Shown piece after piece: positions 1 through 64,000 of a DNA stretch of 64,000 nt; position 1 is the first letter of the stretch; each line of letters begins with the position of its first letter. The position numbers were made by a program, and so were the translations under genes. The notes under the pieces are model-generated. The model was not told the DNA's origin, did no database searches, and saw only the letters and a program-made list of their open reading frames with translations. Source of the stretch: Bdellovibrio svalbardensis (GTDB taxonomy: Bacteria; Bdellovibrionota; Bdellovibrionia; Bdellovibrionales; Bdellovibrionaceae); the NCBI RefSeq assembly GCF_029531655.1, contig NZ_JANRMI010000003.1:1-64000 (forward strand). Reading direction: 5' to 3'.

Positions 1-39
1 CAATATCGTTTGCCGCTTTTCAGCGGCGCCGAGGAACAG

Positions 40-67
40 ACTTTACTCTGTTTTTTGTCCCCGTCAA
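40..67 (-). promoter_or_regulatory. Possible promoter reading out of the left edge
   Basis: On the minus strand TTGACG (62-67) and TAAAGT (40-45) are separated by 16 bases, a fair sigma-70 pair. It is followed by a perfect GNRA-type hairpin, GCCGCT-GAAA-AGCGGC, at 12-27. It lies just downstream of tRNA-Ala and would drive a gene outside the window. The match is imperfect, so this is tentative. Confidence 0.3.
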
Positions 68-121
68 CATTCTTTTTTTTATTTTTTCGTCGTAAGACAA
101 AAGTCCAAAAGAAAGAAAACT

Positions 122-197
122 TGGTGGAGGCAACAGGGATCGAACCTGCGACCTTCTGAATGCAAATCAGACGCTCTCCCAACTGAGCTATGCCCCC
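122..197 (-). tRNA. tRNA-Ala (anticodon UGC)
   Basis: The minus strand folds as a complete 76-nt tRNA. The acceptor stem pairs GGGGGCA with TGCCTCC, the D-arm is AGCTCAGTTGGGAGAGC, the anticodon stem TCTGA/TCAGA holds the loop TTTGCAT, and the T-arm carries GGTTCGATCC. The anticodon TGC reads alanine codons. The 3' CCA is encoded in the DNA. The gene stands alone between protein genes, not in an rRNA spacer within this window. Confidence 0.97.
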
Positions 198-284
198 AAA
201 GTGGAGATGGTTTTCGCGCAACCCCCGCAAAAGGTCAATGGCTTTTTTTCGAAAGTTTAATGACTCATTGCAAACTGCTTAATA

Positions 285-313
285 AATAAACGAGGTTTTT
301 GGCCTCGTTTATT
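285..313 (-). terminator. Terminator of the 350-865 gene
   Basis: A perfect 11-bp inverted repeat (AATAAACGAGG / CCTCGTTTATT) with a 7-base loop lies 37 bases past the stop codon of the gene at 350-865. The distal arm is T-rich on the minus strand. It also separates this gene from tRNA-Ala. Confidence 0.75.
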
Positions 314-349
314 GCAAATTTGAATTTAAGTATTTGATTTTACTGAATT

Positions 350-865
350 CTAGGCGCTGGCTTTGAATTTTGACGCAAGTAGTCTGTTTAACCACTTACG
401 TTCAGTACTTAAGTCAAAACCCACCTTTTCGCCACCGGCGATGATCGCCATGTAGACCTTTTTAAGGATCTCAACCTCTGTATCCAATCCATTATCAGCC
501 CCCATTGATTCCTCAATAGCTTCATAGACACTGACTAGATCTGGGGTTGTTACCACTTTAGGGATTCTGCCCATATCCAAACCTAATGTTTCGATAGGTT
601 TGAATCCTACAAGTGTCTCTGTAAGAAGGACTTTTGATCCATTCTTAAAGTTCACCTGAATGAACGGCTTTCCCTCTGAATCTGCACGGTGAAGAACTTC
701 ACCGAGATCTTGAGAACTGAAAGTAAATAGTTTGCTGTCCAGATCCTGACGAATCTGCACTCGACCCGACTCATTGATCTTCGCACGAAGACCCTTTGAT
801 GAGTCGACAAAATTCAAGATGTGATCTAGCTCAGCGTGTGTCGACTTTGACTTAGAGTTACTCAA
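350..865 (-). CDS. Conserved hypothetical protein, 171 aa
   Basis: I do not recognise the family. The protein is soluble, with no signal peptide or membrane segment. Its N-terminal third is Ser/Lys rich; the middle alternates hydrophobic and charged residues as beta strands would (FIQVNFKNGSKVLL); the C-terminal half looks helical. The start appears to be a TTG at 863-865, with a G-rich Shine-Dalgarno tract directly upstream and no nearby ATG that fits better. It is a single gene with its own terminator (285-313). A 14-bp perfect palindrome overlaps the ribosome-binding region (876-889) and may be an operator. Confidence 0.75.
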   Translation of the reverse strand: MSNSKSKSTHAELDHILNFVDSSKGLRAKINESGRVQIRQDLDSKLFTFSSQDLGEVLHRADSEGKPFIQVNFKNGSKVLLTETLVGFKPIETLGLDMGRIPKVVTTPDLVSVYEAIEESMGADNGLDTEVEILKKVYMAIIAGGEKVGFDLSTERKWLNRLLASKFKASA

Positions 866-875
866 AATATCCCCC

Positions 876-889
876 CCCTAATATTAGGG
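876..889. promoter_or_regulatory. 14-bp perfect palindrome at the ribosome-binding site
   Basis: CCCTAATATTAGGG lies 11 bases upstream of the TTG start of the 350-865 gene and partly overlaps its G-rich ribosome-binding tract. A dimeric repressor site or a start-occluding hairpin are both possible. No function can be assigned from sequence alone. Confidence 0.35.
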
Positions 890-1089
890 TCCTTCCAACA
901 ATAGAGGTATCGACAATCTATGGAGCTACTTAACGGGAAAACAAAAAAAGATGAGAATCAGGTCTCTTGCCCTGTCGCAATTTGAATAGAAAATCGCAAA
1001 GTCGTTTCAAGACGAGATCATTTGCGGTGTGACTTGTTTCTCCCGTTTCGATTTGAGATAACAATATTCGATATTAACAAGGCAGAGAT

Positions 1090-1395
1090 ATGATCATCAC
1101 ACGTTGGCAAGCACCTATAATACCAAGCAGAGAACAAGTTTATATGATTCTTGAATCAGAAGGCTTAGAGCCCTATGAGGAAATCTACGAGCCACAGACA
1201 AAGGTTCCGGATCATCGCCACCCTTTTGCTGAGGTACGAATTATCGTTTCTGGAGAAATGCTTTTTAACATCTCTGGCAATCAGTTTGTCTTGCGTCCTG
1301 GTGACCGCGTGGAAATTCCTGCGAATACAAAACATGCACACACAGCGCATGGAACTGTGCCTTGTGTTTGCATCTGCGCACTGAGAGCTATTTAG
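1090..1395 (+). CDS. Small cupin-domain protein, 101 aa
   Basis: This is a single-domain cupin. Both cupin motifs are visible. Motif 1 supplies H42, H44 and E48 (DHRHPFAEVR) followed by G55. Motif 2, GDRVEIPANTKH, supplies H82. These three His and one Glu are the usual metal ligands of the family. The length fits a minimal one-barrel cupin, and there is no signal peptide, so it should be cytoplasmic. Substrate and reaction cannot be read from the sequence; members range from dioxygenases to sugar isomerases and sensors. An AAGG ribosome-binding site precedes the ATG. It stands alone on the plus strand. Confidence 0.85.
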   Translation: MIITRWQAPIIPSREQVYMILESEGLEPYEEIYEPQTKVPDHRHPFAEVRIIVSGEMLFNISGNQFVLRPGDRVEIPANTKHAHTAHGTVPCVCICALRAI

Positions 1396-1412
1396 TTAGT
1401 TGGAAATGATCG

Positions 1413-1436
1413 ACGACTGATCGAAAGGTCAGTCGT
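1413..1436 (+). terminator. Hairpin downstream of the cupin gene
   Basis: An 8-bp perfect stem (ACGACTGA / TCAGTCGT) with an 8-base loop lies 17 bases after the cupin stop codon. It has no clear T-tract, so it could be a weak terminator or a 3'-stabilising hairpin. I see nothing else convincing in 1437-1661. Confidence 0.4.
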
Positions 1437-1661
1437 ATACGCTGAGCTTGTTAAATTCCAAACAAGATTCCCCAAAAGAGCCCCCGTCATAATATGACAT
1501 CACTTAGTAAGCTGAATACTTGTCACCCAAGATCAACTCCGATCCACACATCCCTCTGTGGGTGTAAGCAATGAGCATCTTTCACGCGTTTTTAATGCGA
1601 CGAACTTCAGTCAGGAACTCCGCCATTTTCAGTTAGCATGTCTGAGTTGAAAGCTTTGCCG

Positions 1662-2975
1662 CTACTGTCCTTCAGTGCGGCGGTTTTTCATCCAATTTAA
1701 ATATTCGCGTATGGTTTTTTCGAAGCCGTGAGTTGTGGGCTCATAGAGCTTTGTATCTTTAATTTCTTCAGGCAAATAACTTTGCTCGGCCCATCCTGTT
1801 GGATAGTTGTGCGGATATTTATAGTCTTTGCCGTAGCCAAGTTCTTTGGCCAGAGCGGTCTTTGCGGACCTTAGGTGCAGCGGCACCGGTAAAGTTCTGG
1901 TTTTTTCCACGAGCTCTCGCGCATGATTTAAAGCCATATAAGAAGCGTTGGATTTGGGACATGAGGCAAGGTAAGTGGTCACCTGAGCCAGAGTGATTGC
2001 GCCTTCGGGCAGCCCGATGGCTTCAACAGCTTGAAGTCCCGACATCGCCACAGAGATGGCTCTGGGATCAGCATTCCCGACATCTTCGGAGGCAGAGATA
2101 ATTAAACGTCTTGCGACGAAAACAGGATCCTCTCCGCCATCCAACATTCTCGCTAAGTAGTAAACTGCGGCATCGGGATCGCTTCCGCGAATACTTTTTA
2201 TGAACGCCGAAATCAGGTCGTAATGCATCTCGGAGCTTTTGTCATAGCCGAGGGGGTTTTGCTGAAGAAGCTCGCGCATCTCATTGACGTCGAGAAGCTC
2301 TCCCGCAGAATCTTTTGTGAAATTATAGAGAATCTCGAGACTATTAATAAGTCTTCGCGCATCTCCGTCGGAGTATTGCAAAAGATTCTCTATGGCTTCT
2401 GGGATCAGAATCTGATCGAGAGGTTTTTTATAGTGAGCTCCCGCGCGTTCAACAATCTGTCTAAGATTTTGTTCACTGAGGCGCTCAAAGACAACCACGC
2501 GGCAACGACTTAGGAGGGCGCGATTGAGCTCGTAGCTGGGGTTTTCGGTCGTAGCCCCCACCAGAACGAGATCCCCTTTTTCCACGAAGGGAAGAAGAAC
2601 GTCTTGCTGAGACTTGTTAAAGCGGTGAATCTCATCAACAAAAAGAACGGTTTTTTGTTGAAACTGCAATCGGCGGTCTTTTCCCTGCTCCCCCACCTCA
2701 CGCAGCGCCTTTGCACCCGTGTCTACGGCGTTCAAATTTACAAAGTGCGCGTTGAAGTGTTGTGACAGCGCGAGTGCAAAGGTGGTCTTTCCAGTGCCTG
2801 GAGGGCCCCAAATAATGAGACTTGGCAAATATCCTTTACGCAGCATCTGCCCCAGTTTTGAAGAGGCGCCGATGGTTTTTTCTTGGCCAATGATTTCATC
2901 GAGATTCTTCGGCCGAAGGATCTCTGACAAAGGGGAGGAGGAAAGCGCGGATGCGGAGGCTGAAAACAAGTCCAT
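1662..2975 (-). CDS. rarA: Replication-associated recombination protein A (RarA/MgsA)
   Basis: AAA+ ATPase related to clamp loaders that acts at stalled replication forks. Visible motifs are Walker A GPPGTGKTT, Walker B VLFVDEIHRFNKSQQD and the sensor-1 GATTENPS, followed by the RarA helical C-terminal region (YYLARMLDGGEDPVFVARRLIISASEDVGNADP). The reading frame extends further upstream, but the ATG at 2973-2975 has the good ribosome-binding site AAGGCAGGC, giving about 437 residues, the usual size. It is divergent from the small secreted-protein gene at 3118. Confidence 0.93.
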   Translation of the reverse strand: MDLFSASASALSSSPLSEILRPKNLDEIIGQEKTIGASSKLGQMLRKGYLPSLIIWGPPGTGKTTFALALSQHFNAHFVNLNAVDTGAKALREVGEQGKDRRLQFQQKTVLFVDEIHRFNKSQQDVLLPFVEKGDLVLVGATTENPSYELNRALLSRCRVVVFERLSEQNLRQIVERAGAHYKKPLDQILIPEAIENLLQYSDGDARRLINSLEILYNFTKDSAGELLDVNEMRELLQQNPLGYDKSSEMHYDLISAFIKSIRGSDPDAAVYYLARMLDGGEDPVFVARRLIISASEDVGNADPRAISVAMSGLQAVEAIGLPEGAITLAQVTTYLASCPKSNASYMALNHARELVEKTRTLPVPLHLRSAKTALAKELGYGKDYKYPHNYPTGWAEQSYLPEEIKDTKLYEPTTHGFEKTIREYLNWMKNRRTEGQ

Positions 2976-3117
2976 GCCTGCCTTATAGACCAACATTGCC
3001 AGAAAAGATACCTCGCTCAAACCAATTATGCTCGGTTTTATGACAAACACCGTTGCTGGAGGATTTACTTTGGAGGTATTCTCCCCCTCGGGAAAGCAGT
3101 TTAACCAAGGAGCCTTT

Positions 3118-3375
3118 ATGAAGTTTCAATGTTTACTCACAGGCGTTTTTTTACTCAGTCTTTCAGCCCATGCCGCGGACAGCACTCCTAAATCCAGCTC
3201 TAACTTTTCAGATTCCACCAAGGTCGAAGTGGTGGCATTGCCAGATGCGACTGGAAATATGACTCTAACGAATGTCGTGCAAATCAAACAGCAAGATGGA
3301 ACTATCTGCTATGCCATCGTGCAAATTGGAAATAGCTCTAGCTATCCAAATTCTATCTCTTGCTTGCGCCCATAA
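3118..3375 (+). CDS. Small secreted protein, 85 aa
   Basis: Unknown function. A clear signal peptide occupies about residues 1-20 (hydrophobic core FLLSLS, likely cleavage after AHA). The mature part is only about 65 residues, Ser/Thr/Asn rich, with two cysteines (in TICYAI and ISCLRP) that could form a disulphide in the periplasm. The ATG at 3118 has an AAGGAG ribosome-binding site, so the longer open frame upstream is not the start. A strong terminator follows at once. Confidence 0.7.
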   Translation: MKFQCLLTGVFLLSLSAHAADSTPKSSSNFSDSTKVEVVALPDATGNMTLTNVVQIKQQDGTICYAIVQIGNSSSYPNSISCLRP

Positions 3376-3407
3376 AAAAAGCTGCGTTTTTTAGGCGCAG
3401 CTTTTTT
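3375..3407. terminator. Bidirectional terminator
   Basis: A perfect 12-bp stem (AAAAAAGCTGCG / CGCAGCTTTTTT) with a 9-base loop lies between the converging genes 3118-3375 and 3428-3988. A- and T-runs on both sides let it work on either strand. Confidence 0.9.
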
Positions 3408-3427
3408 AGTTTCATTTTTAAAAATCT

Positions 3428-3988
3428 TTAGAAGGCGTTTTGAACGTTGAAAATAGTGGTCGTTTTAACGGGCTCCTGTTCATCACTTCCAGCGGCTTGT
3501 TCGTAGCCTAGGATTTCCATTGTCGCCGTGGTGAAAAATGGAGTCACCGAACTGATACCTCCGCAATAAAGAGGACAGTTGGTTGTAAAGGTCTCTGTCC
3601 CCGCTGGGACTTTCGAGTCATGGATTGTACCTGTTCCCCACCAATTGGCGTCATTACTCAAAGCTGCCAACGCATCGCCCCCCACCTTGCACTCAAAGGG
3701 AGCGCTGGAACCCGGGATATTCATCGTGATTGTGATCAAGCTGATATAGAGGTCCTTATCCACATTCTTCTTTGTGAAGGTGATGCGTGGGATTCTAAAA
3801 TAAGCCGCTGAGATGTCTGCACTGGGAGTGGTGCCCGAGGTGGCTTGCTTGATTGCCAAACAGCTTGTGGCCGGGCTGGGAATCAGCTGTGCCGTTGATA
3901 CGGAGGAGCTGACGGAAACACTCTCCTCCCCTGCGGCACAGGCGGTTAAGAAGCTTGCTAGGAGACCGAGCAGAATGAATGCTTTCAT
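3428..3988 (-). CDS. Predicted lipoprotein, 186 aa
   Basis: The N-terminus is a lipoprotein signal peptide with the lipobox LTAC (cysteine near residue 17), followed by a Ser-rich linker. The rest has no family I recognise: it is rich in Thr/Ile with paired cysteines (FECKVGG, TTNCPLYCGG) and looks like a beta-rich secreted domain. The ribosome-binding site TAGGAGGT is near perfect. It starts 9 bases after the pilQ stop codon, so it may be the last gene of the pilus operon, possibly an outer-membrane partner of the secretin; that role is inferred only from position. Confidence 0.75.
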   Translation of the reverse strand: MKAFILLGLLASFLTACAAGEESVSVSSSVSTAQLIPSPATSCLAIKQATSGTTPSADISAAYFRIPRITFTKKNVDKDLYISLITITMNIPGSSAPFECKVGGDALAALSNDANWWGTGTIHDSKVPAGTETFTTNCPLYCGGISSVTPFFTTATMEILGYEQAAGSDEQEPVKTTTIFNVQNAF

Positions 3989-3997
3989 GGTGACCTC

Positions 3998-6151
3998 CTA
4001 TAGATCTTTCGTTGTAGAGCCACCGTCAACTTGTCCCATAATTCTTGGGGTGATGAAAATCAACAGTTCAGATTTAGTCTTACGGATACTCTTGGTTTTA
4101 AACAACCAGCCAACCACTGGGACCTCACGGAACCATGGAACTCCCGTTTCACCATCTGTCGCATCGCTTTGGTAGATACCACCGATAACAGCGGTTTGAC
4201 CGTTCTTCACAAGAACACGTGTGTTCGCTTCACGAGAATTTACTGAAAAGCTTCCCAATGCGGCATCCACGACAGCTCCTTGGAATTGTCTGTTTACTGC
4301 AATTTTCATTATAACAGATCCATCAGAAGTTACCTGTGGAGTAACCTCTAATTTGAGGGTCAATGGCTTAAACTGGAACGATGTCTGGTTTGATGTCCCA
4401 TTAATCGTCACCTGCTTAACTGGCACCTCAGTAGTTTGATTGATGTCAGCCTTTTCATTGCTCATTGTAAAGATACGTGGAGATGCCAATACCTTCACTT
4501 TATTCTCGGATTCAGACAAGGCTAACGCCGCTGTAATACTTCCGAAAACGTCCAGTGTACCGATATCAAGACCGAAATCTAAGTTGGTACCACCGGAACC
4601 CTTGCCTGGATTGACTGCAAACTTAGGAGTCATGTTCACCGGGCCACGACTTGAGTTGCCCAGTTTGATTGTTGATCCCGAAGACGACCAGCTCACACCG
4701 ATGTCGCGAGCGAAGTCTTCCTGAGCTTCTACGATCTTACCTTCAATCAAGACTTGTTGTGGCTGAGTATCAAGACTTGAAATCAACTTAGCGATTCTTT
4801 CCAAGTTGTCTTCAATATCTGTGACAACGAGAGCGTTCGTACGCATATCGCCGACCACTTTACCGCGATCGCCGAGGAAGTCTTTGATCTTCTTTTCGAG
4901 CTCATCCACTTTCGCGTAACTGATTGGGAACATGCGAACTTTAAGAGGCTCTAGATTTTTACGAGCGGCTGCCAACTTGTTTGCATCATCCTCTTCGGCT
5001 TTCAAGTCTGCAAGAGGAGCAATACGCAAAACGTTTCCTTGGCGAGTGTAGCCCAATTTACGTGCGCGCATGATCACAACCAAAGCTTGGTCCCAAGGCA
5101 CCTGGCGAAGTTTGAGGCTGACGTTGCCTTTAACTTCGTCGGAAAGAACCATGTTCACGCCGCTTTCTTCTGTGATGAAGTTCAAAGCGTCACGGATGTC
5201 CATGCTGTTTGTTTCGATGGAAATTTTCTTACCGTAGAATTGACTGTTACCCGCCAAAAACTCTGTCAGGCTTTGATTTGGCAAAATCTGTGACTCACCT
5301 GATTCTTGATTCTCATGGTCAACCACTGGCTGAGGTGCGGAACCTGATGCCACGATCAAAAGGCTGCTTCCTTCTGTCTGCACCGCTGGTTCTGAAACTC
5401 CTTCGCGCATTTGGATAACGAAACGAGCTGTTGTAGACCCTGGATTCTGGTAGGCATCGATAGCACCTACCGCCCCTTTGATATCGCGGGTGTTCAATGA
5501 GCGCTTCAAACGATCAGGAAGAATCGCATTATCCACTTCAACGATGTATTGATGAAGATCCGGATTCGTACGTGTTGTGAAAGTCAAAGGACGATCCCCT
5601 TGAACGATCACAGTTCCACCTGTTTCGTTGGCCTTAAATTTCAAATCTGTGATTGTTGCAGGAGTTGCGGCATTTTGCGCCACTGGCTGTGCTGCTGGAA
5701 TAGATTCCTGCATAGGAGCAGGAACTGTTCCATGAGCTGGTTCCTGGGTTGGAACCGGAGCCGGAGCATCTGCAATGCCGCTGTTCGCAAACGGATCTTC
5801 CGTTGGCGCAGCCTCTTCAATGACTGGAGCCGGTGGTTGCTGAGCTTGCTTTTCAGCACCGGCTTGACTGACTTCCTCTTCAATTGCCAAATCCTGGTCT
5901 CCTGCGGGAGCCTCTGCCGGAGGAGGTTCAGATTTCGCCTTCGCTTGTTTGTCTTCTGGAGTCTCATCAAAGTCTGAGAATTCATCAGTCGCGCCAGAAG
6001 AAGATCCGCCATCAGCAGAAGCAACTTCAGCAGTAGAATCAGTATCATCAAGGGACAGATCGTCGCCGCCACCACGAGAAGGATGACTTGCACAAGAAGT
6101 CAAAGTGGCAATCATTGCACTTACGATCATAAATCTAATGAATCCGTTCAT
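3998..6151 (-). CDS. pilQ: Type IV pilus secretin PilQ
   Basis: Outer-membrane ring through which the type IV pilus leaves the cell. The 717-residue protein starts with a signal peptide and a possible lipobox (LTSC), then a long Pro/Glu/Ala-rich acidic linker (about 30-165), an AMIN-type domain (about 168-265), the secretin/TonB short N-terminal domain (about 290-375), an N1 domain and the C-terminal secretin domain with the signature VPWFREVPVVGWLF and ELLIFITPRIM at the end. AMIN domains in PilQ bind peptidoglycan. It is the last core gene of pilM-N-O-P-Q. Confidence 0.97.
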   Translation of the reverse strand: MNGFIRFMIVSAMIATLTSCASHPSRGGGDDLSLDDTDSTAEVASADGGSSSGATDEFSDFDETPEDKQAKAKSEPPPAEAPAGDQDLAIEEEVSQAGAEKQAQQPPAPVIEEAAPTEDPFANSGIADAPAPVPTQEPAHGTVPAPMQESIPAAQPVAQNAATPATITDLKFKANETGGTVIVQGDRPLTFTTRTNPDLHQYIVEVDNAILPDRLKRSLNTRDIKGAVGAIDAYQNPGSTTARFVIQMREGVSEPAVQTEGSSLLIVASGSAPQPVVDHENQESGESQILPNQSLTEFLAGNSQFYGKKISIETNSMDIRDALNFITEESGVNMVLSDEVKGNVSLKLRQVPWDQALVVIMRARKLGYTRQGNVLRIAPLADLKAEEDDANKLAAARKNLEPLKVRMFPISYAKVDELEKKIKDFLGDRGKVVGDMRTNALVVTDIEDNLERIAKLISSLDTQPQQVLIEGKIVEAQEDFARDIGVSWSSSGSTIKLGNSSRGPVNMTPKFAVNPGKGSGGTNLDFGLDIGTLDVFGSITAALALSESENKVKVLASPRIFTMSNEKADINQTTEVPVKQVTINGTSNQTSFQFKPLTLKLEVTPQVTSDGSVIMKIAVNRQFQGAVVDAALGSFSVNSREANTRVLVKNGQTAVIGGIYQSDATDGETGVPWFREVPVVGWLFKTKSIRKTKSELLIFITPRIMGQVDGGSTTKDL

Positions 6152-6175
6152 TAGTTCCTCCTTACAAAGAGAATT

Positions 6176-6883
6176 TTATTTTTTAAATTCCATCACGCGG
6201 GTTTCTTTAGTGGCTTTGCCGTCATCGTATTTCGTTTCTACGACGACAATTTCACCCTCGCGTATAGCCGCAACAAATCCTTCACTGCGACCAATTTTTG
6301 AGTTCTTAACAACAGTATAAACTGCACCATCCGGATCTTTCACCATCGCTCTTGGGGTTTTGACATCCCACAAGATTCCCACGATCTGCAAACGATCCAC
6401 TTCCCAACGCTGCAAAGGCTCCAAAGGAACTTCTGTTTTTTCCACTTTCCCTGTAGGACGCGCCATACGGAAAGGCTTGAATGGATCTCTTTTACCCGTT
6501 GGATCATAGATGTATTCATCACGCGGCATTGTTCCCGTTGTCGCTTGAGGCGCTGTCACTGAATCGCCCAATGGCATTTCTTCAGTCGGCGTCGGAGGCG
6601 GTGGCGGAACTTGCTGAGCCTCTCCAGCCTTCGGGGCTGAAGGGGGAACTGCTGGCGGAGCTGCTTTACCTGGTGTCGGACTAGCCGCAGGTTTCACCCC
6701 CGTTTTTGCCGCAGGAACTTGCGTTGCTTCAACTTCTTTCAAAAACTCTGGAGGAAGATCTCCCGATGAAGGAGCTTCCTGAGAGTGAGCCGGAGCCATG
6801 AACTTCATGCTCACCGCAAAGGCAAGCCACAGTCCCAACGAGGCTACTAAAATGTAAGACATCATCCATCTTACCGACTTCAC
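6176..6883 (-). CDS. pilP: Type IV pilus assembly lipoprotein-like protein PilP
   Basis: PilP links the inner-membrane PilMNO complex to the PilQ secretin. The 235-residue protein has one N-terminal hydrophobic segment (about 8-26), a Pro/Ala-rich linker (about 40-120) and the conserved PilP domain opening with GKRDPFKPFR and continuing LQIVGILWDVKTPRAMVKDPDGAVYTV-type strands. No lipobox cysteine is visible, so it is probably anchored by the hydrophobic segment. The start is GTG with GGAGAA upstream, and its first codon overlaps the pilO stop (GTGA), implying coupled translation. Confidence 0.95.
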   Translation of the reverse strand: MKSVRWMMSYILVASLGLWLAFAVSMKFMAPAHSQEAPSSGDLPPEFLKEVEATQVPAAKTGVKPAASPTPGKAAPPAVPPSAPKAGEAQQVPPPPPTPTEEMPLGDSVTAPQATTGTMPRDEYIYDPTGKRDPFKPFRMARPTGKVEKTEVPLEPLQRWEVDRLQIVGILWDVKTPRAMVKDPDGAVYTVVKNSKIGRSEGFVAAIREGEIVVVETKYDDGKATKETRVMEFKK

Positions 6884-7461
6884 TGTTTCTCCGCTTTAGG
6901 CTTTTCAGGGGCGAGCTTATAACCCACCACTTGCCCGTCAAATTTCAATTTTTTCGCACCGGTTCCTGGATCAGTAATCGTAATATCTTTCACTCGAGAC
7001 ATGCGCTCAGCGGAAGAAACCAAGAATACAAATTGAGCCAGCTCCGAATAAGTTCCCTCAAGGCTGACCTCGACGGGTACTTCTTCCACAACCTCTTTAC
7101 GGATATTATCACCCGGCTTTTTCGATTTAACATTCACACCGGCATTCCGGGCAAAACCATCGATCGATTTATTAATATCAATCGAGTACAAAGCTGATGG
7201 CAACCGACGCGAGATCTCTTGATACTGAGTGCTCAAGCGACCGACCTTATCTTGCATTTCACGTACTTGCTTCAAAGTCGCATCTGTATCTTTCTTTTTC
7301 GCCTCTTCAGTTTTTAGCTGCTCATTAATTGTGGCAATTTGACCATCAACTACGGCGCCGTCGTCATAAAGAGTGAAATAGAAAAAGCCACAGATCGCCA
7401 GACCGATGATAAAAGATTTGCCAAATGTATAAGCAGAAATTGTTTCAAAAAACTTATTCAT
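6880..7461 (-). CDS. pilO: Type IV pilus alignment protein PilO
   Basis: Inner-membrane alignment protein that pairs with PilN. It is 193 residues with a single N-terminal transmembrane helix (about 17-33), a long coiled-coil (about 40-90, Lys/Glu/Gln heptads) and a ferredoxin-like periplasmic domain ending with a Lys-rich tail. Its start overlaps the pilN stop by 4 bases and its stop overlaps the pilP GTG, as expected within this operon. Confidence 0.94.
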   Translation of the reverse strand: MNKFFETISAYTFGKSFIIGLAICGFFYFTLYDDGAVVDGQIATINEQLKTEEAKKKDTDATLKQVREMQDKVGRLSTQYQEISRRLPSALYSIDINKSIDGFARNAGVNVKSKKPGDNIRKEVVEEVPVEVSLEGTYSELAQFVFLVSSAERMSRVKDITITDPGTGAKKLKFDGQVVGYKLAPEKPKAEKQ

Positions 7462-8063
7462 AATGGCTTCTCCAACAGACAGCTAATCTCAAACTTTTTG
7501 AGACTGACCCCATCAACCAGAGACTCGCTTGAGTTCACCAGATTTACGTCCATCAAAAAGACACTTTTTGTCAAAGCCTCTAGAAAACCAGAGACCTCAA
7601 AATCACTGAGCGCAAGTCCTTGCACAGTCACTTTTTCCGGAGTGATTTTAATTTGTGTGATCCACGCCTTTTCAGGTATCACTTGTTGCAGCAGATCCAG
7701 GACCCGAATTTCACGATGACGATCTTTTGAGATCTTATCCAAAGCCGCAATACGGGCTTCGATCAAAGCTTCGTCTTCTTTAAACTTCTTAATCTCTGCA
7801 ACTGATGCACTTTGCTTCGCATTGTAGGCTGTCAACTCATTCAACATTTGCGTCTTGGCGTTGAGTTCGCTTTGCTTTTGCGGAACATTTTGCTCTTGAT
7901 AAGCATAAAGCGCCAAGGCCGGGATCAACATGATCACAAGACGCTTTAAAGCCTCCTTGCGAGTTTCTTCCGGCGATAAGAATCCATCCGTTGAAATTCC
8001 CAAAGAAGCATTAACTGAAGCTGTTGTTCCTACACCGGAGGATGCTAGATTGATTTTAATCAT
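7458..8063 (-). CDS. pilN: Type IV pilus assembly protein PilN
   Basis: Inner-membrane partner of PilM and PilO. The N-terminus begins with MIKINLASS, matching the PilN rule of a short cytoplasmic INL motif that docks in PilM. A transmembrane helix follows (about 42-58), then a coiled-coil (about 60-110) and a small periplasmic domain (IPEKAWITQIKITPEKVTVQG). It is 201 residues. Its start overlaps the pilM stop (TAATG). Confidence 0.95.
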   Translation of the reverse strand: MIKINLASSGVGTTASVNASLGISTDGFLSPEETRKEALKRLVIMLIPALALYAYQEQNVPQKQSELNAKTQMLNELTAYNAKQSASVAEIKKFKEDEALIEARIAALDKISKDRHREIRVLDLLQQVIPEKAWITQIKITPEKVTVQGLALSDFEVSGFLEALTKSVFLMDVNLVNSSESLVDGVSLKKFEISCLLEKPL

Positions 8064-9115
8064 TAGCTATCCCCCACTTCACGAAGGGCTAAACCCGTAA
8101 CAACCCCGGCAAATGAACTGATTTGCTCAAGATATTCTGGAGAGAACTTTTTAGGATTTGCCTTCACTCTAATAAACGGATTGAACTGCTGCATTGGAAT
8201 TCCTGTCACACGTGCGACAGTGTCAACCAAGCCCGATGTTGAAGAGCTTCCACCTGTATAGAAACAACGATTCAATGTAAGGCCATTTGTGGTGGCACTT
8301 AAGAAATCCAAACTACTGCGAATCTCTTCAGTCACGGCTTCATTCGTCGCGCTGATCACTGCATGCACATCGTCTGGAACTTCTCGCTTTGAAACCGCAC
8401 TCAGCTTTAAAGCTTCAGCTTCTGGAATAGTCACACCCATCGCTTTATGGATCTCATTCGTGTAGTTGGCACCACCCACAGGGATATCACGGCAGAAAAT
8501 CACTTCGCCGTTTTGAATCACCACGAAGTTTGTGATGGAGGCACCAAAGTTCAAGATCCCAACAACTTCACCTGGAAGTTTTCCATAGTTCAATTCAAAA
8601 GAGTTCGCCAGAGCAAAACCACTCACGTCGAGCACGCCACAAGTCAGCCCGCTGATCTCGATAACTTGAGTGTATTGAGTGACTAGTTCATTTTGAGCGG
8701 CGATCAAAAGGACGTCCATCGTGTCAGGCGAGCTGCTTCCTGCCAGAATATGATGGGCTAAGCTGATGTTATTGATATCAAAAGGAATATATTGTTCAGC
8801 TTCAAAACGGATTTGGTCTTTGACCATCTTTTTATCCATTTTTGGAATCGTGATTTTCTTAACGATAACCGCAGTTCCCCACATCGCCGTCGCAATGTTT
8901 TTTCGCTTGGAACCAACTTCATTAATCAAAGACTGAACAGCCAATCCGACGGAAGCAATGTCGACAATTTCACCGCCAGAAACGGCGTTCGGAGGAGTTG
9001 GCGCAAAACCAAAAGAAAGCAGTTGGGCTCCTTTTCCAGAGAAGTCCATTTCAGCCAATTTGATTGAACTCGTACCGATATCGAGTCCGATGACTTTCTT
9101 TGATTTAAAAAACAT
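8063..9115 (-). CDS. pilM: Type IV pilus actin-like ATPase PilM
   Basis: Cytoplasmic actin-fold protein of the pilus machine. It opens with SKKVIGLDIGTSSIKLAEM, the phosphate-1 loop of the actin/FtsA/PilM family, and carries the second nucleotide loop (GVLDVSGFALANSFELNYG, VVGILNFGASITNFVV) and the adenosine loop (FYTGGSSSTSGLVDTVA). Length 350 is typical. It is the first gene of pilMNOPQ and sits behind a clear sigma-70 promoter (9197-9225) with repeated TAGACC elements. Confidence 0.97.
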   Translation of the reverse strand: MFFKSKKVIGLDIGTSSIKLAEMDFSGKGAQLLSFGFAPTPPNAVSGGEIVDIASVGLAVQSLINEVGSKRKNIATAMWGTAVIVKKITIPKMDKKMVKDQIRFEAEQYIPFDINNISLAHHILAGSSSPDTMDVLLIAAQNELVTQYTQVIEISGLTCGVLDVSGFALANSFELNYGKLPGEVVGILNFGASITNFVVIQNGEVIFCRDIPVGGANYTNEIHKAMGVTIPEAEALKLSAVSKREVPDDVHAVISATNEAVTEEIRSSLDFLSATTNGLTLNRCFYTGGSSSTSGLVDTVARVTGIPMQQFNPFIRVKANPKKFSPEYLEQISSFAGVVTGLALREVGDS

Positions 9116-9159
9116 TACCTAGTTGCTTCCCCAGTTGTGTTCCACGCTGACAATTTTAA

Positions 9160-9185
9160 AGACCAACGTCTTTAGACGCAGGTCT
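9160..9185. promoter_or_regulatory. Interrupted palindrome in the pilM leader
   Basis: AGACC-nn-CGTCT-nn-AGACG-nn-GGTCT forms a fully symmetric hairpin or operator 45 bases upstream of the pilM start. Its outer arm is one of three GGTCT copies (9181, 9206, 9231) spaced exactly 25 bases apart across the promoter. This suggests a binding site for a dimeric or multimeric regulator of pilus assembly genes. Confidence 0.45.
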
Positions 9186-9196
9186 AACATATTAAA

Positions 9197-9225
9197 ATTA
9201 TTTATGGTCTGGAATAGAATGTCAA
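9197..9225 (-). promoter_or_regulatory. pilMNOPQ promoter
   Basis: On the minus strand a perfect -35 box TTGACA (9220-9225) and -10 AATAAT (9197-9202) are spaced by 17 bases. It lies in the only non-coding gap of this region, between pilD and pilM, and should give a leader of about 75 bases. One TAGACC repeat lies in the spacer, another upstream of -35 and a third just after the expected start. Confidence 0.7.
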
Positions 9226-9244
9226 ACAAGGGTCTAGCTAGAAG

Positions 9245-10036
9245 TTAGATTAAGCCCGGAAGAAAAAGGTCTAGGTACCACAATGCGATAGTCTGGCCGC
9301 CAAACAGGTAGATCACCGCACCTAAGGCGAGGTAAGGACCGAAGGGAATTACAGTCTTTAGTCCAGCCTTTTGTTTTCGGGCAGCGATGATACCAATGAC
9401 ACTTCCAATGATGGCAGAAGACATTATAACAAACGGAATGGCCTTCCAACCCAACAAGGCACCGATCCAGGCAAGGAGTTTAATATCTCCCCCACCCATG
9501 CCTTCCTGCTTAGTCATCAGATAGTATACATAAGCCATTCCCCACAAAAAACCACCGCCCATGAGAACACCCCAAAAGGCTTCCATGAATTCACGCTGAG
9601 GGTTTAGGGCCGCCCCAATCAATCCAATCACGATCCCCGACAACGTAAACTCATCAGGCAAAATCATGTGATCCAGGTCGATAAAAGTGCAAACCACGAG
9701 GCCGAATATGAAGATTAAGTACTCGGGCAAGTTCCAGGTCCAACCCGCATAATGATAGCTCAAAGCAAAGAGAACACCGGTGATAATTTCAACCAGAGGA
9801 TAACGGAAGGAAAACTTCGCACCGCACTTTCGACATTTCCCTTTGAGAATAAACCAACTCAGAATTGGAATATTATCGTACCACTTGATCGGAGTCTTAC
9901 AGCTGTAACAATAGCTGCGCGGCTTAACGATGCTTTCCTCTTTTGGAAGACGCAAAATGATAACATTGGCGAAACTTCCAAAGATTGCACCCAGGACAAA
10001 AAACATCACATAAAAAAAGGTATCCAGCTCAGACAA
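9245..10036 (-). CDS. pilD: Prepilin peptidase / N-methylase PilD
   Basis: Membrane aspartate protease that cleaves and methylates type IV prepilins. The N-terminal methylase domain has the two CxxC pairs of a zinc site (CYSCKTP and CRKCGAKF), and the A24 domain shows the aspartates FIDLDHMILPDEF and GGGDIKLLAWIGALLG. There are about eight hydrophobic segments. The open frame extends to 10072, but the TTG at 10034-10036 has AGGAG 8 bases upstream and overlaps the preceding permease stop by 8 bases, so I take it as the start (263 aa). Confidence 0.94.
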   Translation of the reverse strand: MSELDTFFYVMFFVLGAIFGSFANVIILRLPKEESIVKPRSYCYSCKTPIKWYDNIPILSWFILKGKCRKCGAKFSFRYPLVEIITGVLFALSYHYAGWTWNLPEYLIFIFGLVVCTFIDLDHMILPDEFTLSGIVIGLIGAALNPQREFMEAFWGVLMGGGFLWGMAYVYYLMTKQEGMGGGDIKLLAWIGALLGWKAIPFVIMSSAIIGSVIGIIAARKQKAGLKTVIPFGPYLALGAVIYLFGGQTIALWYLDLFLPGLI

Positions 10037-10799
10037 TGTCTTTTCTCCTGAAGAAGAAGTTAGTGAAAACAAGATAAATCAGGAACCAGCCAAGCATATG
10101 CCCGAGCATCCATAGAATATTCGCAAAAGGAATTCCATTTTCGAGGAAGTAATCTGATTTCCAGTTCAAACGGTACAGATTCGGCACGACCCAATGAAGA
10201 GCTTTCACTGCGGTCACGAAAATTGCCTCTTTGCTTTTTTCGGCAAAGAAAGCCAGATCGGAAAGCCAGTGACCCAGCAAGAAAATGACAAAGCCCGATG
10301 ATAGCGCCAAAACGGGTCTAACCACAAGACTGAGGCCGATCACCAGGCAAAGCAATACGGCGCTTTCCATCCACAGGCTCAAGCAGATCTCAAAGAAAGT
10401 CCCCCACCTTTGAGGCTCGTTCCACAGGCCCAACAAGAGTGCCAACAGAATTCCCAAAGAAGTGACCAGGATCACATTCAAAGCGAGGACACCAAAAATT
10501 TTTCCTAAAATAAACTGATCTCGGGTCACAGGGCGGGAAAGAATCAACAAGCAGGTCTGCTTTTCAATCTCTTTAGCCAAAAGATAGGCCCCTGAAAACA
10601 ACGAGACCCCCAAAAGAGCGACCTGAATTCCCAGGAAACCAAAGTCTGCCAGAATTTTTCGCTGTTCTGCCAACGATAAAGCACCCAATAAAAAACTGAG
10701 GGCAAAAAGAATCACGGCAATGACGACAACAACAAGGAAAACTCTTTCACGAAGCATTTCACGCAACGTGGTCTTAGCCAAAGTGAGAACTTTAAACAT
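10029..10799 (-). CDS. ABC-2 type permease, PilI-like
   Basis: Membrane subunit of an ABC-2 transporter, 256 residues with six predicted membrane segments, starting at the first in VFLVVVVIAVILFALSFLLG. It directly follows its ATPase (8-base overlap) and precedes pilD. In Myxococcus an ABC pair (PilH/PilI) is encoded in the pil cluster and is needed for pilus formation; position and type fit that pair here, but the substrate is unknown and the naming is by analogy. Confidence 0.82.
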   Translation of the reverse strand: MFKVLTLAKTTLREMLRERVFLVVVVIAVILFALSFLLGALSLAEQRKILADFGFLGIQVALLGVSLFSGAYLLAKEIEKQTCLLILSRPVTRDQFILGKIFGVLALNVILVTSLGILLALLLGLWNEPQRWGTFFEICLSLWMESAVLLCLVIGLSLVVRPVLALSSGFVIFLLGHWLSDLAFFAEKSKEAIFVTAVKALHWVVPNLYRLNWKSDYFLENGIPFANILWMLGHMLGWFLIYLVFTNFFFRRKDIV

Positions 10800-11535
10800 C
10801 CATGGCCCCCTTGTTTTTCAAAACTTGGAAGGCCTTTTCGAGGCTTTGGAATTCAGACATGAATGTCGGCAAATCCCCTTTATAGAGAATCTGTCCTTTA
10901 TTGATAACTACAAGATCCGAACAAAGCTCTTCCATGTCTTGCAAGAGATGGCTGCTGAAAAATAAGGTCATTCCTCGCTTTTGCTCTTCACGAAGAATGT
11001 CTTTAACCATCGCACGACCATCAGGATCCAGTCCCGACATGGGCTCATCTAGAATCAAAAGATCGGGACGAGTGAGAATAGCCTGAGCAATTCCCACCCT
11101 TTGCAGCATGCCCTTTGAATAGGTGCGCAAGCGACGATCTTTTGCTTCAAGAAGATCCACCTTGCGCAGGCTTTCTTTCGCGCGTTCCGCGAAGTCTTTG
11201 GTCACGGATCCATAGCAAAGGTTCCAGTGCAGCTTCAAAAACTCTTCGCCGGTGAGGAATTCGTAGAGGTAAGGACGTTCAGGCAAATAACCGATACGGG
11301 TTTTGACTTCATTCCCAATTTCCTGACCAAAAAAACGAATGGTTCCACTGTCAGGGTGAATGAAATCAAAAAGACATTTAATAGTCGTGGTTTTACCCGA
11401 ACCATTGCTTCCAACGAAGCCTGTTGTTTGACCTTCTCGAAGAGAAAACGAGACATCGCGCAAAACGTGACGGTCTTTTTCAAAAAGACCCCCGCGAAAG
11501 GTTTTATTAAGTCCTTCGACTGTTAATGCTGCCAT
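10792..11535 (-). CDS. ABC transporter ATPase, PilH-like
   Basis: ATP-binding subunit, 247 residues. Walker A GSNGSGKTT, Q-loop region, degenerate signature YSKGMLQRVGIAQAI, Walker B LLILDEPMSGLDP and H-loop FSSHLLQDME are all present, so it should be active. It is of the ABC-2 export type (Nod/CcmA-like) and works with the permease encoded just downstream. The context inside the pilus cluster suggests a PilH role. Confidence 0.88.
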   Translation of the reverse strand: MAALTVEGLNKTFRGGLFEKDRHVLRDVSFSLREGQTTGFVGSNGSGKTTTIKCLFDFIHPDSGTIRFFGQEIGNEVKTRIGYLPERPYLYEFLTGEEFLKLHWNLCYGSVTKDFAERAKESLRKVDLLEAKDRRLRTYSKGMLQRVGIAQAILTRPDLLILDEPMSGLDPDGRAMVKDILREEQKRGMTLFFSSHLLQDMEELCSDLVVINKGQILYKGDLPTFMSEFQSLEKAFQVLKNKGAMDV

Positions 11536-11541
11536 TCTTGC

Positions 11542-12435
11542 TTAAGGTTTTAGCTCGATATTAAGAGCCTTCACCATCTCCTTAACAGGATCATACTGTT
11601 TAGAAGTGGCAGGCATCAAGGTCTGCGTCCCCAAAATTTCAGAATAAATCTTTTTATCTGTCGCTTGATCAAGAATATCAATCAGCGCAAACATCAAAGT
11701 ATGGGTGATCTTAGGATATTCATCATAGAAATCCTGACGAACACAGAAGGGATCGTTAGGAATCGGTGCACTTTTCCAAATAATGCGGTATTTTTGCTTC
11801 GCTCCAAACTGAATCCAAGCGCCTTCTTTACCCTGCTCATCATCACTGAAAACAGCCGCTGCATCGACCTTATGAGCTTCCAATAATTGAACGGATGCAC
11901 TGTGATTGCCACTGAAAATCACTTCTTTGAAGGACTTGTCATTCAGTCCTTTTTTCTGCAGAGCCACTTTAGGATAAAGATATCCAGAGGAAGACTGCTC
12001 ATCGACAAAGGCGATGGTTTTACCCTTCAGATCTTCCAACTTTTTAATTTTGGATTTCACCGGAACAATCACCGTCGCATAATAATATGGATGATTCCAT
12101 ACTTTCTTAAGGAGCACTTTGGCTTGAGCTTGCTCTTCCGCGTGTACATAAGTCGATGAAGAGAAGAAAGCAAAATCCACTTTTTTCGTCTTCATCGCCT
12201 CAACCAAGCCAGCATAGTTTTTGGAAACGTAAATGTTCACGGGAATATTGATCTTCGCTTGAAGCTCTTTTGCCAAAGCCAAACCCTGCTCGCGTAAAAT
12301 CTCGGGATTGCCACCAGGAATCACACCAATAGTGATTTCCGAAGGAGCTTTTTCCACAGCAGCCACCAAAGTTTGAGCTTGAGCGCTGGAAAAGAAGAGA
12401 ACCGATGCTAGTGCGAGAAGAGTTTGCTTAATCAA
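11542..12435 (-). CDS. PhnD-family periplasmic substrate-binding protein
   Basis: A 297-residue secreted binding protein. A signal peptide (about 1-20, cleavage near AQA) is followed by the phosphate/phosphonate-binding (PhnD-like) fold: [27 protein letters not shown], and [20 protein letters not shown], a hallmark stretch of the family. No PhnC/PhnE partners are nearby; instead it sits between carB (4-base ATGA overlap) and an ABC-2 pair. It may therefore be an orphan sensor or binding protein. Ligand unknown. Confidence 0.82.
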
Positions 12436-15400
12436 AATGCCTCCATCGAAGGTAACGCTTCGACTGATGATGACTCATTTCTGGCATTTTTCAAGGCAAG
12501 AACAAAGGCCTCGGCCGCATCACTTTCAGTGAGGCATGGAATATTGTAGTCCGTGCAAGCTCGACGAATGTCGAAGCTGGCTTCAATAGCACGGCGACCT
12601 GAAGTCGTGTTAACTACAAAGGCCACCTCTCCCGAACGAATTTTATCCACACAATGAGGACGCCCCTCATCCACCTTCTTCAAGGACAGGCAGTTGACTC
12701 CTTTATCGTTGAAGAAGGACGCGGTTCCGGTGGTCGCAGAAACTCCGTAGCCCATACGCTGAAGTTCACGCGCCAATGGCAACATCATATCCTTGTCTTT
12801 ATCTCTGAGTGAGAAGAAGACCTGACCTGATTTTGGAAGTCTTATGTTACTTGAAAGAAAGGCCTTCGCTAAAGCTTCGGAGTAGTCCTTGCCTCGCCCC
12901 ATGCTTTCACCCGTAGACTTCATCTCTGGCCCTAGAATCGAATCTGCTTCAGGGAACTTCTTGAACGGAAACACCACACCTTTTACGGAAACCGCCGGCG
13001 CGTTTCTCCAATTCAAACCTTCGAGATGAAGATCTTTCTTTTTCTTGCCCAACATCGCCGCCACGCCCAAATCAATCAGTGGAATGCCTGTCGCTTTTGC
13101 CACGAAGGGAACCGAACGTGAACTTCTTGGATTGGCTTCGAGAATATAAACGATATCATTTTTTACGGCCAATTGAAGATTGAGATGCCCGATCACACCA
13201 ATGCGATTTGCCAGCTGAATACTTAGGTCTTCGATACGCGCCGAAGTTTCTGGCTTCAAACGTTGCGGCGGAAGAACCCCCATCGAATCGCCGGAGTGCA
13301 CTCCCGCAGCTTCGATATGCTCAACCACGCCACCAATCAGAGTCCAATCGTCTCCGCGCACCAAATCCACATCCACTTCCAAAGCACCGGCCAGGAATTG
13401 ATCCATCATGCAAGGTTTGTCGGGTGAAATATAATCTGCGTGTCTTTGGAAGTAAGAAATCAGCTCATCGCGATTTTCAATCACCTCCATGCGGCGACCG
13501 CCCAAAACATAACTTGGACGGCAGATCATGGGATAATCCACTTTTTTTTCATTCATCAAAGCGTCTTCCAAGGAACCTGACATCGCAGAATTTGGAATCG
13601 CAAAATTCAGTTCTTGGCAAATCTTCGTGAACAAACCGCGATCTTCCGCCAAATCAATTGTGGCCAAGGAAGATCCAAGAAGTTGATAGCCGGCCTTCAC
13701 CAAATCAGGTGCAATGTTAATCGGGGTTTGCCCACCCAATTGAGCAACAAAGCCTCGAGGCTTCATAAAGCGCATGATTTCGATCAAACTCTCAGCCGTC
13801 AAAGGCTCGAAGAATAAGACATCAGATGTGTCGTAGTCGGTCGAAACGGTTTCTGGGTTTGAATTCACCATAACAACTTTGCTGCCATTTTTTTGGAATG
13901 CCTTTACGCCGCGGACACAGCTGTAGTCGAACTCAATCCCCTGACCGATGCGATTCGGACCGCTACCGATAATAACAACAGCGTCCTTTGCCTCAATCGA
14001 AGCTGAAACCGTCGACCAGTAAGATGAATAGAAGTAAGGCGTCGAAGACTCAAACTCTCCAGCACAAGTATCCACTTGGAGGTAACTAGGGAAAAGTTTG
14101 TTTTTTTCTCGCAGCTCACGCATTTGAATTTCAGTTTTACCAACCAAAAAACCCAACCGGGCATCCGTGAATCCTTTGCGCTTCCCTGTTCTTAAAAGGT
14201 CTTGATTGTCTTCGTTAAATTCATTTTTGAATTTTTTCTCAAACTTAATCAGACCTTCAATTTGCTCTAAGAAATAGGGATTAATGCCGGTCAGTTCTTC
14301 AATCTCTGCCACGGTTTTTCCATCACGGAACGCTTGGAAAAGATGATAGATACGATGACTGTTGGGATAGGAAACTTTGCCGATCTCCAATTCAACTTCT
14401 GATATAGCTTGAGGGTCTTTTTCCAGGCTGGACAACGCTTTCATCAAGGACTCTTGCAAAGTGCGCCCAATGCCCATCACTTCCCCGACGCTTTTCATTT
14501 GTGTCGTCAAAGAGTCTTTGGATCCTTGGAATTTTTCAAAGGCAAATCTTGGAATTTTAATAACAACATAATCCAACGCAGGTTCGTAGCAGGAAGGAGT
14601 GACTTTGGTGATGTCATTCTTCAATTCCTCAAGGCTATATCCCAAGCACAGAAGGGCTGCGATTTTTGCAATCGGAAAACCTGTCGCCTTGCTTGCCAGA
14701 GCGGAAGAGCGACTTACACGCGGGTTCATTTCAATAACCACGCGTTGGCGGGTTTTCGGATGAACAGCGAACTGAATATTCGCTCCCCCCGTTTGAATGC
14801 CCACTTCATTGATGATCTTGCAAGCTTCATCACGCATCGCCTGATATTCGTGATCACTCAGGGTCTGCTGGGGCGCCACAGTGATGCTGTCGCCGGTATG
14901 AACTCCGCAAGGGTCAAGATTCTCGATGCTGCAGACAACGACGAAGGTGCCCTTATAATCGCGCATCACTTCCAGTTCATACTCTTTCCAGCCAAGAATA
15001 CTTTCCTCAACAAGGACTTCTGAAGTCGGGCTTTCATGAAGCGCGCCCACGAGCATTTTCTTATATTCTTCTGGAGAATAGGCAATCCCGCCGCCACCAC
15101 CACCCAAGGTATAATTGGGGCGAAGGATCATCGGATAACCGAGATCGTCAGCAACTTGCAAACCATGCTCGAAGGTTCTGACCAAATGACTTTTCGGATA
15201 TCCGGCGCCAATTTTATCCAAAAGACCACGGAAGATTTCGCGATCTTCGCCAGCTTTGATAACTTCCGGCGTGGCCCCGAGCAGTTGCACCTTATATTTT
15301 TGCAGAATGCCCTTGGCATGAAGCTCAAGAGCCAAATTCAGAGCCGTTTGTCCGCCCAGAGTGGGAATGACTGCATCAGGCCGTTCTTTATCGATGATTT

Positions 15401-15641
15401 TTTCCAGATAATCGACCTTAAGAGGCTCGACATAAACTCTGGTGGCGACTTCAGGATCAGTCATGATCGTCGCTGGATTGGAATTCACCAGAATGACTTC
15501 AAGCCCCTCTTGCATAAGAGCTTTGCAGGCTTGAGTGCCGGAGTAATCAAACTCGCAGGCTTGTCCAATGACGATGGGTCCGGAGCCAATAATTAAAACT
15601 TTCCTGATATTGGCTCTATTTACGTTATTGGATCTCGGCAC
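12432..15641 (-). CDS. carB: Carbamoyl-phosphate synthase large chain
   Basis: Makes carbamoyl phosphate from bicarbonate, ATP and ammonia for pyrimidine and arginine synthesis. At 1069 residues it has the standard length and the duplicated ATP-grasp layout: first half from [22 protein letters not shown], second half from [20 protein letters not shown]. Each half contains its pre-ATP-grasp and ATP-grasp domains, and an MGS-like allosteric domain (about 930-1050) closes the protein. It is the third gene of pyrB-carA-unknown-carB and overlaps the PhnD-like gene by 4 bases. Confidence 0.98.
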
Positions 15642-15658
15642 TCTTCCTCCTCGATAGA

Positions 15659-16306
15659 TTAAATCCCTAATTTACCCTCATTGGAGTAAATCATTTCGGG
15701 TCTTACGTGTTTATACTGTTCAAATTTGTATCTCATCTTGATCAGTCTCAACATCATCACATCCGGATCCAAATCTGGATCTTTGCGATGGCGTTTAACT
15801 TCGCTCAAGATGAACTTCTTGGCACTTTCCGGATGGAAGCAGAAGCCGCGTGTGAAGATAAAAGAATCTCCCACAGGAATCAGGCGCACTTCAAAAACCT
15901 CATCAGGATCAAAACCAAAAACAAAAGGAGATGCTTTCACGACCAATTTTTTGTTCGCAAGCAAGTCTTTGATATATACATCGCCATTTTTAATTTTGAT
16001 AAATTCGAACAAAGAGTGGCGGTGCTTCTTCAAAATTTCGATAATATTCAGCTCTTCTTCAGAGAATCGAAGTTCGCGCACCAAGTGGCAAGCTTCAAGC
16101 GGAGTTTGCTTGTAGCCCAGAAGTTCTCTGGTGAAAAAGTACCAGTCATAGAACTGTGCCATGCGAGATTCAAAATGCTCTGAATTTTCGTCTAAAGTGC
16201 CTGCATTGGCGAAAAATTCGCTCTTTGCTGTCGCCAGCTCGTCCTTAAAGGCCTCACCGACAAAGTGATTGAGAATCTTTTCTATTACTTTTTCATATTC
16301 GTTCAT
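15659..16306 (-). CDS. Unknown cytoplasmic protein between carA and carB, 215 aa
   Basis: I do not recognise a family. The protein is soluble, mostly helical in the first half (acidic, aromatic-rich: [14 protein letters not shown]), with a compact predicted beta core in the middle ([40 protein letters not shown]-type strands) and a basic helical tail. It overlaps carA by 4 bases and lies 17 bases before carB, so it is co-translated with the two synthase subunits. A link to carbamoyl-phosphate metabolism is inferred only from this position. Confidence 0.8.
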
Positions 16307-17367
16307 AACATCCGCTCTACAAAATAGCTAAATAGCCCAGATGCTTCATGCGGTCCTGGGCAACTTTCCGGATGATATTGTATTCCCAAACACTTTCTTT
16401 TTTCACTATAAAAACCTGCCACACTGCCATCATTTAGATTTAATTGAGTCACTTTAACGTCAGCAGGCAGGCTTGACTGTTCGACCGCGTAACCGTGGTT
16501 TTGACTGGTCATGTAAATTTGCTGTAGCAGACTGTCCTGAATCGGGTGATTGCTGCCACGATGACCAAATTTCATCTTGTAAGTCTTCCCACCCAGGGCC
16601 AGACCCAAAATTTGATGCCCCATGCAGATTCCAAAAATGGGTTTCACTCCTAAAAGCTCTTTCACCGTGCCGATCGCCACTTTGACATCGGCCGGATCGC
16701 CGGGACCATTTGTCAGCATGATGCCATCTGGCTTGTAGTCCATGATCTCTTGAACTGAGGCTCGACTGTTGAAAATCTTGATTTCAGAGCAGCGATTCTG
16801 CAATTCACGCAAAATGTTTTCTTTGCTGCCAAAATCCAAAACTGCAACCCGAGGTCCCACCAAGTTGTCGCCCTTGCGGACTTCCGCTTCCTTGCGCGAT
16901 GCCTGGTAGACCCAGTCTTTATCGATGGTTTTTTTCGCAGCAATCAGCGTCCCGGCTTTTTGCTTTGCTTCGTCTTCTGAAGCGGCTTCGACCAAAGCTC
17001 CCCACGGAGTTCCTCCGCTGCGAAGTCTTAAAACCAGCGCACGAGTATCCATTTCAGTTGCCAACGGAATGCCATTTGAAGTGAGGCGAGATTTCCAAGC
17101 ATGGTCGCGTTCACTGTCTTGCACTTCCAGACAGATAAATCCTTCAATCCACAATTTGCGAGACTCCCACACGGCATCTTCGACGCCGTAATTGCCCATC
17201 ATCGGGGCGGTCATTACCACAATTTGCGAAAAATAAGAGGGATCAGTGGCAATTTCTTCGTAACCCGAGTGAGAAGTGTTAAATACAACTTCGCCAGCAC
17301 GATCTTCACCGCCCTGCCAAGCTCCTTTATAAACTTCTCCACTTTCCAGAACGAGATACGCTGCCAT
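16303..17367 (-). CDS. carA: Carbamoyl-phosphate synthase small chain (glutamine amidotransferase)
   Basis: Supplies ammonia from glutamine to CarB. The N-terminal small-chain domain opens with AAYLVLESGEVYKGAW, and the C-terminal class I amidotransferase carries the nucleophile in FGICMGHQILGLALGG and the His/Glu pair in YHPESCPGPHE. I place the start at 17365-17367, where GAGGGG sits 5 bases upstream; an earlier in-frame ATG lacks this and would overlap pyrB. Length about 354, as usual. Confidence 0.97.
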   Translation of the reverse strand: MAAYLVLESGEVYKGAWQGGEDRAGEVVFNTSHSGYEEIATDPSYFSQIVVMTAPMMGNYGVEDAVWESRKLWIEGFICLEVQDSERDHAWKSRLTSNGIPLATEMDTRALVLRLRSGGTPWGALVEAASEDEAKQKAGTLIAAKKTIDKDWVYQASRKEAEVRKGDNLVGPRVAVLDFGSKENILRELQNRCSEIKIFNSRASVQEIMDYKPDGIMLTNGPGDPADVKVAIGTVKELLGVKPIFGICMGHQILGLALGGKTYKMKFGHRGSNHPIQDSLLQQIYMTSQNHGYAVEQSSLPADVKVTQLNLNDGSVAGFYSEKRKCLGIQYHPESCPGPHEASGLFSYFVERML

Positions 17368-17377
17368 AAATGCCCCT

Positions 17378-18277
17378 CTATAACTCAACTAAAATACTGT
17401 GTAGCAATGCTTGACGAACAAAAACTCCGTTGGAAACCTGATCCAACACCTGACAACGAGGATCCTGCAAAATGTCGCTATCCAGCTCCGTGCCTTGATT
17501 GATTGGCCCGGGATGCATAATCAAAGCTTGCGCCGATAAGCTCTGCAAATTCTTTTTTGTAAAACCAAATTGCTCACGATAATCCGCCAAAGAGTATTCA
17601 ATCGCATGACGTTCGAGCTGAACTCGAAGAGCCATGGCAACGGAGGCCCATTCCAGCCCTTCTTTCAGTGAAGAGAAAACCTTCACTGTCGGTGTCGAAG
17701 GTAAAAAGTCTTTCGGCCCACATAGAGCCACTTCATAGCCAAGTTTCGTCGCAAGTTCAAAATGAGAAGCGGCAACTCGGCTATGACGAACATCTCCAAC
17801 GATGAGGACTCTTTGTCCTTCACATGTGCCCAAATGCTTACGAATTGTGTAGGCATCAAGAAGAGCCTGCGTAGGATGTCCCACTTTGCCCCAACCGGCA
17901 TTAACAACTGGCATTGAGAGCTTTCGAGCGACATCACGAAGATCTAAATCGTCTCCGCTTCGAACCACCAAGAACGAGGGCTTCATCGCGGCCACATTTA
18001 AAACAGTATCTTCAAGAGTTTCACCCTTTTCGAGACTGGTTCCCGCTTTCCCGTCTAAAAGCAATGGATAAACTCCCAGGCGCGCACAAGCGGTTTCAAA
18101 GCTCATTCGCGTTCTGGTGCTGGCTTCAAAAAACAAAAGGGCTCCGGTTTTGCCGAAGCCCTTTTCAAATGACAATTTATTTTCAGAAATCAGATCAGCG
18201 AAAGAGAATAGAGTGCTGATTTTTTCTTTTTCGAGGGAAATTAGATCTATGAGGGAGTTCGTTTTCCTAGATGACAT
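17378..18277 (-). CDS. pyrB: Aspartate carbamoyltransferase catalytic chain
   Basis: Transfers the carbamoyl group to aspartate, the committed step of pyrimidine synthesis. The carbamoyl-phosphate loop FEASTRTRMSFETACARLG and the C-terminal HPGPINQGTE motif are intact. Length 299 fits the catalytic chain; no pyrI regulatory chain is seen nearby. First gene of the pyrB-carA-unknown-carB operon, 10 bases before carA, with its own promoter at 18288-18316. Confidence 0.97.
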   Translation of the reverse strand: MSSRKTNSLIDLISLEKEKISTLFSFADLISENKLSFEKGFGKTGALLFFEASTRTRMSFETACARLGVYPLLLDGKAGTSLEKGETLEDTVLNVAAMKPSFLVVRSGDDLDLRDVARKLSMPVVNAGWGKVGHPTQALLDAYTIRKHLGTCEGQRVLIVGDVRHSRVAASHFELATKLGYEVALCGPKDFLPSTPTVKVFSSLKEGLEWASVAMALRVQLERHAIEYSLADYREQFGFTKKNLQSLSAQALIMHPGPINQGTELDSDILQDPRCQVLDQVSNGVFVRQALLHSILVEL

Positions 18278-18287
18278 CTAGAACCTT

Positions 18288-18316
18288 AGCCTAGGGACCT
18301 CGAACCATGTTGTCAA
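18288..18316 (-). promoter_or_regulatory. Promoter of the pyrB-carA-carB operon
   Basis: TTGACA (18311-18316) and TAGGCT (18288-18293) are spaced by 17 bases on the minus strand, overlapping the end of lepB. An AAGG ribosome-binding site follows directly, so the leader would be very short. I see no attenuator or PyrR-type structure. Confidence 0.5.
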
Positions 18317-18990
18317 TGCACGGGAAGAAAAACTCTGTTCCAACGCACCGAAGGATAACGCTCGCCGCCCCATTTTTGCTGCCAGTCCAAAGATAACCAA
18401 ATTAAAACAACTTTGCCCACCACTTGGGAGGCTGGAACTGTGCCCCAGTACCGCGAGTCGTCACTGGCATCGCGATTATCCCCTAACAGGAACACTTCAC
18501 CGGGCGGCACGATGATTGGACCAAAATCTTTGTCCTCATCATGTTTTTGAAAAATCACACGCCAGCCAAAGTCTTTGTACTGTTCTTGAAAGACGTCAAA
18601 AAGCTCGTGATTAGGATTGTCCACTTTCGTGTCTTGAAGCTTTTCGTATTGGAACGCCTCTTCATTCAATATCAAACGACCTTGCTTAATTTGCACGCGG
18701 TCACCAGGTAAGCCGACGACCCGCTTGACGTAATTGATCTCTGGCTGATTGGGATAACTGAAGACCACCAAATCGCCCCGCGAAGGAAAACTGGTATCTA
18801 ATTTTTTTTGCGTAAACGGAAGCTGCAAACCATAAGCTATGCGAGACGAGAAGATGAAATCTCCAGGCTTCAAGGTCGGCTGCATAGAACCCGTGGGAAC
18901 CTTATAGGCTGTGATTAAAAAACTGCGCACAAACAGTGCAAAAAGCACAGCCACCAATAATGTTAGAAAATATTCCCGCCAACGAGTCAT
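18313..18990 (-). CDS. lepB: Signal peptidase I (first of three in the window)
   Basis: Membrane Ser/Lys protease that removes signal peptides from exported proteins. One N-terminal transmembrane helix (about 8-27) is followed by the serine box VPTGSMQPTLKPGD and the lysine box YVKRVVGLPGDRV, then the C-terminal box GDNRDASDDSRYWG. At 225 residues it is a compact member. Two more paralogues lie at 26273-27792. Confidence 0.95.
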   Translation of the reverse strand: MTRWREYFLTLLVAVLFALFVRSFLITAYKVPTGSMQPTLKPGDFIFSSRIAYGLQLPFTQKKLDTSFPSRGDLVVFSYPNQPEINYVKRVVGLPGDRVQIKQGRLILNEEAFQYEKLQDTKVDNPNHELFDVFQEQYKDFGWRVIFQKHDEDKDFGPIIVPPGEVFLLGDNRDASDDSRYWGTVPASQVVGKVVLIWLSLDWQQKWGGERYPSVRWNRVFLPVH

Positions 18991-19041
18991 TAACGAAATC
19001 TTAACTAACTTTTAGGGGGATTGAGTAGACATTCTTTAGGC

Positions 19042-19070
19042 TTGGACACTGGTCTAATAAAACATATTCA
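19042..19070 (+). promoter_or_regulatory. Possible promoter of the halogenase cluster
   Basis: TTGGAC (19042-19047) and TATTCA (19065-19070) are spaced by 17 bases on the plus strand in the lepB/halogenase gap. It would give a leader of about 170 bases before the halogenase, long enough to include the small reading frame at 19115-19237. The boxes are only partial matches. Confidence 0.35.
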
Positions 19071-19114
19071 TATTTACAATGCGAACCTTCTAGACCCGAT
19101 CGTGCAAGAAATCC

Positions 19115-19237
19115 ATGGCTGAGTGGCCTCCAAATGGCTATTCCCAGCCCTCCACCGCCCTTCCTGCCAAGAGCAGGAAATTGCTTTGCAATCTGGGGCA
19201 TTCAATAGCAAATTGCTTAAAAAAATCCCATACCTAA
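19115..19237 (+). CDS. Candidate 40-residue leader peptide upstream of the halogenase
   Basis: An open frame of 40 codons starts at ATG 19115 and ends 11 bases before the halogenase start. It begins MAEWPPNGYSQPS, has one Trp, one Tyr and two Cys, and a basic C-terminus. There is no good ribosome-binding site, and the codon choice (AGC AGG, many CCC) is not clearly that of neighbours. It may be a leader peptide, a substrate of the halogenase, or chance. I list it because it sits between the likely promoter and the halogenase in the same direction. Confidence 0.22.
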   Translation: MAEWPPNGYSQPSTALPAKSRKLLCNLGHSIANCLKKSHT

Positions 19238-19248
19238 ATGGATAGAAT

Positions 19249-20862
19249 ATGACTTCGACAGCAGACCATATCGACAGTGCTTTTGACCTTAGCTATTTAG
19301 ACTTTCCCAAATGCCCAAAAACTGAAATTAAGACCATCGGCATCCTGGGCGGGGGCACCGCAGGCTACCTAACAGCTTTGGCACTTAAAAAACTTCACCC
19401 AGGCATTAAAACTTCCGTTATCGAGTCCAGCAAAATCCCGGTTATCGGCGTGGGTGAATCAACAACGACTGAGATCGTTCCGTTCCTGCACAGAACTTTG
19501 GGTATTGATCCACAAACTTTCTTCCATGAAGTTCAACCGACTTTGAAATTGGGAATTCGCTTCGACTGGGGTTGTCCCAAAGATGAAAACGGAGATTACC
19601 ACTTCAATTTCAATTTCTTCGCCGGTCACCAGCAGGAGTCTTATTACTACGAAGACTCCATCAACAATGCGAATTGGGCCTCGGTTTTGATGGACGCAAA
19701 GAAGATTCCGGTGGTTCGCGAAAAAGACGGGTCTTTGACATCTCTTTTGCCGAGCATCCCGTTTTCATACCATATCGACAACAAAAACCTGATTCGCTTC
19801 CTGAATAAAACCGTAAAGCAAAGAGGCATCGAGATCCTGGATGCTGAAGTTGTGAAAGTGAACTTGGACGACAAAGAGTTTGTTTCGTCTTTGGAAACAG
19901 ACGATGGCCAAAAGCTTTCTTTCGATCTTTATATCGACTGCTCTGGCTTCCGCTCAAAGATCTTGGGTCAGGCTTTAAAGACGGAATTTATTCCCTTCAA
20001 TTCAACTTTGATCAACAACCGCGCTTTGACCTTCGATACACCTAACAATAACGTGATCGCCCCTTATACGGCCTGCACGACGATGAATAACGGCTGGTGC
20101 TGGACTATTCCGATGAGAGGTGAAAACCATCATGGCTATGTGCATTCAACTCTTTACTGTGACGAAGCGACTGCTTTAGCTGAAGCACGCGCGAAGTTCG
20201 GTCACTTTGAAAACTACAAAATGGTAGAGTTCCGATCAGGACGTCACGCTCAAGCTTGGAATAAAAATGTTTTTGCAATCGGCAATGCTTACGCCTTCGT
20301 TGAGCCCTTAGAGTCGACAGCCATCCAAACAGCAGTCCACAGCATCATGACTATGTGTAAGTTGATGCCGAACAATCACTCTGATTACGCTTCCATCGCG
20401 GGTATCAATCAGGAGATCGCAGCAACTTGGGACACCTTCCGCTGGTTCCTGGGAATTCACTACAAATACAACAAGCAACTCGATACGCCGTACTGGAAGT
20501 GGTGCAATGAGAATACAAATATCGGTGATGCTCAGATGGTTGTGGACTTGTTTAATCAACGTCCACCACTCAGCGCGAGCAACTTCGGTACAAACTCTCC
20601 TTATACCGCTCTCGAGGCTCTGGTTTTCAATAGCTATAGCTATGACACCCTTTTGTATGGCCAGAAAGTTCTGAGCAAACCGCCCGTCAAGCCTGCGATG
20701 TCAAAAGAAGAGTACTTGAGCAGAACTTACTCTTATCAAGAACTCACGAAGAAGGCTCTCACCTTGCATGAACTTTTCGAGGGTGATCATCTTTTCGAAG
20801 ATGAATTGCTCGAACAACTCTTTGACGATCCAGACACTTGGATTGTTGAGACCGAAGCTTAA
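19249..20862 (+). CDS. Flavin-dependent tryptophan-type halogenase
   Basis: FADH2-dependent halogenase of the PrnA/RebH family, 537 residues. Visible elements are the Rossmann loop GILGGGTAGY (31-40), K100 in the position of the lysine that forms the halogenating species (PTLKLGIRF), the diagnostic WxWxIP motif (WCWTIP, 283-288) and the Glu of EPLEST (E355). All catalytic residues are present, so it should be active; whether the substrate is free Trp, another aromatic or a peptide cannot be told. It opens a plus-strand cluster with an antiporter, a 35-aa peptide, an oxygenase and an ABC exporter. The ribosome-binding site is weak. Confidence 0.93.
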   Translation: MTSTADHIDSAFDLSYLDFPKCPKTEIKTIGILGGGTAGYLTALALKKLHPGIKTSVIESSKIPVIGVGESTTTEIVPFLHRTLGIDPQTFFHEVQPTLKLGIRFDWGCPKDENGDYHFNFNFFAGHQQESYYYEDSINNANWASVLMDAKKIPVVREKDGSLTSLLPSIPFSYHIDNKNLIRFLNKTVKQRGIEILDAEVVKVNLDDKEFVSSLETDDGQKLSFDLYIDCSGFRSKILGQALKTEFIPFNSTLINNRALTFDTPNNNVIAPYTACTTMNNGWCWTIPMRGENHHGYVHSTLYCDEATALAEARAKFGHFENYKMVEFRSGRHAQAWNKNVFAIGNAYAFVEPLESTAIQTAVHSIMTMCKLMPNNHSDYASIAGINQEIAATWDTFRWFLGIHYKYNKQLDTPYWKWCNENTNIGDAQMVVDLFNQRPPLSASNFGTNSPYTALEALVFNSYSYDTLLYGQKVLSKPPVKPAMSKEEYLSRTYSYQELTKKALTLHELFEGDHLFEDELLEQLFDDPDTWIVETEA

Positions 20863-20879
20863 TACAGAGACGACTAGGT

Positions 20880-21764
20880 ATGATGACTTTTCCCGTCTAC
20901 GTTCTTTTGGGCCTCATTCTTGGGCCCAGCGGACTTCATCTTTCAGCTCCTCCGGCGTTGCTATTTAAAATCTGCGCGGCCGGATTCCTTTTTGTTTCGG
21001 GCATGGAGTGCTCGTTCCAAGGAATGGGCAGACACCTGAAAGTCGTCTTGGGAATCAGTCTGGGTTCTTTTGTAATCCCTTTGGCTTTAGGCCTCTTCGT
21101 TGCTCCCCTGTTTCAGTTCGAGGACTTTGTTAGCAGCTGGGTCTTTGCCACTGCCTTGTCTGTTTCTGCACTTCCCGTGATCATTCAAATCCTGCGCGAA
21201 AGAAGCCTGCTCAACCATCTCTTGGGACACATCATTATTGCGGCCGCGAGTCTTTGCGATATCGCAGCTTGGGCGTGCTTTATGTTCGTACTACCTCAAG
21301 AGCAGCAAGCCACATGGATCTGGAGTCACTTCCCCGTTTTATTTTTCTTCCTTGGCCTCTTATGGAAATTGTTTTTGCCCCTCCCGGGCTTGTTCTTAAG
21401 AAATATTGAAATTGCAAGCCGATGGATTTTTGCACCGATCTTCTTTATCGGAATCGGGCTGCAGCTCAATATTTGGAAGTCTTTCAATCTTTGGCTGGCC
21501 TTAGGCACCATTGCGCTGGCTTTCGCTGGCAAAATAATCGGCGGACTTTTGGCTGCGAAGCTTTTAAAACTTCCGAAGCAAGAAGCCTGGATCATTTCCG
21601 TGGCCCTCAGTGCTCGCGGAGCGATGGAAGTTCTTTTAGCGCAATTGGCTTTCCATAGCGGCTTGATCAGCGAAATGTGGTTCACGATCCTGGTGATCAT
21701 GGCCATCATCACCTCCCTCACCGCAGGGCCTTGGCTGCGCTATTTGCAAAAGAAGCCGGCATAG
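20880..21764 (+). CDS. Shortened CPA2-type cation/proton antiporter
   Basis: Membrane protein of the KefB/NhaS (CPA2) antiporter family, about 295 residues against roughly 380-400 usual. It begins inside the second helix motif (VYVLLGLILGPSGLHL), so the first helix is missing. About ten hydrophobic segments remain. The usual Asp pair of the ion site reads CD here (SLCDIAAWAC). The start is either ATG at 20880 or 20883; only a short AGG precedes them. It follows the halogenase by 17 bases, so the two are probably one transcript. It could export a halide, a cation or the product; this is speculation. Confidence 0.8.
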   Translation: MMTFPVYVLLGLILGPSGLHLSAPPALLFKICAAGFLFVSGMECSFQGMGRHLKVVLGISLGSFVIPLALGLFVAPLFQFEDFVSSWVFATALSVSALPVIIQILRERSLLNHLLGHIIIAAASLCDIAAWACFMFVLPQEQQATWIWSHFPVLFFFLGLLWKLFLPLPGLFLRNIEIASRWIFAPIFFIGIGLQLNIWKSFNLWLALGTIALAFAGKIIGGLLAAKLLKLPKQEAWIISVALSARGAMEVLLAQLAFHSGLISEMWFTILVIMAIITSLTAGPWLRYLQKKPA

Positions 21765-21792
21765 CTTTCTCTCATTATTAAATCCAAGAATG

Positions 21793-21812
21793 GAGTCTTT
21801 TAAATAAGACTC
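21793..21812 (+). terminator. Hairpin after the antiporter gene
   Basis: GAGTCTT / AAGACTC form a 7-bp stem with a 6-base loop 28 bases after the antiporter stop. There is no strong T-tract. The following stretch to 21944 has two GGTCCGCC direct repeats and a CGGGA-ATGA-TCCCG hairpin (21914-21927 region) just before the ribosome-binding site of the peptide gene. Confidence 0.35.
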
Positions 21813-21944
21813 TGCGCCCTCTAACAGACGCCATCTCCAATAAAAAGGCAATTGAGGCCGTTTTTCGTGCTTTTCTCCGCGGTCCGCCCCTTGCTCTAGA
21901 GGTCCGCCAACACGGGAATGATCCCGCCAACAAGGAGAAAAACC

Positions 21945-22052
21945 ATGATCTATACATACGAAGAAAGAAAAGGCTCAAACGCCAACGGTCGTCGCGACCT
22001 AGACAAAGAGGAAATCCCTCAAGCTCTTCAAGAACTTCTGAAGAAAAAATAA
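21945..22052 (+). CDS. 35-residue peptide gene, candidate modified-peptide precursor
   Basis: ATG at 21945 is preceded by a strong AAGGAG at optimal spacing and runs 35 codons to TAA. The peptide begins MIYTYEERKGSNANGRRDL and ends in a Gln/Leu helix and three lysines. It has two Tyr (YxY) and no Trp or Cys. A second in-frame ATG at 21918 exists but lacks a ribosome-binding site. A strong terminator-like hairpin follows directly, the arrangement seen where a peptide is made in excess over downstream enzymes. Those enzymes are a 2OG/Fe(II) oxygenase and an ABC exporter. A substrate role is inferred; no match to a known peptide family is recognised. Confidence 0.6.
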   Translation: MIYTYEERKGSNANGRRDLDKEEIPQALQELLKKK

Positions 22053-22057
22053 CCTCA

Positions 22058-22090
22058 AAGGACGAGCTGCCCTAGCTCGTCCTTCTTCTT
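22058..22090 (+). terminator. Terminator/attenuator between peptide and oxygenase genes
   Basis: A perfect 11-bp stem (AAGGACGAGCT / AGCTCGTCCTT) with a 5-base loop and the run CTTCTT follows 5 bases after the peptide stop. The oxygenase ribosome-binding site begins immediately after. It should terminate part of the transcripts and let some through. Confidence 0.8.
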
Positions 22091-22101
22091 AAGGATTTAC
22101 A

Positions 22102-22731
22102 ATGTATCTCCAACTCTCTCCTAAATTTAGAAAAGAAAATCAACTCCACCTAAAAACAGACACTTTAGTTCATGAGGCTCCTTGGCAACATTTCATCTTG
22201 GATAATGTCTTTGCATTAAATGACTTTATTAATCTGCAAGAGAGAATTCTTTCTCAAAATCATGAATTCAAAATTGGCAGTGAAGATCCGGAGCAGATTC
22301 AACTGCGTGCTTTGCCCGATATGGCTTTAGCAGAAGCTCTTTTGTCTGAAGAATTTCAGGGCTTGCTGGAGAAGGTTTCAGGCTCGGCCCTTTCAATTTA
22401 TAAATCGGGAGCTTTGCAATTGCGCCGCATGACGCCTGACTCACCTGCATTTCCCCCGCATTATGACTTCATCGATCACCGTACGCTCGTCATGCTTTAT
22501 TATCTGGGTCGAGATTGGACACCCGCGAATGGTGGGGAACTTTTACTTCACAAGGAAGAGGGGGCCGCAATCGATGGACCCGATACAAAGTGGATATCAC
22601 CGATAGCAAATCGAATGGTTCTATTTTTTTGCGATGAAACGAACTGGCACAGTGTCCGCCAAGTCATTAATTGGAATCGATATTTGGTTTTCGCCGAATG
22701 GAGCGTTGTCTCTAATGAGAGGATTTTATGA
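22102..22731 (+). CDS. 2-oxoglutarate/Fe(II)-dependent oxygenase (prolyl-4-hydroxylase-like)
   Basis: Non-haem iron oxygenase of the 2OG-FeII_Oxy_3 type, 209 residues. The iron ligands are H120 and D122 (PPHYDF) and H183 (NWHSV); R193 (WNRYLVFAEW) should bind 2-oxoglutarate. The strand motif GGELLLH (144-150) fits the fold. Related enzymes hydroxylate proteins, peptides or amino acids. It starts with AAGGA 7 bases upstream, right behind the hairpin at 22058, and its stop overlaps the ABC transporter start (ATGA), so the two are translationally coupled. Confidence 0.88.
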   Translation: MYLQLSPKFRKENQLHLKTDTLVHEAPWQHFILDNVFALNDFINLQERILSQNHEFKIGSEDPEQIQLRALPDMALAEALLSEEFQGLLEKVSGSALSIYKSGALQLRRMTPDSPAFPPHYDFIDHRTLVMLYYLGRDWTPANGGELLLHKEEGAAIDGPDTKWISPIANRMVLFFCDETNWHSVRQVINWNRYLVFAEWSVVSNERIL

Positions 22732-24071
22732 TCAAGATTGTTTTTAATCTTTTAAATAAAAAATTTATTTTTACTATGTTTGCGCTGATCACTATTCAAC
22801 AAATACTCGTCGCAATGGGTACGGCTTGTTTAAGCCTGAGTGGACAAAACTTGAATAAGCCTACCCACTTTGTTTTATTTATTACCGGATTTCTTATTTT
22901 GTCGATTCTTCCCCACTTCGTAACTATTTTTCTGCGGAAGACAGAGATGCAGGGCTATTTCCAAGCTTACTATTCATTTATTGAACTACGCCTTCTCAAA
23001 TTTGCAGGATCTGCGAAGATTTGGCCTAACCATCAACAAAAGGAAAAGTATCAAACAGCTATTGGACCTGAGGCCGAGAACTATCTAACGGCCATCGCTT
23101 TTTCGATCTTTGATATCTTCCTATTCTTACTGACTATTGCCCTCAACATCTTAGCGATCTCTTTGGTGGTCGATTCCCGCTTCATCCTGGCGTTCGCTGT
23201 CTCTGCGATAGTCTCCTACTGGGTCTTTAGTAGACTTTCATCGTCGATTGATCAGCTGATTGAACGTGAACAAGAAAACAAAATGAGATTCCTCAGCTAT
23301 CTTTTGAAGTCATGGGATAATGTTTTCCTCAAGAACTCTCAGATCAATCAAAAATATATTAGCAAGCTCGAAGGCCACTTTGAACAAACCTACGAGCTTA
23401 TAGGCAAGGCAAACTTCCAAACCGAGTTGCTTGTCTTAATTCTAACCATCGCTTCTTGTCTGCCCGTTTTCGTCTTAATTATCTATCTTACCGTTACTCA
23501 TCTTCAAGATGCTTCGTATTTGGCAGGCCTCATGGTCACTATTCCCAAACAGATCAGTATTCTTTCCAACTATCGCTCCGTCTTTCAGCAGGTCACAAAT
23601 TTAAATACCTTTACGACTCGTTTTAGGAGCTACTGGGAGAGTTCTCATCTGACCGAATCAGACCTTTCGGGAAGAATTAAGCCTGAGAAAATTCGCTTGA
23701 ACGGACAAGCCTTCGACTCGGTTGAACAATTGATCAAAGATCTAGATACAACAAAAAAGGGACGCATACTAATCACTGGAAACAATGGAGCTGGAAAGTC
23801 CACGTTACTAGTTCACCTCAACGCTTTCCTTCCGGAATCCTTTTATCTGCCCTCCAGCCCATCGCTGGAGATTGGTGATCAATTGGGAAGTGAGTCGACG
23901 GGAGAACGCATTTTAAAACATTTGGAGTTTGTTGCAAACAATCCGACTCCAGTTCTTTTGCTGGATGAGTGGGATGCGAATTTAGATAACACCAATAAGG
24001 AGTTGATAAATGAACGAATCGATCAGCTTGCAAGACAGAGCTTGGTGCTTGAAGTTCGCCATCGAAGTTAA
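22728..24071 (+). CDS. ABC exporter with a miniature ATPase domain
   Basis: A 447-residue fused membrane/ATPase protein. About six hydrophobic segments lie in residues 12-260, followed by an ATPase domain of only about 100 residues. That domain has Walker A GNNGAGKST (351-359), a signature-like STGER (390-394), Walker B VLLLDE (409-414), a D-loop NLD and a terminal His (H445). Walker A lysine and signature are 35 residues apart against about 100 in normal ABC ATPases, so most of the helical subdomain is missing, and the Q-loop Gln reads Ser (YLPSSPS). It resembles a stripped-down peptide exporter. Coupled to the oxygenase by a 4-base overlap. Confidence 0.78.
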   Translation: MIKIVFNLLNKKFIFTMFALITIQQILVAMGTACLSLSGQNLNKPTHFVLFITGFLILSILPHFVTIFLRKTEMQGYFQAYYSFIELRLLKFAGSAKIWPNHQQKEKYQTAIGPEAENYLTAIAFSIFDIFLFLLTIALNILAISLVVDSRFILAFAVSAIVSYWVFSRLSSSIDQLIEREQENKMRFLSYLLKSWDNVFLKNSQINQKYISKLEGHFEQTYELIGKANFQTELLVLILTIASCLPVFVLIIYLTVTHLQDASYLAGLMVTIPKQISILSNYRSVFQQVTNLNTFTTRFRSYWESSHLTESDLSGRIKPEKIRLNGQAFDSVEQLIKDLDTTKKGRILITGNNGAGKSTLLVHLNAFLPESFYLPSSPSLEIGDQLGSESTGERILKHLEFVANNPTPVLLLDEWDANLDNTNKELINERIDQLARQSLVLEVRHRS

Positions 24072-24142
24072 ATATGGCTCCTCAGGCTTTAAAGTTCTAC
24101 ATGGTGCCAACTTCTAACTGAACAGGCTGCCGCGAAAACATC

Positions 24143-24212
24143 GGTATCATTAAAAGACCTTATAGGCCTATTTTAAGCCAATTTTAGTTCTTTAGTATCA
24201 TTTTGTGATACC
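24143..24212. promoter_or_regulatory. Repeated TATCA half-sites before the regulator operon
   Basis: GGTATCAT at 24143 recurs as AGTATCAT at 24194 and, inverted, as GTGATACC at 24205-24212; the last two form the palindrome GTATCA-TTTTG-TGATAC (24195-24211). They lie upstream of the 49-aa peptide and the XRE-type regulator and are plausible binding sites for it (autoregulation), or for control of the ABC gene end. Confidence 0.45.
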
Positions 24213-24303
24213 ATAAAGACAGCCATTGAGAACCTGTTTGAGTTCGGGCAGCTTTAGGAAAGAGCAAGGGACTGATCCCGAGCCTTCTTAAGGGGAATCG
24301 AAA

Positions 24304-24453
24304 ATGCAAACGCTGACAGGACTTATGATGAATCTGTTCCAACAACTTATGAGCGGCCGTAACAACTTGAAATCGCATTCTTTCCACAACCTCCACAGCA
24401 TCGGCCGCGGCGTGGTCATCGTTGTTGAAGAATACGATTACTCGGCTCACTAA
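24304..24453 (+). CDS. 49-residue peptide gene upstream of the XRE regulator
   Basis: ATG at 24304 with AAGGGG 8 bases upstream opens 49 codons that end 14 bases before the regulator. The peptide has an amphipathic, Met/Leu-rich start (LTGLMMNLFQQLM), a middle with three His, then a hydrophobic VVIVVEEYDYSAH end. Its codons resemble the neighbours. It could be a signal or ligand peptide for the regulator, a second substrate of the cluster, or a small membrane-active peptide. No known family is recognised. Confidence 0.5.
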   Translation: MQTLTGLMMNLFQQLMSGRNNLKSHSFHNLHSIGRGVVIVVEEYDYSAH

Positions 24454-24467
24454 GAAGGAACGCAAAA

Positions 24468-25271
24468 ATGAACGAATTCAAAATTCAACAACTCAAAAGT
24501 GTCATCAAAGATCTTTTAAAGAAGAAAAAGATGACCTATGAAGATGTCGCCAATGAACTGAACTGTTCAGTTCCCACTGTCAAAAGAATCTTAGGCGATG
24601 AAGAACTCACCCTCTCTCGATTGCTTGAGTTATGCGATATTTTAGAAGTGAATCTGACCGATCTGGAAACGTTGACAAAAACGACCTCTGACAAAGTGGA
24701 ACGATTCACCGAAGAACAGCAAATCTTTCTGGCGAAGAACAAAAACTTCTTAGCTTATCTTGTGCACCTTTTTGACGAGACTCCGGAGCAAATCGCTGAG
24801 AAGTACAAACTCACGCAAAAATCCACGGACAAATATCTGTTGGGCTTAGAGAAGAACAACCTCATCAAAGTAAATGCGAAACTTAAGGTAAAACCCGCCT
24901 TCAAGCAGCTACCATCCTTGGAGAATGGCCCGTTGGCGAAAGCCTATTACGAAGGCTTCATTCAAAACTCGGCAAATTTCTTTATTCAGAATATTTCAGA
25001 ACGCCTTTATTCTCCAAATGATGGAAAAGAAACACCCAAGGGCTTTTCAGTGCAGAATATCGTGGTGACAGAAGAATCCTATAAAGCTTTTATCACAGAA
25101 AATTTAAAGAGCTTTGAAAGCTTCATCAAGCTTGCCAGCTACGAAGAAAAATCAAAACCCAAAGAGCAACTTAAGTCGGCGGTCGTTCTGCAGGCATTCA
25201 CGATTGTGGAACAAGATTACAAAGGGCTGGAAATTCTGACCAAGGCGCTTGGTGAGATTATCAATATTTGA
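24468..25271 (+). CDS. XRE-type helix-turn-helix transcriptional regulator
   Basis: A 267-residue regulator. Residues about 1-65 form a Cro/C1-type helix-turn-helix (MTYEDVANELNCSVPTVKRILGDEELTLSRLLELCDILEVNLTDL). The region after it has a second HTH-like segment (ETPEQIAEKYKLTQKSTDKYLLGLEKNNLI), and the C-terminal 120 residues form an unknown helical domain that may sense a ligand. AAGGAA precedes the ATG. It is probably co-transcribed with the 49-aa peptide and may control the halogenase/exporter cluster; that is inference from position and the TATCA repeats. Confidence 0.82.
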   Translation: MNEFKIQQLKSVIKDLLKKKKMTYEDVANELNCSVPTVKRILGDEELTLSRLLELCDILEVNLTDLETLTKTTSDKVERFTEEQQIFLAKNKNFLAYLVHLFDETPEQIAEKYKLTQKSTDKYLLGLEKNNLIKVNAKLKVKPAFKQLPSLENGPLAKAYYEGFIQNSANFFIQNISERLYSPNDGKETPKGFSVQNIVVTEESYKAFITENLKSFESFIKLASYEEKSKPKEQLKSAVVLQAFTIVEQDYKGLEILTKALGEIINI

Positions 25272-25272
25272 A

Positions 25273-25301
25273 GGCAGCAAGCGAAGGCTGCTGCCCTTTT
25301 T
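25273..25301 (+). terminator. Terminator of the regulator gene
   Basis: GGCAGC(A)AGC-GAAG-GCTGCTGCC forms a 9-bp stem with one bulge and a tetraloop, followed by CTTTTT. It lies directly after the XRE stop codon and closes the accessory island. Confidence 0.85.
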
Positions 25302-25308
25302 GAATTTT

Positions 25309-26085
25309 CTAGAATTCAAACTTAAATCTGATCATGAAGGCCCCAGTCACTCCCCCAATTCCCGTTGCCACGGCATCCTGAGAGTCGACTGTGTGCTTGT
25401 CGCGATGATGACTGTCGTAGACCTCTTTTAAAATTCCAGCGATAATTCCAGAGGCAACACCAATCCAAAACGATTTGTTTTTACTCACGTCAAAACCATA
25501 GTAGGCAATGGCGGCACTGGAAGAGGCGATAAGACTTCCCACAATGGCATGAAGAACTTTGTCATTTTGATCTGGATAGATGCCTTTGGCCAATAGACCT
25601 GAGGCGAGAGTGCCGGCGGCGACAGCAACAAAAACCTCGCCCCCTTCTTCGAGATTGAACTCTCGGGAATCTGCCAACGAAGAATTTAACTGAAGAATCT
25701 GCAAATCCAAAAGAATGTTATACTTATCCAGGCTTGCAACAAATTGGACCGTTTCAGGGCGGCCTGATATATCCTCTCGAGTTTCGCACTGAAAGTTCAA
25801 AAGTGTGATCTCACCATCTGTTTTTGATTCTACAGATTTAGAGTATCTATAGTTGTCCATGCTCGGCTCACACACCTTTTTAAAAAGGGCAGTGGCAGTT
25901 TTCACGGATCCTGGAATTTTACGGTCTGAAATTTTAATTTCTCCTGAACTCATCATCAGGGATCGACTCAACAAGTTTGCTTTCTGAAGATATGCGGGGC
26001 TTGGAGACGATACCATCTCCCCGGCCCATGAGCTCGTTGTGAAGGCCGTCAAAAAAAGAACTACAAGAATTTTTGATATAGTCAC
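25309..26085 (-). CDS. Unknown exported protein with C-terminal membrane helices
   Basis: The likely start is GTG at 26083-26085, which has AAAGGA upstream, giving about 258 residues with a clean signal peptide ending near SSWA. The central part is a soluble domain with two Cys. The C-terminal 110 residues contain three or four hydrophobic segments and an ordered set of polar residues (DKVLHAIVG, ILKEVYDSHHRDKHTVDSQDAVATGIGG) of the kind seen in small VanZ-like or DUF2279-like envelope proteins. Function unknown. It converges on the XRE gene. Confidence 0.65.
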   Translation of the reverse strand: MTISKILVVLFLTAFTTSSWAGEMVSSPSPAYLQKANLLSRSLMMSSGEIKISDRKIPGSVKTATALFKKVCEPSMDNYRYSKSVESKTDGEITLLNFQCETREDISGRPETVQFVASLDKYNILLDLQILQLNSSLADSREFNLEEGGEVFVAVAAGTLASGLLAKGIYPDQNDKVLHAIVGSLIASSSAAIAYYGFDVSKNKSFWIGVASGIIAGILKEVYDSHHRDKHTVDSQDAVATGIGGVTGAFMIRFKFEF

Positions 26086-26272
26086 AACAATCCTTTCAAG
26101 GGCCTTTCTTAACAAGAAAGACGTAAGAAGGATGGTTTATAGCATAGTATAGCTCACATCCGACTCTGAACTTGGAGGACTTAGCGAAGTTTCATGAGTG
26201 TCTGACTATTTGACAGTGCGTACTCGCAGCAGCACCAATAGCGCAGTTGCGACACCAAAAGTGTGTCCGTAC

Positions 26273-26986
26273 CTATTTGAGTTTTTGGAAGAAGCGGTTC
26301 CAGCGGAGTTGTGATGGATCGCATACGAAGGTCATGGATGGCAAAGTGGCATCGCACGAAAGCCAGATTAGCCAAGCTTTACCCACGATATAATCGTTTT
26401 TAACGAAACCCCAGTAGCGTGAATCACTCGATTGATCGCGGTTATCACCCATAAAAAAGAAGTGACCATTGGGCACCTTGTAAACTTTAGGAGCAATGCC
26501 TTCCACCACTTCGGGAGTCATAAAGCGCACGACGTGGGGATTTCCATCTATAGATTCATTGTAATAGGCAAAGCCGGACTCAGCATTGGTATAGGCAAGC
26601 GGAGACAAATCCCACTTCATACCATTTACGGTGATATGACCGTCTTGTACAACAACCTCATCCCCCGGAAGTCCGATCAAGCGCTTGATGTAATAGACAT
26701 CGGGATTTTCTGGATATTTAAATACAACGATCTCCCCGCGTTCGGGCTTAGACCACTGGAACATCCACTTATCACTGAAGGGAAAATGCAGACCAAATGC
26801 AAACTTCTTAACAAGGATATGATCGTGAACAAGAAGATTGGGAATCATACTTCCCGAAGGGATCACAAAGGGCTCATACAGAGCCCAACGCACACCCAGC
26901 ACCAGAAAAATAGGAAAAAGGAACGTTAGAATCGCTTGATTCCACGTTCCCTTCAAATTTTTTTGAGGTGTTGGTTGGTCCATCAA
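26273..26986 (-). CDS. lepB: Signal peptidase I (third copy)
   Basis: 237-residue signal peptidase I. One transmembrane helix (about 17-35) precedes the serine box IPSGSMIPNLLVHDH, the lysine box YYIKRLIGLPGDEV and the GDNRDQSSDSRYWG box; all catalytic residues are present. It follows a second lepB by 2 bases, and both follow lepA, so lepA-lepB-lepB is one operon. Divergence between the copies suggests different substrate ranges. Confidence 0.94.
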   Translation of the reverse strand: MMDQPTPQKNLKGTWNQAILTFLFPIFLVLGVRWALYEPFVIPSGSMIPNLLVHDHILVKKFAFGLHFPFSDKWMFQWSKPERGEIVVFKYPENPDVYYIKRLIGLPGDEVVVQDGHITVNGMKWDLSPLAYTNAESGFAYYNESIDGNPHVVRFMTPEVVEGIAPKVYKVPNGHFFFMGDNRDQSSDSRYWGFVKNDYIVGKAWLIWLSCDATLPSMTFVCDPSQLRWNRFFQKLK

Positions 26987-26988
26987 AT

Positions 26989-27792
26989 CTAGTTAACTTG
27001 ATGGAAGAAGCGACTCCAACGGATTGTCGTTGGATTGCAAAGGAAAGGAAGTGCTGGAATAGTTTCTTCACAGCTTAGCCATACGAACATCGCACGACCT
27101 AAAATGTTTTGCTTAGGCATAAAACCCCACACACGGCTGTCTGAAGAGTTCATGCGGTTATCACCCATCACAAACAAATGATCTTCAGGAACAGTCACCG
27201 GGCCGAAAGTTTCATAGATGTCGCCCTTACGAAGAAGGATCGAGTGATCTTTGCCTTTTTCCTCGCCTTTGCCTGGAGGCAAAGCTTCGGTGAATTCAAC
27301 GTAATTGTTTTTACCGTCGTTGATGTTGCCATCACGAGTGAAGTCCGCGTCTCTCAACCAAGCGAAATCGTCGAGGTTGGCAGGCACTTTCTTTTCAACA
27401 GGCTTGTCGTTGATATAAAGAGTTCCGTTTTCATAGTAAATCTTATCGCCAGATTCACCGACGATACGCTTGATGAAGAAGGTGCTCATGTCCTTAGGGT
27501 ATTTGAAGACAATCACTTCGCCGCGTTTTGGTTCGTTGAATTTCACCAACCAATTTTCAGAGAATGGTGCACGCAAACCGTAAGTCAGTTTGTTCACGAA
27601 GATATGATCGTGAATCAACAACGAAGGAAGCATAGATCCAGATGGGATCACGTAAGCTTCAACAAAGCCCCAACGAATGAACAATGCAATGAACACCGCT
27701 AGAAAAAGAGATCCCCAACCTTCAGTCCAAAAATGCTTATGACGCCAGTCCCATGGTGGTGGTTTCGGCCCACTATTCTTATTGCTACTCAT
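26989..27792 (-). CDS. lepB: Signal peptidase I (second copy)
   Basis: 267-residue signal peptidase I with the serine box IPSGSMLPSLLIHDH, lysine box FFIKRIVGESGDKI and GDNRMNSSDSRVWG. Compared with the other two copies it has an extra segment of about 40 charged residues in the middle (around 130-175). It begins 4 bases after lepA, the classical lepA-lepB arrangement, and may be the housekeeping enzyme. Confidence 0.95.
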   Translation of the reverse strand: MSSNKNSGPKPPPWDWRHKHFWTEGWGSLFLAVFIALFIRWGFVEAYVIPSGSMLPSLLIHDHIFVNKLTYGLRAPFSENWLVKFNEPKRGEVIVFKYPKDMSTFFIKRIVGESGDKIYYENGTLYINDKPVEKKVPANLDDFAWLRDADFTRDGNINDGKNNYVEFTEALPPGKGEEKGKDHSILLRKGDIYETFGPVTVPEDHLFVMGDNRMNSSDSRVWGFMPKQNILGRAMFVWLSCEETIPALPFLCNPTTIRWSRFFHQVN

Positions 27793-27796
27793 GCTG

Positions 27797-29605
27797 CTAG
27801 TCCTCGACTTTCAAGATTGCTAGGAAGGCTTCCTGAGGAACATCCACAGAGCCGACCGCTTTCATGCGCTTCTTGCCCTCTTTTTGCTTCTCTAGAAGTT
27901 TACGTTTACGAGAGATGTCACCACCATAACATTTGGCAGTAACGTCTTTTCTGATGGCCCCTTGAGTTTCACGGGCGATAATTTTTGATCCAATCGCCGC
28001 CTGAATATTGATTTGGAATTGTTGACGAGGGATGAGTTCTTTCATCTTCTCTGTCAGTTTACGACCACGAGTGACTGCCTTTGATCTATGTACGATCAAA
28101 GACAAGGCATCAATCGGCTCAGAATTGATCAAGATGTCCAACTTCACAAGGTCCGCTTCTTCAAAGCCCAAGAATTCATACTCCAAAGACGCATAACCTT
28201 TAGAAATTGATTTCAAACGGTCATAGAAGTCCATAACCATTTCATTCATTGGAAGTTTGTATTCGATGATGACCTTTTTCTCGTTCACATACTCCATTTT
28301 AAGCTGGGCTCCGCGCTTGTCTTCGCAAAGCTTCAAAATGCCACCGATGTACTCGGTTGGTGTATGCAAGGTCACCTTTACATAAGGTTCTTCAAATTTC
28401 GCGATCATGCTTTCATCCGGCATGCCAGATGGATTTTCCAACATCATGACCGTGCCGTCTGTTTTTGTGATTTGGTAAACAACCGTAGGAGCCGTTGTGA
28501 TCAAATCAAGATTGAACTCACGCTCCAAACGCTCCTGAACGATCTCCATATGCAGAAGGCCCAAGAAACCACAACGATAACCAAAACCTAGCGCCGCTGA
28601 CTTCTCGACTTCGAATGACAACGAAGAGTCATTCAAGCAAAGCTTATCCAGAGCGTCTTTAAGACTTTCATATTCAGAAGCGATAACCGGGAAGATACCC
28701 GCAAAAACCATGGGCTTGATTCTTTGGAAACCTGCCAAAGGTTCTGGTGCTGGATGCTTTGCGCCTGTGACAGTGTCTCCGACCTTAACGTCACGGATGT
28801 CTTTGATACCGCAGATGATAAACCCTACTTCACCGGCCTCAAGAGTGTCTTGCATCGCAGGGAAAGGTTTGTACTTACCCATACGCAAAACTTCATAGTC
28901 ACGATCCGTGGCCATGAATTTGATCTTGTCGCCTTTTTTAATAACTCCATCCACCATACGAACCAAAACGACAACGCCTTGATATGCATCGAACCAAGAG
29001 TCGAAGATCAAACCACGAGGAGTGAGAGTGCGATCTGCTTTTGGTGGCGGAACTTTTTCGACGATTGCCTCCAGAATATCAGTGATACCGATTTTCTCCT
29101 TGGCAGAAGCGTGAATGATTCCCGTTGTATCTAAACCAACAGTATCTTCGATCTGCTTTGCAACACCTTCTGGATCTGCCGAAGGCAAATCGATTTTGTT
29201 CAAAACAGGAATGATCTCAAGATTATTTTCCATCGCGAGATAAACGTTCGCGAGAGTTTGCGCTTCCACCCCTTGTGCTGCATCGACCACCAAGATCGCG
29301 CCTTCACAAGCAGCCAAAGAACGAGAGACTTCATAAGAGAAATCCACGTGCCCCGGCGTATCGATCAAATTGATCTGATACATGTTGCCGTCTTTCGATT
29401 TAAAATCGAGGCAGACGGTTTGAGCTTTAATTGTGATCCCACGCTCACGCTCAAGTTCCATGTTGTCCAAGAACTGATCTTTTTTCTCACGATCAGAAAG
29501 TGAACCGGTTGCAGAAAGAAGACCATCCGCCAAAGTTGATTTGCCGTGGTCGATATGAGCGATAATTGCGAAGTTACGTATAAACTTAGGATCCATTTGC
29601 GCCAT
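27797..29605 (-). CDS. lepA: Elongation factor 4 (LepA)
   Basis: Ribosome-back-translocating GTPase. G1 [11 protein letters not shown]3 DTPGHVDF and G4 NKID are visible, followed by EF-G-like domains and the LepA C-terminal domain. I place the start at [12 protein letters not shown] (29603-29605), giving 602 residues; the frame opens 11 codons earlier but with no support. The ribosome-binding site is poor; a TATAAT-like box (TATATAATGG) overlaps the start, so a leaderless or near-leaderless transcript is possible. First gene of lepA-lepB-lepB. Confidence 0.96.
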
Positions 29606-29698
29606 TATATAAAAGAAGCGCCGAGTTGCTACAAACAACTCAGCGCAATGAGTTTTTCTACACCCTGGCGAAGCCAGAGTTCAAAACAGTCTCTAGGA

Positions 29699-30862
29699 CT
29701 AGATGAGGCCTTTTACGGCCGCTTTAAGTTCTTCAACCTTGTTGAGTTTTTCCCAAGTGAAAGTCTCTTCAGTACGACCGAAGTGGCCATAAGCTGCAGT
29801 TGGAGAGTAAATTGGTCTCAAAAGGTCCAAATCCTTAGTGATTCTAGCTGGGCGCAGGTCAAAAACTTTGCGAATAGCTTGTTCCAACACTTCAGAACCG
29901 ACTTTGCTTGTACCGAAATCATTGATTGAGATGCTCACAGGCTCAGCCACACCAATAGCGTAAGCTACTTGAAGCAAACATTTGTCTGCCAAGCCTGCCG
30001 CAACGATGTTCTTAGCAATGTGACGAGCTGCGTAAGCCGCTGAGCGATCCACTTTTGAAGGATCTTTTCCAGAGAACGCGCCACCACCGTGGGCTCCGTG
30101 GCCACCGTAGGTGTCTACGATGATTTTACGGCCAGTCAAACCAGCATCACCCATTGGGCCACCCGTAACGAATCTGCCAGTGGGATTGATGTAGTATTTT
30201 GTTTTGTTGTCGATCCAATTTGCTGGAAGAGATTTTTTGATAAGCTCTTCCATGATGAATTCTTTGATTGTCGCATTAGAAACATGGTCAGCATGTTGAG
30301 TTGAGATAACAACTGCATCAATGCGTTTTGCAACGCCATCTTCATACTGAACTGTTACTTGAGATTTTGCATCTGGGCGAAGCCAGTCTACTTTTCCAGC
30401 TTTACGAAGACCAGAAAGGTCTTTCACAAGCTTGTGTGACATCGCGATGCTCAACGGCATCAACTCTGGAGTTTCATTCACAGCATAACCGAACATCAAA
30501 CCTTGGTCGCCCGCACCTTGATCGTCAGAAAGAGTTTCTTTCACTCCCACCGCGATGTCTGGAGATTGCTGACCGACAGCGACAGTCACTGCGCAAGTTT
30601 TATAATCGAAGCCCTTGTCAGAGTGGTCGTAACCAATGCGTTTTACAACGTCACGAGCGATTTCAGAGATATTGATTTTTGCTGAAGTAGAGATCTCACC
30701 AGCAACAACGATTAAACCCGTCGTCAACAATGTTTCACAAGCGACGCGGCCTTTAGGGTCAACAGCCAAGATTGCATCCAATACGCCGTCAGAAACTTGA
30801 TCGGCCATTTTATCTGGATGCCCTTCAGAAACAGATTCACTCGTAAAAAGATAGTTTTTCAC
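29699..30862 (-). CDS. metK: S-adenosylmethionine synthetase
   Basis: Makes S-adenosylmethionine from methionine and ATP. The motifs [29 protein letters not shown] and [22 protein letters not shown] (ATP and phosphate loops) are intact, and the length of 387 is standard. The start is GTG with GAAGGA upstream. It has its own promoter and a structured leader of about 120 bases (30863-30983). It is not obviously co-transcribed with lepA. Confidence 0.98.
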
Positions 30863-31017
30863 TTCTTTTAGTCCTTCGATTTGTTAGCACTCCGTCCGTT
30901 TACATACAGCGACGAAGTAGTTGTTTGTCTGCCCTCTGACGAAACGTCAGAGTAGATTCAACACCTCAAGCAACCCGCCTGAAGTAGCCATTCTATTGCG
31001 AACGCGCAAGCTATCAA
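30863..31017 (-). promoter_or_regulatory. metK promoter and structured 5' leader
   Basis: On the minus strand TTGATA (31012-31017) and TAGAAT (30990-30995) are spaced by 16 bases. The transcript would have a leader of about 120 bases containing a perfect 8-bp hairpin CTCTGACG-TTT-CGTCAGAG (30936-30954). S-adenosylmethionine riboswitches often precede metK, but the conserved SAM-I, SAM-II or SAH cores are not recognisable here, so I do not call one. Confidence 0.5.
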
Positions 31018-31025
31018 ACTCGCAT

Positions 31026-31649
31026 TTAGGGGTCAAGATTGGACTTTATCTGAGATCGATTGCTGTAGAAATAGCTGAGCTCAATGAAAAACAGCGTAAA
31101 GCCGCCAATCAAGCTAATGAGCCCCAGAGCCGCTAGAAACTGAACCATCACTTTTCCCAGCTCTGAAAGCGAATCCTGAGGACAAAGGCCCTCTTGGTGC
31201 AGATAGAACATAAGCAGCACTCCGCTAGTGGAAATCAAGGTCCAAACTATCGCGTGGGTTTTGTTCGTGAGGATCCCCACGATCATGGGAAGCACCGCCA
31301 GCCAGATCAGGGTGGCAGAGAAAAATCCACCAGTGAAAAATGCGAACGAAAATTGAAACACGATTCCGGCAATGACCATGTTATAGGCACTGGCTGCCAT
31401 CGACTTGGTTTTCTTGTAAATCAAAGGAGAGAACAGATGAATAATGGAACAAGTGAAGCCAATAATAGCCAGCGCGGAGCCCTTTACGAAGAAAGTGGCC
31501 ACAAAAGAATAAGTCCACATCAAGAGGCCCGTAACAAATGTAATCATCACAAGCAGGCGGTACTTATAAGTTCTTGTTTGATCATCTTCAGTCACGAGCG
31601 ATGTGAACAGCCAATTTTCAAGAACGTTCTGAGGGCGTACATCTGACAT
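31026..31649 (-). CDS. Orphan six-helix membrane protein, 207 aa
   Basis: Six hydrophobic segments are evenly spaced (about 32-52, 58-75, 87-103, 112-127, 133-149, 168-190), with short loops and a cytoplasmic N-terminal stretch. The pattern is like the membrane sensing module of multi-pass histidine kinases or cyclases, but the protein stops right after the last helix without a catalytic domain. No motif assigns a function. It lies 13 bases beyond the metK promoter in the same direction but has no close partner. Confidence 0.7.
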   Translation of the reverse strand: MSDVRPQNVLENWLFTSLVTEDDQTRTYKYRLLVMITFVTGLLMWTYSFVATFFVKGSALAIIGFTCSIIHLFSPLIYKKTKSMAASAYNMVIAGIVFQFSFAFFTGGFFSATLIWLAVLPMIVGILTNKTHAIVWTLISTSGVLLMFYLHQEGLCPQDSLSELGKVMVQFLAALGLISLIGGFTLFFIELSYFYSNRSQIKSNLDP

Positions 31650-31660
31650 AGGGGCTATTA

Positions 31661-31697
31661 AACAATAAAAGGCGGCTCAGAACCACCTTTTATTGTT
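31661..31697 (-). terminator. Terminator of hpf
   Basis: A 15-bp stem with one mismatch, AACAATAAAAGG.. / ..CCTTTTATTGTT, and a 7-base loop lies between hpf and the six-helix membrane-protein gene. It is followed by T-rich sequence on the minus strand and should end the hpf transcript. Confidence 0.8.
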
Positions 31698-31740
31698 TTG
31701 CTGTTAAAATTTGATGAAGATAGATTTTAAGTATCTGAAA

Positions 31741-32091
31741 TTACGCAGCTTTTCTCATGCGTAAAAATGTTTCCAAGCGCCCTTCTTTAGTGAGCTCTGG
31801 CTTTTTATGATCCTTAAATTGCTTTGTGTTCTTAAGGAACTGTTTTTCCAGCTTTTCCACCGCGGAATCCACGGCTGCGTAGATATCCATCCCAAAGGCT
31901 GAGGCTTTAAAATATTTTTCTTTGGTGTTCACAGAGACTTCAACACAGAACTCATTCTTCTGTTTGCTAAAGTAAACGCTGCCGTAACCATCTCTAAGCA
32001 GGAACTTCCCGATCTCTGACATTCTTTCCTCTGTATAAGTTTCAAGAGAATCAGAATGATCAAGATGCTTAAAGGTATAGTTGAGTTTCAT
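31741..32091 (-). CDS. hpf: Ribosome hibernation-promoting factor, short form
   Basis: HPF/RaiA family protein of 116 residues that binds the small ribosomal subunit and silences it in resting cells. It shows the beta-alpha-beta-beta-beta-alpha layout: KLNYTFKHLDHSDSLETYTEERM, FCVEVSVNTKEKYFKASAFGMDIYAAVDSAVEKLEKQ. The long-form C-terminal dimer domain is absent. AGAGGAG precedes the ATG. In many proteobacteria hpf follows rpoN; here it is separate by 7 kb. Confidence 0.9.
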   Translation of the reverse strand: MKLNYTFKHLDHSDSLETYTEERMSEIGKFLLRDGYGSVYFSKQKNEFCVEVSVNTKEKYFKASAFGMDIYAAVDSAVEKLEKQFLKNTKQFKDHKKPELTKEGRLETFLRMRKAA

Positions 32092-32176
32092 GTTTTTCTC
32101 CTCTGGCCGCCCCTTTCAAGGCAACCTGTTTATCTTGAATGACTTATCGGTCCAGCTCGACCAAAGATGAGCCTTA

Positions 32177-32194
32177 TTTTGAGACCCCTCAAAA
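32177..32194. promoter_or_regulatory. Inverted repeat upstream of hpf
   Basis: TTTTGAG-ACCC-CTCAAAA is a perfect 7-bp inverted repeat about 85 bases upstream of hpf. It could be an operator, or a hairpin ending transcription from the left. In the 318-base gap 32092-32409 I see this repeat and no clear promoter or gene. Confidence 0.3.
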
Positions 32195-32409
32195 TTTATT
32201 TCCGGTTAATTTTAGGGGGGTAAATTTCAAAATATTTGCGCCGCTTATTCAGACTTTTTTCAGGATTCAGATCCCTCACTGAGACAAAATTTAACAGAAA
32301 GTGTGAAAGTTTCAGACGTTTCCTTGTCCAGCAACAGTCCCGTCACTGCCAAAATCACACAGAACAGGGCTCCCTTGACCACCCCCAGGAGCGCTGGCAA
32401 CGTCAATTC

Positions 32410-33123
32410 ATGCTTTGGGGTCTCTTCACCTTTTTGACGATATCACTTTCTTCCTATGGGGGATCCATCACTTACGTCACAGACCCCTTTCCTCCTTATA
32501 TCTATGAAAAGGAAAATCTCCCCCAAGGCTCGGTGACAAAGACGCTGCCCCTCATCCTGGGGATCAAGCCCGAGGAGATCACCTATAAGTTTGTCCCTTG
32601 GAAAAGAGCCTTGCTGGAAATAGAGCAAGGAACCGCCGACATCATCGGCCCCATGCTGGTGGATCCCAAAAAAGACTATCTGTGGTTTACCCAACCAGTG
32701 ATGGCCGGGGAAGTGTCTTTGTGGTCATCAGTGACAAACAAAAAGGCGAAGGATCTGAATTGGCTGAAGCCCGAAGACCTCAATGGTTTACGACTGGGAT
32801 TTATTCTGGGCTATTTCTATGGAGAGGACTTTGAGAAGTACTTAAAAGATCCAGGTGTTCAGACGATCCACATCAAAGACGTCGAGCAGGCGCTGAATAT
32901 GTTGAAGAAGGGTCATATCGATATTTTTGTCGGCTTGGATGCCGTGTTCGTCGACTATGCCTCTAAACCGCCCTTTCAACTTAAAGACTTTAAGAAAGTC
33001 GGCAAGCCGGTCTTTACCGGAGAATACACGTATGGGATTTCCAAAAAATCCCCTCTGGCAAAACAGCTTAAAGTTATCAATGCCCGCATCGCAGAGCTTC
33101 GCAAACAGAAGGCCGCGCAATAA
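32410..33123 (+). CDS. Periplasmic amino-acid-binding-like protein (SBP family 3)
   Basis: An exported solute-binding protein of the SBP_bac_3 type. ATG at 32410 gives a signal peptide (MLWGLFTFLTISLSSYG) and about 237 residues in all. Family features are the opening strand SITYVTDPFPPYIYEKE, the hinge region (ALLEIEQGTADIIGPMLVDPKKDYLWFTQPV) and the second lobe (DLNGLRLGFILGYFYGEDF, KGHIDIFVGLDAVFVDYA). No ABC permease is adjacent, so it may be an orphan binding protein or sensor. The start is uncertain because no close ribosome-binding site is seen. Confidence 0.8.
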   Translation: MLWGLFTFLTISLSSYGGSITYVTDPFPPYIYEKENLPQGSVTKTLPLILGIKPEEITYKFVPWKRALLEIEQGTADIIGPMLVDPKKDYLWFTQPVMAGEVSLWSSVTNKKAKDLNWLKPEDLNGLRLGFILGYFYGEDFEKYLKDPGVQTIHIKDVEQALNMLKKGHIDIFVGLDAVFVDYASKPPFQLKDFKKVGKPVFTGEYTYGISKKSPLAKQLKVINARIAELRKQKAAQ

Positions 33124-33130
33124 GTTGTTG

Positions 33131-33160
33131 AGCTCTGGCGCAAGAGCTTATTTCTTTTTA
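33131..33160 (+). terminator. Terminator after the binding-protein gene
   Basis: AGCTCT-GGCGCA-AGAGCT followed by TATTTCTTTTT lies 7 bases past the stop at 33123 and reaches into the end of the convergent gene 33148-33927. Confidence 0.7.
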
Positions 33161-33927
33161 AGTACAAATCGCACAGACAGGATCTTCCCTTGATAAGGAA
33201 CCTGCAAAGAGGCAAAGGAACCTTCATGCAAACGTTGTACTGGTGTTTGCCCAAGGGCCAACTCTTTTTCGCCAACAGCTTTGCCGGTGAAATTCAAAAC
33301 GGTGGAAAAAGATTCCAATATATCCGGGCGATTTTCTAAACGATAAGAAAATGAATCCACAAACATTCGAACGCCCTGACGTTGTTCCAACTCCTCCGGT
33401 GCTGAAAACCTTGCGGAGCTCACGGAAAAATCGGTGCTCAGATTGAACAACTGCTCGATCTGATAATCGCTGTACCCTGCCCAAGCGCAGTCTGAATCCA
33501 CACACCACTCTGCTTGCAGAGTCACTGCTGGAACTTGTCCTGGAGGAAGGTAAAAATCTGGCAGAGCGGAAACTCTGCTGTATACCAAACAATCTCGCTC
33601 CCCAAGACAGATTTCCTGATTTTCACCGACAAATTGAGTACTGAAAGTTTCTGGCTGTTGAGTCTCCAGATTCAAAAGCTGCCAAGCATTGCCATCTTTT
33701 TTTTGAATCTCGTATTTCACTTTGTAGTAATGAGCCCCCAAGGAAATCAAACGATCGACATGTGTGGGACTTATAACAATCCAGGAGCGGAACAACCCTG
33801 CGTAACCGCCATCATCGGCCATATAATCCCGCGCCAGCCAATAACCTTCTGCACTCTGCGCGTGGGAGGATACACTCAAAAGACACAGCAATAAGAAACT
33901 CATCAATGGGGCTAAAACTGATTTCAT
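33148..33927 (-). CDS. Unknown secreted protein, about 259 aa
   Basis: No recognised family. ATG at 33925-33927 starts a signal peptide (hydrophobic LMSFLLLCLLS, likely cleavage after SHA). The mature part is about 235 residues with an early WxxR motif (GYWLARDYMADDGGYAG), two close Cys pairs (EICLGERDCL and EWCVDSDCAW) and many beta-type stretches, as in secreted beta-rich proteins. It is convergent with the binding-protein gene and has no operon partner. Confidence 0.7.
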   Translation of the reverse strand: MKSVLAPLMSFLLLCLLSVSSHAQSAEGYWLARDYMADDGGYAGLFRSWIVISPTHVDRLISLGAHYYKVKYEIQKKDGNAWQLLNLETQQPETFSTQFVGENQEICLGERDCLVYSRVSALPDFYLPPGQVPAVTLQAEWCVDSDCAWAGYSDYQIEQLFNLSTDFSVSSARFSAPEELEQRQGVRMFVDSFSYRLENRPDILESFSTVLNFTGKAVGEKELALGQTPVQRLHEGSFASLQVPYQGKILSVRFVLKKK

Positions 33928-34042
33928 AGACTTCAAGGCTAGCTTGGCTTTCCCACACAGTCACAGCGCATCGTGATAATAAATTCGCGCCAATCCCTCG
34001 CAATAATTTGTGGTACTCTCAGAATGACTTTGAATAAAAGCA

Positions 34043-34072
34043 AAAAAGCCCACCTTCACAGACGGGCTTTTT
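34043..34072 (-). terminator. Terminator of the 34099-34953 gene
   Basis: A perfect 9-bp stem AAAAAGCCC / GGGCTTTTT with a 12-base loop and a T-run on the minus strand lies 27 bases past the stop at 34099. Confidence 0.85.
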
Positions 34073-34098
34073 CCGATTTTAAATTCATCTTTTGCTTT

Positions 34099-34953
34099 TT
34101 AACGTACGCCGTTGGATTTCTTCGCCAAAGATTCTGCCACTTTTCCTGCGACAGCTTCTTCCGCTGCGAAAGCACCCGCTGCGGCAACCCCGGCAACACC
34201 ACCGCGTGCTTTCCAGATCATCTTTTTTAACTGAATCAGCTTTCCTGCTTCAAGGCGCGTAATCTTCAGAACACTTCCGCCCTCAGCCGCGTGTTTATTC
34301 AAGAAATCACTGACTGCATTTTGAGTTCCGGCAGGTTCATCCACTTCTTTTGTGAATTCATACCAAGGTACCTTGCCGCCATGTTTTGCATCGGCGGCCC
34401 GCGCATAAAGTCTTTTCGCCTCAGCTTCACTCTGTTCAGCAAAGTCTATGTATCTCAAGTGGGAGCTGAGGTCCGGTCCTCGCAACACCTGGCGAGTCAC
34501 GTGATTCCCGTTCACAACTTCGGTGACAGTCTCATACTTGGGCACCAATGCATCGATGGCCTGAGCGTTGTAACTCGCAGCCTGACTGACTTCAGATGCG
34601 GCCTGACTTTCCAAGGAGGCTACGTGGTGATCGCGGTTGGCCGATTCACTCAGGCGATACACCACCTTCACACGATCTCCTTCAGTTAAGGCCGATGCCA
34701 AACGTGAAATTCGCCCGTTATCGAGTCTTTGAGGATTATGAATCACATCCATCACGACTTCTGTGTTCCCTTTTTCAAAAGCCTTCGCCGCTTTAAATTT
34801 AGAGAGAGCATAAATACCAGAGCCTGTCGCCACACCCACGCCGGCCGCGACAGTTCCGCAGCGCTCAAGGTTTTTATCACAAATTGCCAAAGCTGGGATT
34901 TGTGCCATCAATGTCATCAAACTCACACAAACTCCAAATTTTGCCATTCTCAT
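34099..34953 (-). CDS. Unknown secreted protein with Gly/Ala-rich hydrophobic tail
   Basis: 284 residues. A signal peptide (about 1-23) is followed by a Cys pair (CDKNLERC), a Gly-rich hydrophobic stretch (GTVAAGVGVATGSGIYAL), a long helical, Ala-rich domain and, near the end, another Gly/Ala hydrophobic segment (GGVAGVAAAGAFAAEEAVAG). Such glycine-zipper stretches occur in membrane-inserting proteins. I do not recognise the family. AGGAG precedes the ATG. It is divergent from 35178-36527, which has a similar design. Confidence 0.68.
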   Translation of the reverse strand: MRMAKFGVCVSLMTLMAQIPALAICDKNLERCGTVAAGVGVATGSGIYALSKFKAAKAFEKGNTEVVMDVIHNPQRLDNGRISRLASALTEGDRVKVVYRLSESANRDHHVASLESQAASEVSQAASYNAQAIDALVPKYETVTEVVNGNHVTRQVLRGPDLSSHLRYIDFAEQSEAEAKRLYARAADAKHGGKVPWYEFTKEVDEPAGTQNAVSDFLNKHAAEGGSVLKITRLEAGKLIQLKKMIWKARGGVAGVAAAGAFAAEEAVAGKVAESLAKKSNGVR

Positions 34954-35177
34954 TTTGATATCTCCTGGTTATTTATTTCACAGTCTTATATTTCAAAGGC
35001 TATGCCCTTTGTTCGGACCTCAAATTGAATTCATTTCGTTTGAAATTTTCTTACTAACTCAAAATGAAACAGACTGTCGAAGCTTGGCAATTTTCGCGCG
35101 TCATTGTTGTGGCCTCTGACAATAGCCACAAGATTCTAGCCTTGGCTGAGTCATCAAAGAATCCGACATATTCTTCA

Positions 35178-36527
35178 ATGAGATTGTGCCTTGGTATTCT
35201 CGCAATTCTACTCGCCCACAGCCTAACTCTGGCCGCGGACTATCCGGCAGCTTCGGGGTGTTCCCCGCAGTCTTTGGTGAATTCGGGCTTTCGCAAGAAT
35301 CTCACTGACATTGCTTATTCCCTAGAGTCAGAGCAAGCGCCTTTCAATTTCGCCTGCCAAAATGCGAATGCCACCGTGGGCCGCCCCAAGACGAGTCTTT
35401 TCAATCGCGATGTTCCCTTGAAAGATCAAAAAAGTTATCGCAGTGTCGATTTCCTGAAGCAGATCGAAAGCAAAATTCGCAGCAAAATCCAAGACAATAA
35501 GAACATGGCAAAGGCAGTTAAAACCTGTCTAAAACAAGACTCTGCTAAATGTGCAGAAATCAAGGATTGGACGACGAACGCCCTTCCTGACTTCGTGGGT
35601 ACCGCCCGTTTTCATCTTTCGCTCGCACAAAGTGCTCATCAGATAAAAACTTGGTTTGGCAAAACCTCCACGAATATCAATACAGACCTAGACAGCTTGG
35701 GAAGTCCAAAGCTGAAGCACTGGGATCCTCTGTCTGCTCAAGAAAAGGCACAAGCGCAAAAGGCCATGAAGATCTATCAGGAACAGATCCGCAAAGAGCA
35801 TAAAGACAGCACCGCAGAGGAAAAAAAGGAAGCTCTGCTGGTTCTGCGTTATCAGCACTTTGAACAGTATCAAAGCATGATGGCGCAACTGCCTTTTTTG
35901 CAATACATCCAGACCGCAAAGCCCACTCCGAAAGACATTCTAAATGCCGTCACGGAACTTGAAACTAACATCGCCACAGAAGAAGCTGAACTCAACAAGA
36001 TCACTAAGGCCCTCGCCCAAAATCCACTGGGAACAAAGTCGCTGGATCTTTTGCGATATGCCACTCTAGTTGAGGAGACCTTGTTGGAAAAACCGCAGTA
36101 CTGCGCCATTGCCACGTCCCTAGTTTTCACCAGCGACAATCGTGAACTAGGAAACGCTCTGGCGATCGGACTGCCTCTTCTTGCCGTGTCGATCTTTGCA
36201 CCTCCCATCGCAGCCTCTATGGGCGCCAGTGCTTTGACGGCCTCGGGGGTTGGTGTGGGTATTGGTGCCACGGCCGGAGCGGCCTTTATCTATGACAGCC
36301 AAAAAATTCTGGATCAGGAACGGACTCGCTCTTTCTCTCAGTTTTATGGAGATGAATCAGGACTTGAGCTGGAGCAGGTTCGAGTTGCTGAATCCATGCG
36401 TGACTTCCAAGTCATCACAATGCCCTTGGCTTTGACTGGTACAGGAGCCTTGGCAAAAACAGCTTTGGTCAAGAGGGGTGCCATCAAAATGGCCTCGCAA
36501 ATTCCATTAGCCATGAAGAAACCCTAA
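35178..36527 (+). CDS. Unknown secreted helical protein with glycine-zipper segment
   Basis: About 449 residues from ATG 35178, where the signal peptide begins (LCLGILAILLAHSLTLA); the frame is open back to 35064, but that extension would bury the signal. The mature part is helical with several Cys (SGCSPQ, FACQNA, KTCLKQ, SAKCAE, QYCAIA) and a coiled-coil (about 165-275). A Gly/Ala-rich hydrophobic block (about 330-365: LLAVSIFAPPIAASMGASAL..) is followed by an amphipathic tail. Function unknown. Exported, divergent from the gene at 34099. Confidence 0.68.
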   Translation: MRLCLGILAILLAHSLTLAADYPAASGCSPQSLVNSGFRKNLTDIAYSLESEQAPFNFACQNANATVGRPKTSLFNRDVPLKDQKSYRSVDFLKQIESKIRSKIQDNKNMAKAVKTCLKQDSAKCAEIKDWTTNALPDFVGTARFHLSLAQSAHQIKTWFGKTSTNINTDLDSLGSPKLKHWDPLSAQEKAQAQKAMKIYQEQIRKEHKDSTAEEKKEALLVLRYQHFEQYQSMMAQLPFLQYIQTAKPTPKDILNAVTELETNIATEEAELNKITKALAQNPLGTKSLDLLRYATLVEETLLEKPQYCAIATSLVFTSDNRELGNALAIGLPLLAVSIFAPPIAASMGASALTASGVGVGIGATAGAAFIYDSQKILDQERTRSFSQFYGDESGLELEQVRVAESMRDFQVITMPLALTGTGALAKTALVKRGAIKMASQIPLAMKKP

Positions 36528-36619
36528 GACCCGTATAGAATTTTGACACTCACGAAAAGCCTTCAAAACAGGGATAGCCCCCTTTACTAAAACCCCACAA
36601 AAGGTGAACTTCCAAGACA

Positions 36620-38182
36620 ATGAAGTTTGGCTTTTTTTATTTTATTCTCGCTCTACTAACTGTCAGTTCGGCCCACGCCGAACGCTTTGTCGTGATCATG
36701 AAAGATCGCCAGAGCTTTGCCCGAGCGCAGGGACTTGCGGGCCACGTAGAGGCTCGTCTTAAAAATCTCAACACCCTGATCGTCAATGCGACCACTTCGG
36801 CAGAACTGACGGCGCTGAAAGCTTCGCCGGGAGTGATTCACGTCGAACAAGAATACTTTCATGCACCTCCTCCCCCTGTTTTAAGCCGGGCTACCCTCGT
36901 AACGAAAACCGTGCTCACTCCTTCGCAGCCTTGGGGCATTCAAGCGGTCAAAGCTCCTGAAGCCTGGGCCGTATCTAACAAGGGTGAAGGCATTCGTGTC
37001 TTGGTTGTGGATAGTGGTGTCGATGCCACTCATCCTGCGATTGCACCGAACTTTGAAAAGGGTCGCGATTTCACGTCTCGTTGGAATAGCAATGACTTCT
37101 CGGACCTTACTGGTCACGGCACCCATGTCGCGGGGACTATTGCCGGGGTTGAAGATGCACATGGATTCTCTGGAGTTGCACCGAAAGCTCGCATCCTTGC
37201 AGGCCGAGCCTGTCTGCCCACCGGCTGCTCGAGCGCTGCTGTTTTGGATGCTATCAACTGGGGTATTGAAGAAAAAGTGGATGTCATCAATCTTTCCTTG
37301 GGAAGTCCCAGCTCTACTTTGGCTGAACAAACCGCTTTGCAAAAGGCAGATCAAGCTGGCATTTCAGTTGTCGCTGCCTCTGGAAACTTTGGCATTGCCC
37401 AGGTTTTCCACCCCGCAGCTCACCCCACTGTGATTGCCGTTGGCGCTGTGGATAGAGATCTGCAGCAGGCTGTGTTTTCCCAGTACGGTCCCGAACTGTC
37501 TTTGGTCGCCCCCGGTGTGGAGGTGGTCTCGTCCATCCCCGTCGACTCTGGTCGTGACAGCACCGTGACTGTGCACGCAGCATCAGGTGCATTGAAAGCT
37601 CCGGCTTATTTCTTTCATGGCACCACACCCAAGTTTGGAGCTATCACCCGACCTGTTGTGGATTGCGGTAAAGGAACTCCCGCAGATTTCAGCAATAAAG
37701 ATGTTTACGGAAAATATGTTTTAGTTTCCCGCAGTAAAACTCCATTTGAAGATCAGATACGCAATGCCATGAGAGTCGGAGCTTACGACGTTCTTATCTA
37801 CAACAATGAGCCGGGCCAGACCGACTCGCGTCTTTTCGATAGTGAGAATGCACTTTTTGCTTCGGCCCATTTGCTAGAGCAGGAAACGGGGCTCAGAATT
37901 TTGAAAGCCTTAGCCACAGAACCTCAGCTGCAGTTGACTGTGGATACTGTGGCGGCAAGCTACCAAGAGACCTTCGGGACGTCTATGGCAACACCCCATG
38001 TTTCTGGCGTAGTGGCATTAGTCAAAGCGGCGAATAGAAATTTGTCCGCGGCAGAAATTAAGAAGCTGATCATGAAAACCGCCACACCCCTTGGTCCCAA
38101 TGAGGAAAACCGATACGGAGCGGGGCTGGTCAATGCGGAGACCGCAGTGAAGGCGGCCATGGAAATCAAACAAGGCAAATAA
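36620..38182 (+). CDS. Secreted subtilisin-like serine protease
   Basis: 520-residue S8 peptidase. Signal peptide 1-20, an I9-type propeptide (about 22-82, RFVVIMKDRQSFAR...GVIHVEQEYF), then the catalytic domain with D131 (VLVVDSGVDATHP), H166 (GHGTHVAGTIAG) and S455 (GTSMATPHVSGVVAL). A protease-associated (PA) domain is inserted between His and Ser regions (about 330-435). All active-site residues are intact. In a predator it is a plausible exoenzyme for prey proteins, an inference from lifestyle. Confidence 0.95.
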   Translation: MKFGFFYFILALLTVSSAHAERFVVIMKDRQSFARAQGLAGHVEARLKNLNTLIVNATTSAELTALKASPGVIHVEQEYFHAPPPPVLSRATLVTKTVLTPSQPWGIQAVKAPEAWAVSNKGEGIRVLVVDSGVDATHPAIAPNFEKGRDFTSRWNSNDFSDLTGHGTHVAGTIAGVEDAHGFSGVAPKARILAGRACLPTGCSSAAVLDAINWGIEEKVDVINLSLGSPSSTLAEQTALQKADQAGISVVAASGNFGIAQVFHPAAHPTVIAVGAVDRDLQQAVFSQYGPELSLVAPGVEVVSSIPVDSGRDSTVTVHAASGALKAPAYFFHGTTPKFGAITRPVVDCGKGTPADFSNKDVYGKYVLVSRSKTPFEDQIRNAMRVGAYDVLIYNNEPGQTDSRLFDSENALFASAHLLEQETGLRILKALATEPQLQLTVDTVAASYQETFGTSMATPHVSGVVALVKAANRNLSAAEIKKLIMKTATPLGPNEENRYGAGLVNAETAVKAAMEIKQGK

Positions 38183-38189
38183 GACTGAT

Positions 38190-38207
38190 GACGGCATCTC
38201 TGCCGTC
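38190..38207. terminator. Hairpin between convergent genes
   Basis: GACGGCA-TCTC-TGCCGTC is a perfect 7-bp stem with a tetraloop between the protease and the nucleosidase genes. The T-tracts are weak on both sides. Confidence 0.55.
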
Positions 38208-38211
38208 TACC

Positions 38212-38790
38212 TTAAGAAAATGCCACCATCTTTTTAAAATATTCCAACAACCTTTGTGACCCTGGAATGAGGTTCGCGGCCCAATCGTTATGTGCATTAT
38301 GATTTGCGCCATCAGTGATGTATTTAAGAGAAATCATCTGCACACCCATTTTGCGGCAGACTTTGGCAATCGCATAACCTTCCATGTCGACCAAATCAGC
38401 CGGCAATTTCGAAGTACCAGTTTCAAAGTTGTCACCGGTGCTGCAAACTCCGTGAGGCAATTCCGGAAAATAAGGAATGAGATCAATCACACCTGGAATT
38501 GGATCGAAAGGAGTTTCCCCGATCTTAAATCCCAGCGGAGTAATATCCATATCTCTTTGCACAAAACTAGAAACTTCGATCAAATCATGGGTGTTAAACT
38601 TCCCACTACCTGCAGTCCCCAGATTGATGATGACCTTACACCGAGTTTTATGAATCACATCCATAGCTGTGAGGGCCGCATTCACCTTGCCGATGCCAGT
38701 ATAGTGAACGGAAATATTCTCTTTTTCGAAAAGCCCTTGGGACTCATTCGGAAGAGCCATCAATAGTGCAACGTCTTTAATATTGAACAA
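38212..38790 (-). CDS. Nucleoside phosphorylase/nucleosidase (Pfs-like)
   Basis: PNP/UDP-family protein of 192 residues, shorter than typical MTA/SAH nucleosidase (about 230). It has the family strand IINLGTAGSG, the specificity motif VDMEGYAIAKVCRK with the ribose-binding Glu, and the catalytic Asp in YITDGAN. The coupling with apt downstream in action (it starts inside the apt end, 14-base overlap) suggests release of adenine from methylthioadenosine or S-adenosylhomocysteine, then salvage by Apt; metK lies 8 kb away. Confidence 0.85.
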   Translation of the reverse strand: MFNIKDVALLMALPNESQGLFEKENISVHYTGIGKVNAALTAMDVIHKTRCKVIINLGTAGSGKFNTHDLIEVSSFVQRDMDITPLGFKIGETPFDPIPGVIDLIPYFPELPHGVCSTGDNFETGTSKLPADLVDMEGYAIAKVCRKMGVQMISLKYITDGANHNAHNDWAANLIPGSQRLLEYFKKMVAFS

Positions 38791-39274
38791 GGGAGAAAAC
38801 CTCTTTGTTATTAAATTTCATTTTATTGAGGAACTTGAGATTCACAAGCACCGCAACAGCCTCGACCTTATAACCAGCAGAGCTGCTTAAATCAATAGCC
38901 GCCTGCAAAGTGCCACCAGTGGCCAAAACATCATCCACTATCATGATTCGTCCAGAGCCCAAAGGAAGCTCAATCTCGGCCGTTCCATATTCGAGGGCAT
39001 AGCTAATTTTCTTGGTCGGAGGAGGCAACTTCCCTGCCTTACGAATCGGCAAAAAGCCCTTGTGATGAGTCGCCGCCAAATGCGATGCCAAAATAAACCC
39101 ACGAGACTCAATCCCCGCAAAAAAATCAATCTGTGACAAATCCACATCACGCACAAGATTCTGCGAAACAAAATCAAGAGCCTTGGGATTTTGCAAAAGC
39201 GGCGTCATATCACGAAAAAGAATCCCCTCTTGAGGAAAATCAGGAACATCACGAATCAAAGACTTCAAATCCAC
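38777..39274 (-). CDS. apt: Adenine phosphoribosyltransferase
   Basis: Converts adenine and PRPP to AMP. 165 residues with the hood motif VPDFPQEGILFRDMTPLL, AGIESRGFILASHLAA, and the PRPP loop IMIVDDVLATGGT. It overlaps the downstream nucleosidase gene by 14 bases, so the two form a purine salvage pair. Confidence 0.95.
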   Translation of the reverse strand: MDLKSLIRDVPDFPQEGILFRDMTPLLQNPKALDFVSQNLVRDVDLSQIDFFAGIESRGFILASHLAATHHKGFLPIRKAGKLPPPTKKISYALEYGTAEIELPLGSGRIMIVDDVLATGGTLQAAIDLSSSAGYKVEAVAVLVNLKFLNKMKFNNKEVFSLVQY

Positions 39275-39429
39275 AGCAACTCCTTGCCAGCAAAGGGAAT
39301 CTCCAGAAAAGGTACCCAGTTACTTTTACGATGTAAAGCCAAGGATTGAAAAAAGAAAAAGGCCAGAACCACGCACAACACACTAAATATAAGTTCTAAA
39401 CCAAGTAAAACGAATTTCAGCTTTAAGGT

Positions 39430-39592
39430 TTTCTTTTAGGTTCCTAGAGGCTTTAAAACCGAGTTCCACAGTTAAGACAAAAAATCTAAGGAAAAGCAGC
39501 GTCGTCGAACCAAACCAAAAACTAAAAATCCCCGCCCAATAAAGAGCGAGGACTGTCTGAGAGTTTTAAAGCCTCTAGGAACCTAAAAGAAA
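39430..39592. repeat. Perfect 30-bp inverted repeat around a 103-bp core
   Basis: The arm at 39430-39459 is the exact reverse complement of 39563-39592 (arm core TTCCTAGAGGCTTTAAAAC). No mismatch occurs over 30 bases, and the flanks differ beyond. The element starts 11 bases after the rpoN stop and includes the rpoN terminator in its core. No coding frame and no clear target-site duplication is seen. It could be a MITE-like element or a long double-stranded 3' RNA hairpin. It fills most of the 329-base gap 39275-39603. Confidence 0.85.
39524..39551 (-). terminator. Terminator of rpoN
   Basis: On the minus strand CCTCGCTC-TTTATT-GGGCGGGG (8-bp stem with wobble pairs) is followed by ATTTTTAGTTTTT. 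It lies about 50 bases past the rpoN stop, inside the 30-bp inverted repeat element. Confidence 0.75.
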
Positions 39593-39603
39593 GCCGTTCA
39601 GCG

Positions 39604-41043
39604 CTAGAAGTACTTCTTACGCTGAGAAGAAGGAAGAATTTTAAGCATATCGCGGTATTTGGCCACCGTACGACGCGCGATCTGAATACCTTCCACCTTG
39701 AGAAGATCCACAATCTTTTGATCCGAAAGTGGATTCTTGGTGTCTTCTTTGGCAACCAAATCTTTGATTTTAACTTTCACTGACTCACTTGCCAATGAAT
39801 CGCCATCAGAAGATGAGATTCCAGAGTTGAAGAAGTATTTCAATTCATAAATACCTTGGGGTGTATGCACATACTTCGCGGTCGTCACACGAGACACCGT
39901 GGATTCATGCATGCCGATATCATTCGCGATATCTCTAAGAACCATCGGCTTCAAATGCTCAGAGCCCTTTTCAAAGAACTCACGCTGATGTTTCACGATG
40001 GACTCAGCAACTTTATAAATCGTCCTTTGTCTTTGGTGAATCGACTTGATCAGCCAAACAGCTGAACGAAGTTTTTCCTGGATATAATCCTGAGTTTTAT
40101 CGCCCGTGGATTTTCCACCCTTCAACATGTTTTTGTAGAAGTTGGAAATTTTCAAACGTGGCAAACCGTCTTCATTCAATGACACCACGTAGTCTTCGCC
40201 TACTTTGTAAACGTAAACATCCGGAGTCACATAATGCGTGTCGGAACTTGCATAAGCTCTGCCTGGCTTCGGATCCATCGCGTAGATGATTTTACACATC
40301 TCGATGACATCTTCCACTTCGCGGCCCATGGCTTTGGCGATCGCATCGTAGTTTTTCTTTTCAAGATCTTTTAAGTGATTGTTCAAAAGATGAACAAGGT
40401 CATGGGTATCTTCTTGCAATAGCTTTGCTTGAACCAACAAACACTCTTTCAAGTCACGCGCGCCCACTCCTGGTGGGTCAAATTCGTGAATCAAAGTCAG
40501 AGTGTCTTCCAAAAGACCCAATTCGATTTTTTCCTCTTCAGCGATTTGCTCAAGAGGAACTTTGATATAACCGTCATCGTCAATCGCACCGATCAAAGCA
40601 TCGGCAGCTTGCTCTTCCTCTTCAGAAAAGCCATTCATTTTCACTTGCCAGTAAAGGTGATCATGCAAAGTTTGAGACGCCGTGATGACGTTCTCATAAT
40701 TCATGATCTCTTCAGAACCCGCCATTCCGGATTGTGGAGGCTTTTGGTTGGCTTCAATATAAGATTCCCACTCGAACTCATCTTGCTTTTGTGGGTCTTG
40801 TGCATGTTGGTCATTGGCGGCTTCGCCAGCACTTGGATCTACTTCGGCAATAGCTTCTTTCGTACGCTGAAGATCATCGTCTTTCAGCATCTCTGCTTCT
40901 TCAAGAATTGGGTTTTCTTCAATCTCTGAACGAACTGCTGACTCCAACTCCATGCGCGACATCTGCAAAAGCTTAATCGCTTGTTGCAACTGTGGAGTTA
41001 TGACCAGAGATTGGCTCAGGTTCATGGTCTGTCTAAGAGCCAT
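39604..41043 (-). CDS. rpoN: RNA polymerase sigma-54 factor
   Basis: Sigma factor for -24/-12 promoters that need enhancer-binding ATPases. 479 residues. Region I is Gln/Leu rich (SLVITPQLQQAIKLLQMSRMELE), region II acidic, the core-binding domain is mid-protein, the HTH is around 370-400 (HESTVSRVTTAKYVHTPQG), and the RpoN box is ARRTVAKYRDML. It follows lptB by 53 bases, the common lptC/A-lptB-rpoN order. Sigma-54 drives flagellar and pilus genes in many relatives. Confidence 0.98.
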   Translation of the reverse strand: MALRQTMNLSQSLVITPQLQQAIKLLQMSRMELESAVRSEIEENPILEEAEMLKDDDLQRTKEAIAEVDPSAGEAANDQHAQDPQKQDEFEWESYIEANQKPPQSGMAGSEEIMNYENVITASQTLHDHLYWQVKMNGFSEEEEQAADALIGAIDDDGYIKVPLEQIAEEEKIELGLLEDTLTLIHEFDPPGVGARDLKECLLVQAKLLQEDTHDLVHLLNNHLKDLEKKNYDAIAKAMGREVEDVIEMCKIIYAMDPKPGRAYASSDTHYVTPDVYVYKVGEDYVVSLNEDGLPRLKISNFYKNMLKGGKSTGDKTQDYIQEKLRSAVWLIKSIHQRQRTIYKVAESIVKHQREFFEKGSEHLKPMVLRDIANDIGMHESTVSRVTTAKYVHTPQGIYELKYFFNSGISSSDGDSLASESVKVKIKDLVAKEDTKNPLSDQKIVDLLKVEGIQIARRTVAKYRDMLKILPSSQRKKYF

Positions 41044-41096
41044 TGAATTCCCTTTCTTACTAAACGCTACTGCAGCTAAGGCTTTGCGCCCGCGCC

Positions 41097-41819
41097 CTAA
41101 AGTTTAAAGTGTTCACCGAGGTAGAACTTACGAGCGAGTTCAGAATTAGCGATTTCATCAGAACTTCCGCTAACCTGGATCTTCCCGTCCTTCAGTATAT
41201 AAGCATAATCGCAAATACCTAAAGTCTCACGCACGTTATGATCCGTGATAAGAACTCCTATACCTTTGGCCTTAAGTTCGCGGATGATATTCTGGATATC
41301 GGCGACCGCAATTGGATCGATCCCCGCGAAGGGCTCATCCAAAAGAAGGAACTTAGGAGACCCGGCAAGAGCCCGAGCAATCTCCACACGGCGACGCTCC
41401 CCTCCCGATAAAGAGTAGCCAAAACTATCGCGAATATGCCCGATGCGGAAATCAGCGATCAGCTGCTCCAACTTTTCCGCGCGCTGAGCCCCGCTATAGC
41501 CATGAGCTTCGAGTGACACCGTAATGTTTTCGGCGACCGTCAGCTTTCTAAAAATACTTGGCTCCTGAGCCAAATAACTTAGACCAACGCGTGCGCGTTT
41601 ATACATAGGTAAATTAGAGATATTTTCTTCGTCCAGATTGATCGAGCCGGTGTCGGTTTGAATGATCCCTACGACCATATAGAAAGAAGTTGTTTTACCA
41701 GCTCCATTGGGACCCAATAGCCCCACAACTTGCCCCGACTCTACTGAGAAAGAAACGCCATCAACGACTTTACGTTTTTTGAAGGCCTTTGAAATGTCCT
41801 TGATGGTGAGCATACTCAT
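41097..41819 (-). CDS. lptB: LPS export ATPase LptB
   Basis: ATPase that powers lipopolysaccharide extraction from the inner membrane. 240 residues with Walker [10 protein letters not shown], the Q-loop, signature [15 protein letters not shown], Walker [21 protein letters not shown] (the LptB-typical form) and the H-loop TDHNVRETL. It overlaps the upstream lptC-like gene by 4 bases. The permeases LptF/G are not in the window. Confidence 0.97.
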
Positions 41820-42832
41820 CGTTTTTTATTCTCCATCTTCGCACGTACTCTTTCGATCTTAACCTTTTTTCCGCCTTCGAGAAAGATGATTTCCTCGCCG
41901 GTCAGTTCATCATTGTTTTGAATGATCCGAGGACTGCCTTTGAAGACATACTTATTTGCTAAAAGGTCTAGGTTGACCGTCTGAGCCGTCGCGAATTTAT
42001 CGGCGTCACTAACCTTGACGCCCCCTTTGACTGCTACGGAACTTAAAATGGAAGCACCGCTGTCATAAAGGAATGAGGCCTCGGGGCCCTCAAGCCGCAT
42101 ATTATCGTAGGTCATGCGGACTTTCCCTAAAAAGCGGGCTTCTTTGCTCTTACCACTAAACTCAGCGCCATCAGCGGCGACGTCAAAGGTTTTGCCTTCT
42201 TTCATCGGCTTTTGCGCAGTGACGTTTTCCTTGATGATCATTTTCGATTCATCAACCAGAACCTGCATGCTGCGGCCCTTCAAGACAAGTCCCTCACCAG
42301 AACTGTCCCTGGGACCCTTCATTGTCACCTGTTCGGGACTCTGAATGATTCTTTTTAGTGATGAGTAATACACCGAAGGCGTCATGAAACTATAACCGTT
42401 TTCAGACTTTGTGGTCACATTGCCAATGATACTGAGATCTTTCGACTTTGCATCAATAGACCCTTGATCACCGGTGACCGTAAATTCAACTTTTTCTTTG
42501 TTGTAAAAAAGAACGCGGACTTGATGAAGTTTCCAGGTTCCCGCAGATTGGCTGCCTTCTGCAGAATTCGCAAAAAGCTCCCAATCGCGAAGGCCTTGCT
42601 GACTTTCCACCAAATGCACACCGCCCATGCGCTGTTCGGCAACCGTGGAGGTCGGCTCAACTTCGCCCTTGCCATCTGCGAGATTCTGCTCGCGACGACG
42701 AACCTCCGCCTCAATGCGGGCTCGAAGTGCCTTATCGTCCTCATGTTCAAGTTTTGAAGGAAATACGATCAGAACTTCTACGAATAGAAAAATCAAAAGC
42801 CCAATAAAGACGAAGTTCTTGATGTTTTTCAT
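41816..42832 (-). CDS. lptC: LptC protein with an added LptA/OstA-like domain
   Basis: 338 residues, against about 190 for LptC alone. One N-terminal transmembrane helix (about 6-24) is followed by a charged linker and an LptC domain (about 75-200: [27 protein letters not shown]..). From about 200 the pattern is that of LptA/OstA beta-jellyroll repeats ([80 protein letters not shown]). It therefore looks like a membrane-anchored LptC-LptA fusion that bridges the periplasm. No separate lptA is seen here. Confidence 0.85.
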
Positions 42833-42961
42833 ATTAAAAAGGCCCAGCTCCCAACTTACTCAAACACTGGCGAATCACAGTCAAACTTTAAGGAAGTTCT
42901 AGTGAAAGTAGCTCGATAAAGTCAGAGTGTAAACCACTTACTTCGATCTAGCCAAGGCGAG

Positions 42962-42984
42962 ATGCTCCGAGAAATCCGGAGCAT
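42962..42984 (-). terminator. Hairpin at the end of the gliding operon
   Basis: ATGCTCCG-AGAAATC-CGGAGCAT is a perfect 8-bp stem 21 bases past the last gliding gene (43005). No T-tract follows, so termination may be weak. The rest of 42833-43004 should hold the lptC promoter, but no convincing boxes are visible. Confidence 0.45.
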
Positions 42985-43004
42985 TCGGAAGCGGTTCGGC
43001 GAAC

Positions 43005-43604
43005 TTAGTTAGTCGCCGGTTCCTGAGGCATCTTCGTCACCGCGAAATTGATTTCGCCGGCACCAGCCTCTGTGACAGTGAACAAAACTTTTTTAACAGT
43101 TAGGAAGTCCACGCCCTTATCGGCCTGAATCGTCACCTTGCTCCATGCATTAGGGTCCTCAGCACCGTCTTGACCCTTTGTTGTTTCCACAACATCACGG
43201 ATTTTGTTTTGCAATTTGCTTTCAGCTTCATTTTTAGATTTAGCCAAAGCTTCTGTCAGCTGATCTTTTAGCTTAGGAATATTCCAATCTTCCGCACCCA
43301 AGTTTTTAACTTCGTCGAAAGTGGCAACAACATCCTTGTCCAAAAGAATTTCCTTATTGGAAATTGTGACGACATGGGCTGGTTTTAGCTCCCGCACACT
43401 CGTCGCTTTTGGAAGAGTCACTTCTTTAGGAATGTACAGGATTTCACCTGTTGTGTTGTAATTTTGCAGAAGAAAAATCACCAGAACGGTGAACATATCC
43501 ACCATCGCCGTCAATGACAGGATCGCGGTTACGCCACGCTTGCTCTTTTTCTTACTTAAAATATTGTGATAGCGGTGTCTTTCGCCCGGTCTAAAAATTG
43601 CCAT
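43005..43604 (-). CDS. ExbD/TolR-family motor protein (AglQ/AglS-like)
   Basis: Stator-like subunit that uses the proton gradient. 199 residues with one transmembrane helix after a basic N-terminus; the essential Asp is in LSLTAMVDMFTVLVIFLL (about D35). The periplasmic part is longer than usual and ends with VDFLTVKKVLFTVTEAGAGEINFAVTKMP, the ExbD terminal fold. Two ExbD-type genes plus one ExbB-type gene is the AglR-AglQ-AglS set of the Myxococcus gliding motor. Confidence 0.9.
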   Translation of the reverse strand: MAIFRPGERHRYHNILSKKKSKRGVTAILSLTAMVDMFTVLVIFLLQNYNTTGEILYIPKEVTLPKATSVRELKPAHVVTISNKEILLDKDVVATFDEVKNLGAEDWNIPKLKDQLTEALAKSKNEAESKLQNKIRDVVETTKGQDGAEDPNAWSKVTIQADKGVDFLTVKKVLFTVTEAGAGEINFAVTKMPQEPATN

Positions 43605-44080
43605 TAGTTCGCCGCTCCTGTCGCTACGGATATTGCTGAAAATCCTGAACCCAGAAGGTTATCCATAGCCTTAATAAGCTGTTCATAAGGCATCGCATCC
43701 GCCACGCTCAAAACTGCATCCACTTTTTCTGGATAAAGCTGCTTCACTCGCTGCAATTGTGCGATCAGACCTGCGTCATCAAATTGGCCATTCTGCATGG
43801 GAAGACTGATCACTTGTTTCCCAACAGTTAAAACATAACCGATCTCTTTCACATCAACTTTCAAAACAACATCTGCCATTGGCGGAGGTGTTGGATTGGG
43901 TTGCGTGTCAGATTTCTTCCCGTACAAAGAACTGCCAATCTGAATCATAGATACTTGAGTCCAAACTGCAGTGATGAGCAAGAACGTGATGAGAACACTC
44001 ATCAAGTCGATAACCGGAACGAGATTCAACTCGATATTCCGTTCCCTGCCGCTCGAACCGCCACCATCTATGTGAGCCAT
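43604..44080 (-). CDS. ExbD/TolR-family motor protein (AglQ/AglS-like)
   Basis: 158 residues. After a short hydrophilic start comes the transmembrane helix with the proton-channel Asp (NLVPVIDLMSVLITFLLITAVW, about D25), then a linker rich in Pro and a compact periplasmic domain ending YEQLIKAMDNLLGSGFSAISVATG. Its stop codon overlaps the next ExbD start (TAATG). It works with the AglR-like protein encoded just before. Confidence 0.92.
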   Translation of the reverse strand: MAHIDGGGSSGRERNIELNLVPVIDLMSVLITFLLITAVWTQVSMIQIGSSLYGKKSDTQPNPTPPPMADVVLKVDVKEIGYVLTVGKQVISLPMQNGQFDDAGLIAQLQRVKQLYPEKVDAVLSVADAMPYEQLIKAMDNLLGSGFSAISVATGAAN

Positions 44081-44089
44081 GTGAAACCT

Positions 44090-44755
44090 CTAGTCTCTAA
44101 TCTTTTCTCTGTTAGCCACTACTAGATTCAAAAGAGTCATGCTTGTCTCTACGACTTCATTCTCTGTTTTTTGAATACGATGCTGGAACAAACCGTAAGC
44201 GATGATACAAGTGATCGCCACGCCCAAGCCAAAAGCCGTACAATTTAAGGCATGCGAGATACCTTTTGAAAGTTCCAAAGCTTTTGTCGCTGGATCGGCC
44301 GCTGCCACCGCACGGAATGAACCGATCATACCAATGATCGTTCCAAGTAGACCGGCAAGAACCGCGATGTTACCGAAAACTGCCAGGAATGAAACCCAGC
44401 CTTCAACTTTTGGCATCTCTCTCATAACTGCCGCATCCATCGCCACTTGAATTTCTTCATCAGGGCGTTTGTTCATCGCTTGCACCAAACCTGCTTTCAC
44501 AGTGTTTGTAAGAGGAGCCGGGCGAGCGTCACAGAAGCTGACAGCTTGGCGAAGATCACCAGCTACAACCATGCGGAAGATTTGGTCTGTGAATTCTTTT
44601 TTATCCACAGAAAGGTTTTTTAGCTTCATCAATCTGTCTACGATTACGATGATCGCAAGAATCGCGATAACCGCAATAATGTACATGACGAAACCACCCT
44701 CAGCGAAAGCGCGCTGAAGAAAATTCATGTTGTCTGCTGTTACTGTTGGGTTCAT
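44090..44755 (-). CDS. aglR: MotA/TolQ/ExbB proton channel, AglR-like
   Basis: 221 residues with three transmembrane helices (about 18-38, 125-150, 160-185) and the MotA/TolQ/ExbB motif (WVSFLAVFGNIAVLAGLLGTIIGMIGSFRAVA, LSKGISHALNCTAFGLGVAITCIIAYG). It is the channel half of the motor that drives the Glt trans-envelope complex. A strong AAGGAG precedes it. The aglR name is by context with gltG-E-D-C and two ExbD genes. Confidence 0.92.
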   Translation of the reverse strand: MNPTVTADNMNFLQRAFAEGGFVMYIIAVIAILAIIVIVDRLMKLKNLSVDKKEFTDQIFRMVVAGDLRQAVSFCDARPAPLTNTVKAGLVQAMNKRPDEEIQVAMDAAVMREMPKVEGWVSFLAVFGNIAVLAGLLGTIIGMIGSFRAVAAADPATKALELSKGISHALNCTAFGLGVAITCIIAYGLFQHRIQKTENEVVETSMTLLNLVVANREKIRD

Positions 44756-44848
44756 GGAGTTCTCCTTAAAAAACTTTTCATTAAATAAATCTACTAAAAT
44801 ACTTACTTCAAACGCCCCTACTCCAGCAGCGCTGGAGTGCAGGCCAGC

Positions 44849-46942
44849 CTAATTCTGCTGATTAAATACGAATGGGTACGCTTTCACTTCAGCCACAAGG
44901 CCTTGCGGAGGCTCTGGGAAAATCCAACTTGCCAGACGGTCGCGGATACAATTCTCGACCACGGAGTTGTTCAAAGACGAACTCTTAATGCTGACATTAC
45001 GAGCTTGTCCTTTTTCGATGATCTCCCATCCCAAGACGACTTTACCTTCAAGTTTGCGGCCCTTCTCCAAAGTATTCAGCGCTCTTTCGTAGCAACTTTT
45101 TACTTCATGAAGTTTTGCACGGATCACACGACGAATCGCTTCTTTATCAATGGTCGCATCGAACGATTCTTCCATTCCACCACCCGCAATGGCGACAGAG
45201 CTTTTCGAACCGAAACCATCAGCCGCACCGTAGGCAGATTGACCTGAAGACCGTCCTTTGGTTCCAATGCCGGCAATACCCTGAGTTGCAGTTCCCTTGC
45301 CGCCAGCACCCGCATCTTTAAACTTAGAACCCAGGTCATCGCCTGCACGATTTTCATTGAAGCCCGAAGCACCGGACGCCTTATCAGCCATTCCCAAAAC
45401 TTCGCCTGCTCCCGAGTAAGCTTTGTCGATGTTGGCGCGATTTCCACCGCCCCCGAATGCGCTGAACAGTCCCACTTTAGAAAGATCTTTGTTGGCAGAC
45501 TGTGCATTCGCCCCAGCGGTGTTACCCATTTTGACGGCTCCACCCTGACGAGTCGATGTGAACTTCTTCGTACGATCCTTGGCATTTGGTTTTGGCGCCA
45601 CTTCATTAGCACGCGCTGCCACTTGGCTTTGCGCTGCCGCCGGAGCCTGAGGCCCTTTTCGTTGCGCTTCCTTATTTGCATCCGCAACGACCACTTTCTT
45701 TTCAGGAGGTGGCGGCGTCACCGCCTCTGGCGGTGGAGGCGTCGGAGTAGGCTTCGGTGCTGGAGGTGGCGGAGTCGGTGCCGGGGTCTTATTGAATATG
45801 ACCTGGGCAATCCTTTGAACATCCTCCTGCTTATTCTCCTGCCAATCTTTCGGAGTGGTTGCTGAAATATACAGTGCCAACAGAGACACCATCACCACAG
45901 ACATCACCAAACCTGTCAGCTCAGAGCCGGATAGCATCATAGAAGGCAACATTGGAACCACTGGCCCTTGCGGTACGTAACGAACATAAAGGGTCAGATT
46001 TCCACCTGGCAAAGTCACACAAAGCATTTCATTTTGATCGAGGCGAACTGTATGCCCCGCACCACCGCGTTGTGCTTTTCCAGTACGGGTGAGGTCATCG
46101 ACCTGCTGCAAACCCGCCGCTGAAACCATTTCAATATTCATGTCAGCAGTCGTATTGATTTTAAGACCGCCAGTAAAATCAAGAAGAGCGAAACCTTTTG
46201 GAGCCAAGCCATCAGGCAAAGCCACTTGGCGGTCACCACCAACGTTCACCTTCACCGGGTTTGTCCCCTTGAAGTGATATGTAGTAAGAATGCGTTCTTT
46301 CCAAGCAACGATGACTTGAACGACCGCGCCCTTGCCGGGCTTCAAATAAGTCTTAAGATCTTGAATCTCACTTGGAGGTGCAAAAGTCTTGACTGATTTC
46401 TTTTTCTTAAACTGAACATGACCAGCCTTGATCTCAGGTCGAACCGGAGTCACCGGGATTGCTGGCTTCTCTTCGACTCTAGGAGCTTCCACCGGAATAG
46501 CCGGAGTCGCCTTGATCTCTTCAGTTTTGACAACCGCCGCCGGTGGCATATTCGTCTCCGGCTTTGAAGTTGGCATAACCGGAGTTGCTGCAACCGATGC
46601 CACAGCTTCAGTCGTCACCGCTCCAGGAATAGTCTTTGGCTTTGGAACGCCAACAAAGAATGAAATTTTGAAAGGCCCCACTGAAAGTTCATCCCCCGTA
46701 GAGATGCTTTCATCAAGGACGGCCTGTCCATTTTTGAATGTTCCCGACTGAGAACCCAAGTCACAAATGTAGAAGCCGTTATCACGACGTTCAATCATAC
46801 AGTGAATCGGCGAAACCTGATCGGAATCCAAATCCACATTCACGTCAGCATCATGTCCGATCACGATTTGATCTTGATCGAACTGCTTTACACCAACAAG
46901 CTGATTATCTTTAAAAATTCTAAATATTATCGGCGATCTCAA
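44849..46942 (-). CDS. gltG: Gliding protein GltG: FHA domain plus TonB-like C-terminus
   Basis: 697 residues. A cytoplasmic FHA phosphopeptide-binding domain (about 5-95: VIGHDADVNVD, SPIHC, DLGSQSGTFKNG) is followed by a Pro/Val linker, a second beta domain (about 165-330), one transmembrane helix (about 340-360), a Pro-rich and Gly-rich periplasmic spacer, and an AgmX/PglI-type TonB-like C-terminal domain (about 600-697: AIRRVIRAKLHEVKSCYERAL). This is the GltG layout, coupling the motor to the outer membrane. The start is TTG overlapping the preceding stop (TTGA). Confidence 0.92.
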   Translation of the reverse strand: MRSPIIFRIFKDNQLVGVKQFDQDQIVIGHDADVNVDLDSDQVSPIHCMIERRDNGFYICDLGSQSGTFKNGQAVLDESISTGDELSVGPFKISFFVGVPKPKTIPGAVTTEAVASVAATPVMPTSKPETNMPPAAVVKTEEIKATPAIPVEAPRVEEKPAIPVTPVRPEIKAGHVQFKKKKSVKTFAPPSEIQDLKTYLKPGKGAVVQVIVAWKERILTTYHFKGTNPVKVNVGGDRQVALPDGLAPKGFALLDFTGGLKINTTADMNIEMVSAAGLQQVDDLTRTGKAQRGGAGHTVRLDQNEMLCVTLPGGNLTLYVRYVPQGPVVPMLPSMMLSGSELTGLVMSVVMVSLLALYISATTPKDWQENKQEDVQRIAQVIFNKTPAPTPPPPAPKPTPTPPPPEAVTPPPPEKKVVVADANKEAQRKGPQAPAAAQSQVAARANEVAPKPNAKDRTKKFTSTRQGGAVKMGNTAGANAQSANKDLSKVGLFSAFGGGGNRANIDKAYSGAGEVLGMADKASGASGFNENRAGDDLGSKFKDAGAGGKGTATQGIAGIGTKGRSSGQSAYGAADGFGSKSSVAIAGGGMEESFDATIDKEAIRRVIRAKLHEVKSCYERALNTLEKGRKLEGKVVLGWEIIEKGQARNVSIKSSSLNNSVVENCIRDRLASWIFPEPPQGLVAEVKAYPFVFNQQN

Positions 46943-47286
46943 TTACCACCCCGAACCCGCTGTACGTCTTCTGCTGATCTTCTCATCTCGGGCAAAAAGT
47001 TTTCTCTAAGTTTAATCAAACGTTTGTAGTTGAAGTTCTTCTTTTGAAACAAATAGAAGAGCTCCGGCTTTTGTGTCGAACCTTCGACCAATTCGTCTTC
47101 AAAGTTCAATTGCGCACGACGTTCCTTGCGCACCGTTGTTGTGCTGGTTTTATTTCCCAAAGTTGTGCTGCTAGTCGTCTGTGTCAGCATAGGCTCATTT
47201 TCCGCAACTTCACTTTGGGCATACGAGAGCTCGCAGGTAAAAACTACCGCCAACAGAACCATTATGATCTTCATATTTTGCAACAT
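46939..47286 (-). CDS. Small periplasmic protein of the gliding operon
   Basis: About 115 residues. The best start is ATG 47284-47286 (AGGG upstream), which gives a signal peptide (IIMVLLAVVFTCELSYA). A Thr/Ser-rich stretch follows, then the charged segment RRAQLNFEDELVEGSTQKPELFYLFQKKNFNYKRLIKLRENFLPEM-type helix (about 60-105). I do not recognise a domain. Sitting between gltE and gltG with overlap, it is probably a part of the complex; a GltF-like role is possible but not shown. Confidence 0.72.
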   Translation of the reverse strand: MLQNMKIIMVLLAVVFTCELSYAQSEVAENEPMLTQTTSSTTLGNKTSTTTVRKERRAQLNFEDELVEGSTQKPELFYLFQKKNFNYKRLIKLRENFLPEMRRSAEDVQRVRGGN

Positions 47287-47308
47287 AGTCCCTACCCGAC
47301 CCTTCATC

Positions 47309-48178
47309 CTATTTTAAACCAGCTTTCGCCTTAGTTTCCAAAGCAATAATTTTATTGCGAGTATCTGCTGGTCCACCTACAAACTTTAGTCTGTTAATCA
47401 GATCTAAACCTTCTTGGTATTTTCCCATGCGTTCCACCAACAGCACCGCATAGTTGTACATCGCTTCCTTGTTGCTCGAATTATCTTTGAGAATACTCTT
47501 ATAAAGATCTTCTGCTTTTTCTGTCTTACCGTTGGCAGTCAATGCAATGGCATAATTATTTAGAACGCGAGGATCGCGAACGCCCTTTCTGTAGGCTGTT
47601 TCCAGCACAATTCCCGCTTTTGCAAAGTCGCGATCTTGAACGTAAATTGCGCCAAGATTTGCAGCCGCTACCGCATCATCATTGTCGATATCCAAAGCTT
47701 TACGGAATGACTTTACAGCCTCACGGCGCTCATTTTGCGCCAACTGGACTATACCAAGGTTTGAATACAATTCTGCCGTCTTCGGACTTGCAGTGATTGC
47801 CTTATTAAGAAGATAGCGCGAAAGATCGAAGCGGCCTTTTTTATAGTGATACATCGATAGCGCATTCAAGGCTTTTGCATCATTCGACGACTGAGCCAAG
47901 ATCTGTGTTGCCGTGGAGTAGATTCGCTCATCACTCTGGGACTTAATCGCCTCATTCAGACCTGCATATTGCGATGGTGCCAAAGGAGCCTTCGGCTTTT
48001 CAGGCTCGGGCTCTGCGGCAGCAACGGGTGCTGGCTCGTCTTTTTGAATCACAGGCGCCTCAGTAACCCTTGTAGAGCTTACTGAATCTGTCTTAGTCTC
48101 TTTAGTAGGACTCGAAGAACAAGCCACCACCGAGGCATACAAGGCAATGAGTGTCAGAGATTTATTAATTCTGTTCAT
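47309..48178 (-). CDS. gltE: TPR lipoprotein GltE (AglT-like)
   Basis: About 289 residues from ATG 48176-48178 (AGG upstream, overlapping the gltD stop as TAATG). Lipoprotein signal with the cysteine in SVVACSSS. A Pro/Glu/Ala linker (about 35-65) is followed by at least four tetratricopeptide repeats (AELYSNLGIVQLAQNERREAVKSFRKAL, AVAAANLGAIYVQDRDFAKAG, PRVLNNYAIALTANGKTEKAEDLY). It matches the AglT/GltE outer-membrane lipoprotein in size and context. Confidence 0.88.
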   Translation of the reverse strand: MNRINKSLTLIALYASVVACSSSPTKETKTDSVSSTRVTEAPVIQKDEPAPVAAAEPEPEKPKAPLAPSQYAGLNEAIKSQSDERIYSTATQILAQSSNDAKALNALSMYHYKKGRFDLSRYLLNKAITASPKTAELYSNLGIVQLAQNERREAVKSFRKALDIDNDDAVAAANLGAIYVQDRDFAKAGIVLETAYRKGVRDPRVLNNYAIALTANGKTEKAEDLYKSILKDNSSNKEAMYNYAVLLVERMGKYQEGLDLINRLKFVGGPADTRNKIIALETKAKAGLK

Positions 48179-51100
48179 TACTGACCTATCCAATTCACAA
48201 GACGGATATCAGAGCTGATTTCCCCGCCATTATAGTAAGTCTTTGCATCAATTCTATTCATGTATTCATAAGCCGTGCGATAAGAGTCGTTGTAAACCTC
48301 AAGCTCCCATCCACGCTCTACTGCAGCTTTGAAGCTGTCTTTAGCTTTTGCATTGAAAGGTTCCGCAAACTTCTCGACGCCCGCTCTATACTGCTTTGTC
48401 TCTTCCGCATTCAATCCTGATGGTAGTGGTGCATTGATGATAGCCTGAGCCATGTTTTGATTGGCTTCACCCAACACTGTCAATGCACTCACAATCTCTT
48501 CCGCACTGTCAAATTTGATCACTTCGACAAGTTCGCCAGAAAGCTTCGCCAGCAAATTGACTTTTTTGTCTGCAGCCGCTTTTTGTCTGGCCGGATCTTT
48601 CGGGAAGTTGATAGCTTTCATTTCAGAGAATGTTCCCATCGCCTCTTCCAATTTCAACTTCGCCGCGTAAGCTGCCCCTGGACCTTTTTTATTCGGAGCC
48701 AAACGCTTTTGAATCGCCAAGGTTTTTTGCTTCCACTCTTTTGCTTTCGTGATGGATCTTTGCTTGCTGTAGAGTTCGCTCACCCAGTAGGCCGCCTCAA
48801 CGACCTTCTCAGGACTGCGGCCTCCGCCTTCGACATATTCGGTGTAACGAGCAATCGCCGCGCCGTTTTGTCCAGCTTTACGGTGAATCTGCGCCATACT
48901 AAATGTCACTTCCACGTTGTCTGAGTGCTTTTTGTTCATTTTGGTAAAATCAGTATAAGCGCGAATAGCTTCATCAGATTTACCCAAAGCTTCATAAAGA
49001 ACAGCCGCATTAAACATCAAGTTCGCCGACAATGGATCAGTCGGGTTTTCTTGAGCAGATGACTTGTAGAGCTTTGCTGCTTCCTCAAACTGCGCGGAAT
49101 CCTGGTATTGCTTTGCAAGTAAACGACGAGCCTTGGACTTAAACTTGTCTGCCGCTGGATCTTTGGAGTTGAGCACCCCTTGGTAAGCGGAAATCGCTGG
49201 CCCCGTCATCCCGGCTCTATCGAAGTTAACCCCAGCATTGAACATAGCCGTTGTTGCCAAAGTTGATTTTGGATTCTGTTTCGCAAAAGACTCAAAGACT
49301 TGAGCACTCTCGCCATATTTCTTCTCGAGCTCCAAATCCTGACCACGCTTAAAGGAGGCTTTTTCAATCACCCCGCGGATGTCCGCTCCCGCCTTTGACG
49401 AAGCAATCGAAGGAACAGCCAGAAGTTCAACACCCACTTTTTCAAGACCTGCATAGTCTTTCTTCAAGTTGTAAATATCCAGTAGAAGATTGGCAGAGTA
49501 TTCCGCATATTTTGTATTTGGACTTTGTTGAACGATCTCTCGGAAATATTTGGTCGCCTCATCAAAGTGATTGCTTTGATAATACAAGCGGCCAATACGG
49601 AATTTGATCTCTGTCGATTTTTCAGAGTTCGGGAACTTCTCGACATACCATTTGCCGGCAGAAATGAAGCGTTCGACTTTAGGTTCCAAAGGAATTGGAT
49701 CGACCGAGTTGCCCACACGTTTTTGCATCTCTTGGTCGGATGGAATACTTCTTTCAACTGACAGGATTAAGTTCTGCGCCGCTTTGCCATAGAACTTGCT
49801 CTGTGGCGTGTTATCCACGACCCACTTGTATTGCATCGCTGCTTCGTCGTATCTCTGCATATCGTAAAGCAATTCCCCGTAGTAGAAGTGCATGTCTGAT
49901 GCAGATCCTGAATTTGGAAATTCTTTTAAATATAACAAATAGCCTTCATTAGCTTGCCCTTGAGAGTAGGGAGCTCGCGAATTCTGGGCGGTCTGATGCT
50001 GTTGCAAAACGTAGTTGCGCAAAGTGGTTTCACGAAGCTTGTTCGAATTTTCGATCAACTCCGAGTTCCCTTTATTTGCAGCATACCAAGATCCGTTAGC
50101 ATCAAAGTCTTTGACCCAACTGTAAAGCTCGTCTTTGAAACGATTGTTGTTCTTACCGTAGTAGTAGTTTTGAACGATTTGATATTGATATTCAAAGGCC
50201 TTCGGAGAATTCGGATTTTGTGTGATCAATAGCTTGAAGACATCGCGAGAGGCGTCTTTGTTGCCTCGGTCCGCGTATTGATACGCCAATCTTTCCAAGT
50301 AAGGATTGGTATCACCGTTGACCAAGCCCTTAAAGTAAGATGCCGCTTTCGCCGGATCGCCGCCCTCAGCATAGAAAGTCACGATATCACGAAGGGCTTC
50401 CCCCTCCAAACGAGTGCGATTAACAACCTTCGCACCTGCCACTTGCTCGCCAGTTTCCGCTCTGCCTGTTTTAATGATGTACTCAAGATATCCCATACCT
50501 TGTTGAACACGATCCAAACGGAACAAACACCATGCACCCTTGTATAGGGCAAAAGTGTGCAGACGATGTCTTTTATCTTTAATGAGCGGTGTGTACTCTT
50601 TGTAAGCTTGCGCCCATCTTTCATTTTCAAAATAGTATTCAGCCAGGGCAAAATGAGCTTCGCCGACAAAAGCCGAATTCGGGAAACGCCGGGTCAACTC
50701 TTCATAGTAGTGAGCGCCTTGTTTGACCTCACCCAATTCAAAGTAATTGTAGCCCAAGAAGAACAAGGCCTGGCTCATTTTTTCGTCGCGAGGGAAATCG
50801 CGCTGGAACCACTCATAAAGCTGCACGGCCTTTTTATTATACTCACGCGCCTCAGCCGTGTTCAAAACTGGCTTGGTTTTCAACTTTCCTGATTGGAAAG
50901 CACGAAGTTTGGCATCGTATTCGTCCTGCTTCCGCCCGTCGATCAAACTGGCTTTCTCAACATAAAGCTCTGCCAAGCGCAGCCACAACTCACCACGATT
51001 GGGGCTGGTTTTAAACTTTTGGGTCAATTTGTACAGCTCTTGAATCTGCTGATCCAAGATGCGTTCATACTTAATTTTATCTCCGCTGCCACTGTCGCGC

Positions 51101-51378
51101 TTCATGATTTCTGAAGAACGTGGCGGCTTAACAGATTCAAGATTCACCGTATTCACAGGCTGACTAAAACCAAGGCTTGCCGATGGCAATGATGTGTCCG
51201 TTTTCGACATCTGCGCTTTACCGCTAGTGCCTTGATTGGCTTGAGACAGCAGCTCCCCGACTGTTTTTTTCTTAGCATGAGCCACCGGGCTCATGAACAG
51301 CACAGAAAGAAGACTTGTAGCAAGAAGATGGTGATAGTTACTCCGACGGAGTCGGATTGTAAGCCAGTTGAATTTCAT
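48178..51378 (-). CDS. gltD: Large periplasmic TPR protein GltD
   Basis: About 1066 residues, almost entirely tetratricopeptide repeats. The ATG at 51376-51378 starts a signal peptide (SLLSVLFMSPVAHA); the frame reads a little further upstream into gltC. Many repeats are visible (ELWLRLAELYVEKA, ALFFLGYNYFELGEVKQGAHYYEEL, EIKFRIGRLYYQSNHFDEATKYFREI and others). Myxococcus GltD is of similar type and size and spans the periplasm. It sits between gltC and gltE, the expected order. Confidence 0.88.
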   Translation of the reverse strand: MKFNWLTIRLRRSNYHHLLATSLLSVLFMSPVAHAKKKTVGELLSQANQGTSGKAQMSKTDTSLPSASLGFSQPVNTVNLESVKPPRSSEIMKRDSGSGDKIKYERILDQQIQELYKLTQKFKTSPNRGELWLRLAELYVEKASLIDGRKQDEYDAKLRAFQSGKLKTKPVLNTAEAREYNKKAVQLYEWFQRDFPRDEKMSQALFFLGYNYFELGEVKQGAHYYEELTRRFPNSAFVGEAHFALAEYYFENERWAQAYKEYTPLIKDKRHRLHTFALYKGAWCLFRLDRVQQGMGYLEYIIKTGRAETGEQVAGAKVVNRTRLEGEALRDIVTFYAEGGDPAKAASYFKGLVNGDTNPYLERLAYQYADRGNKDASRDVFKLLITQNPNSPKAFEYQYQIVQNYYYGKNNNRFKDELYSWVKDFDANGSWYAANKGNSELIENSNKLRETTLRNYVLQQHQTAQNSRAPYSQGQANEGYLLYLKEFPNSGSASDMHFYYGELLYDMQRYDEAAMQYKWVVDNTPQSKFYGKAAQNLILSVERSIPSDQEMQKRVGNSVDPIPLEPKVERFISAGKWYVEKFPNSEKSTEIKFRIGRLYYQSNHFDEATKYFREIVQQSPNTKYAEYSANLLLDIYNLKKDYAGLEKVGVELLAVPSIASSKAGADIRGVIEKASFKRGQDLELEKKYGESAQVFESFAKQNPKSTLATTAMFNAGVNFDRAGMTGPAISAYQGVLNSKDPAADKFKSKARRLLAKQYQDSAQFEEAAKLYKSSAQENPTDPLSANLMFNAAVLYEALGKSDEAIRAYTDFTKMNKKHSDNVEVTFSMAQIHRKAGQNGAAIARYTEYVEGGGRSPEKVVEAAYWVSELYSKQRSITKAKEWKQKTLAIQKRLAPNKKGPGAAYAAKLKLEEAMGTFSEMKAINFPKDPARQKAAADKKVNLLAKLSGELVEVIKFDSAEEIVSALTVLGEANQNMAQAIINAPLPSGLNAEETKQYRAGVEKFAEPFNAKAKDSFKAAVERGWELEVYNDSYRTAYEYMNRIDAKTYYNGGEISSDIRLVNWIGQ

Positions 51379-51380
51379 AA

Positions 51381-52964
51381 TTACTCGCAACTCTGTTTTC
51401 CAAGGTAGTGGTAGTTTCCAACTTCATCGAGCCAGTACTCACCCTGGAATGGATAGTACTGATAGCCATTTTGAATATAGAACTGACGATCGATTTTTTC
51501 GTCGATTTGTCCGTCACCAATATCTTTACCAGCGATTTTCTTTTTAATGCTTTCTTTGCGACCGTTGATCATCTCGTAACGGATGAATCCAGCTTGCTCA
51601 TACAGGTCGCGCAACTCAACACGCATGTTTTGCAGGTGAGCTTTGACCATCTCGCCTATCGCCAGCTTGGTGTTTTTGCTGCGATTCGCGATGATCTTCA
51701 AGGAGTACTGCCCCAAAGAAGAAGCCTTGAACGCGTAATTGCTCTCAACACGCGCCTTCTCTTGCGCCAGTTTTTCGAGGTAATGAATCGAACGCTTCAC
51801 GTCGCCTTGATCCAAAACATTTTTAAGTACGATGTAGGGAAGACGAAGAGCCGCCGTCTTATCTGAATTCTTCATCGAATAAGCTTTTTCAACTTCGTTG
51901 TAATACATTGTCGGCTCCCCTGATGATTTCAGGAAATCGCCAATTTTTGTACGTACCGGGCCATAAGTTTTTTCGAAAAGGCCCAAAACCTTCTCCATTT
52001 CGTCGTACTTACAGATGTAGAGGTAAACGATCGAACGCAGAAGCAGACTTTCCGGCATATAGAAATCTTCATAGTAAGCCGAGTGCAATGTTTGGAAGTT
52101 ACTCAAAGCCGAACGGAAACGAGCCGCACGAAGCATTGCCCATGATTGTTCAAACACCGCATCATGCCACATCACTGTATCACGAGGAACCTGAGAGTAA
52201 GCTTCGATGGCCGCTTCCCAATCCTGTTTTTGATAAAGAGCACGAGCCAAAGCCAATTGCGCTTCAACTCGATTTGGATCCGTCACAGGAGCTTTTCTTC
52301 TAGCATCTAACATTTTATTGTAAGTGCCGACTGCGATTGCAGGCTGATTGGCTTCCATCTCTGCCAAGCCTTTATTAAATAATGCTTGGAAGTAGTAGCT
52401 GCTGCCTGGTCCGACGCGGTTGAAGAGATCCTGGGCTTTTGCGTACTCCCGATTGCGCAATTTAATCTCGCCCAAACGGAAGTTGATCATATCTTTCTGA
52501 TTCGGTGGAATGTCGGTCACATCAACACGAGAAATCGCATAGTTTAGGATCGTATCATCACCCAAGCTGTCCGCTACGATTGAAAGTTTTTCGATCGCTT
52601 GCTTGGAATATTTGGGATGATTCATACGGATCACATCGACAAATTGGAAGGCCGCAGTTTGATAAAGCTTCAGCTCCATCAACATCGTCCCCAAGATGTA
52701 CTTGATTTGCGCTCGCTCAGAAGCCAATTCAGGTCGGCGCGCCAAAGAGAACAGTGAGTTGGCTGCCGCCTCGTACTGACCACTTTGCGCCTGACGAAGA
52801 GCATTGCTCAATTGGAATTTCAACTGGCTCTCGCGTGAGTTACCCGCCCCTGCAGAAGCAGTCCTTTTGGGAGCTTGTTTCAAGCTCTTCTTTCCAGGCT
52901 GCGCTGAAGAAGCCAAAGGCATAATCAAACTTGTAGAAATCAGGAGTAATAATAGTTTTCTCAT
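51381..52964 (-). CDS. gltC: TPR protein GltC-like
   Basis: 527 residues. A signal peptide (about 1-20, SSAQ) is followed by a basic, Ala-rich linker and several tetratricopeptide repeats (ALRQAQSGQYEAAANSLFSLA, MINFRLGEIKLRNREYAKAQDLFNRV, AQLALARALYQKQDWEAAIEAYSQV). The C-terminus ends in YQYYPFQGEYWLDEVGNYHYLGKQSCE, an unusual aromatic-rich tail. In Myxococcus gltA, gltB and gltC are adjacent; the same order is found here. It overlaps the preceding barrel gene by 4 bases. Confidence 0.85.
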   Translation of the reverse strand: MRKLLLLLISTSLIMPLASSAQPGKKSLKQAPKRTASAGAGNSRESQLKFQLSNALRQAQSGQYEAAANSLFSLARRPELASERAQIKYILGTMLMELKLYQTAAFQFVDVIRMNHPKYSKQAIEKLSIVADSLGDDTILNYAISRVDVTDIPPNQKDMINFRLGEIKLRNREYAKAQDLFNRVGPGSSYYFQALFNKGLAEMEANQPAIAVGTYNKMLDARRKAPVTDPNRVEAQLALARALYQKQDWEAAIEAYSQVPRDTVMWHDAVFEQSWAMLRAARFRSALSNFQTLHSAYYEDFYMPESLLLRSIVYLYICKYDEMEKVLGLFEKTYGPVRTKIGDFLKSSGEPTMYYNEVEKAYSMKNSDKTAALRLPYIVLKNVLDQGDVKRSIHYLEKLAQEKARVESNYAFKASSLGQYSLKIIANRSKNTKLAIGEMVKAHLQNMRVELRDLYEQAGFIRYEMINGRKESIKKKIAGKDIGDGQIDEKIDRQFYIQNGYQYYPFQGEYWLDEVGNYHYLGKQSCE

Positions 52965-53782
52965 CGGTAACTAGCCTCCGGGAAGAACCAGCTCATACCC
53001 ACAGTAAGGAAGAGGTTGTTAAATGAATTCGTTGATTTGGTGCCGTTCTGATCGACCACGCTGGCATTAAAAAAGTTCCAGCTAAAGTCCCAGCGGAAGG
53101 CCACTGACTTAGTCAGAGCAAACATTTGGCCCGTCGCCAAATGGATCGTGCCTGAATTTTCATTCGTTGAAGTATTCGTCGTGCCATAACCGGCAGAGAA
53201 ATACATATCAAATGGCAAGATGCGCTCATTGAACCAAGTCATTTTACCGTAGATAGGAACATACATTACGTCCACACCGATATAAGACTTCGGATAAGCC
53301 AAACTTTCGGTTTTAACATTATTGTTGTCTTGAAGTTCCTTGGTGGACTGACGCTCTGAAGTAGTCAGACCAAAATAATTCAGCTCCAAGCCCCAAGTTT
53401 CATTCAAGAAGTAAGCAGCCTTCGCCACTCCGCCAAATGTATTGAAGAAAGGGTCATTTGTGACAGTCGTCACCCCACCAAATAACTGAAAGCGTCCTGT
53501 TTTCGGCATGTAACGCTTTTGAACGATCGAAATTTCTTTAAACGGCGCCAAAGTTCCAAGACCTTTAAAGTCAGTCAATGGAGCACTTTCTTGCGGCGTC
53601 TCTTCAGAAGAGTAAGAAGGAGCAGCATTCGCTGGTGCCTGCTTACCGGGAGCAGCTTTATCAAGCTCCAGCTCAATAACATCCAGATCATCGCCTTCGG
53701 CTTTTTGTGTCTGCGCCTTCACAACCCCAGGAGCTGCAAAACTAAGAAGGAGCAAAGCTGTTAGTAGACTCTTGTTCAACAT
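52961..53782 (-). CDS. Outer-membrane beta-barrel of the gliding complex (GltA/GltB-like)
   Basis: 273 residues. Signal peptide 1-23, then an acidic Pro/Ala-rich linker (about 25-85) and about eight amphipathic strands typical of an outer-membrane barrel (GRFQLFGGVTTVTND, AAYFLNETWGLELNYFGLTT, SVAFRWDFSWNFFNASVV, LFLTVGMSWFFPEASYR). The role is assigned from its place beside gltC and a second barrel gene, 13 bases apart. Which is GltA and which GltB cannot be told. Confidence 0.82.
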   Translation of the reverse strand: MLNKSLLTALLLLSFAAPGVVKAQTQKAEGDDLDVIELELDKAAPGKQAPANAAPSYSSEETPQESAPLTDFKGLGTLAPFKEISIVQKRYMPKTGRFQLFGGVTTVTNDPFFNTFGGVAKAAYFLNETWGLELNYFGLTTSERQSTKELQDNNNVKTESLAYPKSYIGVDVMYVPIYGKMTWFNERILPFDMYFSAGYGTTNTSTNENSGTIHLATGQMFALTKSVAFRWDFSWNFFNASVVDQNGTKSTNSFNNLFLTVGMSWFFPEASYR

Positions 53783-53795
53783 CTTCTATCCCCTC

Positions 53796-54527
53796 TTAAA
53801 ATAAATAAGACAAACCCGCATCAAGGGTCGTTGTGTAAGTAACTCGCTCTTGGAACTGATCAAAAGTCGGCGGTGGTTGTGTTGTTGGTTTCAATTGATT
53901 GTTACCCAAGAATGGAATCGGCGCTTGATTCGCGTACAAGCGAAGGTCAAAGCGCAGCGCCCAATTGCGATTGAAGAAAAACTTTTGCCCTAAACCCAAA
54001 GCAATTGCCGGATACGTCTTATGCTCGTATTGAATCATACCTGCCGAAGCTGAACCGTAAAGCAGTGTATTCAACACCAAGGACTTCGTCAGACTCATTT
54101 TGCCATAGAAAGCCTTGATATTATAATCCAACATATAGCTCGCCAACGGCTGTGGTGCGCGACTGAAATCCAAATTATATTGGCTGTTCAACTGATTCGC
54201 ATAGCTGGAAAGACCCGCGAAATTTTTGGCGTATAAGAAACCCAATGCATGGTCTTCATTGAAATTATAGTAAAACGCCACACCCAGCTTACTGACGTTC
54301 GCTATTGGTTCCGTCATCGCATAGCTATAGAAAATATCCGCATCCCAGCGTTTTGCTGTGACAATATTTCTATTCTTCACACTGACAGATTTATCAAATA
54401 CCGGAAGAACAGACTCCGTCGCCAATTCCTCTTGAGGAAGTTCGACGACATCCGCTGCGAACGCTGTATTGTGTAAGAGGAACGCACAAATAATGACGAT
54501 CCCAGCTTTAAAAACGTTTCTTAGCAT
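53796..54527 (-). CDS. Outer-membrane beta-barrel of the gliding complex (GltA/GltB-like)
   Basis: 243 residues. Signal peptide (about 1-24, cleavage near AFA), short acidic linker, then barrel strands: DADIFYSYAMTEPIANVSKLGVAFYYNF, HALGFLYAKNF, and the final strand TTLDAGLSYLF with the C-terminal Phe recognised by the BAM machinery. It precedes the second barrel and follows kdsC by 3 bases. Confidence 0.82.
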   Translation of the reverse strand: MLRNVFKAGIVIICAFLLHNTAFAADVVELPQEELATESVLPVFDKSVSVKNRNIVTAKRWDADIFYSYAMTEPIANVSKLGVAFYYNFNEDHALGFLYAKNFAGLSSYANQLNSQYNLDFSRAPQPLASYMLDYNIKAFYGKMSLTKSLVLNTLLYGSASAGMIQYEHKTYPAIALGLGQKFFFNRNWALRFDLRLYANQAPIPFLGNNQLKPTTQPPPTFDQFQERVTYTTTLDAGLSYLF

Positions 54528-54530
54528 GAA

Positions 54531-55031
54531 TTACCTACCTGAAAAGGCCCCATGTTTATAGATGTAGTCACAAACTTCTCGGACCGCCCCGCATCCACCA
54601 GGTCGACGAGTCACGTAATCTGCAATTTCCAAAACCTCATCCACGGCTTCTGGCACAGTCGCACCAAAAGCCACTTCTTGAATCATCGGAATGTCAAAAA
54701 TATCGTCGCCGATATAAGCCATTTCCGACGGAGAGATCCCAGATTCCTTTTGTAATTGTAAGAAAGAAGGTTCCTTGTCGAGGGCCCCTTCGTAAAAGAA
54801 TTGAATGCCAAGGTTTTTCACCCGCACTCGAATGTCTTCTGCCTTGGTGCCAGTGATCACTGCCAGAATGTAACCAGCATCAATCAAACGTTTGATACCA
54901 ACGCCATCTCGAATAGAAAAAAAACGGCGCCATTCTTTGCCGTCATACCATAGCCGAGTGTCAGTTAAAACGCCGTCCACATCGAGGACTAACATCTTGA
55001 TATTTTTCAATTTTGAAATTTCTATTCCCAC
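54531..55031 (-). CDS. kdsC: KdsC-type HAD phosphatase (Kdo-8-phosphate phosphatase)
   Basis: Removes phosphate from Kdo-8-P on the route to the LPS inner core. HAD motif I LDVDGVLTD, motif II (TGTKA), a Lys (KEPSF) and motif IV GDDIFDIPMI are visible, and the length and small C0-type cap fit KdsC. The start is uncertain: GTG at 55029-55031 gives about 166 residues like known members; ATG at 54993-54995 is too close to motif I. A hairpin TCCCACAA-TGATT-TTGTGGGA surrounds the GTG. It is the first gene of the gliding operon (3-base gap). Confidence 0.85.
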   Translation of the reverse strand: MGIEISKLKNIKMLVLDVDGVLTDTRLWYDGKEWRRFFSIRDGVGIKRLIDAGYILAVITGTKAEDIRVRVKNLGIQFFYEGALDKEPSFLQLQKESGISPSEMAYIGDDIFDIPMIQEVAFGATVPEAVDEVLEIADYVTRRPGGCGAVREVCDYIYKHGAFSGR

Positions 55032-55188
55032 AAAATCATTGTGGGAAATAATACACAAGGCGGCAAGTGTCCCTCTGTGATACAGGACTTTGGTTGGCCA
55101 AGACTTAGGTCGACTTTCGCAAGAATTATGTTCCAATCACCTCGGAATACACCGATTCGATGAACAGATTAGGTAAAACAGACAAAAA

Positions 55189-55207
55189 TGGCTTTAGATA
55201 ATAGCCA
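55189..55207 (-). terminator. Terminator of the coiled-coil protein gene
   Basis: On the minus strand TGGCT-ATTATCTAA-AGCCA is followed by TTTTTG. It lies 20 bases past the stop at 55227 and separates that gene from the kdsC-glt operon. Confidence 0.6.
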
Positions 55208-55226
55208 CATTGAATTTTCTTAAGTT

Positions 55227-55634
55227 CTATTTTGAATTCCGAGACTTCAATTCGGTTTCCAACTGAGTGACCCTTTTCTCAAGCTGCTGGATGCGCTCGT
55301 TCGTTTGATCTGACTTGGAGTCTCCGGCCAAAATTCCAACACCGAGCTCAGCACGCTGCAAATTCAGACTTTGCAATACAGCGACATCTTCCTCGCTCAC
55401 TTGGCCAGTTTTTTCGTATTGTTTTTTCATGCGCAAATCCTGCTCATGAATCTGCCGGCTGATTTGAGTCACCTTGTGCAGGTTTTGATAGCTCTTTTTA
55501 AGCTTTGCCAAATTAGGTGGAAACTCCCCGGTTAGGACCGAGTAACCAGCAACGAACAGAACTATGGAAACAATCAGACTGGTTAAGATGGAATTAGCGA
55601 TCTTGCCTAACAGCTCTACAAAGGAATTCGTCAT
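55227..55634 (-). CDS. Small membrane protein with C-terminal coiled-coil, about 135 aa
   Basis: ATG at 55632-55634 (GAGTGAG upstream) is the likely start; the frame runs further but through the preceding terminator. One transmembrane helix (about 14-34, ILTSLIVSIVLFVAGYSVL) is followed by a basic segment and a coiled-coil at the C-terminus (QTNERIQQLEKRVTQLETEL). Function unknown. It is a monocistronic gene between two terminators. Confidence 0.65.
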   Translation of the reverse strand: MTNSFVELLGKIANSILTSLIVSIVLFVAGYSVLTGEFPPNLAKLKKSYQNLHKVTQISRQIHEQDLRMKKQYEKTGQVSEEDVAVLQSLNLQRAELGVGILAGDSKSDQTNERIQQLEKRVTQLETELKSRNSK

Positions 55635-55720
55635 TTTGTGCTCACTCGCTTTCGAAGGAAGATAGTGACACTTTAGCATGGCCAAAGAAAAAGGCCACTC
55701 GCAAGTCTTTACGGATCGCC

Positions 55721-55755
55721 AAAAAAATAAAAAGCCCCGATCTTGCGATCGAGGC
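55721..55755 (-). terminator. Terminator of the 55786-56997 gene
   Basis: On the minus strand GCCTCGATC-GCAA-GATCGGGGC (9-bp stem with one wobble pair) is followed by TTTTTATTTTTTT. Strong intrinsic terminator 31 bases past the stop. Confidence 0.92.
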
Positions 55756-55785
55756 TTCATAACAATAGAGATTTTTAGAAACAAA

Positions 55786-56997
55786 TTATCTTTTAGCTGC
55801 AAGCTCAGCTTGAAGAAGTTTGTAACCTTTCAAGTAAGCTACGTACTCATTAGCCATCGTCGTAGTCTTGTTCGATGTACGCAAGTTTTGAACTTCGCAT
55901 GAACCAGATTTCAACAAGTTAACAAGTGGGATGCGTTCACAAGTAAACTTCGCTTGGCAACCTTTGAAGTCACATTGCAAAGACTTCGCACCGTATGGAT
56001 CGTATTCCATTTTGCCAGTTGCAGCTGCGTTTTCAAGGGCCGCACGGCACTCGTCACGCTTGTTTGCAGGGCAAAGGTAATCCAACACAACGTCTTTGTA
56101 GTCTTCCAAAGAAGAGTTCTCACGAAGTGCCTTTACAGAGATATAAGATAGTGCTGCGCGAGCCATTGTCTTGAAACATCTGTCTTGCGTAATAGAGTTG
56201 TTCACGCAAAGCCATTTGTAGAAACCAAGACCGCCTTCGTTGAATGAACCCCAGAATCCGTGATAAGCAAAGTTATCCGGGAACAGGCGAGAACATCCAC
56301 CAGCATAACAGCCAATGTTCTTTTCGAAACTTTGTCTGTTCACTTTTACTTTTGCAGAGTCTTTAGGTTTACGATCGTCATCGTTATGGAAGCCTTTGTT
56401 GTCATACAAGTATTGGAAGTCTGTACCTGTGAAAGAACCCGCTACAGGAATACCCCATTGGAATGAGAAGATACCTGCAAGGAACTGCGCGCTGTTGCAA
56501 CCATGAAGGAATGCATAAGCATCACTCGTAAAGTGACTCGCAAGTTTCTCGTAGCCGTCAGCTTTTGGATCCAAACGATTCAACTTTCCGTCAAGGATCA
56601 CACCGTAGTAAGCAACACTGTGTGAGAAAACATCCACTGACGCAATTTTACTGAATGAACTCATTTCGTTGAATACGTCTTTTGACCTAAATGATTTGCC
56701 CTTTTCAGTGATGTTGGCAAAACCAAAGTTCTTAAGATCTTCAATGTCTTGGTCTTTTCCAGTTTCATTCACTGAAATCAAATAGACCTGTTCGTTCGGA
56801 TAAAGTTCATTGTACTTTTTGGCTTGAGCGGCTGCCGCTTCTGTCAAAGCATTACCCAAGTCAGTTCCATTACCCACGATCAAAATATGTGTGCGCGTAT
56901 TTGGGTCGACTGTTTTTGGTGCCGCAGTAGCGGTGATATAGGCAAACGCCGGCGCCGCTACAAACATTGAAATCAATGAGGTTAAAAGATATTTCAT
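55786..56997 (-). CDS. Secreted protein with caspase-like His/Cys arrangement
   Basis: 403 residues with a signal peptide (1-19). Residues about 35-190 form an alpha/beta pattern: THILIVGNGTDLG, QVYLISVNETG, then VDVFSHSVAYYG (H126) and YAFLHGCNSAQF (C167) followed by WGIPVAGSFTGTDF. A strand ending in a His after Ser-type residues and a second ending in Gly-Cys is the arrangement of clan CD cysteine peptidases (caspase, CHAT, clostripain). The C-terminal half has many Cys. I do not know the exact family. It is downstream of a small secreted-protein gene (57010). Confidence 0.65.
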   Translation of the reverse strand: MKYLLTSLISMFVAAPAFAYITATAAPKTVDPNTRTHILIVGNGTDLGNALTEAAAAQAKKYNELYPNEQVYLISVNETGKDQDIEDLKNFGFANITEKGKSFRSKDVFNEMSSFSKIASVDVFSHSVAYYGVILDGKLNRLDPKADGYEKLASHFTSDAYAFLHGCNSAQFLAGIFSFQWGIPVAGSFTGTDFQYLYDNKGFHNDDDRKPKDSAKVKVNRQSFEKNIGCYAGGCSRLFPDNFAYHGFWGSFNEGGLGFYKWLCVNNSITQDRCFKTMARAALSYISVKALRENSSLEDYKDVVLDYLCPANKRDECRAALENAAATGKMEYDPYGAKSLQCDFKGCQAKFTCERIPLVNLLKSGSCEVQNLRTSNKTTTMANEYVAYLKGYKLLQAELAAKR

Positions 56998-57009
56998 AAA
57001 AAATAGTCC

Positions 57010-57339
57010 TTATTGTTGTTGAGAAGCTAGAATTTCGATGATTTGCGCATCGGAAAGATCTTTGGCACTTTCATCATGTTGACGAACGATCGAGATCGAT
57101 TGTTGAAGAACAACTGAAATCTTTCCGTTTTCTCCAGACAATACGCGACTCAAAGCCTCTTGGCGTCCCATATCAAGGATCAACTTCTGGCACGTGTAAT
57201 CTTCCATGCTACATTCAACTTTAGAATAAGATGAAGAAGACACACTCTCAGTAACTTTCGTAGTTACGGATTTATTCGCAGCCAATGCAGAGTGAGCGGC
57301 ACCGATCATAACTAGAGACAACAATAATACTTTTTTCAC
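57010..57339 (-). CDS. Small secreted protein, 109 aa
   Basis: GTG start with a near-perfect AGGAGG. Signal peptide 1-20, then a Ser/Thr-rich segment and a helical C-terminal part with two Cys (VECSMEDYTCQK) and DLSDAQIIEILASQQQ. Unknown family. It starts the operon with the caspase-like protein (12 bases apart), so it could be an inhibitor or chaperone of that protein; this is inference from position. Confidence 0.68.
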   Translation of the reverse strand: MKKVLLLSLVMIGAAHSALAANKSVTTKVTESVSSSSYSKVECSMEDYTCQKLILDMGRQEALSRVLSGENGKISVVLQQSISIVRQHDESAKDLSDAQIIEILASQQQ

Positions 57340-57517
57340 AAAAACCTCCTAATGTTATGATGACCATAAAGCAATGCGTGTGCCCGCCCAGAACCTATAG
57401 ATTCATTTTGAGACAGGGATTCCCAGAAAAAGACAACAATTGCAGTCACTTTGTCTTCCGGTTAGACACCTAAAATCCCTCCAAAAGCGCTTTATCTTAT
57501 ATAGAGGGGTGTGATCT

Positions 57518-59452
57518 TTGCTCTGTAAACCAGTTATGAAGAAGCACTTATATCTATATATAGTCTCAAGTCTCATTTCAGGCCTGTTTGCTTCCGTAGG
57601 TTTAGCGATGCCTCGCTTTACTATTGAAGGAAGTACGCTGACTTCAGCCCAAAAGACTCAGATCGCTGGTCAATTCGTCAGCGCTTATGAGCTGCTTCCT
57701 CCGATAATGAGAATTCGCCTTGAAGGACGAATCAAATTCGATCACTACCAGCTGAAAGCCATCCCGATGGAGGCCCATGTCGCGGGCGAAGTGAACAAGG
57801 ACGGGATCATTCAGATCAACAGCAATCTTCTTAATAAGCCAGAGCTGGTGACACGCATTTTAGTGCATGAACTTTCACATGTTTACGACTTCCTCAAAGT
57901 CATTCCCCAGGATATCCGCAGTCAAATCAGAGATTGCGAGATCTGGAAAGACCACTATCGCGATTACGGTGTGCCGGACTCCTGTGAACTGTATCAGAAG
58001 ACCCGAACGACAGTTTCAACAATGCCAGATTTCTTAGATGCCGCCGGTTGGTATCAAACACTCAATGGCAAAGGCCTGCGCATTGATAACACTACGTTTG
58101 GCTTCAGATCACCAGATCCTTACGAAGCGACCAATCCCAAAGAAATGTTCGCGGTGAACATGGAGTACTTCCTCACGGATCGTGAGTACCAATGTCGTCG
58201 TCCTTCTTTATATAGATACTTGGCTAAGCACTTTAGCTATCAGCCTTTTGGCGAACAAGCCTGCCCGAAGACTTTGGCCTTTGTCGACCCTCAGTTTGAT
58301 AAGGCTCAACAGGCGATTCGGGTCATTAATCCCAACAGAGTCTATGCAATTCACTATCTTTTAGCCGGGTCCGGCGAAGGAATCATGAGTGCCTTTGGTC
58401 ATTCCATGGTTCGTGTGATTATGTGCGCACCGGAGCGTACGACTGTGGGACCTGAATGTCTTAAAGACATTCAGCACCATATCGTCTTGTCATTCCGTGC
58501 TTTCGTAGACTCTCCGCAAATCAATGGCTGGGCCGGTCTTACTGGTGCCTATGCAAGTCGTTTGTTCTTCATTCCGTTCCCACAAATTATAAATGAATAC
58601 AATATCTCTGAACTCCGCGATCTGTTCAGCTATCCGCTGGCTCTTTCGCGCGAGCAGATCCAGTCTTTCTTGGAACGCGCCGTGGAAACCCACTGGTCTT
58701 ACAACAGCAATTATTATTTCCTCAGTAACAACTGTGCTGTCGAAATCATGAATCTCTTTAAAGCAGGTATTGCAAATCCATCTCTTATGAACTCTCGCGA
58801 ACAGACTCCAAAAAGTGTTTTGTTCGAACTTAAAAGAAAAAATATGATTTCTAATGAAGTCGACTTTGAAAATTTGGAAAATGCCAAAGAGCGTGGTTAC
58901 TATTTCACTTCATATGAAAAAACGCTCGATCAAGCGTTAAGTGTCATTCGCACGCTGTCTGGACAAAAATATTCCATCAAAAAATGGGCTGAAATGGATC
59001 CGGAAGAGCGTCGCGCGCTCTATGGCAGTGTCCGATTTGGTGATTCGGGATCTTACAGAAAGTGGTCGGCTGCGTTCCTTTTCCTGGAGAGATACCTTGA
59101 GAAACAAGTGACTCAAAGCACTTACAATCGCTTCCTGCAAGGTGACATCGATCAAAAATCTGAAGCAGGTCAACAAACCAAAAAGTACGTGGATAGCATA
59201 CTAAAAATATTTACTTTCGACCAAGAGTTGACGGGCCCCTCAAGTCTTGTCAAAGCGGGATATGGTATTCCGTCACAGCCCGAACTTTCTCAAGTCCAAG
59301 AATATCTCTATAAAATTAAAGAAAGACGCGATCAGAATCTCTCGCAAGTTGATTTGCTCCTTAAGAAGTTGATTCAACTTTATGGCGCAGATGAAATTGA
59401 ACAAACTCGGGCGAATATCGCAATGTTTGCTCAAGGAATGAAAGTGAACTAA
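57518..59452 (+). CDS. DUF4105 protein with an N-terminal zincin-like HExxH
   Basis: 644 residues. TTG at 57518 has GAGGGG 8 bases upstream. Signal peptide to about residue 30. An N-terminal domain carries HELSH (H117, E118, H121), the zinc-protease motif, and a conserved Glu-rich follow-up (KEMFAVNMEYFLTD). The central DUF4105 domain (about 270-420) shows FGHSMVRV (H295) and SNNCAVEI (C406), the His/Cys pair of the Lnb-type lipoprotein N-acyltransferase group. The rest is helical. Two catalytic modules in one secreted protein is unusual. Its stop overlaps the next gene's stop tail to tail. Confidence 0.82.
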   Translation: MLCKPVMKKHLYLYIVSSLISGLFASVGLAMPRFTIEGSTLTSAQKTQIAGQFVSAYELLPPIMRIRLEGRIKFDHYQLKAIPMEAHVAGEVNKDGIIQINSNLLNKPELVTRILVHELSHVYDFLKVIPQDIRSQIRDCEIWKDHYRDYGVPDSCELYQKTRTTVSTMPDFLDAAGWYQTLNGKGLRIDNTTFGFRSPDPYEATNPKEMFAVNMEYFLTDREYQCRRPSLYRYLAKHFSYQPFGEQACPKTLAFVDPQFDKAQQAIRVINPNRVYAIHYLLAGSGEGIMSAFGHSMVRVIMCAPERTTVGPECLKDIQHHIVLSFRAFVDSPQINGWAGLTGAYASRLFFIPFPQIINEYNISELRDLFSYPLALSREQIQSFLERAVETHWSYNSNYYFLSNNCAVEIMNLFKAGIANPSLMNSREQTPKSVLFELKRKNMISNEVDFENLENAKERGYYFTSYEKTLDQALSVIRTLSGQKYSIKKWAEMDPEERRALYGSVRFGDSGSYRKWSAAFLFLERYLEKQVTQSTYNRFLQGDIDQKSEAGQQTKKYVDSILKIFTFDQELTGPSSLVKAGYGIPSQPELSQVQEYLYKIKERRDQNLSQVDLLLKKLIQLYGADEIEQTRANIAMFAQGMKVN

Positions 59453-59988
59453 CGAATATACACAGCCTCAATCACTCCAGTCGGAAAAGATTGGGTGCTG
59501 TGCAATTTCCATGAGGTCATTTTGGCAGGATGAGGATTCAAAGAAGTCCCCTCCCCCAGCATCACCGGAATATAGAACAATCTCATTTCATCGATAAGAT
59601 CCGCCGAAAGAAGCGCCGAAACCAATAAGCCACCACCAACAATCCAAATATTCCCCTGGGACTCTGCTTTTAGTTTCCGAACCAAAAGGTGGGGCTCTTC
59701 AGAGGTCACTTTTCCATTTTTTGGAGCGGGCAGGTTTCGCTTTGAGATAATGAAAGCTTTCTTATCAGAATAGGGATAGGGAACTCCCGCTTTGTCAAAC
59801 CACTCATAGGTCTTTGACCCCATAACGACAGTTTCGATATCTTTTACGAAAGCCTCATAACCATGATCTTGGGGTGTTCCATCCGGATTCTTGTCAAAAG
59901 AATATAGCCACTCGACCGATCCATCCTTTGTGGCAATCTGCCCATCAAGACTTGTCGCAATATAAAGAATCGTCTTTGCCATCCTCAC
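59449..59988 (-). CDS. RibD-C / dihydrofolate-reductase-like protein
   Basis: 179-residue member of the RibD C-terminal family: KTILYIATSLDGQIATKDGSVEWL at the start, VMGSKTYEWF, and the NADPH loop IWIVGGGLLVSALL. Such proteins reduce pterin- or pyrimidine-like substrates; the exact one is unknown. It stands alone, divergent from the asparaginase gene, and shares four bases with the convergent gene end at 59452. Confidence 0.88.
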   Translation of the reverse strand: MRMAKTILYIATSLDGQIATKDGSVEWLYSFDKNPDGTPQDHGYEAFVKDIETVVMGSKTYEWFDKAGVPYPYSDKKAFIISKRNLPAPKNGKVTSEEPHLLVRKLKAESQGNIWIVGGGLLVSALLSADLIDEMRLFYIPVMLGEGTSLNPHPAKMTSWKLHSTQSFPTGVIEAVYIR

Positions 59989-60013
59989 TCCCCCACATTA
60001 GGATTCTGAAGAC

Positions 60014-60532
60014 ATGAGCACCTCAATTCAAGACGTAATTATTATTACTACCGGTGGAACGATCGAGAAAACTTATGACGAGTTCGATGGTTCTTTACAA
60101 AATCGCGGCACCAGCATCAAGAATCGCATTTTAACCAAGATGCGTTTGCCATATACCAATATTTCCGTCAGCCCTTTGATGAGCAAAGATTCGCTTTTTA
60201 TGGACGACGTCGATCGCGAATCGATTGCCTCTTGCATTCAAGATCACATGTCTCACAACTGTCCGATTGTAGTTTTACACGGAACAGACACGATGAGCCT
60301 AACTGCAGAACATTGCTATAAAACTCTTCCAGCTCCTAAAGTGGCCGTCGTTTTCACCGGCGCGATGATTCCAATGGGCTTCGATGACAGCGATGCTGCT
60401 CAAAACGTCACTGAAGCATTGCTGGCCGCAAAACTTCTTGCGCCAGGATTTTACATCTCATTCCACAACCAGGTTTTCGCACTCCCTAACGTTCGCAAGA
60501 ACAAAGAAAAGGGCACCTTCGAGAGTTACTAA
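60014..60532 (+). CDS. Single-domain asparaginase-like protein
   Basis: 172 residues, half the size of type I/II asparaginases (about 330). It holds the N-terminal domain with both catalytic threonine motifs: TTGGTIEKT (12-20) and HGTDTM (89-94), and VVFTGAMIPMG. The stop is followed by no continuation of the C-terminal domain in any frame, and the end is clean (EKGTFESY), so it looks like a natural one-domain form, not a frameshift. Activity towards asparagine is likely but unproven. Confidence 0.85.
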   Translation: MSTSIQDVIIITTGGTIEKTYDEFDGSLQNRGTSIKNRILTKMRLPYTNISVSPLMSKDSLFMDDVDRESIASCIQDHMSHNCPIVVLHGTDTMSLTAEHCYKTLPAPKVAVVFTGAMIPMGFDDSDAAQNVTEALLAAKLLAPGFYISFHNQVFALPNVRKNKEKGTFESY

Positions 60533-60617
60533 AAGCTCTCTGCAAGAATTGAATATAAGAGTGTAATTAGACCATCGTCTAGTTGTCCCCTCATCCGCAG
60601 AAACCGAAAAGATATTT

Positions 60618-61520
60618 GTGAAAGTATCTTTAATTTCGCTCATTTTATTGTTTTCGCTACCAGGAGTGACCTCTTATTACGTCCCCAATTACTCCTATCC
60701 GACTAAAGAAAAGATCGAAATTGATGCGGACCTTTTGGGTCAATGCCTTGCCATAGAAACTATCAATTTCAACCCTCAATTTCCCATTAAATTCAACATC
60801 TCGAAGGGTGCTTGTGCATCTAACTTTGATTCTGACCAGTTCATAGACTACTTAGCTGCATTCCCGAATCGACACTGCGACTATAAAACTGGCTACGAGT
60901 CTATTCTTCGCGATTGGATTCTAAACCAAAAAGACAACTCCATTGATCCAGTCATGCTATTTCGGCAATCAATTAAACTAAACTCTGGTGACCCATGGGC
61001 GGCAACACTCACCATACATCAGCTACTTAGAAATGAAGCTCGTTGGGCTGAAAAGAAATTCTACACATATAAATCCAACGAAGAAAAGGAACATCAGTTC
61101 TTTAATAAGATGATCGATATTCGCGGAGACCTTTCTGAGCTCGGTGGAGACAATGCTGGAGATCACGAAGGGACGTGGTACCGCATATGGGGCATTATGC
61201 TTTATCGTTTTCAATTGAGCGGCTCAAATGTTGAAAAAATTGATACTTCAAAAATTTCAGAATGCATGAACATTCCCAGAACAAGTTTAAAAAGACTTCT
61301 TTCAGATTTAAAAAGTTCTTCAATTGCGATCGCAGCAGAGGGCGTAAAGCTGCTTGGTGCAACAGAGGGTGAAAAAGATTGGCGTAAGATTGAGATCAAT
61401 CGCAAAGGGTCTCAAGCCGCCAGCTCTTTTATCAAAGCCGCAACATATCTCAAAGACACTCGCACTGATCCGGATCTCTTGGAGAGATGCAGCAAAAGGC
61501 AATATCTCAAAACTCGCTAG
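60618..61520 (+). CDS. Unknown exported protein, 300 aa
   Basis: GTG start; no clear ribosome-binding site. Signal peptide (SLISLILLFSLPGVTS), then a mostly helical mature part with several Cys (GQCLAIE, KGACASN, NRHCDYK, SECMNI, LERCSK) and aromatic clusters. I do not recognise a family. It follows the asparaginase by 85 bases and overlaps the convergent TonB-like gene by 4. Confidence 0.65.
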   Translation: MKVSLISLILLFSLPGVTSYYVPNYSYPTKEKIEIDADLLGQCLAIETINFNPQFPIKFNISKGACASNFDSDQFIDYLAAFPNRHCDYKTGYESILRDWILNQKDNSIDPVMLFRQSIKLNSGDPWAATLTIHQLLRNEARWAEKKFYTYKSNEEKEHQFFNKMIDIRGDLSELGGDNAGDHEGTWYRIWGIMLYRFQLSGSNVEKIDTSKISECMNIPRTSLKRLLSDLKSSSIAIAAEGVKLLGATEGEKDWRKIEINRKGSQAASSFIKAATYLKDTRTDPDLLERCSKRQYLKTR

Positions 61521-62119
61521 TTGAGGGAATACTCGATGGGTATTTCAAAGTAGGTCTCTTTGAAGCTTTGCGGAAGTGGCTTGTAGTGTTTAATTCCAGA
61601 AATCAATTCTTTAGCCGCCAGATTCAGGCGCTCAAATTTACTTGGAGTTTTTAAACTAACTTCCACGATGGAACCATCACGTTGAATTGTAAAGGCGACG
61701 ATGATTTTCCCCGTTTCACGCAACTGTTTCGAAACCGGAGGATAGATCTTGCGACCTTCAATCAGGACTTGCAGCTCATACAGATAACGATCCCTCTCTG
61801 TCGCGTCGGAACCGCTCGCCTGCCCAAGCTCACCCGCTGATTGTGTTCCCTCTTTAAGACCCACTTCATTTTGCTTCGACAAACTCGTCGGCGCAGGCTG
61901 TGACTGTTGAGTTTCTATCTTTTGATTTACAGGCCGTGTTTGAGCTGTCGCAATTATTTTGGCAGGGGTGGCAAGGCCCACCTCGAACAGCATAGGATCA
62001 CTTCTTTTGTCGACCCCAGACGGAGCCACCACAGGCTTTCCGGTCAGCAGCACAAGAATAACAAATGCTCCCAAGTGCAATGCGAGGGATAATAAATATG
62101 AAATCCATTGCCGCTTCAT
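61517..62119 (-). CDS. TonB-like energy-transducing protein
   Basis: 200 residues with one N-terminal transmembrane helix (about 8-26), a Gln/Pro/Thr-rich periplasmic spacer and a C-terminal TonB-type domain (YPPVSKQLRETGKIIVAFTIQRDGSIVEVSLKTPSKFERLNLAA). No receptor or ExbBD genes are adjacent. It follows kdsD by 5 bases and is probably co-transcribed with pyrG and kdsD. Confidence 0.85.
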   Translation of the reverse strand: MKRQWISYLLSLALHLGAFVILVLLTGKPVVAPSGVDKRSDPMLFEVGLATPAKIIATAQTRPVNQKIETQQSQPAPTSLSKQNEVGLKEGTQSAGELGQASGSDATERDRYLYELQVLIEGRKIYPPVSKQLRETGKIIVAFTIQRDGSIVEVSLKTPSKFERLNLAAKELISGIKHYKPLPQSFKETYFEIPIEYSLN

Positions 62120-62124
62120 TGATT

Positions 62125-63105
62125 TTATCTAAGTTTCGCTCTCAAAAGATCCTGAACATGCAAGATGCCAACTGGCTTGCGAGCATTTGCAGAATCCTTA
62201 TCCAGAACAAAAAGCATATTGATTTGGAATTGCTCCATAACGAACAAAGCTTTTTCCGCCAATTCGTTCGCATCAATAGTGCGTGGATTGGTCGTCATCA
62301 AATCTTTTGCAACGCCCGTCAGTGGATCCGTGCTCTTTTCCAAACGACGACGAATCTGACCGTCGGTAATAACCCCAACCAAATCGCCTTTTTCATCGAC
62401 TACACCCGCCGCACCACGAACATCTTTGTGAGTCATGATTGAGAACACTTCGCGCACTGGCGCCTCAAGGCCCACTGTCGGCAAAGCATCCCCGGAATGC
62501 ATCACATCTTTAACTCGAGTCAACAAGCGGTAGCCCAAACTTCCACCGGGATGGAATTCGGCAAAGTCTTCTGAGCTAAATCCTTTTTCTGCCATCACGG
62601 CCATCGCCACGGCATCGCCAAAAGCCAGCGTCGCGGTACTACTTGCTGTGGGTGCTAGACCCAAAGGACATGCCTCTTCAGAAACATGCACATTCAATGT
62701 CACTTGTGCCGCTTTGGCCAAAGAAGAATTCATATTCCCTGTAATCGCCACCAAAGGAATTCCTTTACGGGCCACAAAGCGCAAAATACCTGCGAACTCT
62801 GGAGATTCTCCGCCATAAGAAAGAGCCATCACCACGTCGTCATTCTCAATAACACCAAGGTCCCCGTGCGAACTCTCCGCCGGATGCAAAAACACCGCAG
62901 GAGTTCCCGTCGAAGAAAATGTGCTCGCCAGTTTGCGTGCAATTTGTCCTGATTTGCCCATTCCAGTCAAAATCAGTTTTCCCTTGCTGGTCGTGATGAT
63001 TTTCACAACTTGCTCAAATTCAGCGCCAAGGCGTTCTTTCAAGGCAAGGATTGCTTGCGCTTCCACATCGAGAACTCTAAGACCTTGTTGAATGACTTTA
63101 GACAT
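62125..63105 (-). CDS. kdsD: Arabinose-5-phosphate isomerase KdsD
   Basis: Makes arabinose-5-phosphate, the first precursor of Kdo in LPS. 326 residues: SIS domain (about 30-170, LILTGMGKSGQIARKLASTFSSTGTPAVFLHP; ESPEFAGILRF), then two CBS domains (about 200-326). Catalytic residues of the SIS site are in place. It lies 11 bases after pyrG; CTP from PyrG is also used to activate Kdo, which makes the pairing sensible. Confidence 0.95.
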   Translation of the reverse strand: MSKVIQQGLRVLDVEAQAILALKERLGAEFEQVVKIITTSKGKLILTGMGKSGQIARKLASTFSSTGTPAVFLHPAESSHGDLGVIENDDVVMALSYGGESPEFAGILRFVARKGIPLVAITGNMNSSLAKAAQVTLNVHVSEEACPLGLAPTASSTATLAFGDAVAMAVMAEKGFSSEDFAEFHPGGSLGYRLLTRVKDVMHSGDALPTVGLEAPVREVFSIMTHKDVRGAAGVVDEKGDLVGVITDGQIRRRLEKSTDPLTGVAKDLMTTNPRTIDANELAEKALFVMEQFQINMLFVLDKDSANARKPVGILHVQDLLRAKLR

Positions 63106-63116
63106 AACTCTTCTAC

Positions 63117-64000
63117 CTACTTATTTTTCAAACTAGCTTTAACAAAATTCACAAACAACGGATGCGGAGCCAAGGGCTTGGACTTAAATTCCGGATGGAA
63201 TTGAACGCCCACAAACCAAGGATGATCCGGAAGCTCAATGATTTCAACCAAGTCGCGTTCTTTACAAATTCCCGAAGCCACCATGCCATTTTTCTCGAAC
63301 AAAGCTTTGTACTTATTATTGAACTCAAAGCGATGACGATGGCGCTCCATGATATTAGAGGCTTTATAAACTTGCGCGGCCGTCGTTCCAGAAGCAATCG
63401 CACAAGGGAAAGCTCCCAGGCGCATTGTTCCGCCTTTATTGACGATGCCACGTTGTTCAACCATGGAATCAATCACAAAGTTGCCATTACGTTTGTTTTC
63501 CGCATGGAACTCTCGGCTGGTCGCATCTTTGATGCCACAGACATTGCGAGCAAACTCAATCGCGGCCAACTGCATACCAAAACAGATCCCGAAGAATGGA
63601 ATTTGTTTTTCGCGAGCGTACTTGATTGCTGTGACTTTACCTTCAACACCCCGAGTGCCAAAGCCGCCTGGAACCAGGATCCCATCGACTTTTCCCAAAA
63701 GTTCCTTGGCTGTCTTGTCTGTCACCTTTTCGGAGTCGACATAGATAATCTCAAGGCGTGCATTATTGGCAACCCCGCCATGTACCAGAGCTTCATGCAA
63801 TGATTTATAAGCTTCTTTAAGCTCCACGTACTTTCCAACCACTCCGATTTTCACAGAGTGTGCGGGATTACTAAGAACCTTCACCAGATTCTGCCAACCT
63901 TTGATATCCGGCTTACCTGCTGACAAGCCCAAGCGCTCGACGATCAATTCGTCAAGATGCTCTTTATTCAATGCCATGGGCACTTCATAAATAAAACGGC
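63117..64000 (-). CDS. pyrG: CTP synthase, 3' part (cut by window edge)
   Basis: The C-terminal glutamine amidotransferase half and the end of the synthetase domain are present: KIGVVGKYVELKEAYKS, VPGGFGTRG, FGICFGMQLAAIEFARNV (nucleophile Cys) and VQFHPEFKSKPLAPHPLF (His/Glu). The frame is open to the last base of the window (RFIYEVPMA), so the gene continues beyond it; the GTG at 63983 is internal. Full PyrG is about 540 residues; about 294 are seen here. First known gene of pyrG-kdsD-tonB-like. Confidence 0.97.
   Translation of the reverse strand, partial: RFIYEVPMALNKEHLDELIVERLGLSAGKPDIKGWQNLVKVLSNPAHSVKIGVVGKYVELKEAYKSLHEALVHGGVANNARLEIIYVDSEKVTDKTAKELLGKVDGILVPGGFGTRGVEGKVTAIKYAREKQIPFFGICFGMQLAAIEFARNVCGIKDATSREFHAENKRNGNFVIDSMVEQRGIVNKGGTMRLGAFPCAIASGTTAAQVYKASNIMERHRHRFEFNNKYKALFEKNGMVASGICKERDLVEIIELPDHPWFVGVQFHPEFKSKPLAPHPLFVNFVKASLKNK

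Follow-up and report, generated by a model that had tools for sequence, protein, structure and literature searches.

A peptide, 2OG-Fe(II) oxygenase and compact ABC exporter cassette beside an orphan halogenase gene in Bdellovibrio svalbardensis

Genes and features of the locus

The window, which is the whole stretch of 64,000 nucleotides of Bdellovibrio svalbardensis DNA that was analyzed, contains five consecutive genes on the plus strand, and all five open reading frames reported by an earlier note were confirmed. The first encodes a halogenase of 537 aa (19249-20862; PF04820 Trp_halogenase, 8e-129, 430.8 bits) and the second a cation:proton antiporter of 294 aa (20880-21764; PF00999 Na_H_Exchanger, 1e-36). 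After a gap of 180 bp they are followed by a peptide ORF of 35 codons (21945-22052), whose strong ribosome-binding site, AAGGAG ahead of the ATG, was found as described. The encoded peptide, MIYTYEERKGSNANGRRDLDKEEIPQALQELLKKK, is the probable substrate and is treated here as a candidate. The motifs YTYEE and EEYDY reported for the 35-aa peptide and for a second, 49-aa peptide are present, and neither peptide contains Trp.

A terminator-like hairpin lies on the plus strand between the peptide and oxygenase genes (22053-22095), where the earlier note had expected a terminator. It is formed by the arms GGACGAGCT and AGCTCGTCC, followed by a T-rich tail, and has a folding energy of -18.6 kcal/mol, compared to -6.7 +/- 2.5 for shuffled sequences. 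The 2OG-Fe(II) oxygenase gene downstream of it (22102-22731, 209 aa; PF13640 2OG-FeII_Oxy_3, 9e-14) encodes a protein with a predicted prolyl-hydroxylase fold. Its stop codon overlaps the start codon of a half-size ABC exporter gene (22728-24071, 447 aa) in the sequence ATGA, as had been noted, and the exporter shows a weak match to ABC_tran and a compact nucleotide-binding domain. The 49-aa ORF (24304-24453, plus strand) and the gene of a 267-aa HTH regulator (24468-25271), which comes next after it, are partners, and the ORF is located outside the cassette described below, as are the halogenase and the antiporter.

The gene order around this region is conserved as lepA-lepB3-lepB2-slot-lepB1-pyrB-carA. 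Three signal-peptidase paralogues occur between pyrB and lepA in the window (18313-27792), and the gap between the first two of them is the variable slot, the cargo of which differs among genomes. The slot measures 7.3 kb in the window, where no convincing direct repeats were found at the ends of the insert. In G005 it is about 3 kb long, in G010, G011, and G012 it covers some 0.6-0.7 kb, and in G004 and G008 less than 80 bp. In G005 (L186) this same chromosomal slot holds the 49-aa ORF and the HTH gene, which are 47 and 67% identical to those of the window, respectively, and neither the halogenase nor the cassette. As the slot content varies in this way, the most likely reading is that the five genes did not arrive together but came separately into a single variable slot. 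The 49-aa peptide had been considered a possible second substrate; this was rejected since the ORF pairs with the downstream HTH gene in G005. The HTH gene has further homologues in G015 and G020, and in both cases a weak match to the 49-aa ORF lies nearby.

Recurrence of the peptide, oxygenase and exporter genes

The peptide, oxygenase, and ABC genes are a real unit. Adjacent oxygenase and ABC genes with the peptide directly upstream were identified in six other genomes of the genus (G018, G022, G012, G011, G021, and G010). In G004 the peptide ORF precedes the ABC gene with collinear oxygenase fragments between them (tblastn, 2e-12), which indicates a cassette that was once whole and has since decayed; a natural pair of peptide and ABC without oxygenase was therefore rejected for this genome. 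The eight cassettes are distributed over seven chromosomal sites, and even within the same eno-polA region, which G011 and G021 share, the cassette sits at two different points. Between G022 and G012, the oxygenase and the ABC diverge more rapidly than the genes on either side. Profile scans with the oxygenase and the ABC yielded no relatives in IMG/VR, so carriage of the cassette by viruses was rejected. Of the peptide-modification cluster proposed earlier, the peptide, oxygenase, and ABC thus stand as a unit that recurs in relatives, whereas the halogenase and the antiporter are not members.

The window peptide is homologous to the 45-49-aa ORFs upstream of the oxygenase and ABC genes in 7 genomes (E = 4e-7), based on a leave-one-out profile that was built without the window peptide and then used to find it, which avoids circularity. 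These ORFs lie immediately 5' of the cassette genes with a strong ribosome-binding site, while the window peptide has a shorter N-terminus and misses their N-terminal helix. The alignment is invariant at five positions, namely the start Met, a Gly, a Leu, and an Ile-Pro pair, and the variable part is a middle region rich in Gly, Asn, and Arg (KGSNANGRRD in the window). Neither a hypervariable core nor a shared cleavage motif or double-glycine site is visible among the aligned peptides, and searches of Pfam and NCBIfam returned chance-level matches only. Among 369 genomes of the phylum, the peptide profile matched 8 above chance, with one copy each and always upstream of the cassette, and two further matches are borderline (E 0.0015 and 0.005). 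The earlier note had proposed to check whether the small peptide co-occurs and is conserved in place, and it does so directly upstream of the oxygenase and ABC genes or their remnant in 8 of 8 genomes. The peptide is accordingly a candidate precursor in the sense used for RiPP loci, a short encoded peptide conserved in place beside a modifying enzyme. The peptide codons of G022 and G012 differ by 6 synonymous and 1 non-synonymous changes, indicating purifying selection.

A terminator-like hairpin 3' of the peptide gene occurs in seven of the eight loci, with equivalents of the window hairpin in L056, L057, L058, L060, L061, and L065 and none in L059; the structure is kept and the sequence differs. 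No C39 or other protease domain was detected in the cassette with Pfam. Many RiPP loci rely on external proteases.

The residues H120, D122, H183, and R193, which correspond to the HxD...H iron triad and the 2OG-binding Arg, are invariant in the 7 aligned oxygenases. The top matches of the oxygenase profile in the PDB are OGFOD1, HIF and other prolyl hydroxylases, one match being annotated merely as a putative hydroxylase. The predicted structure (pLDDT 76) matches OGFOD1 with a Z of 18.4, followed by PolD (18.0), Tpa1 (17.5), PasI (17.1), and PHD2 (about 15.7). A prolyl-hydroxylase fold is the probable reading of the profile and the structural model, and prolyl hydroxylation is the predicted activity. 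Branches in the oxygenase tree were too long to be resolved.

In the exporter, Walker A was located at residue 351, the signature at 390, the DE pair at 413-414, and the last His at 445 of 447. Only 39 residues separate Walker A from the signature, and the chain stops two residues past the H-loop His, compared to about 100 residues and a further ~40, respectively, in MsbA-type domains. This shortening of the ATPase domain accounts for the weak Pfam score of the ABC. The structural model (pLDDT 80) is that of a type IV exporter, with the six-helix fold, Walker A, signature, Walker B, and H-loop all recognizable. The compact family was found in 24 of 369 genomes of the phylum. Its members closest to the window ABC are L063 and L064, which are orphan ABCs without peptide or oxygenase, so that parts may have been exchanged in the past. 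The orphan ABC of L064 (L064:4600-6424) looks like a mobile unit, with direct repeats of 116 bp (87%) and inverted repeats of 38 bp on its flanks. Distant relatives of the compact ABC occur in other phyla, in L174 (Xenorhabdus lircayensis), L173 (Parachlamydiaceae), L175, and L176, and no recognized modifying enzyme was found beside these four.

Elsewhere in the phylum, the exporter family is accompanied by different enzymes. Eight loci outside the genus cassette (L066, L068, L069, L070, L132, L134, L135, and L137) carry an aKG-HExxH peptide hydroxylase (TIGR04267), all eight above the NCBIfam cut-off, and in each of them a separate peptide of 40-56 aa is encoded upstream, in most cases with MIAFD as its last residues. 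This peptide family is confined to the HExxH-ABC loci. A 365-aa protein is also encoded in four of them (L066, L070, L135, and L137). In four further loci the compact ABC is adjoined by a borosin-like TP_methylase (L062, L133, L136, and L139), with an added radical SAM protein in L133 and L136; L062 also carries two 2OG oxygenases and a HExxH-like protein. Nearly all loci of the exporter family with a partner enzyme have their own short peptide upstream. A Pro-helix motif comparable to that of the cassette peptides is found close to the C-terminus in the peptides of three methylase loci (L062, L133, and L136), a pattern that was picked post hoc.

A candidate pathway and its alternatives

The segment 21945-24071 is probably a self-contained, horizontally mobile RiPP-like cassette whose peptide would be hydroxylated and exported. 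The strongest indirect evidence for its RiPP-like character is the coupling of the same exporter family elsewhere to peptide-modifying enzymes and their own peptides. The hairpin after the peptide gene suggests that the short peptide would be produced in excess of the enzymes. The 2OG-Fe(II) oxygenase, acting as a peptide-directed enzyme, would then hydroxylate it, and the ABC, presumably as a homodimer with compact ATPase domains, would secrete the product either whole or trimmed by a housekeeping protease. The exporter family would be general in this role, as the peptide-modifying enzymes coupled to it vary across the phylum, and most of these loci have a separate short peptide upstream. The leading candidate for the hydroxylated residue is Pro25, the invariant Pro of the I-P-x-x-I/L-x-x-L motif, because the enzyme resembles prolyl hydroxylases and the residue does not vary; this assignment is tentative.

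A variant of this explanation, and compatible with it, places the modified residue in the variable middle (KGSNANGRRD), with the C-terminal I-P-x-x-I/L-x-x-L helix binding the enzyme or the exporter. The Pro motif also occurs in the peptides of L133 and L136, which are methylase and radical SAM loci of the same exporter family without a 2OG oxygenase, so that the Pro is possibly a recognition element rather than the modified residue, and the middle is the region that varies. However, the closest relatives of the oxygenase in sequence and fold are mostly prolyl hydroxylases and the Pro is invariant throughout the peptide family, which leaves the variant somewhat unlikely.

It is also conceivable that the peptide is a small protein with a helper, immunity, or regulatory function, that the oxygenase hydroxylates another protein, and that the ABC exports something else. 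The best fold matches of the oxygenase act on ribosomal or cellular proteins (OGFOD1 and Tpa1 both on ribosomal protein uS12), the peptide shows no obvious hypervariable core, and some genomes have the ABC but no oxygenase beside it (L063 and L064). The position of the peptide as first gene of the operon with an attenuating hairpin, its tight coupling to the cassette, and the recurrence at other loci of a short peptide with a peptide-modifying enzyme and the same exporter argue against this, and we regard it as improbable.

In the halogenase, the motifs GGGTAG, WCWTIP, TLKLG with its Lys, and FVEPLEST are intact when aligned to solved halogenases, so that the WxWxIP motif and the active-site Lys and Glu described by the earlier note are all kept. 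With these residues and a PF04820 score above the cut-off, it is a tryptophan-type flavin halogenase. A search of 60 genomes (its own, genus, family, and order) recovered orthologues in 13 other genomes at 50-91% identity, and up to ~9 kb was compared on either side of each, or less at contig ends. The antiporter, peptide, oxygenase, and ABC of the window were near none of the 13, which was the outcome that the earlier note had named as evidence against its cluster. The orthologues are instead spread over eight other neighbourhoods, and only the loci L019-L022 on the one hand and L023-L025 on the other have neighbours in common. Those shared neighbourhoods aside, no small ORF conserved in position was found beside the halogenase in the 13 loci. 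A Trp-bearing substrate peptide was rejected, as the upstream ORFs in L019-L022 represent one shared neighbourhood and the window peptides contain no Trp; the locus thus differs from RiPP halogenase clusters of the MibH/SrpI type, which have a Trp-containing precursor alongside.

The cassette loci show the same separation, since none of the 7 other cassette genomes has a halogenase beside the cassette. Among 24 genomes of the genus, the halogenase occurred in 11, the cassette in 8, and both in 5, compared to 3.7 expected (Fisher p = 0.39). Given this non-significant co-occurrence and the lack of conservation at the YTY residues among the homologous peptides, the proposed halogenation of the peptide is unsupported. 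The antiporter had been described as shortened. Homologues with open frames of ~281-310 aa in many relatives are the norm for the genus, so truncation was rejected, and homologues of the same length across the genus sit away from both the halogenase and the cassette. The row of five is two or three unrelated things side by side, and the halogenase and the antiporter adjoin the cassette by chance. A single five-gene cluster yielding a halogenated and hydroxylated peptide, suggested by consecutive genes on one strand and by a nearest solved halogenase relative (MibH, 5uao) that acts on a RiPP also bearing hydroxyproline, is very improbable and largely refuted by the neighbourhood data, together with the co-occurrence, the unconserved Tyr residues of a peptide without Trp, and the 180 bp before the peptide gene.

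On a broader level, the loci may represent mobile minimal peptide-export cassettes, in which one family of stripped-ATPase exporters serves interchangeable chemistries (prolyl-hydroxylase-fold, HExxH, borosin-like methylase, and radical SAM) on unrelated peptides of 35-56 aa, with a hydroxyproline peptide under purifying selection in the genus of the window. We put this forward tentatively, as a class that may be undescribed. No description of the three-gene cassette was found in the literature searched, and the open-access part of it returned nothing on Bdellovibrio borosins or on Bdellovibrio 2-oxoglutarate/RiPP precursor peptides. Peptide natural products are poorly charted in the predatory bacteria of this phylum. 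The cassette comprises three genes that change sites together, one of them for a conserved peptide, and its small size would allow expression in full. The DEWDANLD signature of the exporter offers a search handle for more peptide loci. The shortened ATPase domain raises the question of the minimum that an ABC exporter needs, and recognizing the halogenase as an orphan gene removes a false lead.

Comparison with known systems

The solved structure nearest to the window halogenase is MibH, the peptide tryptophan halogenase of NAI-107, with 3.6e-117 compared to 2e-56 for the next. The halogenase may well act on some peptide, as judged from this relationship, with no tie to the 35-aa peptide. In contrast to MibH and other RiPP tryptophan halogenases, it is an orphan without attached peptide or lanthipeptide genes in any relative.

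The window oxygenase is like OGFOD1, Tpa1, and PHD2/EGLN in fold (Z 15-18), profile, and conserved Fe and 2OG residues, but it is only 14-20% identical to them, and their targets are a ribosomal protein or HIF rather than a peptide encoded in the same operon. Among named 2OG families of peptide maturation, the nearest is YhhC (NF041706), a 2OG-Fe(II) oxygenase of cyclophane peptides, with E values of 7e-7 for the window and 4e-10 for L057. These matches score 29.1 and 39.6 bits, respectively, below the equivalog cut-off of 150 bits, and the window cassette differs in having no radical SAM cyclophane maturase. No publication that mentions YhhC by name, or a 2OG prolyl hydroxylase acting in a RiPP locus, was found in the open-access literature searched.

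The exporter resembles type IV (MsbA/TAP-like) exporters in overall fold (Z about 12) and motifs, and differs from them in its 447 aa, its much shortened ATPase domain, and the lack of a C39 peptidase domain. It is likewise distinct from the PCATs, as it has no N-terminal C39 domain and the peptides have no shared GG site. Split borosin loci with a TP_methylase share the exporter family with the window in four cases, whereas the window cassette carries no methylase. Hydroxylation in RiPP pathways is an established role of HExxH enzymes (PMC12636437), and the window proteins scanned gave no match to TIGR04267. While the window enzyme differs from them in its predicted double-stranded beta-helix prolyl-hydroxylase fold and is linked to another peptide, aKG-HExxH RiPP loci (TIGR04267; PflC/PosC, PMC12636437) likewise combine a short peptide with an alpha-ketoglutarate-dependent peptide hydroxylase, and those of the same phylum have their exporter family in common with the window cassette.
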